This document shows, in pieces, positions 1-51,686 of a stretch of DNA of 51,686 nucleotides. Source of the stretch: Phycisphaerales bacterium (GTDB lineage Bacteria > Planctomycetota > Phycisphaerae > Phycisphaerales > UBA1924); contig RECY01000041.1 of the NCBI GenBank assembly GCA_007693785.1, positions 1 through 51,686 on the forward strand, read 5' to 3'. A program made the translations under genes and the position numbers. Numbering within the stretch: position 1 is the first letter of the stretch; each line of letters begins with the position of its first letter. Under the pieces are notes generated by a model. That model had not been told where the DNA came from. It made no database searches and worked only from the letters and a program-made list of their open reading frames with translations.

Positions 1-141
1 GCGGAGAAGCCGATACACTAACTCTGTCGGTGGACTAAACCGTGGGGGCAGGTCACAGTGGCAGGTGCAGTCGCAGCCTGCATCCCAGCCCGAATTCCAG
101 GCCCAATGTCAGCAATGACGCCCGCGGCTCCGTTCGCCCGC

Positions 142-3100
142 TCAGGCCTCGCGCCCACCCCGCGCCCGCCCACCCCGCGAACCCGCACCACGCACACGAG
201 CCCGAGGCGCCTCCGCGTCCTCCGCATCATCCTCTTCGCCCGACTCGTCCTCCGCGTCTTCCTCGCCTTCCTCGTCCTCTTCCTCGTCGTCTTCTTCCTC
301 TTCGCCTTCGACGTACTCGTACTCATACTCGTCGTCGTCCTCATCCCCTTCTTCGTCGTCCTCGTCGTCGCCTTCCTCGCCCTCGTCATCTTCTTCGTCT
401 TCGGACTCGTCCTCGTCCTCTTCACCGTCCTCGGCGCTGTCTTCCTCTTCCCACGCTTCGTCGTCGTCTTCTTCGGACTCGTCTTCCTCATCGAGCTCGT
501 CGTCGGTTTCTTCCTCTTCCTCGTCTTCGTCATCGGCGCCAAGGTTGGGCTCGAAGGGCGGGGTTTCGTCTTCGTCCGGGGCGGCTCGGCGGCTGGTGAC
601 CTCGACGGCCGCCTTCTCTGATTCGCCAACCGCGACCGGCGGAACGTCCGCGTCGCCCTCCCCATCCTCGAACAGCCCGCCCGCGCCCGCGTCGGTCACG
701 TTCCCCGTCCCGTCGTCGCGCGGGTAGCTCACGCCGGTCGCCCGCGCCTCTTCCTCCGCGAGCGCCTTCATCGCGTCCCACTCGTTGATCGTGATCAGGA
801 CGTCCCGCGCCACCGAGCCCTTATGGGCGCTGATGATCCCGGCGATCCCCATCAGGTCGATCAGGCGGCTCGCCCGCGTGTAGCCGATCGCGAGGCGCCG
901 CTGCAGCAGGCTCACGCTCCCGCGCTTAGTCTCGAGGACAATCTCGACCGCGCGGTCGAACATCGGATCTTCCTGAGCGGCGGCGAGCGAGGCCGACGAG
1001 TTGTTCTGGCTCTCGAGGATCTTCTCCTCGTCCTCACCACCCGAGCGGAGTTGCACGAGCTGGCGCTCGAACGTCGGTGTCGCGACGTCCTTCATAAACC
1101 GCACGGCCTTGCGGATCTCCCGGTCGTCCACCAGCGTCCCCTGCGCACGGCTCAGCTTGCTGCTCCGCGGGCTCAGGTAGAGCATGTCCCCCTGACCCAG
1201 CAGCAGCTCGCCGCCCTTTTGATCGAGCACGATGCGCGAGTCCATCCCGCTCGCCACCTTGAACGCGATGCGGCACGGCATGTTGCTCTTGATCAGACCC
1301 GTCACCACGTTCGCCTGCGGGCGCTGCGTCGCCAGGATCAGGTGGATCCCCACCGCGCGGGCCTTCTGCGCGATGCGGATGATCGACCCCTCCACCTCCT
1401 TGTTGGTCATCATCAGGTCGGCCAGCTCGTCGATGATGAACACCATGTACGGCAACCGGCGCGGCACGCGCGCCTTCTGCTCCTCGGTCACCGCGCCCAG
1501 GGCCTCGCACAGCTCGTCGAAATCCAGCTCGTTGTAGCCCGCGATGTCGCGCACGCCCGCGTCGGCGAGCAGCTCGTACCGCTCGTCCATCTTCCGCACG
1601 GCCCACTCGAGGATCGCCGCCGCCTTGCCCATCTCCGTCACCACCGGGCTCATCAGGTGCGGGATGTCCTTGAACTGGCTCATCTCGACCATCTTCGGGT
1701 CGACCAGCACCATCTTCAGCTCGTTGGGCTTCTTCGTATAGAGGAACCCCATGATGATCGTGTTCATGCACACGCTCTTGCCGGAGCCGGTCGTGCCGGC
1801 GATCAGCATGTGCGGCATCTGCGTCAGGTCCGCGATCAGCGGGTCGCCGCTCGCGTCCTTGCCGAGGAACATCGGGAGCTTCATGTTCTCGAAGGCCGCC
1901 CGGTTGCTCATGAGCTCCTTGAGGCGCACCCGCTCCTTGGTCGGGTTGGGCACCTCAATGCCGACCGTGTCCCGCCCGGCCTGGTTCGCCACGATCCGGA
2001 TATTCACCGCCTTGAGCGCACGCGCGATGTCGCTCGACACCGTCTGCAGCGCGCTCACCCGCGTCCCCGGCGCGAGGCGGATGTGGTAGAGCGTGATCAC
2101 CGGGCCGGACTCGATGCTCACGACCTCGCCGTCGATCCGGTACTGCTGCAGCGCGTGCTCGAGCGCCTCGCCCTGCTCGCGCACGATCTCCCGCAGCTTC
2201 TCCTCGAAGTTGTCCTCGGGCTCCTCCAGCAAATCCAGCGGCGGGAAGCGGTAGCCCTCCAGCTCACCCACGTTCTGCAGGTCCCGCAAATCCTCGTCCG
2301 TCGCGCTGCGGCGCGTGTCGGCCCCGAAACGCACCGGCAGACGCGCGATCTTCTCACGCAGCGCGTCCTGGTCGAACACCTGCGGCGCGCCGGGCAGGTC
2401 ATCGTCCTCCTCCTCTTCCTCGGCGTCTTCGTCCTCGTACGCGTCCTCGGCGTCGTCCTCTTCCCAGTCTTCGTCCTCTTCCTCGGCGTTCTCGGCTTCG
2501 TACGCCGCGTCCTCGACGTCCTCTTCCTCCGCCGCCACGACACGCTTCTTCTTCGCCGCCTTCTTCGCGGTCGCCTTTTTCGTGCGCACGGGGCGGGCGA
2601 CGGTCTCGTCTTCCTCGTCGATCTCGACCTCGACGGGCTCGTCGACGTCGTTGAGGCGGACGGTGACCGTGCGGACCTTGTCGCGCGCGCCGACCATGCC
2701 GGCCAGCACGCCGCGGAGCCCGCGCTTAGCGACGCCGCCGGTCGCGGTGGCGGCCTTGCCGGTCCCGCGACGAAGGGCCGGGAACATCCGCCCCGCCACC
2801 CACGCCGGGACGGTGAAAACGTACTTGTCGAACGCGACCAGCAGCCCGATCAGCGCTAGCAGCCCGAGCCAGAGCAGGCTTCCGACGGCCCCGAAGCGGG
2901 CGGCCAGTTCCTCCCCCACCACGACGCCGACCGTGCCGCCGCTGAGGTCCGGCATCGCCCCGAGGTTGGGCGCGAGCAGCCGGAGCGTGCCCGCGAGGGC
3001 GGCGACGATGAGGACGACGCCGACGGTGCGGAGGATCGGCATCCCGACGGCCGCCACGCCGTGGCGCGGGCGCTTGGCGCTGACGAACAGCCCGACCGCC

Positions 3101-3456
3101 GCGAGCAGCATCAGCAGCCAGGCGCTGAGCCCGAGCAGGCGGAGCAGGTGGTAGCTCGCGTACGCCCCCACCGGCCCGCCCCAGTTGGAAACGGGCTCGT
3201 TCGGCGGGTAGACCGCGTGCCCCGGCGCATCGGCCGGATGAAAGCTCACCAGCGCAATCAGCAGAAACGCCCATAGCCCCGCGAGCACCAGCCACCCGGC
3301 CGCCCGCAGCACGCGCACCCCCGGCGTGCTCACCACCGCCTCACCATCCCCACGCCCACCACCACCGCGCCCGGAAGCACGACCGGAAGACCGCCCACGG
3401 GCCGAGGAGGAAGACCCCCGAGACCCCGATTTCGGATTGGTTCGACTCGATGCCAT
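142..3456 (-). CDS. ftsK: DNA translocase FtsK/SpoIIIE with long acidic C-terminal tail
   Basis: Membrane-anchored hexameric DNA pump that clears chromosomes from the division septum. The 1104-residue protein has a Ser/Arg/Gly-rich N-terminus (1-45), four hydrophobic segments (about 54-72, 103-126, 141-161, 188-209), and a Lys/Ala then Asp/Glu-rich linker (about 280-355). The RecA-like motor follows, with Walker A GTTGSGKSV at 554-562 and Walker B VFIIDELADL at 672-681. A winged-helix gamma domain of the KOPS-reading type lies at about 828-905. What is odd is that the protein does not stop there. Nearly 200 more residues follow, dominated by Asp and Glu and ending in a short Arg/Gly patch. 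The start lies 140 bases from the start of the divergent methyltransferase. Family call is secure; the role of the tail is unknown. Confidence 0.96.
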   Translation of the reverse strand: MASSRTNPKSGSRGSSSSARGRSSGRASGRGGGGRGDGEAVVSTPGVRVLRAAGWLVLAGLWAFLLIALVSFHPADAPGHAVYPPNEPVSNWGGPVGAYASYHLLRLLGLSAWLLMLLAAVGLFVSAKRPRHGVAAVGMPILRTVGVVLIVAALAGTLRLLAPNLGAMPDLSGGTVGVVVGEELAARFGAVGSLLWLGLLALIGLLVAFDKYVFTVPAWVAGRMFPALRRGTGKAATATGGVAKRGLRGVLAGMVGARDKVRTVTVRLNDVDEPVEVEIDEEDETVARPVRTKKATAKKAAKKKRVVAAEEEDVEDAAYEAENAEEEDEDWEEDDAEDAYEDEDAEEEEEDDDLPGAPQVFDQDALREKIARLPVRFGADTRRSATDEDLRDLQNVGELEGYRFPPLDLLEEPEDNFEEKLREIVREQGEALEHALQQYRIDGEVVSIESGPVITLYHIRLAPGTRVSALQTVSSDIARALKAVNIRIVANQAGRDTVGIEVPNPTKERVRLKELMSNRAAFENMKLPMFLGKDASGDPLIADLTQMPHMLIAGTTGSGKSVCMNTIIMGFLYTKKPNELKMVLVDPKMVEMSQFKDIPHLMSPVVTEMGKAAAILEWAVRKMDERYELLADAGVRDIAGYNELDFDELCEALGAVTEEQKARVPRRLPYMVFIIDELADLMMTNKEVEGSIIRIAQKARAVGIHLILATQRPQANVVTGLIKSNMPCRIAFKVASGMDSRIVLDQKGGELLLGQGDMLYLSPRSSKLSRAQGTLVDDREIRKAVRFMKDVATPTFERQLVQLRSGGEDEEKILESQNNSSASLAAAQEDPMFDRAVEIVLETKRGSVSLLQRRLAIGYTRASRLIDLMGIAGIISAHKGSVARDVLITINEWDAMKALAEEEARATGVSYPRDDGTGNVTDAGAGGLFEDGEGDADVPPVAVGESEKAAVEVTSRRAAPDEDETPPFEPNLGADDEDEEEEETDDELDEEDESEEDDDEAWEEEDSAEDGEEDEDESEDEEDDEGEEGDDEDDEEGDEDDDEYEYEYVEGEEEEDDEEEDEEGEEDAEDESGEEDDAEDAEAPRARVRGAGSRGGRARGGREA

Positions 3457-3596
3457 CGCCTGCGTTCATCGGCGGAACCGCCCGCCACAAGGCAGAATAC
3501 GGGCATCCCCCGCCTCTCGGATCGCCCGGGCTCACCCCGACGCCCCCACCCGAACGCCCCCTATCCTTCCTCGCCTCCGTCCCGAGCCCGCCCACC

Positions 3597-4241
3597 ATGA
3601 CCACCGACCCCGGCTATCTCGACCCCTATCTGGAAGCGGTCCGGCTCCACGGCTGCGGCTTTGCGTCGCTCCTCTGGCGCAGCCCGGAATACCAGATCGC
3701 CCGCTTCCGCGTCCTTGCCGAGGTGCTCGAACCCACCGGACGCGTCATCGCCGACCTGGGGTGCGGGCGCGCGGACCTCGCCGAATGGATGGAGCGCGAA
3801 GGCATCCCCTACGGGCGGTACATCGGCGTCGAAGCGGTGCCCGAGCTCGCCGGCGAAGCCGCGAGACGGGCCGCCGCACTCCCCGAAGCCTCGATCCTCA
3901 CCGCCGACTTCGCGGGCGACCCGACCCTCTTCGACCGCCTCACCCGCGAGCACCACGCGGAGGCGTTCGTCTTCAGCGGCTCGCTCAACACCTTCACCCA
4001 GCACGAAGCCGAGGGCGTGCTCGATCGCGCTTGGCGCGCGATCGCGCGCGTCCGAGGCGGGCGCCTGGTCTTCAACTTCCTGAGCGATCAGACCCGCGAG
4101 GCCCCGGACGACACCGGCCCGGCCCGCCGGTTCGAGACCCTCGCCCTCACCCGATGGGCCCTGGCCCGCACCCCGAGCATCATCCTGCGCCACGACTACC
4201 TGTGCGGGCACGACGCCACGATTGCGATGCTCGCCACCTGA
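3597..4241 (+). CDS. class I SAM-dependent methyltransferase
   Basis: A 214-residue protein of the Rossmann-fold methyltransferase superfamily. Motif I reads VIADLGCGRADLAEW at roughly residues 46-60, followed by the acidic residue expected to hold the ribose hydroxyls (IGVEAVPE). The later FNFLSD segment resembles a post-motif strand. The frame is open further upstream to 3450, which would overlap ftsK, but the ATG at 3597 gives the usual spacing before motif I and leaves a normal divergent promoter gap. A TATCCT element lies 29 bases upstream. It is divergent from ftsK and convergent with the thioredoxin-like gene, 28 bases away. The substrate cannot be told from sequence. Confidence 0.8.
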   Translation: MTTDPGYLDPYLEAVRLHGCGFASLLWRSPEYQIARFRVLAEVLEPTGRVIADLGCGRADLAEWMEREGIPYGRYIGVEAVPELAGEAARRAAALPEASILTADFAGDPTLFDRLTREHHAEAFVFSGSLNTFTQHEAEGVLDRAWRAIARVRGGRLVFNFLSDQTREAPDDTGPARRFETLALTRWALARTPSIILRHDYLCGHDATIAMLAT

Positions 4242-4269
4242 AGCCGCACGCCCCTGCCGGCGACGACGC

Positions 4270-5631
4270 TCACTCCCCGAGCTTGGCGAGGTGCTCGTCG
4301 ATCAGCTCGCGGATCTTGGGGAACGGGTCGTTGTTCTCCGGGTGGAACCCGCGGGCCATGTGCAGCAGCTCCCCCTCGGGCCCGATGACCACGAAGCTCG
4401 GGTACGCCCGCACGCGGTACTCGGTCGCGACGTCGTCGGCCTCGAGCAGGATCGTGTACGTGTACCCGTTCTCGTCCATGTACTCCGCCGGCTTGCTCAG
4501 GTCACGCTCGCGAACCGCCAGCCCGAGCACCGTCACCGGCTTGCCCTCGTAGTCCTCGTGCAGCTTCTGCACCAGCGGGCTGCTCAGCTTGCAAGGCAGG
4601 CACCACGTCCCCCAGAAGTCCAGCACCACCACACGCCCACGCAGGTCCGACAGACGGACCGTCTCCCCCTCCGGCGTCTCCAACTCGAACTCGGGTGCGG
4701 GTGTCGCCGTCGGACGCGACGCGTCCGTCGCACGGGGTGTCTCCGCCGGACGCTCCACCACCGGCTGCGCCCCCCCGGGCTCGATCCGGCGACGCTGCGT
4801 CGTCGTCCCGCCCCGGTTCGGCTGCATCTGCGGACGCTGGTCCGGCGCCATCGCCGTCTCGTACCCCTCCGGCGCCCGGATCTCGAACGCCGCCTCGCTC
4901 AGGTTCCGGCTCGTGTCCGGGCGACGCAGCACCAGCTCCTGGCTCACGATCGGGAACTGCACCGTCACCTGACGCGGCAAACCGTCCTGCGCGATCGCGA
5001 ACCGATACCCCGCCTGCCCGATCATGAACACCATCACCTCGCAACGCTCGCCGTCCACCTCCACCGCGGGCCCGGACATCACGCGCTCGGCTTCCGCCGC
5101 GAGCGCCGCGAACGGGCTCTTCCCGCGCAGGCCCTCCGCCGGCGGCAGCATCACCGTCATCGCCATCTGCCCGCTGTACCCCGTCGGACGCGCGCCCCGC
5201 ATCACACGCTTGTTCTCGTGATCCAGCCACGTCGCGCGGCTCGCGTCCCACACGATGTCAAACGCCGCCGACTCGCCCTCTTCGCCCACCGAACCCGTCC
5301 CGGCCGCACGCACCAGCCCGGTCCCCTCCGCGTTCGGCGCAAACCAGATCTCCCCCTTCGCCCGGGGCATCTGCGTCACCACCTGCTCCATCCCCTTCGG
5401 GTTGGCCTCGAACTCGAACACCACCGAGTCCATCGCATCCCACGCACGGTCCGCACGCTCGATCAACGCCCGCATCTCCGACGACACGCCCGGGCGGCTC
5501 GAACCCCCCTCCCGCGCGTCCGTCCGCACCGAACGATCGTCCTGCGCCCAAGCCGAGCCCGCCGCCAGCGACAAACCCGCCAAAGGCACGCTCACACACA
5601 AGCTCGCAGCTGCAATCCGGCGCCAAGACAT
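4270..5631 (-). CDS. exported TlpA-type thiol-disulfide protein with N-terminal lipoprotein-sorting-like domain
   Basis: A 453-residue exported protein in two parts. A signal peptide (MSWRRIAAASLCV, then a hydrophobic stretch ending AWA) is followed by a region resembling LolA/DUF2092-type beta proteins (roughly residues 45-270). After a low-complexity linker comes a C-terminal TlpA/ResA-like thioredoxin domain with the redox motif WGTWCLPC. The frame runs 17 codons further upstream, but the ATG at 5631 starts a clean signal peptide and has GGAG nine bases before it. Known relatives reduce disulfides in periplasmic cytochromes or respond to redox stress. The substrate of this one is not indicated. 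The preceding 260 bases hold only a weak promoter-like pair and nothing coding. Confidence 0.82.
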   Translation of the reverse strand: MSWRRIAAASLCVSVPLAGLSLAAGSAWAQDDRSVRTDAREGGSSRPGVSSEMRALIERADRAWDAMDSVVFEFEANPKGMEQVVTQMPRAKGEIWFAPNAEGTGLVRAAGTGSVGEEGESAAFDIVWDASRATWLDHENKRVMRGARPTGYSGQMAMTVMLPPAEGLRGKSPFAALAAEAERVMSGPAVEVDGERCEVMVFMIGQAGYRFAIAQDGLPRQVTVQFPIVSQELVLRRPDTSRNLSEAAFEIRAPEGYETAMAPDQRPQMQPNRGGTTTQRRRIEPGGAQPVVERPAETPRATDASRPTATPAPEFELETPEGETVRLSDLRGRVVVLDFWGTWCLPCKLSSPLVQKLHEDYEGKPVTVLGLAVRERDLSKPAEYMDENGYTYTILLEADDVATEYRVRAYPSFVVIGPEGELLHMARGFHPENNDPFPKIRELIDEHLAKLGE

Positions 5632-5891
5632 CGTCGTTCTCCAAGAAACTGCGTCACACCGCCCAATGCCCCGGCTCTCCATACGCCCGAGGCCCTCGGC
5701 ACGGTTTCATTCATACCCGATCCCGACCACGCATGGTGCACACCGCACCCACGCGGCAGCACCCGCCCCACGCCATCACTACCCCAAGCCACCAATGACG
5801 TTGCAAACCATCCCTCAAAAACCCCAACGATTCCAGGTATCTCCCGCGCTGCCGACCCCTCCACCGTCCCAGAACCCTCGGCTCACCCGTC

Positions 5892-6794
5892 TCAGACACC
5901 GACCTGCCCACCCTCCGGAGACTCCGGCGGCACCCGGTGGAGCAGAGCCGCCAAAGCCGCCCCCGGATCCGCCTGACGCATCAGGTGTTCACCCACCAGC
6001 GCCATCCGCACGTCCGACTCCCGCAGACGGTCCAAATCCTCGCGCGTCGTGATCCCGCTCTCGGCGACCAGCCTCGTCCGGTCCGGGATCGACGGGAGCA
6101 GCCCCAGCACGTGCCCCAGGTCCGTCCGCATCGTCCGCAGGTCCCGGTTGTTCACCCCAAACAGGCGCAGCCCCGGCGCTTCCGGGCCCACCAAATGGGC
6201 GACCGAGTCCAGGCACGCCCGGTCGTGGATCTCCAACAATGTGGACATCCCGAGCGACTCGGCCAGCGCCAGCAGATCCGCGATCCGCGACGCCGACCCG
6301 TCCGCCTCCAACAGGCACTCGGCGATCAGCAGCACCGCGTCGGCCCCCAATGCACGCGCCTCGTAGACCTGGTACGCCTCCAGAATGAAATCCTTCCGAA
6401 GCACCGGGAGCGGGCAGGACGCCTTGATCCGCGCGATGTAGGAAAGATCACCCCCGAAGAACTTTTCGTCCGTCAGGCACGAGATCGCCGATGCCCCCCC
6501 AACGAGGTAGCGTTCCGCGATGCCCTCCGGCTCAAACCCCAAACCCCGATCCAAAGGATGGTCCCCCGACCAGCGTGACCCCTGCGCCCGGATCACGCCC
6601 GCGCTCGGGCTCCGACGCTTGATCTCCGCGATCACCCCCGTCAGCTCGCGCGAGTCCCGCACCGCCGAAGCAAACGCCCGCGCCGGCTCGGCCTCCGCCG
6701 ACCGCGCGACCAGTTCCGACTCGGGCGTCCGCGCACGGCTGGCCTCGATCACCGTCCGCGTGTGCGCCACGATCTCCGCGAGTCGACCCGGCAT
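5892..6794 (-). CDS. trpC: indole-3-glycerol phosphate synthase
   Basis: Fourth step of tryptophan synthesis from chorismate: ring closure of CdRP to indole-3-glycerol phosphate. The TIM-barrel signatures are intact: GVIAEIKRRSPSAG (catalytic Lys), PVLRKDFI, LLIAECLL, LLEIHD, FGVNNRDL and LVAESGI. From the ATG at 6794 the protein is 300 residues, slightly longer than the usual 255-270. The frame stays open to an ATG at 6896 and beyond, but that extra stretch is Asp/Arg/Gly-rich and unlike the family, so the shorter start (MPGRLAEIVAHTR) is preferred. No other trp gene is nearby. The gene is divergent from the CPBP protease gene. Confidence 0.93.
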   Translation of the reverse strand: MPGRLAEIVAHTRTVIEASRARTPESELVARSAEAEPARAFASAVRDSRELTGVIAEIKRRSPSAGVIRAQGSRWSGDHPLDRGLGFEPEGIAERYLVGGASAISCLTDEKFFGGDLSYIARIKASCPLPVLRKDFILEAYQVYEARALGADAVLLIAECLLEADGSASRIADLLALAESLGMSTLLEIHDRACLDSVAHLVGPEAPGLRLFGVNNRDLRTMRTDLGHVLGLLPSIPDRTRLVAESGITTREDLDRLRESDVRMALVGEHLMRQADPGAALAALLHRVPPESPEGGQVGV

Positions 6795-6894
6795 CCCCGA
6801 GCCCGACTCCCGATCCGCGCCCGCCCGATCCGCGCCCACCCGGTCCACGGGCCCCGTCGTCGGCTCGGCTGCTCGATCGGTCTCGCCCGTGGTC

Positions 6895-7818
6895 ATGACC
6901 TGCATCATTGCCGTCACGCTCGCCCTGGGCGCGGGCTCGGCCTTCGCCGGCTCCGGCGCCCCCGTCGAGGACGTTCGGCTCGGCGACATCCTCGAACTCC
7001 TCTACCGATGGCGGCTCGCCCTGCTCGCCCTCGCGACCCTCGCCGTCGCCTGCCTCCTCTGGGCCGGCGACGTCATCCGACCCGGCTCCATCGCCCGCAG
7101 CGGGCAACGCGACGTCAACGCCTATCCCGCGATGATCTGGATCTTCGCCGCCCTGCTCGTCTACCTCACCACCGCGATGAGCTACACCTTCGCCGCCCAG
7201 CAGCCCTGGATCACCGCGCAGGCCCCCGACGGCTCGCTCCGCTACACCGCCGCCGTCACCGGCGCCGCCATGACCATCGCCGCCATTGTCGCGATCGGCA
7301 TGAGCTACCTCATGGCCCGCGGCGTCACCAAGACCGGCCTCCGCGTCCACCCCGCCGACCTGCCCCTCGGCCTCCTCGCGCTCCTGCTCGCCTACCCCGT
7401 CGTCGCGCTCGTGGGCTCGCTCGCCGCCGGCGCCCACGCCGCCATCACCAGCGAGCCGCCGAGCCAGCTCGCCCACCCCATCCTCGAAGCCCTCAGCGGC
7501 AACCTCGCCGACCCCTGGGCATGGCTCCTCATCGCGGCCGTCGTCCTTGGCGCGCCCATCGTCGAAGAAATCCTCTACCGCGGCTTCCTCCAGAGCGCCA
7601 TGCTCCGCGCGTTCAAGTCCCCCTGGATCGCGATCGTCTGCACCAGCCTGGTCTTCACGCTCGCCCACGCGCCCGGCGGCATCCCCTGGTACGCCCTGCT
7701 CACCCTCTTCACCCTCAGCATCGCCCTCGGGCTCGCCTTCGAACGCACGCGCCACATCGGCGTCCCCATCGTCATGCACGTCGCCTTCAACGCGCTCAAT
7801 ATCGCGATGGCCGCGTAG
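6895..7818 (+). CDS. CPBP-family intramembrane metalloprotease
   Basis: A 307-residue polytopic membrane protein. It begins with a signal-like segment and shows about eight hydrophobic stretches. All CPBP (Rce1/Abi) motifs are present near the C-terminus: EEILYR (EExxxR), FTLAH (FxxxH) and HVAFN (HxxxN), which form the intramembrane metal site. Family members cleave prenylated or membrane peptides, or act in bacteriocin immunity; the substrate is unknown here. The start at 6895 is chosen because the hydrophobic reading begins there. Its ATG overlaps an opposite-strand ATG of the trpC frame in GGTCATGACC. No strong ribosome site precedes it, so the start is uncertain. It converges on the next gene with 34 bases between. 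Confidence 0.82.
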   Translation: MTCIIAVTLALGAGSAFAGSGAPVEDVRLGDILELLYRWRLALLALATLAVACLLWAGDVIRPGSIARSGQRDVNAYPAMIWIFAALLVYLTTAMSYTFAAQQPWITAQAPDGSLRYTAAVTGAAMTIAAIVAIGMSYLMARGVTKTGLRVHPADLPLGLLALLLAYPVVALVGSLAAGAHAAITSEPPSQLAHPILEALSGNLADPWAWLLIAAVVLGAPIVEEILYRGFLQSAMLRAFKSPWIAIVCTSLVFTLAHAPGGIPWYALLTLFTLSIALGLAFERTRHIGVPIVMHVAFNALNIAMAA

Positions 7819-7852
7819 ACCTCACGCCCCCCGTCACCCGGACGGAGCCCCC

Positions 7853-8509
7853 TCACCCCCGGACGCCGTACCGCCTCGGCTCCGTCGGCCACTCGTACCG
7901 CGCCGCCAGCGCCGCCACCCAGTCTTCCTCCAGAAGCTCATGCACCGCGCCCCACGACGCGCCCCGCAGGCGGCGCTCGCTCAGCGGGCGGTCCCGCCGC
8001 ACCCATCGCGTCCGGCGCGACAGGTCGCGGTGATACCACCGCTCCCGGTATCGGATCGCCCGGTCGAGCGCCAGCGGGCTCGGCTCCAGCCCCCACCGAC
8101 GCCACAACGGCTCCAAGAGACGGATCGGCTCCAGCCGCAGCTCGTCAAAACAAGCCGGCGAGAGCCCATCGCCCACGCCGACCGGCAACGCCACCCACAG
8201 GCGCGCGAGGGTGCGCCACCCCTGCAAGGCCCGCGCCGCGTCCTCGGCGTCGCGGACCCATCCCCGCCGGGCGAGGGCCGTCACCCACACCACCGGGTTG
8301 CGCAGCACCAGCGTCGCCCCGGGCGGGACCGAGCCGAGCGACGGCTCGAACGGGTCCAGCACGACCACCCGCACGCCCCCGCTCGCAACACCCTCCCCCG
8401 CGCCGACCGCCAGCCCGAAACCCGACGCCGCGGCGTGCGCCACGATCGCGACCCCCGACCCCGGCGTCGCGACGAGCACACGGGATGGCGTCGGCGCGTC
8501 CACCGGCAA
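7853..8509 (-). CDS. hypothetical protein, possibly sulfotransferase-like
   Basis: A 218-residue soluble protein starting at TTG 8509; a GTG at 8503 is an alternative. I do not recognise it firmly. Three segments are arranged like a sulfotransferase: an N-terminal glycine-rich loop (VATPGSGVAIVAH), a central strand (LVLRNPVVWVTAL) resembling the PAPS-binding R/S strand, and a later segment (FDELRLEPIRLLEPLWRRWG) resembling the usual Y-E-D-L-x-x-D-P helix. The rest is Arg/Trp-rich. The classical PAPS loop is degraded, so the enzyme may be divergent or inactive. It is downstream of the fibro-slime gene on the same strand, 85 bases away, and could be co-transcribed with it. Confidence 0.5.
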   Translation of the reverse strand: MPVDAPTPSRVLVATPGSGVAIVAHAAASGFGLAVGAGEGVASGGVRVVVLDPFEPSLGSVPPGATLVLRNPVVWVTALARRGWVRDAEDAARALQGWRTLARLWVALPVGVGDGLSPACFDELRLEPIRLLEPLWRRWGLEPSPLALDRAIRYRERWYHRDLSRRTRWVRRDRPLSERRLRGASWGAVHELLEEDWVAALAARYEWPTEPRRYGVRG

Positions 8510-8594
8510 GCGTAGTGCGCGCGCGGCCGCGGGCCCCTGCCCACCGGGGCCCGCAACCGGGGTTCATGGGCTGTGCGAGGTCGAGACGGGCCGC

Positions 8595-9572
8595 TCAGTC
8601 GTGCAGCGACGCGCTCTGCGGCAGCTCGATGGTGCGGAGCTGCAGCGTGGTCTCCATCCGGAAGTTCGCCTGCGTGCGGTGACGCTCCACGAAGAAGAAC
8701 TTCAGGTTGTACGTCCGCCCGTCCTCCAGCCAGTTCAGGCGGTCCAGCTCGATCGTCTGATCGACGCGCGAGTGCACCCCGCCGATGTCGATCACCAGTT
8801 TCCCGTCGATGAAGACCCAGACGTCGTCGTCACCGCTGAAGGTGAAGACCTGCCCGGCCCCCTCGTTGTACACAAACTCGGTGTCCAGCTCGTACGTGAA
8901 GTGGAAGTTGCGGCTGCCACCGCTGGAGTTGCCGAACAGCTCCCCGTCGATCGGGAAGAACCCGCCGCGGCTCGTGAAGTGCTGGTGGTTCCGGTCGTCG
9001 AAGACGTACCGGTTCGTCCCCTGCTGGCGCACCAGCGTGATGGGGTAGCTGGTGGTCATGTTGACCCCCGGCACGTCGCGGAACCACTGGTTGAACGTGT
9101 CGGCGCTGGTCACCGCGCCGCCGGGGTTGCTGTTCACGCTCTCATTGGTGTCCCCGGGGCGGGCATCAATGTAGCTCTTGCCCCACAGGATGGGCTGCCC
9201 GGCGCTGTTGCTCGCCTGGCGGCTCACGCGGTAGCCCATCGAGTTGAACACGGGCTTCCCGTCCTCCCCGAGCTCGTCCTTGACGATGCCGACGTAGTGC
9301 CCGAAGCCGCCCGAGGGCTGGCGCTCAAAGTCCGGGTGCCCCTGAGGATGCCCGCGCTCGTGGAAGTCGCGGATCGTGCCGGTCAGCGTCAGCGTCGCGG
9401 GCAGGTGCCCGAACTGGTCACCCGAGCCGTAGGTCGGGATCGACACCCAGTAAGCGCCGTTGAATAGCTGCCCGTCCTGCGACTGCTGCTGGGCGCTGGC
9501 CGCCCCGCTCGCCAGAGCCAGTACGCCCGCCGCGATGGTGGCGGGCCCGATTGTCCGTCGGTTCGCGTGCAT
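8595..9572 (-). CDS. secreted fibro-slime domain protein
   Basis: A 325-residue exported protein. A signal peptide (MHANRRTIGPATIAAGVLAL, cleavage near ASA-QQQ) is followed by a fibro-slime domain (the PA14-related type named from slime-mould spore-coat and cellulosome-associated proteins). Key stretches are FTFSGDDDVWVFIDGKLVID and GGVHSRVDQTIEL, where the clustered Asp residues should bind calcium. The ATG at 9572 is preceded by GGAGG at good spacing. The domain is usually a carbohydrate-facing or surface adhesive module, so an extracellular role is likely. It follows rpoN on the same strand after a 222-base gap that holds a candidate sigma-54 promoter. Confidence 0.85.
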   Translation of the reverse strand: MHANRRTIGPATIAAGVLALASGAASAQQQSQDGQLFNGAYWVSIPTYGSGDQFGHLPATLTLTGTIRDFHERGHPQGHPDFERQPSGGFGHYVGIVKDELGEDGKPVFNSMGYRVSRQASNSAGQPILWGKSYIDARPGDTNESVNSNPGGAVTSADTFNQWFRDVPGVNMTTSYPITLVRQQGTNRYVFDDRNHQHFTSRGGFFPIDGELFGNSSGGSRNFHFTYELDTEFVYNEGAGQVFTFSGDDDVWVFIDGKLVIDIGGVHSRVDQTIELDRLNWLEDGRTYNLKFFFVERHRTQANFRMETTLQLRTIELPQSASLHD

Positions 9573-9694
9573 GTGGTTGGTCCCTCCAAAAAGCACCGCG
9601 GGGCGCCCGGGCCCAGTGCCCGACACGCTCCATGGACACCTTCCGATCCAACCCAGCCCACGCACACACCCCACGATGCGGGGAACGCAACGAC

Positions 9695-9709
9695 GCACCA
9701 TCTGTGCCG
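9695..9709 (-). promoter_or_regulatory. candidate sigma-54 (-24/-12) promoter
   Basis: Read on the minus strand, CGGCACAGATGGTGC has GG and GC dinucleotides separated by exactly ten bases, as sigma-54 promoters require, with GGCAC matching the -24 box. The -12 box has GTGC rather than TTGC. It lies about 123 bases before the fibro-slime start and just downstream of rpoN. An 11-base palindrome CCGATTATCGG (9727-9737) lies about 20 bases further upstream. One near match in a GC-rich window could be chance. Confidence 0.4.
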
Positions 9710-9794
9710 CGTAGGCAAGTCAAAATCCGATTATCGGGAGCCCTGATGCGGGGGATTCCGTCCGCGTCGTCCGAAAATGCCCTCGGATGAAGGC

Positions 9795-11423
9795 TTAAAA
9801 CGCCCTCCGGAGGCGAGCGCTCGGGATCCCGAGCTGGCTGCGGTACTTCGCGACCGTCCGGCGGGCGATCTCGATGCCTTTCGCCTTCAGAGCATCCACG
9901 AGCTTGTCGTCGCTGAGCGGGTTCGCCTTGTCCTCTTCCGCGACCACGTCTTTCAGGGCGGCCTTGATCGCGTCCCAGGAGACCTCTTCGCCGCTGTCGG
10001 TCTGGGTGCCACCGGTGAAGAAACGCCGGAGCGGGACGACGCCGCGGGGGGTCATGAGGTGCTTGTCGCTCACCGCTCGGCTCACCGTCGCGACGTGGAT
10101 CCCGAGCTGCTCGCCGACCTGCGTCATCGGGAGAGGGCGCAGGCTCTCCGGCCCGTAATCAAAGAAATCCCGCTGCGCGTCCACCACCGCGTTCACCACG
10201 CGCAGCAGCGTGTGCCGACGCTGCTGCACCGCGTCGATCAGCCACTGCGCGTTGCTCAGGTTCGTGCGCACAAAATCGCGGTCCTTCTTCGCCACGCTCC
10301 GGTCGCGGACCATCTCGGCGTACTCGCGGTTGATCGCCAGGTTCGCCGCTCGGCTGTCGTTCAAAAACGCGATGTAGCGGTCGTTGTCCTCGTCGTACTC
10401 CACGATCACGTCCGGCGTAATCCCGGGCTCGGTGTCGTTCACCAGGCGCCGCGCCGGGCTCAGGCTCAGGCGGCGAAGCACCTGCAGCCCGCCCTTGATC
10501 TCCGCCAGTGTCAGCCCGGCCTTCTCCGCGACCCGCGGCAGGCGGTTCTGCATCAGGTCCTCGAGGTGGTCCTCCACCAGCGTGCGCGCGACGCCGATCA
10601 GCCCGCGGTCGTCCTCCTCCATCGCGCCCTCGTCCTCCAGCGCGTCGAGCTGGAGCAGCAGGCACTCCCGCGCGTCGCGGGCGGCGACGCCGGCGGGCTC
10701 GAGGAAGAGCTGCACCGCCTGCAGCGCGCGCGCGAAGTCCGCGAGCGTCGGGCGCTCGCCCTCGGGCCAACCCTTGATCTGGCGCGGGGCCCGCTCGACG
10801 AGCTCCTCCAGCGGTGTCTTGAGGCTGCCGTCGTCTTCGAGGCTCTGGATGATGACCTCGCCCAGGGGGCGGAGGCGCTCCTCAACGACGGTGAGGGCCC
10901 ATTGTCCGAGGAGCTGGTCAGCGAGCCCGGCGGAGCGCGCGGGGGCGTTGGCCATCGCTTCGAACTTCGCGTCCGGCTCGCCAGCCAGGCGACGGCTCGG
11001 GCCCGGGGCGGCGAAGTCGTCGAACGCCTCGCGGAAGCGACCGTCGCGATCCGCGTCGGGCCCGGCGGCGTCCGCGTCGGTGTCGAACGCGTTGTCCACA
11101 GCGTCCGGGTGGGTCTCGGCGAAGTCGTCGAGACGCGCGAAGTCGTCGGCCGCCCCGTTGCCGTTGTCGCCGAAGTCCAGCTCCGCGTCCTGATCACCCT
11201 CCTCGCGGGCGTCTCGATCGGGGGCGTCGTGCCCGTCGCTCTCGCGTCGCTCGGCCTCCTCCGGGCTGACCAACTCCAGCGTGATGTTCGACTCCAGCTC
11301 CTGCTCGATGCGCTCCTCGAGCTGCGCGAGGGGCATCTGCAGGATCTCCATCGACTGGATCATCCTGGGCGCCAGCTTCATCTGCTGGCCGAGCTTCATG
11401 GATTGGCTGGTCTCGAACCGCAT
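9795..11423 (-). CDS. rpoN: RNA polymerase sigma-54 factor
   Basis: The alternative sigma factor that recognises -24/-12 promoters and needs an AAA+ activator. Region I starts the 542-residue protein (SMKLGQQMKLAPRMIQSMEI, Gln/Leu-rich, about residues 7-50). An unusually long acidic Asp/Ala-rich region II follows (about 60-130), then the core-binding domain. At the C-terminus are the helix-turn-helix and the RpoN box ARRTVAKYRSQLGIPSARLR. The ATG at 11423 begins at the family's usual first residues and has GGAG upstream; the longer open frame lacks similarity. A -10-like GATAAT (11498-11493) lies upstream. No enhancer-binding activator is seen in this window. Confidence 0.96.
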   Translation of the reverse strand: MRFETSQSMKLGQQMKLAPRMIQSMEILQMPLAQLEERIEQELESNITLELVSPEEAERRESDGHDAPDRDAREEGDQDAELDFGDNGNGAADDFARLDDFAETHPDAVDNAFDTDADAAGPDADRDGRFREAFDDFAAPGPSRRLAGEPDAKFEAMANAPARSAGLADQLLGQWALTVVEERLRPLGEVIIQSLEDDGSLKTPLEELVERAPRQIKGWPEGERPTLADFARALQAVQLFLEPAGVAARDARECLLLQLDALEDEGAMEEDDRGLIGVARTLVEDHLEDLMQNRLPRVAEKAGLTLAEIKGGLQVLRRLSLSPARRLVNDTEPGITPDVIVEYDEDNDRYIAFLNDSRAANLAINREYAEMVRDRSVAKKDRDFVRTNLSNAQWLIDAVQQRRHTLLRVVNAVVDAQRDFFDYGPESLRPLPMTQVGEQLGIHVATVSRAVSDKHLMTPRGVVPLRRFFTGGTQTDSGEEVSWDAIKAALKDVVAEEDKANPLSDDKLVDALKAKGIEIARRTVAKYRSQLGIPSARLRRAF

Positions 11424-11492
11424 GCGACTCCGCCGCCCCTTCAGGCCCGCTCCGGGGCACTTGCCAACGGCCTCCAGCCGCCGGCTGCAAGC

Positions 11493-11523
11493 ATTATCGC
11501 ATATCCACGCCCGCTTTGTGCAA
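11493..11523 (-). promoter_or_regulatory. possible housekeeping promoter of rpoN
   Basis: On the minus strand, TTGCAC (11523-11518) and GATAAT (11498-11493) are spaced by 19 bases, about 70 bases before the rpoN start. The spacing is longer than the optimal 17, and the region is locally AT-richer than its surroundings. Weak support only. Confidence 0.3.
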
Positions 11524-11573
11524 ATTGCGGGCCAGAGTGTGCGAGGTCGCAAATGATGGGGTAAATGACAGGG

Positions 11574-12599
11574 CTAAAGCCACCGCATCCGCCGGAACAG
11601 CACCGTCAGCCCCACCGCGATCGCCAACAGCCCCCCGCTCACGATCGCGAAGCCCAGGCGGCTCTCCGCGAGCGGGATCCCACCCACGTTGATCCCCAGC
11701 AACCCCGTCAGCAGGCCCAGCGGCAGGAAAACCGCGGCCACCAGGCTCAGGATGTACACCCGCTGGTTCATCCGGTCGGCAACCTTCGCCGCGACCTGCT
11801 CCATCACGATCGTCGCCCGCTCCCGCACCGCGTCGAGGTCCTCCACCAGGCGCGTCAGGCGGTCGGCCGCCTCGCGCAGGCGGGCCCGGTGACGCTCGTT
11901 GAACAGCTCCGAACCCGGGCCCGTCGACGACCCGGCCATCAGGCTCACCAGCGCGTCCCGCTTCGGCGCCAGGAACCGACGCAGGATGATCGCGCGCCGA
12001 CGCGTCGCGGAGAGCTCGGTCCGCGTCGGGTCGGCGCTCGTGCCGAGCAGGCGTTCCTCCGCCTCGTCCATCGCATCGTCCACGGCCGCAACCACCGGCT
12101 GCGCCCGATCCACCAGACGCTCGGCGAGCGTCACGATCAGCTCCCCCGCGTCGCGCGGGCCCGCGCCCAAGGTGATCGCCGCGACGGCGTCCTCCACCGC
12201 GTGGACGCCGGGCACGTGCAGCGTAATCACACGCCCCGGCTCCCCCCAGACACGCACGCTCAGCATGTCCTCCGGGTTCGCCCCCTCGGTCAGGTTGACC
12301 CCGCGCATCAGCACCAGCGCCCCCGGCGGGTGGATGACGTGGCGCGGGCGCGTGTCCTCGGCGATCAACGCCTCGGCGATCATCGGGTCCAGCCCCGCCG
12401 CCTCGCGCACCCACGCCTGCGCGCGCGCGTCCCGCCGGTCCAGGTCGATCCAGATCGTCTCGCCCGCCGCGGCGGTTGCATCGAGCGCATCGACCGGCGT
12501 CGCGCCGCCCGCGCCGTTGAGACGGAGCACGCGGAAGACCCCGGGATCGCTCGGCGCAAGCCCCGGGGCGCGATGAGAACCAGCGTCGGGCTCACTCAT
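11574..12599 (-). CDS. zntB: CorA/ZntB-family divalent metal transporter
   Basis: A pentameric inner-membrane metal channel subunit of 341 residues. It has a large N-terminal cytoplasmic funnel with a long helical region (roughly 150-275) and two C-terminal membrane helices: VYILSLVAAVFLPLGLLTGL and FAIVSGGLLAIAVGLTVLF. The signature after the first helix is GIN (LLGINVGGIP) instead of the GMN of magnesium-selective CorA. GIN and an otherwise ZntB-like loop suggest zinc transport, although the direction and ion are inferred from family only. The ATG overlaps the recR stop codon by four bases (ATGA), so it is probably translated by coupling with recR. Confidence 0.85.
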   Translation of the reverse strand: MSEPDAGSHRAPGLAPSDPGVFRVLRLNGAGGATPVDALDATAAAGETIWIDLDRRDARAQAWVREAAGLDPMIAEALIAEDTRPRHVIHPPGALVLMRGVNLTEGANPEDMLSVRVWGEPGRVITLHVPGVHAVEDAVAAITLGAGPRDAGELIVTLAERLVDRAQPVVAAVDDAMDEAEERLLGTSADPTRTELSATRRRAIILRRFLAPKRDALVSLMAGSSTGPGSELFNERHRARLREAADRLTRLVEDLDAVRERATIVMEQVAAKVADRMNQRVYILSLVAAVFLPLGLLTGLLGINVGGIPLAESRLGFAIVSGGLLAIAVGLTVLFRRMRWL

Positions 12600-13222
12600 G
12601 AAACAGACTGCCTCCCCTGAATCGCATCCGCCAGCACGGCCTTGTTTGCATACTCCAGCTGACTCCCCGACGGCAGCCCGCGAGCGAGTCGCGTCACGCG
12701 AACGCCCCGCTGCCGCGCCTCTTCGGCGAGGTAAAGCGCCGTCCCGTCGCCCTCCAGCGTCGGGTTGAGCCCGAGGATGATCTCCTCCACACGCACCCCG
12801 CCCGGGTTGGAGGCGGGCGCGTCGAGCCGCTCGAGCAGGCGGGCGACGGTGAGCTCGCCCGGGCCGATGCCGTCGATCGGGCTGAGGCGACCCATGAGCA
12901 CGTGGTAGAGCCCGCGGTACATGCCGGTCTGCTCGAGTGCGATGAGGTCCTTGGGCTGCTCGACCACGAGCACGCTGCGCCGGTCGCGGCTCTCATCGGC
13001 GCAGACCGGGCACGGGTCGCGGTCGGCGAGGTTGAAGCAGACCGAGCAGTGCTTGACGGCGCGTTTGACGTCCGCGATCGCGCGGGCGAGGCCCATCGCG
13101 TCCTCCTCGGTCGCCTTGAGCAGGTGGAACGCGAGCCGCTCGGCCGATCGCCGCCCGATGCCGGGCAGCTTGCTGAGGCGGTCAATAAGTCGGTCGACGG
13201 GTTCGGGATAGGCCGAGGGCAT
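12596..13222 (-). CDS. recR: recombination mediator protein RecR
   Basis: Works with RecF/RecO to load RecA at single-strand gaps. The 208-residue length is typical. It shows the N-terminal helix-hairpin-helix (LSKLPGIGRRSAERLAFHLL), a four-Cys zinc finger (CSVCFNLADRDPCPVC) and a Toprim domain (VLVVEQPKDL through LGLNPTLEGDGTA). The ATG at 13222 is the only family-consistent start; the much longer open frame upstream runs over the aldehyde dehydrogenase gene. A TATCCT element lies ten bases before the start. In many bacteria recR follows dnaX-ybaB; here those two genes are about 12 kb away and recR is instead coupled to zntB. Confidence 0.96.
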   Translation of the reverse strand: MPSAYPEPVDRLIDRLSKLPGIGRRSAERLAFHLLKATEEDAMGLARAIADVKRAVKHCSVCFNLADRDPCPVCADESRDRRSVLVVEQPKDLIALEQTGMYRGLYHVLMGRLSPIDGIGPGELTVARLLERLDAPASNPGGVRVEEIILGLNPTLEGDGTALYLAEEARQRGVRVTRLARGLPSGSQLEYANKAVLADAIQGRQSVS

Positions 13223-13323
13223 GGTCGCAGCAAGGATAGCGGCTCCCCGTCTCGCCCCCGGGTGCGATCCGCCCTGCGAGGTGGGTGTGAGGGTTCGGCG
13301 CAGGCCGCCCTGTTGGGACCCGA

Positions 13324-15024
13324 TCAGGCGCGTTCGATTTTGGCGTCGGTCCACTCGCCGTCGATCAGGCGTCGGAGTCCGAGCGGGTTGGTGCTCTTGA
13401 GCTCCGGGGGGAGCATCGCCTCGGGCGCGTTCTGGTAGCAGACGGGGCGGGCCCATCGCTCGATCGCCATCGGGCCGACGGCTGTGGTGTGCGGGGCGTT
13501 GGTCGCGGGGAAGGGCCCGCCGTGCACCATCGCGTGGGCGACCTCGACGCCCGTGGGCACGCCGTTGTAGACGATCCGCCCGACGCGTTGCTCGAGGATC
13601 GTCGTGAGCTGCCGAACGGCGGCGGCGTCGTATCCGCCCGCGAAGATGCTCGCGGTGAGGCTGCCCTGGAATCGTGTGGCGGCCTCGGCGAGTTGTTCGT
13701 CGGTGTCGCAGATGACGACCACCGCGGCGGGGCCGAAGACCTCTTCGAGCAGCGTCGGATTCTTGACAAAGACGTCGTAGGTCGCGCGGAAGAGAGCGGG
13801 CGAGGCGAGGACGGGGTGCTTGGCGCCGCCGCCGGCGCCGCCCGGCGGGATGTGCCCGGCCTGCGGGCCGCCGGCGCGGGCTTCGACGCCCTCGATCTTC
13901 GCGACCTCGTTGACGCGCCCGAGGAAGTTGGTGCGCGTGCGCCCGCCGAGCATGGGGGCGGGCTCGGCCGCCTCGATCCGATCGCTCATCGCGCGGATGA
14001 GCGCCTCGGCCCCGTCCGATCTTGACGCGAAGATCAGCCCCGGGCACGTGCACATCTGCCCGTTGCTGTTGACCAGCGAGGCGTAGAGCTTCTCCGCGAT
14101 GCTCTTGGCCTGGCCCTCCAGCGCGTGACGCAGGACGAACACCGGGTTCGTCGAGCCCATCTCGGCGTAGACGGGGATCGGGTCCGAACGCTCGCTCGCG
14201 ATCTTTTCCAACGCGAGCCCGCCGCCGAGGCTCCCGGTGAAGCCCACGGCCCGCACGCAGGGGTGGCGCACCAGCGTCGCCCCGATCGATTTCTCGCGCT
14301 CGCCGCCGCTGTGCAGGAAGCTGAACGTCCCGGGGGGGAACTCGGCGGCGCGGACGGCGTCGGTCACCGCCCGCGCCACCAACTCGCCCGTGCCCGGGTG
14401 CCCGGGGTGCCCCTTGACGATCACCGGGCACCCGGCGCCCAAGGCGCTCGCGGTGTCGCCCCCGGCCGTCGAGTACGCGAGCGGGAAGTTCCCCGCCCCG
14501 AAGACCGCGACCGGCCCGAGCGGGACGAGCATCCGGCGGAGGTCCGGCTTCGGCACCGGCGAGCGGGACGCCTCCCCGCGGTCAATCGTCGCGCGGAGCC
14601 AATCCCCCCGACGGACCACCTCCGCGAAGGTCAGCAGCGTGTGGACCGTCCGGTCGCGCTCGGCCATCAGGCGCGTGGTCGTCAGCCCCGTCTCGCCGCT
14701 GGCGATCTGGAGCAACGCGTCGCCCAACCCGCGGAGCCGCTGGGCGATCAGCTCCAGCAGGCGGGCGCGATCCCCCGGGGACTTGGCGCGGATCGCGAAG
14801 AACGCCTCCCACGCCTTCTCGCCAGCCGTCTGGACCTGACGCGTCGTCGCGGGGTGGAAATCGATCGGGAGCTCGGCTCCGCTCGCGGGGTTGGTCGCCT
14901 TGAAGGCGTGCTCCGGGGTCGCGGTCGGGCACGGGTCGTTGCTCCCGGCGACGATCGACCACCCGCGTGTCACGGGGCGTGTGACGTTCGAGGTCGATCC
15001 CGCTCCAGCCGTCTCCGTCGCCAT
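13324..15024 (-). CDS. NAD(P)-dependent aldehyde dehydrogenase, 2,5-dioxovalerate (alpha-ketoglutaric semialdehyde) type
   Basis: A 566-residue aldehyde dehydrogenase superfamily enzyme. The Rossmann glycine stretch is VGFTGSLGGG, the catalytic Glu sits in AEMGSTNP and the catalytic Cys is Cys325 in GQMCTCPG. The sequence PLGPVAVFGAGNFPLAYSTA is characteristic of the branch that oxidises alpha-ketoglutaric semialdehyde in sugar-acid degradation, so that substrate is likely but not proven. The ATG at 15024 has an AGGAGG ribosome site five bases away, which settles the start against a longer open frame. It is divergent from the comM-like gene with a 148-base shared upstream region. Confidence 0.87.
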   Translation of the reverse strand: MATETAGAGSTSNVTRPVTRGWSIVAGSNDPCPTATPEHAFKATNPASGAELPIDFHPATTRQVQTAGEKAWEAFFAIRAKSPGDRARLLELIAQRLRGLGDALLQIASGETGLTTTRLMAERDRTVHTLLTFAEVVRRGDWLRATIDRGEASRSPVPKPDLRRMLVPLGPVAVFGAGNFPLAYSTAGGDTASALGAGCPVIVKGHPGHPGTGELVARAVTDAVRAAEFPPGTFSFLHSGGEREKSIGATLVRHPCVRAVGFTGSLGGGLALEKIASERSDPIPVYAEMGSTNPVFVLRHALEGQAKSIAEKLYASLVNSNGQMCTCPGLIFASRSDGAEALIRAMSDRIEAAEPAPMLGGRTRTNFLGRVNEVAKIEGVEARAGGPQAGHIPPGGAGGGAKHPVLASPALFRATYDVFVKNPTLLEEVFGPAAVVVICDTDEQLAEAATRFQGSLTASIFAGGYDAAAVRQLTTILEQRVGRIVYNGVPTGVEVAHAMVHGGPFPATNAPHTTAVGPMAIERWARPVCYQNAPEAMLPPELKSTNPLGLRRLIDGEWTDAKIERA

Positions 15025-15159
15025 GTCGCCTCCTGCCAGGGGTCTCGGGGCGGGGGCCTCCCGCCCACGCCCGGTCACTTGGTCTATCGGTTCAACCACC
15101 CCGCGCCCCCGCCGATTGCGAGAAGCGGATGTTCCCGCGCCGGGGCGGCGTCTTGTTCG

Positions 15160-15165
15160 TATGCT
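15160..15165 (+). promoter_or_regulatory. -10-like TATGCT just before the comM start
   Basis: TATGCT ends seven bases before the ATG at 15173. This spacing would place transcription initiation at or next to the start codon. No clear -35 box or ribosome-binding site is visible. See the finding on TANNCT elements. Confidence 0.35.
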
Positions 15166-15172
15166 GTCCCCC

Positions 15173-16708
15173 ATGCTTGCCCGGGTCCAGTCGTATCTTC
15201 TTGAAGGCGTTGACGCCCGCATGTGCGAGGTGGAGGTCCACCTCGACGACACGGGCTTCACAAAGGAGACGGTCGTCGGGCTGCCGGACGCGGCGGTGAA
15301 GGAGTCGCTCCAGCGCGTGGCGGCGGCGTTGACCAGTTCGGGGTACGCCTACCCGCCCGGTCGGGTGCTGATCAACCTCGCGCCGGCCGACGTGCGGAAG
15401 GAGGGGCCGGTCTACGACCTGCCGATCGCGATCGGGATCCTGATCGCCCAGGGCGTGCTGGAATCGGGGCGTTCGGGGGCGAGCGACGCGCCGGACGTGC
15501 GGTCGATGCTGATCGCTGGGGAGCTGGCGCTCGACGGGCGGGTGCGCCCGGTGCGCGGGGCGATCGCGATGGCGGTCGCGGCTCGCGATCAGGGGATGCG
15601 GAGCATCGTCGTCCCCGCGGACAACGCCGGGGAGGCGGCGGTGGTGCAGGGGGTGGACGTCTTCGGCGTGCGCACGCTGGTGGAACTCGTGGGCCTGCTG
15701 GCGGGGGCGACCGAGGCAGAACCGGTGCCGACGCCGGACGTGGAGGCGATGCTGCGCCAGGCGGAGGCGGACGTGGACTTCGCCGATGTGCGCGGACAGG
15801 AAGCGGTGAAGCGGGCGATCACGGTGGCGGCGGCGGGGTCGCACAACCTGCTGATGCTCGGGCCGGCGGGAACGGGCAAGACGATGATGGCGCGGGCGCT
15901 CCCTGGCGTGCTGCCCTCGATGACGGCCGACGAGGCGGTGGAGGTGACGCGGGTGCATTCGGCGGCGGGGACGCTCCCGGCGGGCGCGTCGCTGGTGACG
16001 ACGCGCCCGGTGCGCACGCCGCACCACACGGCGAGCAGCCCGGCGATCGTGGGGGGCGGGGCGGTGCCGCGACCGGGGGAGATCAGCCTGGCGCACCGTG
16101 GGGTGCTGTTTCTGGATGAGCTGCCGGAGTTCCCGCGCCCGGTGCTGGAGACGCTGCGCCAGCCGCTGGAGGACCACGTGATCACCATCAGCCGTGCGCA
16201 CGGGAGCGTGACGTTCCCGGCGAGCTTCATGCTGGTGGCGGCGATGAACCCGACGCCGAAGGGGGACGTGGAGCCGGGCGAGGTGGGCAAGCGTGCGATG
16301 GATCGGTATCTGTCGCGGTTGAGCGGGCCGCTGCTGGACCGGATCGATATTCACGTGGAAGCGCCGGCGGTGCCGTTCGGGCAGTTGCGGAGCGCGCCGA
16401 CGGGGACGAGCAGCGTGGAGATGCGCGAGGCGGCGGCGCGTGCGCGCGCGGTGCAGGCGTCGCGTCAGGGCGCGGGCGTGCCCAACGCCCGTCTCACTCG
16501 TCGCCAGCTCGATGCGTTCGCGCCGATGAGCGAGGACGCCGAGCGTCTGGTGGGGCAGGCGGTGACGGAGCTGGGCCTGAGCGCGCGGGCGTTTGACAAG
16601 ATCCGTCGCGTGGCGCGCACGATCGCGGACTTGGCGGGTGACGAGGGGCTGGACGCGGGGCACGTCGCGGAGGCCGTGGGGTATCGCCTGCTGGACCGGA
16701 AGCACTGA
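15173..16708 (+). CDS. comM: YifB/ComM family Mg-chelatase-like AAA+ ATPase
   Basis: A 511-residue protein of the family whose characterised member ComM is a helicase promoting branch migration during natural transformation. It has an N-terminal Lon-S5-like fold (MLARVQSYLLEGVDARMCEV, GLPDAAVKES), a central AAA+ module with Walker A GPAGTGKT and Walker B LFLDELPEF, and a C-terminal Mg-chelatase lid domain (ARAFDKIRRVARTIADL). The start at 15173 matches the family's usual first residues; an ATG at 15161 would add four. It is the first gene of a possible plus-strand run with the zinc-ribbon membrane protein. Confidence 0.92.
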   Translation: MLARVQSYLLEGVDARMCEVEVHLDDTGFTKETVVGLPDAAVKESLQRVAAALTSSGYAYPPGRVLINLAPADVRKEGPVYDLPIAIGILIAQGVLESGRSGASDAPDVRSMLIAGELALDGRVRPVRGAIAMAVAARDQGMRSIVVPADNAGEAAVVQGVDVFGVRTLVELVGLLAGATEAEPVPTPDVEAMLRQAEADVDFADVRGQEAVKRAITVAAAGSHNLLMLGPAGTGKTMMARALPGVLPSMTADEAVEVTRVHSAAGTLPAGASLVTTRPVRTPHHTASSPAIVGGGAVPRPGEISLAHRGVLFLDELPEFPRPVLETLRQPLEDHVITISRAHGSVTFPASFMLVAAMNPTPKGDVEPGEVGKRAMDRYLSRLSGPLLDRIDIHVEAPAVPFGQLRSAPTGTSSVEMREAAARARAVQASRQGAGVPNARLTRRQLDAFAPMSEDAERLVGQAVTELGLSARAFDKIRRVARTIADLAGDEGLDAGHVAEAVGYRLLDRKH

Positions 16709-16764
16709 GCCGGCGGTGGGCTCGCACGATCGGCGCCTTGTCGCGGGCGTCGCGGCTTGTCACG

Positions 16765-17547
16765 ATGTGTGACGAGCCGATGGAGCGGGGCGTGCCCAAA
16801 GCCAGGAACCAAGAGACGAAGCCTCCACCCGACTGGGCGAACGAGCGGCGCGGGCTGCTGACGGTCTTCTGCCTGATCGCGGGGCTGGTGCTGCTCGCGC
16901 AGTCTTCGCCGCGGGGAACGCTGAGCCCGGGCGGGGGCGGGCGCACGGGCCCCTCGACGCTCGTTGCACCATCGCACCATGCCGCCCTTGTGCTCGATCC
17001 GGCGACCGGCGAGCAGCGCATCCACACGCTCGGCACAAGCCGATCCGGGTTTCAAGCGTTCACCACGCCTCTTCGCGGCGCCCCGGGGCAGGTCGTCGGC
17101 CAGGCACCGGAGGGCACGATCGCGTGGGTCTCGGCCCGTCCGAGCATCGATCGCACGCTCGGCCCGCTCTGGTGCGTCCGCCTGCCCGACGCCGGCGTGC
17201 GGACCACGATCATCCCGGGCACCGCGCCCGATCCCGCGGCACTCCAGACCATGCAGGACACCGCGAGCGATCACGCCGCGATCTGGCTCGATCACTGGCG
17301 GCGTTCGCTGCGGTTCGTCGGGCTCCCCGGCGGGGCCCTGCTGGATCTGCCGAGCCTGCTGGGCGTCACGCTCGGGGTGCTCGCGCTCGGGATCACCGCC
17401 CGCCTGGCGTGGCGGCATCGGCGCGAGATCGTGGCGAACGAACGACGGCACGCCGGCCTGTGCGCCGCCTGCGGCTATCGCCTGCTCGACGCGCAGACCC
17501 GCTGCCCGGAGTGCGGGCTGGAGCGAGCACCCACCCCCGACGCCTGA
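16765..17547 (+). CDS. membrane protein with C-terminal zinc ribbon
   Basis: About 260 residues of unknown function. A membrane helix lies near the N-terminus (LLTVFCLIAGLVLLAQ). A non-conserved extracytoplasmic region with a Gln/Thr-rich middle follows, then a second helix (LLGVTLGVLALGITARLAW). The short C-terminal tail carries a zinc ribbon CAACGYRLLDAQTRCPEC, a Cys-x2-Cys...Cys-x2-Cys knot often seen in small planctomycete membrane proteins. Topology would put the ribbon in the cytoplasm. TTG 16738, ATG 16765 and ATG 16780 are all possible starts; none has a strong ribosome site. Confidence 0.65.
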   Translation: MCDEPMERGVPKARNQETKPPPDWANERRGLLTVFCLIAGLVLLAQSSPRGTLSPGGGGRTGPSTLVAPSHHAALVLDPATGEQRIHTLGTSRSGFQAFTTPLRGAPGQVVGQAPEGTIAWVSARPSIDRTLGPLWCVRLPDAGVRTTIIPGTAPDPAALQTMQDTASDHAAIWLDHWRRSLRFVGLPGGALLDLPSLLGVTLGVLALGITARLAWRHRREIVANERRHAGLCAACGYRLLDAQTRCPECGLERAPTPDA

Positions 17548-17714
17548 AACCACGCGCGGATCTCGCCCCAACACGCCGCGTCGATCGGACGCCGCCCCGA
17601 GGTGCGCCGCACGCGGGGGGATACCCGGAGGCACGCCGAATCCGGTATCTTGGTCGCGCCCCGGGCGGGTTCTTCGCTCTCGGGCGGGGGGTGCCAGCTT
17701 CGGAGGTGCGACGG

Positions 17715-19910
17715 ATGCGGCTATGGAAGTTTGTTGGTTCGATCATGCTCGCGGCGGTCGCGATCGGGCTCGCGGGCGGTGGCCTGGCGGGGTGCGCGAA
17801 CGGTTCGAGCGCCGAGGATCGGTCGGGGGCGGATCAGCGGGCCCAGGCGCGCCCGGATCAGTCCGGAGCGGGGCAGGCGGCGGGGGTTCAGCTCCGCCTG
17901 GCCGACGCCCGGGCGACGGAGAACATTTTCTCGAGCCCGATGCGTCGGACGCCGGACCGGATGCGCGCGGCCGACGGCTCCCCGGGCCCGGACTACTGGC
18001 AGAACACGGCCGACTACGCGATCGACGCGGAGCTGGACCCGTCGACCAACACGCTCAGCGTGGCGCTGCGTGTGCGGTACACGAACAACAGCCCGCACAC
18101 GCTGCGGTACCTGTGGTTCAACCTGGAGCAGAACCTGTTCCGCCCGGGGAGCAAGGGGGACCTGATCTACGGCTCCGGGCAGCGGTTCGGGAACCGCGAC
18201 GGGTTCGAGGGCGGGTTCAACTTCCGGTCGGTGCGGTTCCTCCGCGGCGACCTGGACGGGGACCTGCGCGAGCTGCGGTCGGGGCGTGACGCGGCGCTGG
18301 CGGTGTACGACACGCTGGGGCGGGTGGATGTTGCGGAGACGGTGGAGCCGGGCGATCGCGTGGCGCTGGAGATGCGGTACAGCTTCCGCGTGCCGCCGAA
18401 CGGGTCGGACCGGATGGGGCGTGAGGACGTCGCGGGCGGTCGGATTTACCAGTTTGCGCAGTGGTTCCCGAACGTCTGCCGCTTCGACGACGTGAACGGG
18501 TGGAACACGCTGCCCTACCTCGGCGCGGGCGAGTTTTACACGGATTTCGGGACCTACGACGTGCGTCTGCGCGTGCCGAGCGATCACGTGGTGGCGGCGA
18601 CGGGCGTCCTCCAGAACCCCGAGGACGTGCTGAACAGCGCCGAGCTGGATCGCTGGCGCCGCGTGCACGAGGGCGAGAGCGGGGACGAGTCGGTCTTCGT
18701 GCGCACGCTGGAGGAAGCCGACGCAGCCCGTGAATCGTGGGACGGCGAATCCATGTCGACCTGGCGGTTTGTGGCCGAGGACGTGCGGACGTTCGCGTGG
18801 GCCGCGAGCCAGGCGTTCGCGTGGGAGGCGATGGGCGTCGCGGTGCCCACCGAGCTGGGCGGCGTCGTGGAGCCGACGTCGGAAGACCTCGAACGCTCGG
18901 CCGCCCTCCCCGAGGGCCAGCCCGGCGGGAGCTTCGACCCGATCCCCGAGAGCGTGCCGACGCGTCACGCCGTGGTCCACTCGTTCTACCCGCGCGAGGG
19001 CGCGGAGCAGTGGGTGCGGAGCAACGAGTACCAGGCGTTCGCGCTCCGCCTGCACTCGCGGATGTGGTTCCCCTACCCCTACCCGCAGTCGACCAACGTC
19101 AACGGCATCGTCGGCGGCATGGAATACCCCATGGTCGCCTTCTGCCGCAACCGCACCAACCCCCGCGGCCTCTTCGGCGTCACCGATCACGAGCTCGTCC
19201 ACAACTGGTTCCCGATGATCGTCAACACCAACGAACGCGAGTACGCGTGGATGGACGAGGGCTTCACGAGCTTCCTCGGGATCTACGCCTCGCGGTACTT
19301 CTACCCGGACCAGACGCCGCGAACGATGACGCGCTTCTTCGAGCGCATGGCGACGCGCGACCTGCAGCCGGTTCACACGCGTCCTGATCACATCGCGGGC
19401 GGGCAGCTCGGGTTTCTCGCCTATCGCAAGACGGCCTACGGGCTCTGGCTTCTCCGCGAGCACATCCTCGGGGCGGACCGCTTCGACCCGGCCTTCCGGG
19501 CGTACATCGACAAGTGGGCGTTCAAGAGCCCGACGCCGGACGACTTCTTCCGCGCGATGAACGACGGCGTGGGGGCCGACCTGAACTGGTTCTGGCGCGG
19601 GTGGTTCATGGAGTTCACGCAGCTCGACCAAGGCGTGGACCGCGTGCAGAGCGAAGACGACGGCTCGGTGCGGGTGCGCTTTGTCAACCTCGGCGAGATG
19701 GTGATGCCGCTGATCGTGGAGCTGACCTGGCGGGAGTCGGCGACGAGCCGGACGCGCGAGCGGATCACGGTGCCCGCGGACGCGTGGGGCGGGCTCAACA
19801 CGTTCGAGATGCGTTTCTCGACCGACGGGCGGAGCCTCGTGGGGGTCGAGATCGACCCCGACGGCGTGATGCCGGATATGAACCGCGCGAACAACCGCTG
19901 GCGACGGTAA
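17715..19910 (+). CDS. M1-family zinc metallopeptidase lipoprotein
   Basis: A 731-residue exported peptidase. The signal sequence ends in a lipobox LAGC, so the protein is probably lipid-anchored. The zinc site is HELVH at residues 492-496, with the third ligand Glu in the downstream WMDEGFTSF. The substrate-binding motif is GGMEYP instead of the GAMEN of classical aminopeptidase N; GGMEYP occurs in other bacterial M1 subgroups. The C-terminal part (YGLWLLREHILG onward) is the helical domain. GGAGG lies eight bases before the ATG at 17715. Likely a periplasmic or surface peptide-trimming enzyme. A clear terminator follows. Confidence 0.92.
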   Translation: MRLWKFVGSIMLAAVAIGLAGGGLAGCANGSSAEDRSGADQRAQARPDQSGAGQAAGVQLRLADARATENIFSSPMRRTPDRMRAADGSPGPDYWQNTADYAIDAELDPSTNTLSVALRVRYTNNSPHTLRYLWFNLEQNLFRPGSKGDLIYGSGQRFGNRDGFEGGFNFRSVRFLRGDLDGDLRELRSGRDAALAVYDTLGRVDVAETVEPGDRVALEMRYSFRVPPNGSDRMGREDVAGGRIYQFAQWFPNVCRFDDVNGWNTLPYLGAGEFYTDFGTYDVRLRVPSDHVVAATGVLQNPEDVLNSAELDRWRRVHEGESGDESVFVRTLEEADAARESWDGESMSTWRFVAEDVRTFAWAASQAFAWEAMGVAVPTELGGVVEPTSEDLERSAALPEGQPGGSFDPIPESVPTRHAVVHSFYPREGAEQWVRSNEYQAFALRLHSRMWFPYPYPQSTNVNGIVGGMEYPMVAFCRNRTNPRGLFGVTDHELVHNWFPMIVNTNEREYAWMDEGFTSFLGIYASRYFYPDQTPRTMTRFFERMATRDLQPVHTRPDHIAGGQLGFLAYRKTAYGLWLLREHILGADRFDPAFRAYIDKWAFKSPTPDDFFRAMNDGVGADLNWFWRGWFMEFTQLDQGVDRVQSEDDGSVRVRFVNLGEMVMPLIVELTWRESATSRTRERITVPADAWGGLNTFEMRFSTDGRSLVGVEIDPDGVMPDMNRANNRWRR

Positions 19911-19955
19911 ACGGCCCGGGCTGAGCGCGGGCGAGGGGTAAATCCGGAGCTTCTC

Positions 19956-19984
19956 ACGCCGGGCTGATGGGCCCGGTGTTTTTT
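19956..19984 (+). terminator. intrinsic terminator of the M1 peptidase gene
   Basis: An 8-bp stem CGCCGGGC / GCCCGGTG (19957-19964 with 19971-19978, one G-T pair) with a six-base loop is followed at once by six T residues. It lies 46 bases after the M1 peptidase stop and serves the plus strand only. Confidence 0.85.
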
Positions 19985-19990
19985 ATCCGC

Positions 19991-20923
19991 TCAGTCGACG
20001 CGGACCATGCGGACATATTCCTCGTAGCGGTCGTCGATCTCGTTGGTCTGAAGCTTCTTGAGGCGGTCGAGGCTGAAGGACTCGATGTTGAAGCTGGCGA
20101 TGACGGTGCCGTGGGCGAGGGCCTGGCGGATGGTGCGGAAGGCGCCCGGGTCGGCCTGGTGCCCGGTCTCGCCCTCGCGGGCGATGTGCCCCATCATGCC
20201 GCCGGCGAAGCTGTCGCCCGCGCCGGTGGGATCCACGACCCGCTCGGTGGGGTAGGCGGGGAGTGCGGCGATGCCGTCCTGGTGGATGAGGATCGCGCCG
20301 TGCTCGCCCTTCTTCACGACGACGAAGCGCGGGCCGTATTCGAGCAGCTTGCGTCCGGCGGCGACGGTGTTCTTGATGCCCGTGAACAGCTCGGCCTCGT
20401 CGAAGTTGAGGACCAGGCCGTCGACCTTGGCGAGCAGTGCGATGAGTTCGTCCTTGGCGATGTTGATCCAGAGGTCCATCGTGTCGGCGACGACGAGCTT
20501 GCGGCTCGGCAGCGCCTCGAGCATGCCCATCTGCACGGCCGGGTGGCTGTTGGCGAGGAAGACGTACTCCGAGTCTTTGAACGCCTCGGGGACGGGGGGC
20601 GGGGCCTCCTCGAGCACGCCGAGCTCGGTGAAGAGGGTTTCGCGGTGGTCCATGTCGTCCATGTACTTGCCGCCCCAGCGGAAGGTCTTGCTCCCGGCGC
20701 GGGTCTCGAGCCCGGCGGTGTCGATGCGGGGGAAGGCGGCGAGGGTCTTGCGGTGCTCGTCGGGGAGGTCATCACCCACGGCCGCGACCATGCGCACGCC
20801 CGTATAGAACGAGGCGGCCGCGGCGAAGTAGGTGCAGCTCCCGCCGAGGACGTCCTTGCGCTCGGTGCCGTCGGGGGTGTGGACGGTGTCGATGCCGATG
20901 GTTCCGGTGACAATAAGGCTCAT
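19991..20923 (-). CDS. PfkB-family sugar or nucleoside kinase
   Basis: A 310-residue ribokinase-superfamily kinase. The N-terminal glycine-rich region is GTIGIDTVHTP, the PfkB signature 1 area is LGGSCTYFAAAAS, and the C-terminal anion hole and catalytic base are in VDPTGAGDSFAGGMMG (Asp of GAGD). Family members phosphorylate ribose, fructose, adenosine or 2-keto-3-deoxygluconate. This sequence lacks features I could use to pick one. A TACCGT element ends six bases before the ATG and no ribosome site is obvious, which fits a leaderless message. It is convergent with the M1 peptidase gene. Confidence 0.9.
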   Translation of the reverse strand: MSLIVTGTIGIDTVHTPDGTERKDVLGGSCTYFAAAASFYTGVRMVAAVGDDLPDEHRKTLAAFPRIDTAGLETRAGSKTFRWGGKYMDDMDHRETLFTELGVLEEAPPPVPEAFKDSEYVFLANSHPAVQMGMLEALPSRKLVVADTMDLWINIAKDELIALLAKVDGLVLNFDEAELFTGIKNTVAAGRKLLEYGPRFVVVKKGEHGAILIHQDGIAALPAYPTERVVDPTGAGDSFAGGMMGHIAREGETGHQADPGAFRTIRQALAHGTVIASFNIESFSLDRLKKLQTNEIDDRYEEYVRMVRVD

Positions 20924-20988
20924 GCGGAGACGGTAGGCGGGAGGATCCGCCCTGTCGGCCTGCGGAGGGGGGCCGTTCCGGATGTGCT

Positions 20989-21012
20989 ACTGACCTTGTC
21001 CGCAAGGTCAGT
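20989..21012. repeat. perfect 10-bp inverted repeat, CACTGACC family
   Basis: ACTGACCTTG and CAAGGTCAGT flank a TCCG tetraloop with no mismatch. There is no T tract on either side, so it is not a standard terminator. Related to the hairpins at 21099 and 35986. Confidence 0.8.
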
Positions 21013-21098
21013 GCTCCGGGCCGCCCTTCCGTCCCTCCTCTCCCTCACTTGCAGAGCCTCACAACAGATGAGCACGGAAGAAGAGAGAAGGCGCAGAG

Positions 21099-21124
21099 CA
21101 CTGACCTCTCAGAAGAGGTCAGTG
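21099..21124. repeat. perfect 11-bp inverted repeat, CACTGACC family
   Basis: CACTGACCTCT and AGAGGTCAGTG flank a four-base loop (CAGA). The right flank continues GGCACAGG. The 87 bases between this hairpin and the one at 20989 are purine/pyrimidine-skewed and hold no gene. It ends 17 bases downstream of the small membrane protein gene on the opposite strand. Confidence 0.8.
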
Positions 21125-21140
21125 GCACAGGCGGAGGCGG

Positions 21141-21437
21141 TCAGCTCGGGCGTGGCTGGAAGATCGGGAGGCGGAGCGCCAGCAGCACGCCGGAGAACCC
21201 GAGGCAGGCGGCCCCGGCGACGCCGGTGATGAACGCCGGCACGACGTGGCGGCTGTCCTCGTACACCTCCAGCGCCGCCTGCACCTCGGCCGAGCTGTCC
21301 TGCAGCGTCCGGTCCCGCATCATGATGCGGACATACGCCTGGCTCATCGCCTTGTGGTCGAGATAGAGAAAGCCGAGGGCGGTCGCGATGAGCGCCAGAC
21401 CAATGGCGAACGCGGCGGCGAGGGCGAGGTTCCGCAT
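21141..21437 (-). CDS. small two-helix membrane protein
   Basis: A 98-residue protein with AAGGAG eight bases before its ATG, so it is probably translated. One helix is N-terminal (LALAAAFAIGLALIATALGF), a short charged middle holds Met/Arg-rich and Glu-rich helices (residues about 28-65), and a second helix follows (VPAFITGVAGAACLGFSGVL). Both ends would face the same side. No family recognised. It starts 62 bases downstream of the glnS stop on the same strand and may be co-transcribed with it. Confidence 0.7.
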   Translation of the reverse strand: MRNLALAAAFAIGLALIATALGFLYLDHKAMSQAYVRIMMRDRTLQDSSAEVQAALEVYEDSRHVVPAFITGVAGAACLGFSGVLLALRLPIFQPRPS

Positions 21438-21499
21438 CGCTGGGCTCCTTGCCGCCCGCCGGGGAGGGGCGGGCTCTCCGACTGTTCGCCCCGCTCGCG

Positions 21500-23407
21500 C
21501 TACTTGTTCGCCTTCGCCCAGCTGTCCTTGAGGTTGACGGTGCGGTTGAAGACGGGACGGCCCGGCGTGCTGTCGGGGTCGAGGCAGAAGTAGCCAAGCC
21601 GCTCGAACTGGAACCGGCGGATCCCGTCGGACCACCCGGGCTCCTTGAGCAACGTGAGCCCCTCGCCCTCGGCGGCGAAGCTCGGCTCCAGCTTGCAGCC
21701 GTTGAGGATCTTCAGCGATTCGGGGTTCAGGTCGTCGACCGGGTCGCCGGTGCGTTTGCCGGGCTGCTCGGCGAGGAAGAGGCGGTCGATCAGGCGCACC
21801 TCCGCCTCGACGGCGTGGGCCACGCTGACCCAGTGCAGCGTGCCCTTGACCTTGCGGACCTTGCCCTCGGCGTCCGGCGGCGGGTTGTCCCCGCCGCGGG
21901 TCTGCGGGTCGTAGGTGCAGCGCAGCTCGATGATTTCGCCGGCGTCGTTCTTGATGACCTCGTTGCAGCGGATCCAGTACGCCCCCCGAAGGCGGACCTC
22001 GCCGCCGGGCTTCAGGCGGAAGAACTTGTTCGGCGCGTCCTCCATAAAGTCGCCGCGCTCGATCCAGATGACGCTGTCGAAGGGGACGCGGCGCGTGCCG
22101 TCGGCGGCGTTCTCCGGGTTGTTCGGGATGTCGAACCACTCCGTCTCGCGGTCCCAGTTCGTGATCGTCACCTTGAGCGGGTCGAGCACGGCCATGCGGC
22201 GCGGGGCGACCTTGTTCAGGTGCTCGCGCACGGCGTTCTCCAGCAGCGCGACGTCGTGGACGGCGTTGAACTTGGTCACCCCGACGCCGGCGCAGAAGGT
22301 GCGGACGGCCTCGGGCGTGACGCCGCGACGGCGCAGGCCGCTGACCGTCGGCATCCGCGGGTCGTCCCACCCCGTGACGTGCCCGTCCTCGACGAGCTGT
22401 CGCAGCTTGCGCTTGCTCGTGACGATGTAGGTCGGGTTGAGGCGGGCGAACTCGATCTGCTGCGGGTGATGGATCCGCGGCTCGCGCGGGGCGGTGCGCG
22501 ACACGCCGGGGACGGCGCCCGGCGAGGGGATCTCGCCGTTGATGGCGCGGATGAACCAGTCGTAGAGCGGGCGGTGGGCCTCGAACTCGAGCGTGCAGAG
22601 CGAGTGGGTGATGCCCTCGATCGAGTCCTCCAGCCCGTGGGCCCAGTCGTACATCGGATAGACGTGCCATGTCGCGCCGGTGCGGTGGTGGGCGCGGTTG
22701 AGAATGCGGTACATGACCGGGTCGCGGAGGTTCATGTTGGGGCTGGCCATGGGGGCGGGGTTCTTGCTGACCGGGTCGGCGTCGATGCGTGCGCGGAGGA
22801 CGCGCGAGCCGTCGGGGAAAGCGCCCTCGGTCATCTTGCGGAACTCGGCGAGGCTCTCCGGCGCGGGGCGATCGCGGAAGGGGCTGAGCGTGCCGGGCTT
22901 TTTGACGTCGCCGCGGGCGAGCTTGATCTGCTCGGGCGTCTGCTCATCGACATACGCCAGCCCGCGCTCGATGAGCTCGCACGCCCAGGCGTGCATCTGC
23001 TCGAAGTAGTCGCTCGCGAAGCGCACGCCCTCGTAGAAGGCGGGCTCGCCGGGCGTGGCGTGCTCGACGCAGCCGGGCCACTGGTAGCCGAGCCAGCGGA
23101 CGCTGTCGATGATCGAGTCGACGTAGGCCTGTTCTTCTTTTTCGGGGTTGGTGTCGTCGAAGCGGAGGTTGCAGGAGCCCCCGAACTCCGCGGCGATGCT
23201 GAAGTTGAGCACGATGGACTTGGGGTGCCCGACGTGGAGAAAACCGTTGGGCTCCGGCGGGAAGCGGGTCTTGACGACCGAGCGATCACCGGGCGCGCCC
23301 CACTTCCCGCTCGCGACGTCCATGTCGATGATCTGCTGGATGAAGTGGCGGTGCGGGGCGTCGGGGGCGGCATCGGGCGTGGCATCGTTGGGTTCGTTGC
23401 GGTTCAT
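21500..23407 (-). CDS. glnS: glutaminyl-tRNA synthetase
   Basis: Charges tRNA-Gln directly with glutamine. The 635-residue class I synthetase is longer than E. coli GlnS (554). The HIGH-type motif is PEPNGFLHVGH, followed by the diagnostic FDDTNPEKEEQAYVDSI; the KMSKS-equivalent is VTSKRKL. The anticodon-binding beta-barrels are at the C-terminus (from about residue 380). An AGGAG lies 11 bases before the ATG. GlnRS is uncommon outside gamma-proteobacteria, eukaryotes and some planctomycetes, and is thought to have spread by transfer. It is separated from gltX by a repeat-filled 282-base gap. Confidence 0.96.
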   Translation of the reverse strand: MNRNEPNDATPDAAPDAPHRHFIQQIIDMDVASGKWGAPGDRSVVKTRFPPEPNGFLHVGHPKSIVLNFSIAAEFGGSCNLRFDDTNPEKEEQAYVDSIIDSVRWLGYQWPGCVEHATPGEPAFYEGVRFASDYFEQMHAWACELIERGLAYVDEQTPEQIKLARGDVKKPGTLSPFRDRPAPESLAEFRKMTEGAFPDGSRVLRARIDADPVSKNPAPMASPNMNLRDPVMYRILNRAHHRTGATWHVYPMYDWAHGLEDSIEGITHSLCTLEFEAHRPLYDWFIRAINGEIPSPGAVPGVSRTAPREPRIHHPQQIEFARLNPTYIVTSKRKLRQLVEDGHVTGWDDPRMPTVSGLRRRGVTPEAVRTFCAGVGVTKFNAVHDVALLENAVREHLNKVAPRRMAVLDPLKVTITNWDRETEWFDIPNNPENAADGTRRVPFDSVIWIERGDFMEDAPNKFFRLKPGGEVRLRGAYWIRCNEVIKNDAGEIIELRCTYDPQTRGGDNPPPDAEGKVRKVKGTLHWVSVAHAVEAEVRLIDRLFLAEQPGKRTGDPVDDLNPESLKILNGCKLEPSFAAEGEGLTLLKEPGWSDGIRRFQFERLGYFCLDPDSTPGRPVFNRTVNLKDSWAKANK

Positions 23408-23472
23408 CGTGGGATCGTCTCCTAAGAGGGGCGAGGGATGCTATCGCCGCGGAGAGCGGGAGCGGGTCGAGA

Positions 23473-23525
23473 CACAGGTCGGAGACCTGTGCCACCACGG
23501 ACCAGACACAGGTCGGAGGCCTGTG
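23473..23525. repeat. two tandem 8-bp/GGA-loop hairpins
   Basis: Copy 1 (23473-23491) is CACAGGTC-GGA-GACCTGTG; copy 2 (23507-23525) is CACAGGTC-GGA-GGCCTGTG with one T-G pair. Copy starts are 34 bases apart. Copy 1 and its flanks (23471-23501) are identical over 31 bases to 27371-27401. No T tract follows. Confidence 0.85.
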
Positions 23526-23544
23526 CCGCCGCAGATGGTGCCCC

Positions 23545-23676
23545 GGAAACGCGGAGCCGTCTGCGGCGGAGCTTTTCCGGGTCTTCCGGTCTTCAACGCT
23601 CCGCCCGCCTTTGGGCTCCGTCCGTCTGCCCACATGGAAAAACTCCGCCGACCGCGGCGGTCGGCTCCGCGTTTCC
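23545..23676. repeat. 132-bp imperfect inverted repeat, MITE-like
   Basis: The outer arms GGAAACGCGGAGCCG (23545-23559) and its exact complement (23662-23676) pair over 15 bases. An inner pair (23565-23578 with 23636-23649) matches 13 of 14. The central 57 bases are not obviously coding. It lies directly after the tandem hairpins and before the 3' end of gltX. No transposase is present. Confidence 0.7.
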
Positions 23677-23689
23677 ATGGCACCGGACC

Positions 23690-25399
23690 TCAGGCCTCCG
23701 CCCCCTCCAGCCCGGCGTGGACCTCCACGCACCGATCGATGCGGCTCAAGACGCCCGCCTTGCCCACCAGCGCCAGCGTCTCGCCCAGCCCAGGGCTGAC
23801 GGTGCCGCCCGTGATCGCGACCCGCAGCGGCTGGGCGACCTTGCCCATCCCGAGCCCCCGCCCCTCCGCGAAGGCGTGGACGGCCGCGTCGAGCGCGACC
23901 GGTTCGAACGCCTCCACACCCGCCAGCACGACGCGCATCTCCCGCAGCACCGCGACGCCCTCGCCGCCGTTCTTCGCCAGCACCTTCTGCACCGCCTTCG
24001 CGTCGAACTCGACCGCACCCTGCGGGTGCAACGCGAACGCGATCGGCTCGGCGGCGTCCGCGAGCGTGCGCGCCCGGATCTGTGCCGCGCGGGCCGCGAG
24101 GGGGAAGCGGTCGGCGAGGGCCGTCAGCAGCCCCGGGTTCTCCCGCTCGGCCCACGCCCGCCACGCCGCCTCGAACGCTTCCGCCGTCATGGCCGCGATA
24201 TCGGACTGGTTGAACGCGAGCAGCTTGGCGCGGTCAAAGCTCGCGGCCTTCTTGATCACGCGCTCGAACGCGAACTTCTGCGCCAGCGCCGCCTTGTCGA
24301 AGCGTTCCAGGTCCGTCCCGTCGTCGTTCTTCTCGCCGGGGTTCCAGCCGAGCAGGGCGAGGTAGTTGCAGAGCGTCTCGGGCAGGTAGCCGCTGCGCCG
24401 GAAGTCCTCGACTTCGATCTCGGGCAGCGTCAGGTGCATCGCGCGGGCGAGGGCCTGGAGCTGGTCGCTGGGGAGCTGGCTCTTTTTGTCGCCGAGCCAT
24501 TCGGCGAAGCGGGCGGCGTCGATCGCGCCGGCCGCCAGACCGGGCGGGGGCGTGCCGACCTTCCGCTCGTGGCACGCGGCCCGGGCGGCCTTGTCCTTGT
24601 CCCGCTTGCTCATCTTGCTGCCGTCCGGGTTGGCGATCAGCGACAGGTGCGCGTAGGTCGGCGTGCGATAGCCGAGCGCCTGCTGCAGCGCCACATGCTT
24701 CGGCGTGTTGTTCAGGTGCTCCTCCCCGCGGACCACGTGCGTCACGCCCATCAGCTCATCATCGACCACGACCGCGAAGTGGTACGTCGGGAAGCCGTCG
24801 CCCTTGCGGATCACAAAATCGTCGTAATGCTCCGGCGTAAACACGATCCGCCCGCGCACCTCGTCCGTCACCACGATCTCGGGCTGCGCCACACGCAAGC
24901 GCAGCACGCACGCCTCGGCCGAGCGCATCCGCTCGAGCGCCCGCGCGTGGTCGTAGCCCTCGGGCTGCGTGTAGCGGAACGTGCGCTTTTCGCGCTCGGC
25001 CTGCTCGCGCATCGCGGCCATGTCCTCCGGCGTCTCGAACGACGGGTAGGCCTGCCCGGATTCGAGCAGTTGCTCGAACAGTTTTTCGTAGATCTCGAGG
25101 CGCTGGGTCTGGAAGAACGGGCCGACCCCGCGCGGGTCGCCGCCGAGGGTGCGCCCGTCTTCGGTCGTGAACGCCGGCCCCTCGTCCCAGTCGATCCCGA
25201 GCCAGGCGAGGTCTTCCAGGATCCCCCGCGCGGCCGCCTTGCTGGAGCGGGCCCGGTCGGTGTCCTCGACGCGCAGAAGGAACCGCCCGTCGGGCCCGGC
25301 CTGTCGGGCGAGGGCCCAGCAGAACAGGGCCGTGCGAGCCCCGCCGACGTGGAGGTGCCCGGTGGGCGAGGGGGCAAAACGGGTGATGACTTGTGGCAT
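23690..25399 (-). CDS. gltX: glutamyl-tRNA synthetase
   Basis: Charges tRNA-Glu. The 569-residue class I enzyme starts MPQVITRFAPSPTGHLHVGG (HIGH variant HVGG), carries LLRVEDTD for ATP/tRNA binding and SKMSKRDK as KMSKS, and has the helical anticodon-binding domain at the C-terminus. It is about 80-100 residues longer than most GluRS. The extra length appears mainly around the connective regions and the C-terminal domain. The much longer open frame upstream overlaps dnaX and is ignored. The gene is divergent from dnaX with 78 bases between. Whether it discriminates tRNA-Gln cannot be told; glnS next to it would make mischarging unnecessary. Confidence 0.96.
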   Translation of the reverse strand: MPQVITRFAPSPTGHLHVGGARTALFCWALARQAGPDGRFLLRVEDTDRARSSKAAARGILEDLAWLGIDWDEGPAFTTEDGRTLGGDPRGVGPFFQTQRLEIYEKLFEQLLESGQAYPSFETPEDMAAMREQAEREKRTFRYTQPEGYDHARALERMRSAEACVLRLRVAQPEIVVTDEVRGRIVFTPEHYDDFVIRKGDGFPTYHFAVVVDDELMGVTHVVRGEEHLNNTPKHVALQQALGYRTPTYAHLSLIANPDGSKMSKRDKDKAARAACHERKVGTPPPGLAAGAIDAARFAEWLGDKKSQLPSDQLQALARAMHLTLPEIEVEDFRRSGYLPETLCNYLALLGWNPGEKNDDGTDLERFDKAALAQKFAFERVIKKAASFDRAKLLAFNQSDIAAMTAEAFEAAWRAWAERENPGLLTALADRFPLAARAAQIRARTLADAAEPIAFALHPQGAVEFDAKAVQKVLAKNGGEGVAVLREMRVVLAGVEAFEPVALDAAVHAFAEGRGLGMGKVAQPLRVAITGGTVSPGLGETLALVGKAGVLSRIDRCVEVHAGLEGAEA

Positions 25400-25465
25400 A
25401 AGCGAGCCTATGCCGCGGGGCGTGCGCCGGGCGGGGGCACGGGGGCCGGGCGGGGGTCGCCCCCG

Positions 25466-25471
25466 TACACT
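25466..25471 (+). promoter_or_regulatory. -10-like TACACT immediately before dnaX
   Basis: TACACT ends six bases before the dnaX ATG, within GTACACTGCGGGC. No ribosome-binding site fits between. A small GC hairpin (25452-25466) occupies the place of a -35 box. The geometry suggests a leaderless transcript. Confidence 0.4.
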
Positions 25472-25477
25472 GCGGGC

Positions 25478-26620
25478 ATGAGCTACACGGTCCTGGCGCG
25501 TCGGTATCGGTCGACGGATTTTGACGAGGTGGTCGGGCAGGCGCCGATCGCACGGACGCTGAAGAACGCGATCGCGTCGGGGCGGGTCGCCCACGCCTAC
25601 CTGTTCTGCGGCACGCGCGGGGTCGGGAAGACCTCCATGGCCCGGATCCTCGCCAAGGCCCTGAACAACCCCAACGACGCGGACGACGTGGCGAAGGCGA
25701 TCATGACCGGCGGCGACACGGACGTGGTCGAGATCGACGCCGCGAGCAACACGGGCGTGGACAACGTGCGGGATCTGATCGCGAACGCGGGGTACCGCCC
25801 GATGCGCGGGCCGTTCAAGATTTATATCATCGACGAGGTCCACATGCTCTCGACGGCGGCGTTCAACGCGCTGCTGAAGACGATGGAGGAGCCGCCGGAG
25901 CACGTGAAGTTCATCCTGTGCACGACGGACCCGCAGAAGGTGCCGGCGACGATCCAGAGCCGCTGCCAGCGGTTCGATTTCCGGAACATCCCGGTGAGCG
26001 ACATCGCGGGTCACCTTCGGGAGGTGGTCGAGAAGGAGTCGCTGGAGGCCGAGGCGGAGCTGCTGATGCAGGTGGCGCGCCTCGGGCAGGGTTCGATGCG
26101 GGACGCGCTGAGCCTGCTCGACCGCGTGATGGCGACTGGGGAGAAGAAGCTGACGCTCGCGCTGCTGGACGAACTGCTGGGCCTGCCGGACCGGGAGCTG
26201 ACGGGGCGGCTGCTCGACGCGGCGCTCGCGGGCCACGCGGCGGGCGCGCTCGAGGCGGGCGACGAGCTGCTCTCACGCGGCACCGGGCTCGACCAGGTGA
26301 TCGAGACGCTGCTGGGGCGCTTGCGGGACCTGATGGTCTTCGCGGCGTGCGGCCCGGACACGGACCTGGTGGACCTCACCGGCGAGGCGCGGGCGTCGGA
26401 AGCGGCGCGGGCCGAGCGGCTCGACGCGGCGGGGGCGACGCACATGATCGCGCTCTGCGAGAGCGTGCAGCGGGCGTGCCGAACGAGCCCCGCGCCACGG
26501 GCGCTGTTCGACGCGATGCTCGTGCGCCTCGCGCTCACCGAGCGTCTGGCGGACGTCGCGTCGATCCTCCGCGAGCCGGGAGCGGGCGGAAGCGGGCGGG
26601 CACTCGCAAAAAAAGCCTGA
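25478..26620 (+). CDS. dnaX: DNA polymerase III clamp-loader subunit, predicted gamma form
   Basis: AAA+ motor subunit that loads the beta sliding clamp. The zero-frame product is 380 residues: Walker A GTRGVGKTS (about 45-53), Walker B IYIIDEVHML, sensor 1 LCTTDPQ, sensor 2 GSMRDALSLLDR, then the helical collar domain. The zinc module normally inserted after Walker A (four Cys in most DnaX) is missing; only ALNNPNDADDVAKAI is there. The frame stops at TGA 26618-26620, one codon after seven A residues, just as E. coli gamma ends after its slip site. Downstream ybaB and a Nudix-like gene complete an operon. Confidence 0.94.
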   Translation: MSYTVLARRYRSTDFDEVVGQAPIARTLKNAIASGRVAHAYLFCGTRGVGKTSMARILAKALNNPNDADDVAKAIMTGGDTDVVEIDAASNTGVDNVRDLIANAGYRPMRGPFKIYIIDEVHMLSTAAFNALLKTMEEPPEHVKFILCTTDPQKVPATIQSRCQRFDFRNIPVSDIAGHLREVVEKESLEAEAELLMQVARLGQGSMRDALSLLDRVMATGEKKLTLALLDELLGLPDRELTGRLLDAALAGHAAGALEAGDELLSRGTGLDQVIETLLGRLRDLMVFAACGPDTDLVDLTGEARASEAARAERLDAAGATHMIALCESVQRACRTSPAPRALFDAMLVRLALTERLADVASILREPGAGGSGRALAKKA

Positions 26621-27339
26621 CGGCGGCGCCACGGACGCCCCCGGGTCGCGAAGCGATCCCGGTGGCAGCGGCGTCGCCGGAGCCAGCGGTGGAGCGGGAA
26701 CCAGAATCGAATTTGGAACCTCCTCGATCACCGGGGCCCGAGGTTCGCTCGGAGGGCGGTGCGCCAGAGGTAGAGACGCCACGACCCGGGTTTGGTGAGT
26801 CGACTCTAGAAGAACGATCCGGGAGCGACGGGCGGGACGCCCGTCCCACCGGGGACGGGGAGAAGCGATCGAGCGAGCCCAAGGCCACGGTCGATGTCTC
26901 GGATCTCCGCGCGGTCTGGGCGGCGGCGCTCGGGCTGGTGAGCAAGCCGATCGTCGCGACGGTGTACCGCGGGTGCGTGCTGGAGCGGGCCGAGGGCGGC
27001 GAGGCGCTGGTGCGCGTGCCCAGCGGCGTGGGGCTGACGTTCTTGCAGTTTCATCAAGCGCCGATGGAGGCCGCGTTGTCGCTGGCGCTGGGGCGGGACG
27101 TCACGATGACGCTCGCCCCGACGGAGGACGGGCCGCCGTTGCGGGCGAGCGCGTCGGCGTCGGAGACGCGAACGCCACCGGGGCGGGACGTCGAGCATCA
27201 CGACGGCTCCCGCGCGACGCCGACGGAGAACGCCGACACCACGCCGGAGATCGTCCGGCGCGCGATCGAGCTCTTCGGCGGCTCGGTCGCCGGGGTCCAC
27301 CGCAAGCGCGAACGACCCGATCCGGAAAGCTCGGCGTGA
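25478..27339 (+). CDS. dnaX: predicted tau form of DnaX made by -1 frameshift
   Basis: Joining the zero frame to the -1 frame at the A_AAA_AAA heptamer (shifted codons begin at 26614) gives 379 + 241 = 620 residues, close to E. coli tau (643). The tail starts with a Pro/Glu/Arg-rich linker (about 380-475). That linker contains an in-frame copy of a dispersed hairpin repeat, read as SDGRDARPTGDG. A compact domain follows (DLRAVWAAALGLVSKPIV, then VRVPSGVGLTFLQFHQ), then a low-complexity end. In E. coli the tau tail binds DnaB helicase and the polymerase alpha subunit. Independent translation of the tail is unlikely, as no start with a good ribosome site is seen. A sequencing error or transcriptional slippage remain alternatives. 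Confidence 0.75.
26608..26679 (+). promoter_or_regulatory. dnaX: predicted -1 ribosomal frameshift signal in dnaX
   Basis: The slippery heptamer A_AAA_AAA occupies 26608-26614; zero-frame codons read GCA AAA AAA GCC TGA. After a spacer of six bases, a 10-bp stem pairs 26621-26630 with 26670-26679 (one G-T pair). Inside it a second stem pairs 26641-26649 with 26653-26662 (one bulged T, GAA loop). Purine-rich GGAG and GGCGGAAG stretches lie upstream and might act like the internal Shine-Dalgarno of E. coli dnaX, although spacing is looser. Confidence 0.75.
26827..26845. repeat. 8-bp/GGA-loop hairpin inside the tau-coding linker
   Basis: GACGGGCG-GGA-CGCCCGTC, a perfect stem with the same 8+3+8 geometry as the copies at 23473, 23507, 27373 and 30282. 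It is followed by CCACC like the others. It is read through in frame as protein. Confidence 0.8.
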
Positions 27340-27372
27340 ATAACACGGGCAGCGGGCCTGCTTGCGGGCGGA

Positions 27373-27391
27373 CACAGGTCGGAGACCTGTG
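27373..27391. repeat. 8-bp/GGA-loop hairpin between dnaX and ybaB
   Basis: CACAGGTC-GGA-GACCTGTG. With flanks (27371-27401) it is identical over 31 bases to the copy at 23471-23501. It sits in the 118-base gap between the tau stop and ybaB. No T tract. Confidence 0.85.
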
Positions 27392-27457
27392 CCACCACGG
27401 ATCCCTGACACCGCCGGCCCCGGTGGGTCGCCGATCGGCGCGTGCTTAGGATTCAGC

Positions 27458-27832
27458 ATGTTCGACCAGTTCAAAATCATGGGTCAGGTCGCGGCGCTGA
27501 TGAAGGACAAGGAGCGTCTGCGCGAAGCGGGCGAGCGGATCAAGCGTGAGCTCGACGCGGTGCGTGTGGACGGCGAAGCCGGGGGCGGGGCGGTGCGTGT
27601 GACGGTCAGCGGCTCGCTGGTCGTGGTCGGCGTGCGCCTGGAGCCGGCGGTGGGCGCGGGGATCGGCAGCGACGACGCGAGCCGGGCGCAGGTGGAGACG
27701 CTGATCGCGGAGGCGACCAACGAGGCGATCCGCCGAGCGCGCGAGGAGGCGGCGCGGGTCATCGAGCGCGAGGCCGACGCGCTGGGCCTGCCCGCGATCC
27801 CGCCCGAGGTGCGAAAGCTGATCGGCTCGTGA
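27458..27832 (+). CDS. ybaB: YbaB/EbfC family nucleoid-associated protein
   Basis: A 124-residue DNA-binding protein of the YbaB/EbfC family, which forms pincer-like dimers and often lies beside dnaX and recR. It has the expected helix-sheet-helix order: MFDQFKIMGQVAALMKDKER, an amphipathic helix, a VRVTVSGSLVVVGVRLEP sheet and the ATNEAIRRAREEAA helix. The start is set by family similarity, with AGGA eight bases upstream. Placement after dnaX is the conserved order; recR has moved elsewhere. The stop overlaps the next start by four bases. Confidence 0.92.
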   Translation: MFDQFKIMGQVAALMKDKERLREAGERIKRELDAVRVDGEAGGGAVRVTVSGSLVVVGVRLEPAVGAGIGSDDASRAQVETLIAEATNEAIRRAREEAARVIEREADALGLPAIPPEVRKLIGS

Positions 27833-28611
27833 GCGCGGGGCTCGGGCCGTTCGCGTCGGTCGGCGTCGAGCACACGGGCGTTGTCCGCCTCGCGACGCCG
27901 GACAGCACGCGCGGGCTGACGCTGGGCGAGCTGCGCATCGAGATCGACGAATCGTGCGAGGCCGACGAGCCCACGCCTCCGGCTCTGGCGCGGTGGGAAG
28001 CGATGCGCCAAGAGCGCCCGCGCCTGTTCAACGGGCCGATCCTCGCGTTCGTCCGCTACGACGCGGGCGAGCGCACGGTCCACGCTCGCCGCGATCATTA
28101 CTTGAGCCTCGCGGTGCGCCCCGAGGTCGAGACGGGCGTCACACAGCTCTCGGTGACCGGGATTCTCACTGCGAGGGACGCGACGGGACGCGAGCACGTC
28201 TGCCTCGCGCGGCGCAGCGCCGAGACGCGGATCTATGACCGGATGTGGGAGCTCGCCCCCTCGGGCGGGCTCGACCCGCTCAGCGCCAGCATCTCGCGCA
28301 TGAACGGCGAGGACGCGTGGCGCCAGCTCCTGGTGGAAGTCGAGGAAGAGCTGGAGCTGAGCATCGCGCCGGACCCGGGGCGCGTCGTCGCCATCACGCA
28401 CGATGCGCTCGCCAACTCGTGCGACGTCTGCCTGCGCGTCGAGCTCGCCCGCCCGCTCGAGGACGTGATGGCGACGACCGGGCGACTCGGGTGGGAGTAC
28501 GAGACGACGCGATGGCTCGCGATCGACGACGTCCGCGCGTTCGATGCGCAGGACGCGGCCCGGATCATCCCGCCCACGCGGGCGCTGTTCCGGGTCCTCG
28601 GATGGGCATGA
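27829..28611 (+). CDS. Nudix-like hydrolase domain protein
   Basis: A 260-residue protein starting at GTG, overlapping the ybaB stop (GTGA), so probably translationally coupled. The middle (LSVTGILTARD through LELSIAP) resembles a Nudix fold. The box is degenerate: GGLDPLSAS, then EDAWRQLLVEVEEELELSI, where Glu residues that would hold magnesium are present but the REUxEExGU order is incomplete. The N-terminal 90 residues are unrelated to anything I recognise. Family resemblance is moderate; hydrolysis may be lost or altered. Confidence 0.6.
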   Translation: MSAGLGPFASVGVEHTGVVRLATPDSTRGLTLGELRIEIDESCEADEPTPPALARWEAMRQERPRLFNGPILAFVRYDAGERTVHARRDHYLSLAVRPEVETGVTQLSVTGILTARDATGREHVCLARRSAETRIYDRMWELAPSGGLDPLSASISRMNGEDAWRQLLVEVEEELELSIAPDPGRVVAITHDALANSCDVCLRVELARPLEDVMATTGRLGWEYETTRWLAIDDVRAFDAQDAARIIPPTRALFRVLGWA

Positions 28612-28695
28612 TCCGCACCGCCTCGCGAGACGCATCTCACACGCCCGCTCCAGCACGGGTGCCGCACACGCCCTACGGGCGCTTCAAGCACCCGC

Positions 28696-28701
28696 TAGAC
28701 T
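28696..28701 (+). promoter_or_regulatory. candidate -10 element TAGACT of pepA
   Basis: CTAGACT (28695-28701) lies 71 bases before the pepA ATG. The same heptamer occurs upstream of ptsI and ppdK. CTAG is normally rare in bacterial DNA. No convincing -35 box. Confidence 0.4.
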
Positions 28702-28772
28702 GACTCGTGCCCGTGCGCGCTGCGCGCGGCCGAAACGAGTGATTCCCGGTGTTTTTGCAGGAGGCCGAGCCC

Positions 28773-30254
28773 ATGTTCCAGTCTGTTTCCGTCAGCTCCC
28801 GCGCCGAGCCCGACGCCACCGTCCTCGCCGTCTTCAACGACAAGAAGCTCGACCCCCAGACCAAGGACCTCGACCCCGAAGGGCTCGTCGCCGACGCGCT
28901 CAAGCGGGCCGACGCCTCCGGCGAGTGCGCCAAGCTCACCGAGCTCTTCCCCGATCGCGCGGGGCACCAGCGCGTCATCGTCCTCGGGCTCGGCGACCGA
29001 AAAACGCTCAGCCACGCCTCCCTCCGCACCGCCTTCGCCGCCCTCGGGCGCAAGCTCGCCGCGTGCAACGCGCGAAACGTCCTCGTCGACATCCTCGGCC
29101 CGCTCGACGCCGCCGGGTTTGACCACGCCCGCGCCGGTGCGCTCCTCGGCGAAACGCTCGGCCTGCTCGCCTGGCACTATGACGGCCTCCGCGGCAACGC
29201 CACCGCCAAGCCCGACCGGCAGAAGCTCACGATCCAGGCCCCCGCCGACGACTTCCTCGCCGGCGTCACCCGCGGGCTCGGCATCGCCGAGAGCACCAAC
29301 TACGCCCGCACCCTCAGCCAGACCCCGCCCAACATCGCCAACCCGACGTGGATCGCCGCCGAGGCGAAACGACTCGCACGCAAGACCGGGCTCACCTGCA
29401 CCGTGCTCTCGGGCGAGCAGCTCGAAAAAGAACGCCTCCACGGCATCGCGACCGTCGGCGCCGCGAGCAACCACAAGCCCTGCCTCATCCGCCTCGAGTA
29501 CAAGCCCAAGCGCGGGCGCAGCGCCAAGCCGGCCGTCCTGGTCGGCAAGACCGTGACCTACGACACCGGCGGGCTCAGCCTTAAGATCAGCGGCGGCATG
29601 GTCGGCATGAAGCGCGACAAGGACGGCGGGTGCGCCGTCCTCGGCGCGATGCACGCCGTCGCGACCGTCATCCAGCCCGATCGCCCCGTCGTCGCCCTCC
29701 TCGCGGTCGCCGAGAACAGCATCTCCGACGAGGCCTACCGACCCGACGACGTCATCACCTTCCGCAACGGCGTCACCGTGGAGGTCACCAATACCGACGC
29801 CGAGGGCCGCCTCGTCCTCGCTGACGCGCTCATCTGGGCCCACGAAAAAGAGAAGCCCGCGTACGTCGTCGACGTCGCCACCCTCACCGGCGGCGTCGTC
29901 GTCGCGCTCGGCAAGGTCTTCGCCGGCTACTGGTGCGACGACGAGGGCCTGCGCACCCAGCTCGAAGCCGCGGCCGACGCCGGCGGCGAAGCGATCTGGC
30001 GCCTCCCCCATCACAACGACTACCGCGAGATGATGCGCAGCCCCATCGCCGACATCGTCAACAGCGCCCCCGTCCGCGAAGCACACCCCATCCAGGGCGC
30101 GGCCTTCCTCAGCTACTTCTGCGACGGCTCCTGCCCATGGGCCCACATCGACATCGCCGGCACACACGCCACCGCCAAAGACGCCGGCCCCTTCATCCCC
30201 GGCCCCACCGGCTTCGGCGTCCGACTCCTCGCCGAACTCCTCGAACAACACTGA
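28773..30254 (+). CDS. pepA: leucyl aminopeptidase, M17 family
   Basis: Cytosolic two-metal aminopeptidase, 493 residues. The C-terminal catalytic domain has VGKTVTYDTGGLSLK (metal-binding Lys and Asp), the active-site stretch KRDKDGGCAVLG and the family signature NTDAEGRLVLADAL. The N-terminal macro-like domain is shorter and less conserved, as usual. The ATG at 28773 has AGGAGG nine bases upstream; an ATG-less extension of eight codons is dismissed. Single gene with its own candidate promoter and a terminator-like hairpin downstream. Confidence 0.96.
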   Translation: MFQSVSVSSRAEPDATVLAVFNDKKLDPQTKDLDPEGLVADALKRADASGECAKLTELFPDRAGHQRVIVLGLGDRKTLSHASLRTAFAALGRKLAACNARNVLVDILGPLDAAGFDHARAGALLGETLGLLAWHYDGLRGNATAKPDRQKLTIQAPADDFLAGVTRGLGIAESTNYARTLSQTPPNIANPTWIAAEAKRLARKTGLTCTVLSGEQLEKERLHGIATVGAASNHKPCLIRLEYKPKRGRSAKPAVLVGKTVTYDTGGLSLKISGGMVGMKRDKDGGCAVLGAMHAVATVIQPDRPVVALLAVAENSISDEAYRPDDVITFRNGVTVEVTNTDAEGRLVLADALIWAHEKEKPAYVVDVATLTGGVVVALGKVFAGYWCDDEGLRTQLEAAADAGGEAIWRLPHHNDYREMMRSPIADIVNSAPVREAHPIQGAAFLSYFCDGSCPWAHIDIAGTHATAKDAGPFIPGPTGFGVRLLAELLEQH

Positions 30255-30281
30255 GCCGCGACCCCCTACAAAACCGCATGG

Positions 30282-30300
30282 CACGGGCGTCCCGCCCGTG
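30282..30300. repeat. 8-bp/GGA-loop hairpin after pepA
   Basis: CACGGGCG-TCC-CGCCCGTG on the plus strand; the GGA loop is on the minus strand, so this copy is inverted relative to the others. It lies 28 bases after the pepA stop. Confidence 0.8.
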
Positions 30301-30334
30301 GCTGCAACCCTTCCCATTCATCCAAACCCCACCC

Positions 30335-30366
30335 AGCCCGAGGCATCAGGCCTCGGGCTATTTCTT
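30335..30366 (+). terminator. probable pepA terminator
   Basis: A perfect 10-bp stem AGCCCGAGGC / GCCTCGGGCT (30335-30344 with 30350-30359) with a five-base loop is followed by ATTTCTT. The T tract is interrupted, so termination efficiency is uncertain. Confidence 0.6.
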
Positions 30367-30383
30367 AGCCACCGTGCGGCGTG

Positions 30384-32297
30384 CTACACGCGCATCGCCT
30401 CACGGAGGTGCTCATCGAGCCAGCGCACGGCAGCTGCGGTCTGGTCGCCGCTGCCCAGGACGGCCGCGTCGGCGGCGAGCAGCGCGGGCTGGTCGCCGGG
30501 CTCGCTCCGCCCCGGTCGCCCGCGTCGGACCAGGCTCCGCAGCGCGGGCGTCGAGTACAGCAGCGGCACGCGGGCGGCCGCCGCCAGGCGCACGACGCGC
30601 GACTCGGCCTGCGCCAACCGCGCGCTCCCCGTCTCCACCGCCAGGTCCCCGCGCGAGAGCAGCACCGCGCACCCCGCCCAGCGCAGCGCGCCGAGCAGCA
30701 GCGCGTCCAGCGCGTCCACCATCCGCTGCGTCTCCACCGTCAGCACCAGCCCCGGGAGCGCGCGCCCCGCGGGCAGGTGCGCACGCAGGCGGCTCTCGAT
30801 CAGGTCCAAATCGGCGGCGTCGCGGCAGAAGGCGATGCCGACCGCGTCGGCGTGGGCCGCCGCGAACGCGAGGGCGCGCTCGTCGCGTTCGCTGAGCAGC
30901 GGGATGCTCGTCGCGGTGTCGGGCAGGTGGATCGGCCGGTCGGCAGCCAGTCGCTCCGTTGCGCGCCGCGTGCGCACGACCTCCAGCTCCGCGCCCGCCT
31001 CGTTGGTGCGCACGCATCGGGTTTCGAGGCGACCTTCGTCGAAGAGCACGCGCGCGCCGGGCGAAAGGTCGTCGATGACGCCGGGGAGCGTGCAGGCGAT
31101 CCGCGCCGGCGTGCGCCCGTCGCGCTCACCGGGGCGGCCCGGGGTCTGAGATCTCGTGAGAAACAGGCGGTCGCCGACACGGAGCGGGATGGGGCGCTCG
31201 CCCGCGGGCAGCTCGCCGACGCGCGCCTCGGGCGGGCGCGAGCCGGGTTGCTCGAGCGTGAGCGGGAGCCCGGGCGTGAGGTAGGTGGAGCGGTTGCAGA
31301 GGGCGTGCCGCTCGTCGCGGGGCGCGGCGCGTGGGTCGCCCGCGACGACAACGAGCGTGCGTCGTCGCCCGCGCGCGTCGGTGACGCTCAGGCGGTCGCC
31401 GTGCTGGAGCGTGTCGAGAAACGTGCGCGCGAGTGGCAGGCAGGCCACATCGGCCTGCGTGCTGTGCGCGTCTGGCGCGCCGTCCTCGCTCGCGACAAGG
31501 CGAACGCGCCCGGGCGCAACAACGTGCCCGACGGCGTCTCGCTCCGGGCGGATGCGCACAACGCCCGGGCCCGGCTCGATCGCGCCCGTGCGCAAACGCG
31601 GCCCAGGAATCGTGACCAGCAGCGGCACGCGACGCTCGCGCTCGCCGCGCCGCAGATTGGTCGCCAGCGCGGGCCAGTCGCGCTCCCCCGCCCGCGCGGT
31701 GTTCAGACGTGCCGCGTCCATCCCCGCCTGGCAGAGTTCTTCCACGACCGCCGCCCCGCGCTCGCCGGCGGCCTCGGGGGGCAGCGTCGCGACGATCCGC
31801 GTCGGGCGCGGGCAAGGGGCGAGCAGCGCGTCGGCGGCCTGCCGGCGTGCGAGCCGCCCCGCGCGCTCGTCGCCCGGCGCGGGCGGGGCCGGGGCGTCGG
31901 CGACGGGTTCCCCGGCGAGCGCGGCGCACGCGAGGATCGCGGCGTCGGTCGCCGCCAGCACGCCGGCGGGCGCAAGCGTGGGCGTCCGCACGCCGAGGCG
32001 GGCGCACAGCTCGTCCAGTTCGTGCAGGTCGATCCCGCCCGCCCCGCGATGCCCGATCGCGTCGAGGGCCGCCGCGTGGAGCAGGTTCCGGGCGCCGCCC
32101 CGCACGCTCGCCGCCACGCGGAGGCAGTCCTCGCCCCGCGCCCGCTCGCCCTCGACGCACCGCGTGCGCACGAGACGGAGCAGCGCAAGGCAACGGGCCG
32201 CGAGTGCGGGCGTCCCGGGCTCGTCGGCTTCGGGCCTGGCAACCTCAGGCTGGGGCGGCTGGATGGGGCGGTCGGTCTCGGGCATCGCGTGGTGCAT
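30384..32297 (-). CDS. divergent long-form pyruvate-kinase-like protein
   Basis: A 637-residue protein resembling the long bacterial pyruvate-kinase family with an extra N-terminal domain (GARNLLHAAALDA, residues about 68-115). Barrel landmarks are recognisable: RIVATLPPEAA, LCQAGMDAARLNTA (PK: aGmxvaRxN), IPGPRLRTG (PK: GPKIRTG) and LLSRGDLAVETG (PK: ARGDLGVE). The conserved SKIEN segment carrying the catalytic Lys reads LTVET, so the Lys is Thr while the metal-binding Glu remains. Alanine/arginine bias is strong. It may be a non-canonical kinase, an altered phosphotransferase or catalytically dead. ATG at 32285 is an alternative start. It is divergent from gatC. Confidence 0.7.
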   Translation of the reverse strand: MHHAMPETDRPIQPPQPEVARPEADEPGTPALAARCLALLRLVRTRCVEGERARGEDCLRVAASVRGGARNLLHAAALDAIGHRGAGGIDLHELDELCARLGVRTPTLAPAGVLAATDAAILACAALAGEPVADAPAPPAPGDERAGRLARRQAADALLAPCPRPTRIVATLPPEAAGERGAAVVEELCQAGMDAARLNTARAGERDWPALATNLRRGERERRVPLLVTIPGPRLRTGAIEPGPGVVRIRPERDAVGHVVAPGRVRLVASEDGAPDAHSTQADVACLPLARTFLDTLQHGDRLSVTDARGRRRTLVVVAGDPRAAPRDERHALCNRSTYLTPGLPLTLEQPGSRPPEARVGELPAGERPIPLRVGDRLFLTRSQTPGRPGERDGRTPARIACTLPGVIDDLSPGARVLFDEGRLETRCVRTNEAGAELEVVRTRRATERLAADRPIHLPDTATSIPLLSERDERALAFAAAHADAVGIAFCRDAADLDLIESRLRAHLPAGRALPGLVLTVETQRMVDALDALLLGALRWAGCAVLLSRGDLAVETGSARLAQAESRVVRLAAAARVPLLYSTPALRSLVRRGRPGRSEPGDQPALLAADAAVLGSGDQTAAAVRWLDEHLREAMRV

Positions 32298-32318
32298 CGT
32301 ACATGCGTACGCCGCGGG

Positions 32319-32324
32319 TACACT
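32319..32324 (+). promoter_or_regulatory. -10-like TACACT before gatC
   Basis: TACACT ends eight bases before the gatC ATG. The sequence GTACACT is the same as at dnaX. A near-leaderless message is implied; no -35 box is visible. Confidence 0.35.
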
Positions 32325-32332
32325 CGCCCGAG

Positions 32333-32713
32333 ATGCAAGAGCATGAAACCAATACGTCGGGTGACGGGGCGAGCGAGCGGCTTAAGGCGCTGGAGCCGCT
32401 GACGTCCGAGCGCGTGCGCCGGATCGCGGCCCTGAGCCGCCTGGAGCTCAGCGAGGCGGACGTGGAGACGGAGCGCGTGCGTCTGGCGGCCCTGCTCGGC
32501 TACGTCGAGCGCCTGCGGGCGGTGCCGATCGAGGACGTGCCCGGCACCGAGGGCGACGCGCCGGGGGCGAGCGAGGACGATCGCCCGGTCGGCCCGCTCG
32601 CGCCGGACGAGCCCGGGGAGGTGCTCGGCGTGGAGGTGTTGGGGCGGATGTCGCCGGACTCGGTGGGGGCGTACTTCAGGGTGCCGCGGGTGTTGGGCGA
32701 GGGCGGGGCGTGA
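32333..32713 (+). CDS. gatC: Asp/Glu-tRNA amidotransferase subunit C
   Basis: Small 126-residue scaffold of the GatCAB amidotransferase. The conserved helix is VRRIAALSRLELSEADVE, followed by the leucine-rich YVERLRAVPIEDVPGTE belt and the Asp-Glu loop that wraps GatA. The C-terminal VGAYFRVPRVLGE matches the family end (YFxVPRVL). It carries about 20 extra N-terminal residues. The stop overlaps the gatA start by four bases, giving tight coupling. gatB is not in this window. Confidence 0.92.
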   Translation: MQEHETNTSGDGASERLKALEPLTSERVRRIAALSRLELSEADVETERVRLAALLGYVERLRAVPIEDVPGTEGDAPGASEDDRPVGPLAPDEPGEVLGVEVLGRMSPDSVGAYFRVPRVLGEGGA

Positions 32714-34182
32714 GCGGGGCGTTCGAGATCGCCTCGGGCGTGCGCACGGGCGCGGTCCGCGCGCAGGACGCGGCCGCCGACGCGCTGCGCCGTGCGCGGG
32801 AAGATATCGACGCGGGCGAGGACGGCCTGCACGCGGTGCTGCAGATGTTCGAGGATCGCGCGATGGCGTCGGCCGAGGCGATCGACGCACGCGTCGCCCG
32901 CGGCGAAGACCCCGGCCCGCTCGCGGGCGTGCCGGTCCTCGTCAAGGACAACATCTGCACCGGCTTCGGGCGCACGACGTGCGGGAGCCGGTTTCTGGAG
33001 CGCTACGAGAGCCCGTTCAGCGCAACGTGCGTCGAGCGCCTGGAGAGCGCGGGCGCGGTCGTCATCGGCAAGACCAACCTCGACGAATTCGGCATGGGTT
33101 CGAGCGGGGAGCACTCGGCGTTCGGCCCGACGCGTCACCCGCTCGACCGCGAGCGCGTGCCGGGGGGGAGCAGCAGCGGCTCGGCAGCCGCGGTCGGCGC
33201 GGGGATCGCGCCCGTCGCGCTCGGGAGCGACACCGGCGGCTCGGTGCGTCAGCCCGCGTCGTTCTGCGGGCTCGTGGGGCTCAAGCCGACGTACGGGCGT
33301 GTGAGCCGCTGGGGCTTGGTCGCGTTCGCCAGCAGCCTCGATCAGGTCGGCGTGCTGAGCGCGAGCGTGCGCGACGCGGCCCTCACGCTCTCGTCGATCG
33401 CCGGGCACGACCCGCGCGACAGCACCAGCAGCGCACACCCAAGCGAGGACTTCACGCGCGAGCTCGCCCAGACGCTCGATGGCATCCGCGTCGGTGTGCC
33501 AAAGCTCGCGTCGGCGTCGCAGAACCACCCGAGCGTGCACGACGCGATCGAGCGCACGAAGACGGCGCTGCAAGCCCGCGGCGTCCAAATCGTGCCGATC
33601 GAGCTGCCCTCGCTCGAGCAGGCGGTGCCCGCGTATTACGTCATCGCCCCCGCCGAGGCGTCGAGCAACCTCGCCCGCTTCGACGGCGTGCGCTACGGGC
33701 GGCGGGCCGCCCTCCAGCCCGGCGAAGGGCTCGACGTGCTCTACAAGCGCTCGCGCACCGAGGGCTTCGGCGAAGAGGTCCGCCGCCGGATCATGCTCGG
33801 GACGCACGTGCTCAGCAGCGGCTACTACGACGCGTACTACGAGACCGCGATGCGCGTCCGGCGCGTCATCGCGCGCGAGTTCACCGGCGTTTGTGCGGAA
33901 AACGGCGTGTGCGACGCGGTGCTGATGCCGACCACGCCGGGCCCCGCGTTCCGCCTCGGCGAGAAGACCACCGACCCGCTCGCGCTCTGGCTCGAGGACG
34001 TCTACACGACGCCCGCCAACCTCGCCGGGCTCCCGGCGATCAGCGTGCCCGCCGGCTTCACCGAGGGCACCGACACCGGCGGCGTCCGCCTGCCGATCGG
34101 CGTGCAGCTCATCGGGCGAGCGTTCGATGAGGCGCGGCTCTGCCGCATCGCGCACGCGATCGAGGTGAGCGCACAGTCCTGA
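32710..34182 (+). CDS. gatA: Asp/Glu-tRNA amidotransferase subunit A
   Basis: The glutaminase/amidase subunit that releases ammonia to amidate mischarged Asp-tRNA-Asn or Glu-tRNA-Gln. The 490-residue amidase-signature protein has the full Ser-cisSer-Lys triad: Lys79 in VLVKDN, the serine cluster 154-156 in PGGSSSGSA, and nucleophile Ser178 in DTGGSVRQPASF. The GTG start overlaps the gatC stop (GTGA). Since glnS is present about 9 kb away, the complex may serve mainly tRNA-Asn; that is an inference. It is convergent with a CPBP protease gene 28 bases away. Confidence 0.95.
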   Translation: MSGAFEIASGVRTGAVRAQDAAADALRRAREDIDAGEDGLHAVLQMFEDRAMASAEAIDARVARGEDPGPLAGVPVLVKDNICTGFGRTTCGSRFLERYESPFSATCVERLESAGAVVIGKTNLDEFGMGSSGEHSAFGPTRHPLDRERVPGGSSSGSAAAVGAGIAPVALGSDTGGSVRQPASFCGLVGLKPTYGRVSRWGLVAFASSLDQVGVLSASVRDAALTLSSIAGHDPRDSTSSAHPSEDFTRELAQTLDGIRVGVPKLASASQNHPSVHDAIERTKTALQARGVQIVPIELPSLEQAVPAYYVIAPAEASSNLARFDGVRYGRRAALQPGEGLDVLYKRSRTEGFGEEVRRRIMLGTHVLSSGYYDAYYETAMRVRRVIAREFTGVCAENGVCDAVLMPTTPGPAFRLGEKTTDPLALWLEDVYTTPANLAGLPAISVPAGFTEGTDTGGVRLPIGVQLIGRAFDEARLCRIAHAIEVSAQS

Positions 34183-34210
34183 CCACCGTGCCACGGGAGA
34201 GATTTTGGCT

Positions 34211-35905
34211 TTAGCCGAGCCCTTTGATGACGAGCACCATGATGACGAAGATCGCGCCGTTGTGGAGCATGTGTGCGGTGATCGGGGCGATGAGCGAGCC
34301 TCGCCACTCGCGGAGGAGGGCGAAGGTGAAGCCGAGGGTGATGACGGGCAGGAGCATCGCGAAGAGATAGCCGTGCATGACGCCGAAGACGACGGCGCTG
34401 ATCAGCATCGCGAGGAAGATGCCCATCCGTGCGCGCAAATGACGGTAGAACGCACCGCGGAAGATGAATTCTTCGACCAGCGGCGCCCAGAGGACGACGA
34501 GCGAGCCGAGGACGATCAGGCCGGGCGTGCCAAGGTTCTGGAGTAGTTCGAGGATGGGGTTGTTCGGCGGGCCTTCGGGCAGGCCGAGCTGTTTGGAGAT
34601 CGCCATCCAGATGACGACGAAGAGCAGCGTGAGCACGATCGCGACGCCGAAGAGGGGGAGCATCGCGAGATAGCCGAAGATGCCGGCCCCGATCTCGCGA
34701 AACACACCCCGCCCGCGGTGCAGCCCCGTCTGCGCACGCCAGGCGCTCCACCCCGCGCCCGCAAGCAGCGGGTAGAAGACGATCAGCGCCAGCAGCCACT
34801 GCGACCCGATGCCGATGATCGTCGCCTGTTCCTCGCCGAGCGTGCGCACGAGGCCCGGCATCACCAGCGGCGCGACCAGTTGCAACCCGAGAAACCCGAG
34901 CACAAACAGGAGCAGCGTCTCGCTGTAGACCGAGCCGCCGATCGCGGGGGGGACGAAGCGGCGCACGAAGCGCCCGCGCGAGAGCTGGACGATCGCGACG
35001 ACCATGCACGTCAGCCCGGCGATGACAAGCGTGAGAAGCAGCACGAAAAACGCGATGACGCCGAAGAGGACCATCCCGCCACCGGCGAGCACGTCACGCC
35101 GGGCGGGGTCGGTGCGCGGGAGCGTGGCGACGGCTGCGACGCGCCCGGCGTAGCCGAGGCGGGTTTCCAGTTCCGCCGCGTCGTCCGGCGTGAGCGAGCC
35201 CGGATCTTGCAAGGCGGCCTCGAGCAGGGCGGCGTCGGCGCGGGCGCGGGCGATGCGGGCGAGATCGCCCTCGGGCGAGGGCGGGTCGCCGCCCTCGGCT
35301 TCCGGTGATGGATCTTCGCCGCCCTCGGCGTTTGCAGAGCGGACCGATGCGTTCAGCGCCGCGCCCTCGGCCCGGTCGATCTCGACGCGGATCTCGGCGA
35401 TGCGGTTCATCGCCGCCTCCGCCTCACCCCCCGCGGCCTCCACGCTCGCGAGGCGCAGCCCGTCCGCCCAGGCCGCGGCCTGCGAGGGCACCGCGCGGTC
35501 CGAGTCGTCGTCCGTCGCGTGCAGCACATGCAGCTGCTCGCGGAGCTGGTTCAGAAACTGGCTCTGCTCGCGCTCGGGAAAGAACTCGAGCATCGGCGCG
35601 AGCATGCGGAGCTGAAGCCCGAACTCGGCCGACCCCGGCGCAGGGCGCGACGCCAGTTCCGCCTCGGTCGGCTCGGTCACTTCCGAGGCGGGCGCTTCGA
35701 GCAGGTGCTGCGACTGCTGCAACAAGAAGACCGCCGGCACGAGCACCAGCAACAGCAGAAACGCCAGACGCCGTCGCGAAGGCGAGCCCGGGTCGGGCTC
35801 GCGCCCGGGCGCCGGGGGGCGCGTCGGGAGCGGGCGGTCCGGAAACCCGAAGGGGGCCGAGGATGGGGCGGCGGGGCGGTCCTCGCCTAGGGGCGGTTCG
35901 TGCAT
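34211..35905 (-). CDS. CPBP-family intramembrane metalloprotease, long form
   Basis: A 564-residue membrane protease. One N-terminal anchor (LAFLLLLVLVPAVFLL, about 47-62) is followed by a roughly 200-residue soluble region rich in Glu/Ala helices. Then comes a polytopic domain with CPBP motifs EEFIFRGAFYRHL (EExxxR), FGVMH and HMLHNG. The long extracytoplasmic insertion between anchor and protease is unusual for the family. It follows rne and dxr on the same strand, 132 bases from dxr, where many bacteria keep the site-2 protease rseP. The substrate is unknown. Confidence 0.86.
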   Translation of the reverse strand: MHEPPLGEDRPAAPSSAPFGFPDRPLPTRPPAPGREPDPGSPSRRRLAFLLLLVLVPAVFLLQQSQHLLEAPASEVTEPTEAELASRPAPGSAEFGLQLRMLAPMLEFFPEREQSQFLNQLREQLHVLHATDDDSDRAVPSQAAAWADGLRLASVEAAGGEAEAAMNRIAEIRVEIDRAEGAALNASVRSANAEGGEDPSPEAEGGDPPSPEGDLARIARARADAALLEAALQDPGSLTPDDAAELETRLGYAGRVAAVATLPRTDPARRDVLAGGGMVLFGVIAFFVLLLTLVIAGLTCMVVAIVQLSRGRFVRRFVPPAIGGSVYSETLLLFVLGFLGLQLVAPLVMPGLVRTLGEEQATIIGIGSQWLLALIVFYPLLAGAGWSAWRAQTGLHRGRGVFREIGAGIFGYLAMLPLFGVAIVLTLLFVVIWMAISKQLGLPEGPPNNPILELLQNLGTPGLIVLGSLVVLWAPLVEEFIFRGAFYRHLRARMGIFLAMLISAVVFGVMHGYLFAMLLPVITLGFTFALLREWRGSLIAPITAHMLHNGAIFVIMVLVIKGLG

Positions 35906-35985
35906 GATTCATCTTCGGCCCGGCACCGCCCCGGGGCCAGTCGGCGAGCGATTCCAGGAAGAGCGATCGAAAAGGGCCCCTGTGC

Positions 35986-36012
35986 CACGGACCTCCTCCG
36001 AGAGAGTCCGTG
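35986..36012. repeat. hairpin related to the CACTGACC family
   Basis: CACGGAC and GTCCGTG arms flank 13 bases that themselves pair partly (CTC with GAG). On the minus strand the flanks read GAGCAC and GTGGCACAGG, as at 21099. It sits in the 132-base gap between dxr and the CPBP protease gene. Confidence 0.7.
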
Positions 36013-36037
36013 CTCCCACCCCTACCTCTCGCTCACC

Positions 36038-37303
36038 TCAGCGATCCAGGCGTGCCCGGGCCCATTCGCGAGCCGCGGCATCGGCGGCGTGCACGTCCTC
36101 GATCGACACCACCGCCGCCTCGCCCAGCGCATCCAGCGCGCCGCGAGCGAGTTCGTAGATCTTCGGGAACGCCAGACGCCCGGCGAGGAACGCTTCCACC
36201 CCGACCTCGTTCGCGGCGTTCAGCACCGCCCCGGCCGCCCCTTCGCGGCGGATCACCTCGAACCCCAGCCCGAGCGAGGGGAACCGCTCAAGGTCCGCCT
36301 CCTCGAAGGTCAACTCGCGGAAGTGGTCCAGCGTGAGGCGCGGCGCGCGGGCCGGGGCGATCGTCGGCCAGGCGAGCGCGTGCAGGATCGGCCCGCGCAT
36401 GTCCGGGCTGGCGAGCTGTGCAATGACCGAGCCGTCGGTCGTCTCGGCCAGCGCGTGGACGATGGACTGGCGGTGGACGAGGGCCGCGAGCCGGTCAGCG
36501 CCGAGCCCGAAGAGCCAGTGAGCCTCGATCAGCTCCAGCGCCTTGTTCATCAGGCTCGCCGAGTCGATGGTGACCTTCGCGCCCATGTCCCACGTCGGGT
36601 GATTGAGCGCGTCCGCGGGCGTGGCGCGGGCGATCCGGTCGGCGGTCCAGTCGCGGAACGCGCCGCCGCTGGCGGTGAGCGTGACGCGGGCGATCTCCGG
36701 CGCGCACCGCTCGATCGGCGGCGGGGGCGCACCCGCGCGCATCAGGCACTGCCAGACGCCCGCGTGCTCGGAATCGACCGGGAGCAGCCGCGCCCCCGAG
36801 GCGCGGGCGGCCGCCGTCACGAGCGAGCCCGCGGCGACCAGCGTTTCTTTGTTCGCGAGCGCGACGTCGACGCCGTGCTCGACCGCCGCCATCGTCGCGC
36901 CGAGCCCCGCGAAGCCGACCATCGCCGCGACGACCAGGTCGGCCCCCGCGTCGAGCCCGAGCGCCGCGACCATCGTCGTTGCCGGGTCGGGGTGCTGATC
37001 GCTCGCGAGCCAGGCTCGGCAGCCCGTCCCGCCGACCTCGAGCGAGCCCTCGGCCAGCGCCGCGTGGGCCGGTCGGTAGCGCCGGACCTGCTCGGCCAGC
37101 ACCTCCGCGTTGCGCCCGGCGGCGAGGGCGAGGACGTCGTATCGCGTCGCCCATTGCCCGCGCTCGTGGAGCGCGTTGAGATGGTCGATGACGTCGAGCG
37201 TCTGCGTGCCGACCGAGCCGGTGGAGCCGAGGATCACGACACGGCGCACCGCCGGGGGGCGGTGCGCCGCGTTCGCGTCCGGCGTGCCGGTGGAGCTCGC
37301 CAT
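36038..37303 (-). CDS. dxr: 1-deoxy-D-xylulose 5-phosphate reductoisomerase
   Basis: Second step of the methylerythritol phosphate route to isoprenoids: NADPH-dependent isomeroreduction of DXP to MEP. The 421-residue protein has the nucleotide loop GSTGSVGTQTLDV (about 26-38), ALANKETLV, the metal and substrate site LPVDSEHAGVWQ (usual LPVDSEHSAIFQ), the flexible loop TIDSASLMNK and the C-terminal helical domain. A GAGGAG ribosome site overlaps the stop codon of rne, whose last codon is only six bases away, so the two are coupled. Presence means this organism uses the MEP pathway. Confidence 0.96.
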   Translation of the reverse strand: MASSTGTPDANAAHRPPAVRRVVILGSTGSVGTQTLDVIDHLNALHERGQWATRYDVLALAAGRNAEVLAEQVRRYRPAHAALAEGSLEVGGTGCRAWLASDQHPDPATTMVAALGLDAGADLVVAAMVGFAGLGATMAAVEHGVDVALANKETLVAAGSLVTAAARASGARLLPVDSEHAGVWQCLMRAGAPPPPIERCAPEIARVTLTASGGAFRDWTADRIARATPADALNHPTWDMGAKVTIDSASLMNKALELIEAHWLFGLGADRLAALVHRQSIVHALAETTDGSVIAQLASPDMRGPILHALAWPTIAPARAPRLTLDHFRELTFEEADLERFPSLGLGFEVIRREGAAGAVLNAANEVGVEAFLAGRLAFPKIYELARGALDALGEAAVVSIEDVHAADAAAREWARARLDR

Positions 37304-37309
37304 GCGGGG

Positions 37310-40039
37310 TTACTCCTCGCGGTTGGCGGGGACTTCGCCCGGGGCGAGGCGGCGTCGCGAGCCGCCGTAGAGCGAGCGACGCGGCTTGAGCTTGCTCAGC
37401 GGGATCAGCCCGTCCGCGGCCTTCGTGGGCGTCTTCCGGGCGGGCTTGGCGTCGCTCTTCGCGCTCGGCTTGGCGGCCTTGGCCTCGGATTTCGCCTCGG
37501 GCTTGGCGTTGGCCTTGCCGTTGTCGGCGCTGCGCGAGGACGGACGCTTGGCGACCTTGCCCGCCGGCTTGGGCTCGATCGCCGGGGGCTCCGCCTTGCT
37601 CGCCGCCGCGACCTCCGCCCCCTCGGCGGCCTTCTTGCTCCCGCCGCGACCGCGACGCGAACGCTTCTTCTTCAAAGGTTCGCCGGAGCCCTCGGCTTCG
37701 GCTTCGGCTTCAACCTCGGGCTCGGGCTCAGCCTCCGCCTCCGGGGCGTCCGCCTCGACATCGGACGTCGCCTCGGCGGGCTTGCGCCGGCGCGAGCGGC
37801 GGCGTTTCTTCTTCACGCCCTCGCTCTCGGGAGCGCGATCGTCCTCGCCGCCCTTGTCCGCGGCCGCCTCCTCGTCGCCCATCGCGTCCATCAACTGATC
37901 GCTGCGCCGGGCGTCCGCGTGCTCGCCGTCGGCCGAGCCGACGCCGACCGCCGGGCCGCGTGCGCGATCCGACCCCTCGTCGGACGCCCGCTCGTCCCCG
38001 CCTTCGCCGCCATCGCCGGAGCGACGGCGACGACGACGCCGACGACGACGCTTCTTCTTCCCGCCCTCGCCCGGCTCGCCGCCCTGCTCACGGTCCTGCT
38101 CGCGATCTTGCTCGTGGTCTTCGTCGCCGTCCTGTTCGCGGCTCGCCTCGGCGGGCTCGTCACTTGACGCCCCTTCGCGGGCGGCCTCGTCCTCGCCTTC
38201 GCGGTCGGCGCCCTCGCCGTCCCCGCGTCGCCCGCCGCGTCGGCGACGTCGGCGGCGCTTCTTCTTGGAGCCTTCACCCGCCGGCGCCGGGCTCTCGATG
38301 TGCCCGAAGCCCTCGTCGTCCTCCGGCTCCAGCAGGGAGATCGGGTCGATCGGCCCGTCCTCGTCGTCGTCCGCGGGCGGCTCCGCCTCGGCGGCCGCCA
38401 GCTCACGCTCGATCACAGGGTCCATCGCCCACGTCTCCGCGCCCGGCACGTGCGTTGCGCCGGCGTAGGCGACCAGGTCGCTCTTGCGCACCTTGATCGT
38501 CGGCAGGCGATCGATCTCGATGTCCGCACCCTTCTCGTCATACGCGTAGAACCGCACCTTCCCGGCCGGCAGCGTCTCGCTCACCCGCACGTCCACCCGC
38601 TTCCCGCTCGCCCGCTCGATGCGGTTGAGCGTCAGGCGGCGCGAGCTCAGCAGCTCACCCGCGACCCGCGGGCTGACGACCAGCTCGATCTTCGCGATCC
38701 GCTCCTGGCTGAGCAGGGCGGACAGCTCGCGGAGCGCGTCGGCCGCGACCGACTCGGGGCGCTGGATGAGCCCGCGCCCCTCGCAGCTCGGGCAGACGGC
38801 AAAGTGCGTGCGCTCGTGGCTGCCGCGCATGCGCTGGCGGGTCATCTCGAGGATGCCGAACGGGCTGATGCCGAGCGTGGTGCTCTTGGCCCGGTCGCGC
38901 TTCAGGCGTTCGCGGAAGTGCTGCTCGACGTCGCGGTTGTGCTTGGGGCTCCGCATGTCGATCAGGTCGTTGATGACCAGCCCGCCGAGGTCCCGCAGGC
39001 GGAGCTGGCGGGCGATCTCGTCGACGGCTTCCATGTTCGTCCGGAAGGCGTTGGTCTCGGCGTCGCGCGCGTCGCGGCTCTTGCCGCTGTTCACGTCGAT
39101 CGCGACCAGCGCCTCGGTCTCGTCGATCACCAGTCGCCCGCCGGAGGGCAGCGGGACCTCGCGGGCGTGCATCGCGGCGATCTGTTCTTCAACGCCGAAG
39201 GCGTGGAAGAGCGGCACCGGGCCGGTGTAGGCCGTGAGCTTCGCCTGACTCCGCGGGGCGACGATCTTCATGAAGCGGTTGGCCCGCTCGAGGGCAACGG
39301 GGCTGTCGATGATGACCTCGTCGATGTCGCCGGTGAGCAGGTCGCGCAGCGTGCGCACGAGCAGGTCGCTCTCGGTGTAGAGCAGGCGGGGCTTCTTGCC
39401 CTCCTTGCGCCGGCGCTCCATGTCTTTCCAGAGGCGGGCGAGGTAGGCCAGGTCACGCTTCAGCTCGGTCTTGGTCCGCTCCATGCCGGCGGTGCGGAGG
39501 ATGAACCCGAAGCCCTCGGGCAGCTCGAGCTGGTCGAGGATCTTGCGCATCTCACGCCGCTGGTCCTCGTCCTCGACCTTGCGCGAGACGCCGACCTTGT
39601 CCATCTGCGGCATCATCACCAGGAACCGCCCGGGGATCGAGAGGTAGCTGGTCAGCGCGGGGCCCTTGGTGCCGACGCCGTCCTTGAGGACCTGGACGAT
39701 CATCTCCTGCCCGCGCTTGAGCGCGTGCTGCATCGGAGGGCGGTCGCGCCGCGGGGTCTTCTTGCCGACGCGTTCGGTGGTCTCGTCCCCCTCGCCCGGG
39801 AAGTACTGCGGGTGGAGGTCGGAAACGTGGAGGAAGCCGTTCTCCTCGACGCCGAAGTCGACGAACGCCGCCTGGATCGACGGCTCCACGTTCATGACCT
39901 TGCCGACATAAATATTGCCGACGCGGTTCGCCTTGCCGTGCTGCTCGGCGTGGATCTCTTGGAGTTTGCCGTCCTCGAGGATCGCGACCCGGCACTCTTC
40001 GCCCGGCACGTAGTTGATGAGAAGCTTGGACTCTGCCAA
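37310..40039 (-). CDS. rne: ribonuclease E/G family endoribonuclease with arginine-rich tail
   Basis: Main mRNA-decay and rRNA-processing endonuclease. The 909-residue protein starts at TTG (LINYVPGEECRVAILEDGKL), preceded by GAAGAAG. The S1 domain has VGNIYVGKVMNVEPSIQAAF. The catalytic DNase-I-like region holds VAIDVNSGK and GGLVINDLIDM, whose Asp residues bind magnesium. The zinc-link is CPSCEGRG. From about residue 560 on, the tail is disordered: Glu-rich stretches alternate with four Lys-Arg blocks (KKKRRRRRRR, KKKRRRRRRRRRR, KKKRRRSRRRK, KKKRSRRGRGG), then a Lys/Ala/Pro segment. Such blocks suggest RNA or membrane binding. A 486-base gap separates it from ptsI. Confidence 0.94.
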   Translation of the reverse strand: MAESKLLINYVPGEECRVAILEDGKLQEIHAEQHGKANRVGNIYVGKVMNVEPSIQAAFVDFGVEENGFLHVSDLHPQYFPGEGDETTERVGKKTPRRDRPPMQHALKRGQEMIVQVLKDGVGTKGPALTSYLSIPGRFLVMMPQMDKVGVSRKVEDEDQRREMRKILDQLELPEGFGFILRTAGMERTKTELKRDLAYLARLWKDMERRRKEGKKPRLLYTESDLLVRTLRDLLTGDIDEVIIDSPVALERANRFMKIVAPRSQAKLTAYTGPVPLFHAFGVEEQIAAMHAREVPLPSGGRLVIDETEALVAIDVNSGKSRDARDAETNAFRTNMEAVDEIARQLRLRDLGGLVINDLIDMRSPKHNRDVEQHFRERLKRDRAKSTTLGISPFGILEMTRQRMRGSHERTHFAVCPSCEGRGLIQRPESVAADALRELSALLSQERIAKIELVVSPRVAGELLSSRRLTLNRIERASGKRVDVRVSETLPAGKVRFYAYDEKGADIEIDRLPTIKVRKSDLVAYAGATHVPGAETWAMDPVIERELAAAEAEPPADDDEDGPIDPISLLEPEDDEGFGHIESPAPAGEGSKKKRRRRRRRGGRRGDGEGADREGEDEAAREGASSDEPAEASREQDGDEDHEQDREQDREQGGEPGEGGKKKRRRRRRRRRRSGDGGEGGDERASDEGSDRARGPAVGVGSADGEHADARRSDQLMDAMGDEEAAADKGGEDDRAPESEGVKKKRRRSRRRKPAEATSDVEADAPEAEAEPEPEVEAEAEAEGSGEPLKKKRSRRGRGGSKKAAEGAEVAAASKAEPPAIEPKPAGKVAKRPSSRSADNGKANAKPEAKSEAKAAKPSAKSDAKPARKTPTKAADGLIPLSKLKPRRSLYGGSRRRLAPGEVPANREE

Positions 40040-40525
40040 AACGATGTCTTCTTCTAGCGGCCAGCCCGCCCGTCGCGCGACGCCGGGCCCTCTGGATCGC
40101 GCAGCCGACCGACCACACCCGCCCGATGGGGCGTGCGTAAACGGGGAACGTCGCGATCAGGAAGGATCAGCACCACGCGGGAGCAAACTCGCGGCAACTG
40201 GCGTCCGTCTGCCCCGAAGACGCTCCCGAAGGACCGCCCGTGCACGGGGCCGAGGCTGGGACAACGGGCCGGTCACCGGTGGCGCGGGCGATGGGGGCCT
40301 CGCGGGCGTCGGGGCGCTGACGGGGCGTGAAGCACGCGCCGCGAGCACGCCGAAAGCCCGGGCTCACCGCCCGCGCCCCGCCCGCAAAGACGCGGGCGTC
40401 GGCTCGGCCCGACGTCCGAGGCCGACACGCACGGGCCGTTTCAAGGGCACCCTGCACGACGGCGACGCCGGGGAAATCTGTGTCCGAAGCGCCGGATCGC
40501 CGAGCCACAAGGCCCGACCACCCGG
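40040..40525 (-). other. 486-base gap between ptsI and rne, no gene seen
   Basis: Both flanking genes read on the minus strand. I find no protein with family features, tRNA, or recognisable RNase P, tmRNA or SRP RNA. Two adjacent GC hairpins lie at 40379-40398 (CGCCCGC / GCGGGCG) and 40399-40428 (GTCGGCTCGG with CCGAGGCCGAC, one bulge); neither has a T tract. The rest may be a long 5' leader of rne, as RNase E leaders often mediate self-regulation. Confidence 0.4.
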
Positions 40526-42283
40526 TTATTCGACGGCCCGACCGTCGAACGCCTCGGGAACCATCTTGCGGACCCGATCGCGGAGATATGCCGCGACCTG
40601 GACCTCCGAATCGAACGAGACGGCCTTTCGGGCCACCCGCTCGCACTGCGTCACGCTCACGCTCCGCACCAGCCGCTTCAGGGCCGGTACCGCGCTCGCC
40701 GTCACGCTGAGCGTACGCAAACCGAGCCCGATCAGCAACACCGCGAACTCCAGGTCGCCCGCCGACTCCCCGCAGCAGCTCACCGGGACGCCCCGGCGAC
40801 GGGCCGCCCGGGAAACCTCCCGGATCAGGCGGATCACCGCGGGGTGGGTCGGGGCGTAGAGATTCGCCACGCGCTCGTTGGTCCGATCGACCGCCAGCGT
40901 GTACTGGATCAGGTCGTTTGTCCCGATTGAGAAAAAATCGACCTCTTTCGCGAAAATATCCGCCATCACCGCCGCCGAGGGCACCTCCACCATCATCCCG
41001 ATCGGGATCTCCCGATCAAAAGCCACCCCCTCCTCGGCCAGGTCCTCCATCACGTCCCGCACGATCATCCGCGCGTGGCGCAGCTCGCCCACGCTGGTGA
41101 TCAGCGGGAACATGATCTTCAAAGGGCCCTCGGCCGAGGCCCGCAGGATCGCCCGGAGCTGCGTCTTGAACATCGGCAAGCGCTGCAGGCAATACCGGAT
41201 GCTCCGAAGCCCCAGGAACGGGTTCCGCTCCGGGACGGCCGCCCGCTCCTGCGTGTACTTGTCCGCCCCGAGGTCGACCGTCCGGATCGTCAGCGGGCGC
41301 CCCTCCAGCAATCGCAGGCACGCGATATAGGCGTCGTAATGGTCCTCCTCGGTCGGCTCGCTCCCCCCGGTGAGATAGAGGAACTCGGTCCGGTAGAGCC
41401 CGATGCCGGTGCCCCCGTGCCCGAGCACGCTGGGGATCTCTTCCGGGAACTCGATGTTCCCGAGCAGCTCGATCTCGACCCCGTCGGTCGTGACCGCCGG
41501 CTTGTCGGTCAGCTCCGCGAGGGTGACGCGCCGTTCCTCGGCCGACTCGGCGTACCCGGCGTACCGCTGGATGGTCGCCTCGTCGGGATCGAGGATCACC
41601 AGCCCGCGCTCCCCGTCCACCAACGCCCGCGACCCATGCAACGCCGCCTTGAGCACGCCCTCGGCCGCCACTACCGCCGGCAGGCCCAGCGCCCGAGCCA
41701 CGATCGACGTGTGCCCCGTCTTCCCCCCGTACTCGGTCGCGAAGCCCAGGACCTTGCTCCGGTCAAAGCCCGCCGTCTCGCTCGGCGTCAGCTCCGCGCC
41801 GATCACGATCGTCGGGCCGGTCAGCTCCGCCAGCTTGCTCTGACGCTCGCCCGCCAGGTGCCCCAGCACGCGCTCGGACAAGTCGTAGATGTCGTTCACC
41901 TTCGTCGTGAACGCCGAGTCGTGCATCGCCCCGAAACGCTCGGCCCACCGGCGGAACACCGAGCTCACCGCGTACTCGGCGCTCAGGTGATCCTCCGCGA
42001 TCAACGCCCGCATCGGGTCCACCAGCGAACGGTCCTGCAGCATCCCCAAGTGAAACAGGAAGACCTTCGCCGCCTCCCGACCCATCTGGCGCTCGGCCTC
42101 GGCGTGCACCGCGTTCAAATCCGCGATCGACGACACCAACGCCGATTCGAACCGCGCGATCTCCTCCGGAACGTCCTCGGGCGAAATCTCGCGACGCGAC
42201 ACCCGACGGTGGTCCGTGTCCACGACAAACACGCGGCCGATCGCCACGCCCGCCGACACACCGATCCCCTCGATCGTCCGCAT
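40526..42283 (-). CDS. ptsI: phosphoenolpyruvate-protein phosphotransferase (enzyme I)
   Basis: First phosphate carrier of the PTS: transfers phosphate from PEP to HPr. The 585-residue protein has the active-site His191 in GGKTGHTSIVAR, the HPr-binding helical domain around residues 20-140, and PEP-binding signatures GIGLYRTEFLYL and DFFSIGTNDLIQY with the catalytic Cys in SCCGES. The ATG at 42283 has GGAG about 12 bases upstream; a TTG five codons earlier is less likely. No HPr or sugar permease is nearby, so a regulatory PTS is possible. CTAGACT lies 48 bases before the start. Confidence 0.95.
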   Translation of the reverse strand: MRTIEGIGVSAGVAIGRVFVVDTDHRRVSRREISPEDVPEEIARFESALVSSIADLNAVHAEAERQMGREAAKVFLFHLGMLQDRSLVDPMRALIAEDHLSAEYAVSSVFRRWAERFGAMHDSAFTTKVNDIYDLSERVLGHLAGERQSKLAELTGPTIVIGAELTPSETAGFDRSKVLGFATEYGGKTGHTSIVARALGLPAVVAAEGVLKAALHGSRALVDGERGLVILDPDEATIQRYAGYAESAEERRVTLAELTDKPAVTTDGVEIELLGNIEFPEEIPSVLGHGGTGIGLYRTEFLYLTGGSEPTEEDHYDAYIACLRLLEGRPLTIRTVDLGADKYTQERAAVPERNPFLGLRSIRYCLQRLPMFKTQLRAILRASAEGPLKIMFPLITSVGELRHARMIVRDVMEDLAEEGVAFDREIPIGMMVEVPSAAVMADIFAKEVDFFSIGTNDLIQYTLAVDRTNERVANLYAPTHPAVIRLIREVSRAARRRGVPVSCCGESAGDLEFAVLLIGLGLRTLSVTASAVPALKRLVRSVSVTQCERVARKAVSFDSEVQVAAYLRDRVRKMVPEAFDGRAVE

Positions 42284-42331
42284 CAAGACCCGCTCCAAAA
42301 CCGTACAGACAGCGACGCCATCGGAATCCGG

Positions 42332-42337
42332 AGTCTA
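42332..42337 (-). promoter_or_regulatory. candidate -10 element TAGACT of ptsI
   Basis: Minus-strand CTAGACT (42338-42332), 48 bases before the ptsI ATG, is identical to the heptamer upstream of pepA and ppdK. It borders the heptamer-repeat region on its far side. Confidence 0.4.
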
Positions 42338-42346
42338 GGGTGGCGT

Positions 42347-42514
42347 GAGGCACGAGACACGAGGCACAAGGGCAAGGCGCGACTCAAGCACCCCTTCCCC
42401 TCGCCCCCTCTCCCACTCGCCCCCCCTCGCCCCTCCCCCCTAATGCCTAGTGCCTAGTGCCGAATGCCTGATGCCTGATGCCTGATGCCTGATGCCTCGT
42501 ACCCAATGCCTCAT
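42347..42514. repeat. heptamer tandem repeats flanking a pyrimidine tract
   Basis: Three GAGGCAC-like heptamers (42347-42367) are followed by about 50 bases that are almost all C and T (42389-42440). Then roughly ten heptamers of the complementary type (ATGCCTA, GTGCCTA, ATGCCTG, ATGCCTG) run to about 42514. The two blocks are therefore inverted relative to each other. It lies between the divergent ptsI and sigma-factor genes. Confidence 0.85.
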
Positions 42515-42545
42515 CCCCCCCACAACCGCGCGGGCGTTCTTCCCG

Positions 42546-42551
42546 TACGCT
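42546..42551 (+). promoter_or_regulatory. -10-like TACGCT before the sigma-factor start
   Basis: TACGCT ends six bases before GTG 42558, the same geometry as TACACT at dnaX. It supports GTG 42558 as a leaderless start. Confidence 0.35.
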
Positions 42552-42557
42552 GCACAA

Positions 42558-43361
42558 GTGTTTGCGGCCTCTCGTGAACCGGATCGATCGATCAGGCCTG
42601 TTTCCTGGGCGGAGACCGAGGCCGCGTCGTCCACTCCCCGCTCGCCCGCCGACCTGGCCGACGATGCCGACCGGGCCCTGGTCGCGCGGATCCAGCGTCA
42701 GGAGCCCGGCGCGTGGGCCGAGCTGGTCGAGCGCTACCAGCACCGCCTGTACGCCGTCTGCGTGAAGACGCTGGGCGGGCGGGAGCTGGCGGCCGACTGC
42801 TGCCAGGACGCCTTCGTCCGCCTGATCCAGAAGATCGACCGGTACGACGGGCGCAGCCGCTTCAGCACGTGGGCGATCCGGGTCACGATGAACATCTGCC
42901 TGAGCCGCCTCCGGTCCGAAAAACTCCGACGCCACGCCCCCCTCAATGAGACGAATCACGCACAAAAACCAGGTGTTTTCACTGGATCTGCGCCCCGCAC
43001 GCCGACGGGGGGGTCGGGGCGCGCGGGTTTGGTGGAACCGTCGGGGGTTTCGGGCGTCGAACGTGGAGAGGACGCCCGTCGTCTCGGGCGTGCCTTGGCG
43101 GACCTGCCGGACGAGCAGCGGGCGATCTTGCTTCTGCGCGACGTGCAGGGCATGGATTACGCCCAGATCGCCCACGCGCTCGGCGTGGCGGTGGGCACCG
43201 TGAAGAGCCGCCTCTTCCGGGCCCGACGCTCGCTCCGCGAATCGATCGAAGCCGACGCCTGTCACGACCCGCCCGACCAGCCGCCCGCCCGACCCATCGA
43301 CCGCACCACGTCTGACCCCGCACGACACCAGCACGAAACGGATCGGAACCCGCACGCTTGA
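42558..43361 (+). CDS. sigma-70 family RNA polymerase sigma factor, ECF type
   Basis: About 267 residues. Region 2 is WAELVERYQHRLYAVCVKTL through DCCQDAFVRLIQKIDRYDGR and FSTWAIRVTMNICLSRLR. A variable Gly/Pro linker of about 60 residues follows. Region 4 is LPDEQRAILLLRDVQGMDYA and the helix GVAVGTVKSRLFRARRSLRE. There is no region 3, as in ECF factors. The start is uncertain: GTG 42558 is favoured because a -10-like element sits six bases before it, while a more upstream ATG (42492) lies inside the heptamer repeat. The next gene overlaps its stop and is probably its regulator. Confidence 0.9.
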   Translation: MFAASREPDRSIRPVSWAETEAASSTPRSPADLADDADRALVARIQRQEPGAWAELVERYQHRLYAVCVKTLGGRELAADCCQDAFVRLIQKIDRYDGRSRFSTWAIRVTMNICLSRLRSEKLRRHAPLNETNHAQKPGVFTGSAPRTPTGGSGRAGLVEPSGVSGVERGEDARRLGRALADLPDEQRAILLLRDVQGMDYAQIAHALGVAVGTVKSRLFRARRSLRESIEADACHDPPDQPPARPIDRTTSDPARHQHETDRNPHA

Positions 43362-44875
43362 CCGGCACACCGAGCCAACCCGACCCCAGCCGCCCCCCGC
43401 GTCGCGCGAAGAAGCCGAGCGAGCGCGCCATGCTCGATTGGGTCGAACAGGACCGGATCGAGCACGATCGGCCCGACGGGTCCGACCGCGCACAGGCCGA
43501 CCGGGAGCGGGCCGAGGCGCTCGCCGAGGTCGAGCGTGCGCTCGCGGGCGACCCGTCGCTCCGCCGGGAGCTCGAGGCGTTGCGTGCGGATCGCTCCCTG
43601 CTCCGCGCGATGTCGAGCACGACCGGGGCCGAGTCCATCGAGCCCCCGCCGGACCTGCTCGAGCGGGTGGAGCTCGCGCTCGAGCGCGACCTGCTGCTGA
43701 ACGACGCCGACGCGTCAGGCCCCCGGGGCGCAGGCTTCGGCTCGGAGGCCGGCTCGATCGCGGAGGTGCGAACGTTCCCGCTCGGCGGGCGGGCGCGGCC
43801 TCGTCGCCCGTTCAGCCGCTGGGCCGCCCCGGCGATCGCGGCTCTGGTCGTGCTCTCCGGTGCCGCCATCCTGATCTGGCAGCCCATTTCCGCCCCGAAC
43901 GCCCGCCCCGGCGCGGCCCCGCCCGACGCCCCCACACCCCTCGCCCTCGCCCCCACGCCGACGCCGGGCCGCGAATCCGACCTCGCCCCCGGAGCCGCCC
44001 GACGGCAGCTCCCGCTCGACCCTCGGCACGACCCCTCGACGGAGCCGCCCGCGTTCGCGATCGCGGAGGACGGCGAGGCCTCGGCGGGCGGGCCCCCGAT
44101 CCGCGACGGCTTCGCCGAGGCCGACGCGTTGCGGGCCGACCTCGAACGCCTCCTCCAAGGCTCGGCCCTCGCCGGTCGCACCGCCCCGACGCCCCCGAAC
44201 GTCCCGCCCGCCCCGCACACACCCGATCGCGCCGCCGCCCTGAGTAAAAACGGGGGCGAGAACGGGAACGCGCAGATCCTCGACGCCCAGCGAGCGGCCC
44301 AGCTCGCCCGCGAGGGGCGTCTCGGCATCGCCGTCCGCGGCGAGCACCCGCACCGGATCCGCCAGGCGATCAGCGCCGCGCAGACCGACGGGCTCCCCGG
44401 GGCCGCCACCCTCCGCCCGAGCCTGCCCGCCGAGGCGATCGCCCAGCTCCCGCCAGCCCTCGCCGCCCCGCCGAGCGAGCTGTTCGACCTGACCCATCCC
44501 ATGATCGCACGCCAGCGTTCGGCCCCAGCGCGCCCACCCGAGCTCGAGCCCGACGCGCACGCCGAGAGTCGCCCCAGCCCCAGCCCCGAGCCGTCCCACG
44601 GCGTCGGGCTCCCGCCCCGCCCCCGCACGCCCGTCGGGCTCGGCTACTACCGACTCGAGTTCCACCCCTCGGGCGAGGCGCTCGACGAGCTGCGCAACGC
44701 GCTGCTCGCCCGCCTGCCGGAAGGCTCACGCGTGGAGTTTGTCGAGCTGCCCGACCCGATCCAGCTCCCCCCCGAGGCGGACACGTGGTCGGTCCTCTGG
44801 TGGACGCAGCCCCCGGACACGTGGCGCCCACGCGTTTCCGCCCCGCTGGTCATCACCGACGACGCACGCCCGTAG
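43358..44875 (+). CDS. probable membrane-bound anti-sigma factor
   Basis: A 505-residue single-pass protein. The first 120 residues contain charged helices (SLRRELEALRADRSLLRAM) suited to sigma binding. One membrane helix follows (WAAPAIAALVVLSGAAILIW, about 151-170), then a long Pro/Ala-rich extracytoplasmic part with a small folded C-terminal segment (YYRLEFHPSGEALDELRNAL). It has no HxxxCxxC zinc anti-sigma motif. A TTG start overlapping the sigma stop (TTGA) suggests coupling; ATG 43430 is the alternative. The role is inferred from the operon and topology, not from a family match. Confidence 0.6.
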   Translation: MTGTPSQPDPSRPPRRAKKPSERAMLDWVEQDRIEHDRPDGSDRAQADRERAEALAEVERALAGDPSLRRELEALRADRSLLRAMSSTTGAESIEPPPDLLERVELALERDLLLNDADASGPRGAGFGSEAGSIAEVRTFPLGGRARPRRPFSRWAAPAIAALVVLSGAAILIWQPISAPNARPGAAPPDAPTPLALAPTPTPGRESDLAPGAARRQLPLDPRHDPSTEPPAFAIAEDGEASAGGPPIRDGFAEADALRADLERLLQGSALAGRTAPTPPNVPPAPHTPDRAAALSKNGGENGNAQILDAQRAAQLAREGRLGIAVRGEHPHRIRQAISAAQTDGLPGAATLRPSLPAEAIAQLPPALAAPPSELFDLTHPMIARQRSAPARPPELEPDAHAESRPSPSPEPSHGVGLPPRPRTPVGLGYYRLEFHPSGEALDELRNALLARLPEGSRVEFVELPDPIQLPPEADTWSVLWWTQPPDTWRPRVSAPLVITDDARP

Positions 44876-44921
44876 CGGCGCGCCAAGCCCAACGCCGACG
44901 CGGGGCCCTGATCAATCTTGG

Positions 44922-45491
44922 TCAATCCCGATCAACCCGGGCGTCCGCCCCGGACGCCCCGGGCTCGCCCGGGGCGACCTCGATCGAGCCCGGATCGATC
45001 CGGAGGTGCGCCCGAGCCGGCGTCGCCTCCGCGAGCCAGCCCAGCACCTCGCCGATCGCCTCGACCTGACCGGGCCACATGAACGACGCGCGCACCTCCG
45101 ACGCCCCGACCCAGCGGCTCGCGTCGTGCTCGTCGTTGAGCCTCGCCGACCACGACGGCGCGGCCTCCGCGGCGAAGCTCGGCGCCAGGATCACCGCGTC
45201 GCGGGCGCTCCCCTTGAACGCGGGCATATAGAACGGACGCACGCGATCCAGACGCCAGAAGCCCAGGCACGCGGGCGTGCGCACGTCCAGCGCGATCTCC
45301 TCGCGCAGCTCCCGGGCGGCGGCCGCGACCGCGCGCTCCCCGCGCTCGATCGAGCCCGCAACGGTCTGCCACGTCCCGGCGAAGGGCTCCCGCGTGCGCC
45401 GGACCTGGAGCAACGACACCTCGCCCGTCTCGTGCGCACGACGAAAGACGTAGACCAGCACCATGTCCGTGCGCAGCTCGGGCCCGTTCAC
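44922..45491 (-). CDS. Nudix hydrolase
   Basis: A 189-residue hydrolase of nucleoside diphosphate-linked compounds. A nearly complete Nudix box reads GSIERGERAVAAAARELREE (G-x5-E-x7-REL-x-EE), with Ala instead of the final Gly. The N-terminal strand is MVLVYVFRRAHETGEVSLLQ. The GTG start overlaps the pabB stop by four bases. Since the DHNTP pyrophosphatase of folate synthesis is a Nudix enzyme, coupling to pabB makes a folate role attractive, but that is inference only. Confidence 0.85.
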   Translation of the reverse strand: MNGPELRTDMVLVYVFRRAHETGEVSLLQVRRTREPFAGTWQTVAGSIERGERAVAAAARELREEIALDVRTPACLGFWRLDRVRPFYMPAFKGSARDAVILAPSFAAEAAPSWSARLNDEHDASRWVGASEVRASFMWPGQVEAIGEVLGWLAEATPARAHLRIDPGSIEVAPGEPGASGADARVDRD

Positions 45492-46999
45492 GCCCCGGCC
45501 CCGCCGAGCGCCCGCCCGGGGCGCGCCCCGCCCGCAGAACGGATCGCCCACGCCTTCTGCGCCGTCTCGTCGTACTCATCCCCGGGCACGCTGTCGGCGA
45601 CAATGCCCGCCCCGACGCTGTAGTCGAGCGTCGCGCGTCGGAACCGCCCGTCCCGGCCGCGCTCGCCGAGCACGCCCGCCGTGCGGATCGCGACGTTGAA
45701 CGCGAACCGCCCGTGATCGCTGATGAACCCCGACGCGCCGCAATAGGGCCCGCGCCGGCTCGCTTCCAGCTCGTCGATGAGGCGCATCGCCCGGATCTTC
45801 GGCGCCCCGGTCACCGAGCCCGGCGGGAACGTCGCCCGCAGCAGTTCGTCGAGCGTGACGCCCTCACGCAGACGTGCGCGCACCTCCGCGACCGCCTGGA
45901 GCACCCCGCCGCCCGCGTGACGCTCGATCGACCGCGCCTCGGCGACCCGCACGGAGCCGAACCGCGCCACGCGCCCCAGATCGTTGCGCATCAGGTCCAC
46001 GATCATCGCCAGCTCGGCCCGGTCCTTGCCCGCCTCGAACAGCTCGCGCGCGTCGCCGGTGATCGGGCGCGTCCCCTTCATCGGGCGCGTCGCGACCTCC
46101 CCCGTCCGAAGATCGCCTTCCAGGAACAGCTCCGGGCTCAGGCTCAGCACCGCGTGCGCGGGCCCCGGCGCGCCGGTGGTCACCGACTCGGCATAGCACC
46201 CGAACCGCGGTCGGGCGCGCGCACACAAGGCCGCGAAGAGCGCCCGCGTGTCGCCGGTGAAGGGCGCGCTCAGTCGGCGCGCGAGGTTGACCTGGAAGAC
46301 CTCGCCCGCGCCGATCCGCGCCAGCGCCTCGCGCACGCCGGCCTCGTAGCGTTCGCGGGGGTGCGGGTCGGCGGGTGTCTCGAGACGGAAGGGCTCGACG
46401 CGGCCCGGTGCGCGTGCCGCCCGAGCCGACGCGACGCACGCCGCGAGCGCCGACGCGGACGACGACGCCTCGCCGACGGCCTGCCAGCGCCCGGTCCACG
46501 CGTCGTGGACCATCGCGCCCGGGCATCGGAGCCAGAGCCCGAGCGGCCAATCGCGGTCCGACGCCGCCCGCGCCCGCACGCCCTGCCCGGTCGGCTCCAG
46601 GCGTCGCCCGAGGTCGTAGCCGAGCCACCCGATCCACCCGCCCACGAACGGCGGCGCGTCGGGCCCCGGTGCGCCTGCCGCTCCCACCCCCGCGCCCGCG
46701 GGCACGATCGATCGCTCGTCCGTCACTTGCACCCACCCGGTCGGCACCGCGAGCACCGACCAACGCGACCGCCCCGACAACCCCGCGCCCGTCTCGACCA
46801 CCTCACCCGGCGCGGCGGCGTCGCCCGAGACCCACGCCGCCAGCGGCGTTTCACTCGCCCAGTGCGCGACGAGCTCGATCGGCCCGGGCAGGTCGATCGC
46901 CCCGGCCTCGCCCAGCGCAGGCGGGACGCACACGACCGGATCGCCGGGCGGGGCGGGCGGGCTCGTCGGCACGGGATTTCTGGGGAATCCGGTGGGCAT
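45488..46999 (-). CDS. pabB: aminodeoxychorismate synthase component I
   Basis: Adds an amino group to chorismate on the way to p-aminobenzoate and folate. The 503-residue chorismate-binding enzyme has the diagnostic RPMKGTRPI. The Lys in PxKGT marks PabB; anthranilate synthase TrpE has Ala there. Further landmarks are IVDLMRNDLGRV, FPPGSVTGAPKIRAM, YCGASGF and FNVAIRT. The glutamine amidotransferase partner (PabA) is not in this window. The ATG at 46999 is favoured over a long Gly/Arg-rich upstream extension. Divergent from ppdK; coupled to the Nudix gene. Confidence 0.92.
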   Translation of the reverse strand: MPTGFPRNPVPTSPPAPPGDPVVCVPPALGEAGAIDLPGPIELVAHWASETPLAAWVSGDAAAPGEVVETGAGLSGRSRWSVLAVPTGWVQVTDERSIVPAGAGVGAAGAPGPDAPPFVGGWIGWLGYDLGRRLEPTGQGVRARAASDRDWPLGLWLRCPGAMVHDAWTGRWQAVGEASSSASALAACVASARAARAPGRVEPFRLETPADPHPRERYEAGVREALARIGAGEVFQVNLARRLSAPFTGDTRALFAALCARARPRFGCYAESVTTGAPGPAHAVLSLSPELFLEGDLRTGEVATRPMKGTRPITGDARELFEAGKDRAELAMIVDLMRNDLGRVARFGSVRVAEARSIERHAGGGVLQAVAEVRARLREGVTLDELLRATFPPGSVTGAPKIRAMRLIDELEASRRGPYCGASGFISDHGRFAFNVAIRTAGVLGERGRDGRFRRATLDYSVGAGIVADSVPGDEYDETAQKAWAIRSAGGARPGRALGGAGA

Positions 47000-47068
47000 G
47001 GGGCGCACGATGCTATGGATCCCGGGCACAGGGGCCGATTTCGGCTCGCTCGGGACGGGGGCGGTTTC

Positions 47069-47074
47069 TAGACT
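47069..47074 (+). promoter_or_regulatory. candidate -10 element TAGACT of ppdK
   Basis: CTAGACT (47068-47074), 128 bases before the ppdK ATG, matches the copies at pepA and ptsI. The rest of the 203-base divergent region is GC-rich with no other signal I can support. Confidence 0.35.
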
Positions 47075-47202
47075 CCCGCCCGGCGCGCCGTCGGCGGCGT
47101 GCCCGCTGCCGATCCCACACACCCACCGGCACACACCGACGGGACGCCCGGCGACCCGATCACCCAGACGCGACCCCACCTTTCGCACGGAACCACACGA
47201 CA

Positions 47203-50046
<2,844 letters not shown>

Positions 50047-50112
50047 TGGACGAGAAGTAAGCCCAGCCGCGGCACGGGCACCCCGCCCACGCATCACCAA
50101 CCAGATCACCCC

Positions 50113-50144
50113 ACCGCCCGGGCCGCAAACCCGGGCGGTTTTTT
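50113..50144 (+). terminator. intrinsic terminator of ppdK
   Basis: A perfect 10-bp stem ACCGCCCGGG / CCCGGGCGGT (50113-50122 with 50130-50139) with a seven-base loop runs into six T residues. The T run overlaps the stop codon of the opposing membrane-protein gene. Confidence 0.9.
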
Positions 50145-51096
50145 ATGACACTCCGAGCAACACCTCGTGCCGGCGCAACGGCCGCAGCATCCACATCACG
50201 CCAAGACCCACGCCAATCACAATGCTCACGCCACCAAGCAGCGCCACGAGCACCGAATAACCCCAGCCCAGGGCGTACACGACCCACGCGCCGGCGTAAC
50301 CGATCAGAACAACGATGAGCACCGCGCGAACGCCCGCGTGCAGGCGCACGGCCCGGCGGAGCAGGTGGGGGTCCTTAAGCCGGAGGGCGATCGCGGCCGT
50401 GCGCCGAGCCAGCATCGCAGCGATCATGACGAGCGCAGACGCCGCGCCGGCGAGCGTGGGGATGAAGGCGTGCCACGCCCAGTTTCTCTGCATGTTGACA
50501 ATTGAAGACACGCCGACCTCCTGCAACAAACCGATGACGAAGCAGACCGAAGCGACAATTACATAGATACAAAACATCACGACCCACCACGTGCCCCGCA
50601 CCCGGTCCCGAGCCCAGACAATTCGATCCACCCGATCCCCGCTAAAGAACACCCAGGACATAACGACAAAAATGAGAAGGATGACCGCCATCCCGAGCGG
50701 CATCAGGATGACGGGTAAGCCCTGACCTGCCAAGCTCAGCATGGCGACGCTGAAGACCGGGATCGCAAACCAGCACACGGCGAGTAAGCCCGCGATGAGC
50801 CGTAAGAATCCGGAAAACATGACGGGATGGCTGTGATTGCACGCCGTGCCGCGATACGGCTCGCCGAAGCGTCGCATCAGGCGTGTCGGGAACGCGCACT
50901 CCGAGCAGCGCCGAACGGGTCGTGCCTCGGCTTCCGAGTTGTTGCTTTGCGCCACGGCGTACCCGCACCGCGGGCAGACCGCCCCCGCCGCGATCGCGCG
51001 GAACCGGCACACAAACGCGGGCTCGCGTGTCTCTGCAAGAAAGGGGCGAGCATTATTCTGCGGGCTCACACTGTTCATCGTCGTCGTACTCATCAT
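50143..51096 (-). CDS. polytopic membrane protein with N-terminal zinc ribbon
   Basis: A 317-residue protein of unknown function. A Cys-rich N-terminal cytoplasmic module (CPRCGYAVAQ, then RRCSECAFPT) looks like a zinc ribbon, followed by about six to seven membrane helices, for example LIAGLLAVCWFAIPVFSVAM and VILMPLGMAVILLIFVVMSW. AT content is slightly higher than its neighbours. Starts at 51096 or 51078 are both possible; either overlaps the end of the next upstream gene, so the two are probably one operon. Confidence 0.72.
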   Translation of the reverse strand: MMSTTTMNSVSPQNNARPFLAETREPAFVCRFRAIAAGAVCPRCGYAVAQSNNSEAEARPVRRCSECAFPTRLMRRFGEPYRGTACNHSHPVMFSGFLRLIAGLLAVCWFAIPVFSVAMLSLAGQGLPVILMPLGMAVILLIFVVMSWVFFSGDRVDRIVWARDRVRGTWWVVMFCIYVIVASVCFVIGLLQEVGVSSIVNMQRNWAWHAFIPTLAGAASALVMIAAMLARRTAAIALRLKDPHLLRRAVRLHAGVRAVLIVVLIGYAGAWVVYALGWGYSVLVALLGGVSIVIGVGLGVMWMLRPLRRHEVLLGVS

Positions 51097-51686
51097 CCTC
51101 GCATTGCTGCGGGAGAGGTCGGGTGCACGCGAGAACCTTGCAACTGACGTGGTTCAGCATCACGAGCGTGACGCCGTGCGAGAATGCGATGAGCCCGGCG
51201 AACACCCATGCCACGGACACGTTCGCAGGATTCCAGAGGGCAAATCCAAGCAACAGGAACGACGGTGCCCCAGTCACCCCGTTGGTCACTCGGTTAAGCC
51301 GAAACATCCGGACGGCGGCGGCGACCAAGCCGGGCGAATCGAGCCGAACACCCAGCAGCGCCGATCGATACACCACTTTCGACAAGCCCACGAATAGCAT
51401 CGTGTACGCAATCAGCAGCAGCACGCCCGCAACTTCTGGACGAGCGTACATCGGCATTCGCGGAGCCGGGTTTGGCCCCGAAGACTGCCAGAGGTATGCA
51501 CCCAGAATCGCGAGACAGCAGAGCGGCGCAACGATCGCGATCCAGAGCGCCAGCCGTCCCTGACGACGAATCTTGCGGATGATCCAGAGATCGACATCGT
51601 CGCCATCCAAAAATTTTCGGGAGCTGGCAATGATGTACAGCACGCACAACACCATCGCGAGGATCGACATCACAAGAATGGCCGAG
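51053..51686 (-). CDS. membrane protein, 5' end outside the window
   Basis: At least 206 residues with four or so membrane helices (ILAMVLCVLYIIAS at the visible N-terminus, LALWIAIVAPLCCLAILGAY, VAGVLLLIAYTMLFVGLS, VSVAWVFAGLIAFSHGVTL) and an acidic tail (EDDEYDDDEQCE). The frame stays open to the window edge in hydrophobic residues, so the GTG/ATG at 51673/51670 may not be the true start. It overlaps the next gene by up to 44 bases. No family recognised. Confidence 0.62.
   Translation of the reverse strand, partial: SAILVMSILAMVLCVLYIIASSRKFLDGDDVDLWIIRKIRRQGRLALWIAIVAPLCCLAILGAYLWQSSGPNPAPRMPMYARPEVAGVLLLIAYTMLFVGLSKVVYRSALLGVRLDSPGLVAAAVRMFRLNRVTNGVTGAPSFLLLGFALWNPANVSVAWVFAGLIAFSHGVTLVMLNHVSCKVLACTRPLPQQCEDDEYDDDEQCEPAE

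Follow-up and report, generated by a model that had tools for sequence, protein, structure and literature searches.

A dnaX gene of the Phycisphaerae in which tau, rather than gamma, is most likely made by programmed -1 ribosomal frameshifting

Introduction

The dnaX gene of the DNA studied here raises the question of how many proteins it encodes. The window, by which we mean the whole stretch that was analysed (contig C33 of a 3.06-Mb genome, 51.7 kb in length), carries a dnaX whose reading frame closes just behind a run of seven adenines, and beyond this point the -1 frame stays open. We asked whether this gene makes two clamp-loader subunits, gamma and tau, which of them is the standard product, and whether ribosomes or RNA polymerase would bring about the change of frame.

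Results

The zero frame of the window's dnaX (25478 to 26620, + strand) was assigned by translation together with NCBIfam and Pfam matches. It starts at ATG 25478, ends with the codons GCA AAA AAA GCC TGA and gives a predicted gamma of 380 residues. The slippery heptamer A_AAA_AAA (26608 to 26614, +) lies in zero-frame phase, one codon ahead of the stop TGA (26618 to 26620, +). Followed from 26614, the -1 frame runs through 241 codons to a TGA at 27337–27339, and this putative tau tail (26614 to 27339, +) would extend the product to a tau of 620 residues. The initial annotation had described the 380-residue product with these final codons, the perfect heptamer, the 241-codon frame with its 380/620 sizes, and a 10-bp stem around an inner hairpin six nucleotides past the heptamer; all of these were recovered as read, one pair of the stem being G.U.

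The N-terminal region of the product matched the NCBIfam model dnaX_nterm (TIGR02397, E = 1.7e-114), and PF13177 (DNA_pol3_delta2), PF22608 (DNAX_ATPase_lid) and PF12169 (DNA_pol3_gamma3) scored above their Pfam cut-offs within gamma; the N-terminal ATPase, the lid and domain III of DnaX are all present. The A7 run is the only run of at least seven A or T in the window, for which 0.23 were expected from 30 dinucleotide shuffles. GC content at the three codon positions was 0.75/0.60/0.83 in the -1 tail and 0.71/0.47/0.94 in the zero-frame gene, with the same rank order. A ybaB/ebfC-like gene lies 3' of dnaX (27458 to 27832, +), with its start read at ATG 27458 and a match to PF02575 (E = 4.3e-14) in the ORF at 27362–27829. 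Further on, a 637-aa ORF on the reverse strand (30384 to 32297, -) has a partial match to PF00224, the pyruvate kinase barrel (E = 2.4e-26, profile positions 68–317), and looks like a divergent pyruvate kinase relative.

The window's family was searched in 163 genomes. Matches, a few of them weak, were obtained in 162, and the locus was read in 140, the other 23 having no or only a partial match, a contig end or a locus that was not retrieved. A two-ORF dnaX with an in-phase X_XXA_AAA before an early zero-frame stop was found in 133 of these 140 genomes, from 63 genera, and none of the 140 loci held a two-ORF dnaX lacking an in-phase heptamer. The heptamer is A_AAA_AAA in 115 of the 133, G_GGA_AAA in 16 and C_CCA_AAA in two; it stands 0–1 codons from the stop in 129, and 6 or 7 codons from it in the remaining four. 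The codon that follows is variable (CGC, GCC, TCC, none, others), and all three stop codons are used. Over codons 1–345 of the same 133 relatives, in-phase X_XXA_AAA was encountered 11 times in 45,563 codon positions (10 of the 133 genomes have one), from which a heptamer in the two codon positions before the stop would be expected about 0.0005 times per genome by chance, compared with 129 of 133 observed. Seven genera have G_GGA_AAA and two have C_CCA_AAA, nine together; on the dnaX tree, with its many weak forks, these heptamers need 6 and 2 changes respectively, whether gains or losses.

Seven of the 140 family genomes are single-frame exceptions, five of them with A8–A9 runs. The exception G069 has an in-phase A7, tau in frame and a -1 frame that stops early, as in the E. 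coli layout. In G104 (locus L219) there is an A6 and a fused frame; since its congeners, among which it nests, carry A7 and its contig is nearly the whole assembly, this A6 is likely a homopolymer error. The alignment of relatives for which the initial annotation had called came out in its favour, the A7-type heptamer, the immediate stop, the stem and the -1 tail all being conserved.

For comparison with the -1 tails we took 59 single-frame rows, drawn from the family, from its order and from nearby; they include G104 and probably one duplicate (L049 and G350). Seven of the 133 -1 tails had no stop within the stretch and were excluded. A profile of the -1 tails matched 58 of the 59 in-frame single-ORF tau tails at E < 1e-3. 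The reverse profile, built from the single-ORF tau tails, matched 112 of 126 -1 tails, that of the window with E = 2e-8, and gave 0 of 127 matches in the zero frame and 0 of 127 in the +1 frame. The 14 of 126 tails that it missed are 63–121 aa long. These profiles show the -1 tail to be a homologue of the tau tail that relatives encode in frame. In genus g40 (L164, L165, L169, L170, L171 and L173) the tails are 71–84 aa and only the terminal helix block (e.g. LVRRARELF) is left; these genes retain G_GGA_AAA although their -1 tail is without the domain V-like part.

When Pfam and NCBIfam were searched with the window's tail alone, no useful match was returned. Among ten tails compared with Pfam, that of the single-frame L056 passed the DnaX_C cut-off (E = 1.1e-7) and that of L049 matched PF12362 (gamma and tau C terminal) below the cut-off (E = 2.4e-4). 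BLASTP aligned the window's tail with one relative's tail over 16 terminal residues only. The terminal helix block, IVRRAIELFGGSVAGV and its surroundings, lies at 27241 to 27297 (+) and corresponds to helix 212–222 of the structure model. A pattern for this block, fitted by eye, was found in 115 of the 126 -1 tails, the window's own not being one of them, and in 16 of the 59 single-ORF tails; it was absent from the other two frames and serves here as secondary evidence only.

The structure model of the tail (mean pLDDT 66.8, pTM 0.39) contains one confident domain, at residues 97–171 counted from 26608 (26896 to 27120, +). Its pLDDT is 90–96 per block of ten over residues 101–170, and its elements follow the order helix-helix-strand-strand-helix-helix-strand. 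No Foldseek match to the tail model reached an E of 0.001 or lower. Near matches were 5fkv_E, from the E. coli Pol III complex (E = 2.7e-3, 23% identity), a chain that we take to be tau, and 2aya, the C-terminal domain of E. coli tau (E = 4.7e-2, probability 0.98, 22% identity). VIA-align 2 placed 2aya at Z 6.5 (rmsd 2.8, 74 aligned) and 5fku_E at Z 6.9. Chains from DnaA complexes outranked tau with both programs (in VIA-align 2, 4tps_B with Z 10.8 and 2wp0_D with Z 8.2), and DciA and ribosomal chains scored similarly to tau in VIA-align 2. The modelled fold of the window's tail thus resembles domain V of E. coli tau, which binds polymerase, but not uniquely, folds of this type being common. 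Because DnaA-complex chains score higher and DciA and ribosomal chains alike, a domain V-like fold alone does not prove tau, and the sequence profile carries the main weight. With the relatives' profile and the near matches to 2aya and 5fkv_E, the tau-tail domain that the initial annotation had thought plausible gains substance, and a tau C-terminal region is found in the -1 frame only (by profile and model, with no Pfam hit).

The presumed stimulatory stem of the window starts 6 nt past the heptamer. Its 5' arm (26621 to 26630, +) and 3' arm (26670 to 26679, +) form 10 pairs around the inner hairpin (26641 to 26662, +). A stretch of 60 nt folded from +6 gave a z of -3.29 (0.3% of 1000 shuffles as low), compared with -2.77 from +4 and -0.90 from +0 (17.6%), and longer stretches gave weaker values (70 nt from +6, z -1.82; 86 nt, z -1.16, not significant). 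The window's own stem is significant only if the folded stretch is framed on it; what makes the stem convincing is the comparison across the family, not the single sequence. A genus-averaged scan of the family in 60-nt segments, spaced 30 nt apart between -360 and +360 with closer sampling around the site, showed a single dip, with z of -1.8 to -2.1 in segments starting 0 to 7 nt past the heptamer and near -2 for starts from +2 to +5. The mean z was back at -0.4 by +12 and ranged from +0.1 to -0.4 in segments at least 30 nt away. With the 5' arm placed at +6, a perfect helix of 7 bp formed in 0.55 of cases within its own region and in 0.19 with the downstream regions of other genera (20 draws per genome, n = 127 after exclusion of 6 of the 133 genomes that were without flanks), and the stem arms therefore covary. 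The 5' arm is not one fixed sequence, with 65 different octamers in 127 genomes.

Upstream of the heptamer, a Shine-Dalgarno-like element with no GGAG core was located at 26593 to 26600 (+), where the best 8-nt anti-SD duplex has -6.3 kcal/mol. The reference for the anti-SD was the match to GGATCACCTCCTT in the window's own genome, taken as the 16S tail. The window's element ranks 78 of 133, the medians being -6.6 kcal/mol for the family and -1.9 kcal/mol for the controls. Averaged over the family, the duplex reached -6.0 kcal/mol in the segment starting at -14, over a background of -1.4 (sd 0.3), for which only offsets below -30 were used; the energies computed for the three offsets +22 to +24 were impossible and reflect a program artefact. 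GGAG begins at -14 to -11 in 71 of 127 family genomes, and a duplex of -5 or lower is seen in 85% of heptamer genes and 11% of controls. A second, lower peak of -4.2 at +12 falls inside the G-rich stem, so that G-rich sequence alone gives part of such signals. The window's gene combines an in-phase X_XXY_YYZ heptamer, a downstream stem-loop and an upstream SD-like stimulator, its copy of the last being middling.

The genome of the window has a tRNA-Lys with UUU and one with CUU, and a further search added none. The Lys-CUU anticodon arm was found in 140 of 163 family genomes and in 106 of the 112 good ones; the lysine-UUU anticodon pattern matched only 63 of 163, presumably owing to stem variation, and was not used as evidence. 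None of the 133 heptamers ends in AAG, which fits AAA being the shift codon where the CUU tRNA is present.

The tail could also be reached by transcriptional slippage of the Thermus kind, in which bases are gained or lost when RNA polymerase transcribes the A run and ordinary translation of the altered mRNAs yields tau. We regard this as improbable for the window's family. Many relatives of the same order carry A9–A12 runs, with 16 two-ORF dnaX genes among them, and the accessible part of the study by Antonov et al. (2013; PMC3711429) makes a case for slippage on shorter poly-A runs as well. Against this, 18 of the 133 family heptamers (G_GGA_AAA or C_CCA_AAA) have four As only. Tandem slippage of two tRNAs explains these heptamers and homopolymer slippage does not, and they point to ribosomes rather than RNA polymerase. 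All of the 113 A7–A8 runs at the site in family two-ORF genes are in one phase, whereas the poly-A class shows phases 0, 1 and 2. The stem, moreover, goes with the heptamer class and not with the poly-A class. In 65 poly-A relatives there was no stem signal (mean z -0.06 to -0.47 from +0 to +12) and the SD signal was weaker (median -3.0); some SD enrichment is present there too (32% at -5 or lower, compared with 15% in their own control), and the SD element is for this reason not exclusive to the heptamer class. A Thermus-type run of about nine or more As was found neither in the window, with its A7, nor in the 18 of 133 relatives with four As.

Gene fission or coupled re-initiation, with gamma and the tail as two proteins and the tail started internally near the gamma stop, is less probable still. 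The -1 frame of the window does contain GTG codons (19 and 28) and a TTG (36), numbered from 26608, and the first ATG/GTG/TTG of this frame falls at codons 3–5 in 25 of 133 genomes, in some of them overlapping the stop (e.g. GCATGA). No start is conserved, however: the first 40 codons hold an ATG in 23 of 133 and any ATG/GTG/TTG in 78 of 133, at scattered positions, and a free-standing tail accounts for neither the in-phase heptamer nor the stem at +6. A sequencing or assembly error or a decaying gene, in which one true frame is split by an indel in the A run, is hardly credible. The site is indeed a homopolymer and G104 has A6 with a fused frame, but the same split recurs across 63 genera, in 133 of the 140 family genomes read, with substituted heptamers and a conserved SD, stem and tail. 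Judged from these sequences, the two-ORF split of the window's dnaX is no assembly error, and the continuous frame in relatives that had been named as a sign of one holds for 7 of the 140 family genomes only.

Another 73 loci came from genomes of other families of the order, mainly the best-scoring matches among the genomes searched. A single frame with A8 or longer was read in 44 of them and two frames with A9 or longer in 16; eight have two frames with a heptamer, two a single frame with an in-phase A7 and two a single frame with neither signal, and one is a fragment. In G199, G184 and L051, which are single-frame with an in-phase A7, the -1 frame stops within 10 codons, the anti-SD duplex is -4.3 to -9.5 and a downstream fold is present; by their sequence these genes have the E. 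coli layout. L051, L318, L320 and L177 share an E. coli-like layout, with tau in frame and an in-phase A7 after which the -1 frame closes within 10 codons; the order to which they belong also contains the reversed layout. Family f6 (L231, L238, L252, L258, L260, L274, L276–L279, L282, L284, L288, L291 and L293) has two-ORF dnaX genes with A10–A12 and no stem signal, probably a second two-ORF class that uses transcriptional slippage. The outgroup consisted of seven planctomycete loci: six, Gemmata, Aporhodopirellula and Schlesneria among them, are single-frame with A9–A10, and L058 shows neither signal. A FastTree tree was built from 222 dnaX N-termini, two family genomes with partial N-termini being omitted; on it the five layout labels need 22 changes, compared with a shuffled mean of 73.9. 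Many of its forks are weak, and beyond the outgroup state we claim no direction of change. Both mechanisms, ribosomal and polymerase, seem to be present in the order, each with its own anatomy.

Discussion

Our analysis suggests that the dnaX of the window makes two clamp-loader subunits by programmed -1 ribosomal frameshifting, a reading to which we give a probability of about 0.92. Ribosomes that stay in frame would read GCA AAA AAA GCC and stop at TGA, giving gamma of 380 aa. At the stem 6 nt downstream, ribosomes would pause on A_AAA_AAA, held by the upstream anti-SD contact, and some would slip back by one base and read AGC CTG ACG, giving tau of 620 aa with a tail that is predicted to carry a fold like domain V of E. 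coli tau. We observed the elements of the site and their conservation, the homology of the tail and the fold predicted for it; that the shift occurs, that ribosomes are its agent, and at what rate, we infer from these. The proposal of the initial annotation that one gene gives both DnaX forms through a -1 frameshift is supported across the family by the heptamer with its stop, the SD-like element, the stem and the tail homology, and a ribosomal mechanism by the stem, the SD-like element and the four-A heptamers in 18 of 133 genomes. Left implicit there was a swap of roles: in contrast to E. coli, standard decoding most likely gives gamma, and tau arises from the shift. How efficient the shift would be is uncertain, because in the E. 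coli work covered by the accessible part of a 2016 review (PMC5009743) A_AAA_AAA is far less shift-prone than A_AAA_AAG.

For the order as a whole, we think it likely that dnaX has switched between four layouts that all yield these two proteins, namely a poly-A run in one frame, a poly-A run in two frames, a heptamer with an in-frame tau and a heptamer with an in-frame gamma. The last would be nearly fixed in the window's family, where several lineages would have swapped A_AAA_AAA for G_GGA_AAA or C_CCA_AAA, and what selection maintains would be slipperiness and the pair of products, not any one sequence or the choice of which product is shifted. If this is true, ribosomal shifting is available to a host with two lysine tRNAs, provided that the A-site codon is AAA and not AAG. 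The 133 genomes of one family, together with relatives of other layouts, provide a large comparative case of a textbook recoding event with the roles swapped. Three questions become testable with them: whether the target of selection is the ratio of tau to gamma rather than the identity of the shifted product, whether a host's set of lysine tRNAs determines if its ribosomes shift or its polymerase slips, and by what route one mechanism gives way to the other. For annotation, we expect that a single-frame gene caller would see the short gamma only and miss the tau tail.

The two-ORF layout of dnaX is itself already known, from 2013 (Antonov et al.; PMC3711429, as far as its accessible text goes). 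In the literature searched, which lay outside most subscription journals, we found no report of a two-ORF or tau-shift dnaX in Phycisphaerae, and none of G_GGA_AAA or C_CCA_AAA in dnaX. As far as these searches show, the family-wide conservation, the substituted heptamers and the four layouts in one order are new.

The closest known system is the dnaX of E. coli, which has an in-phase A-rich heptamer, an upstream SD-like element and a stem at +6 in the same gene, with the same two products. Measured in the same way, E. coli K-12 has A_AAA_AAG, a stem that begins at +6 and an AGGGAG that ends 10 nt upstream. In E. coli, however, the shift on A_AAA_AAG makes gamma, since the stop is in the -1 frame and the shifted frame ends at once, whereas in the window the stop is in the zero frame, the -1 frame runs on for 241 codons and the shift on A_AAA_AAA would make tau.

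In its arrangement the window's gene belongs with the two-ORF dnaX genes of Antonov et al. (2013; PMC3711429), with the gamma stop in the zero frame beside the shift site and the tau tail in the other frame, so that tau needs recoding. The accessible part of that study gives 17 such genes from 12 genera, 12 of them poly-A (nine with A10 and one each with A9, A8 and A7), and suggests transcriptional slippage for those with A10; that of Chlorobium phaeobacteroides also has seven As. According to the accessible part of the 2016 review (PMC5009743), tau seems to be the frameshift product in many fewer bacteria, of which C. phaeobacteroides is named from unpublished work, with potential stimulators like those of E. 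coli. The window's family differs from the 2013 set: in this one family, 133 genomes combine stimulators with a heptamer that is A7 or contains four As. The dnaX of Thermus thermophilus, which relies on transcriptional slippage, likewise has two products, and as in the window's genome there are two lysine tRNAs, which, in the accessible text of the same review (PMC5009743), may be relevant to its use of polymerase slippage and not ribosomal shifting. Thermus has a longer A run in a single ORF, and in this the poly-A relatives resemble it, whereas the window does not.
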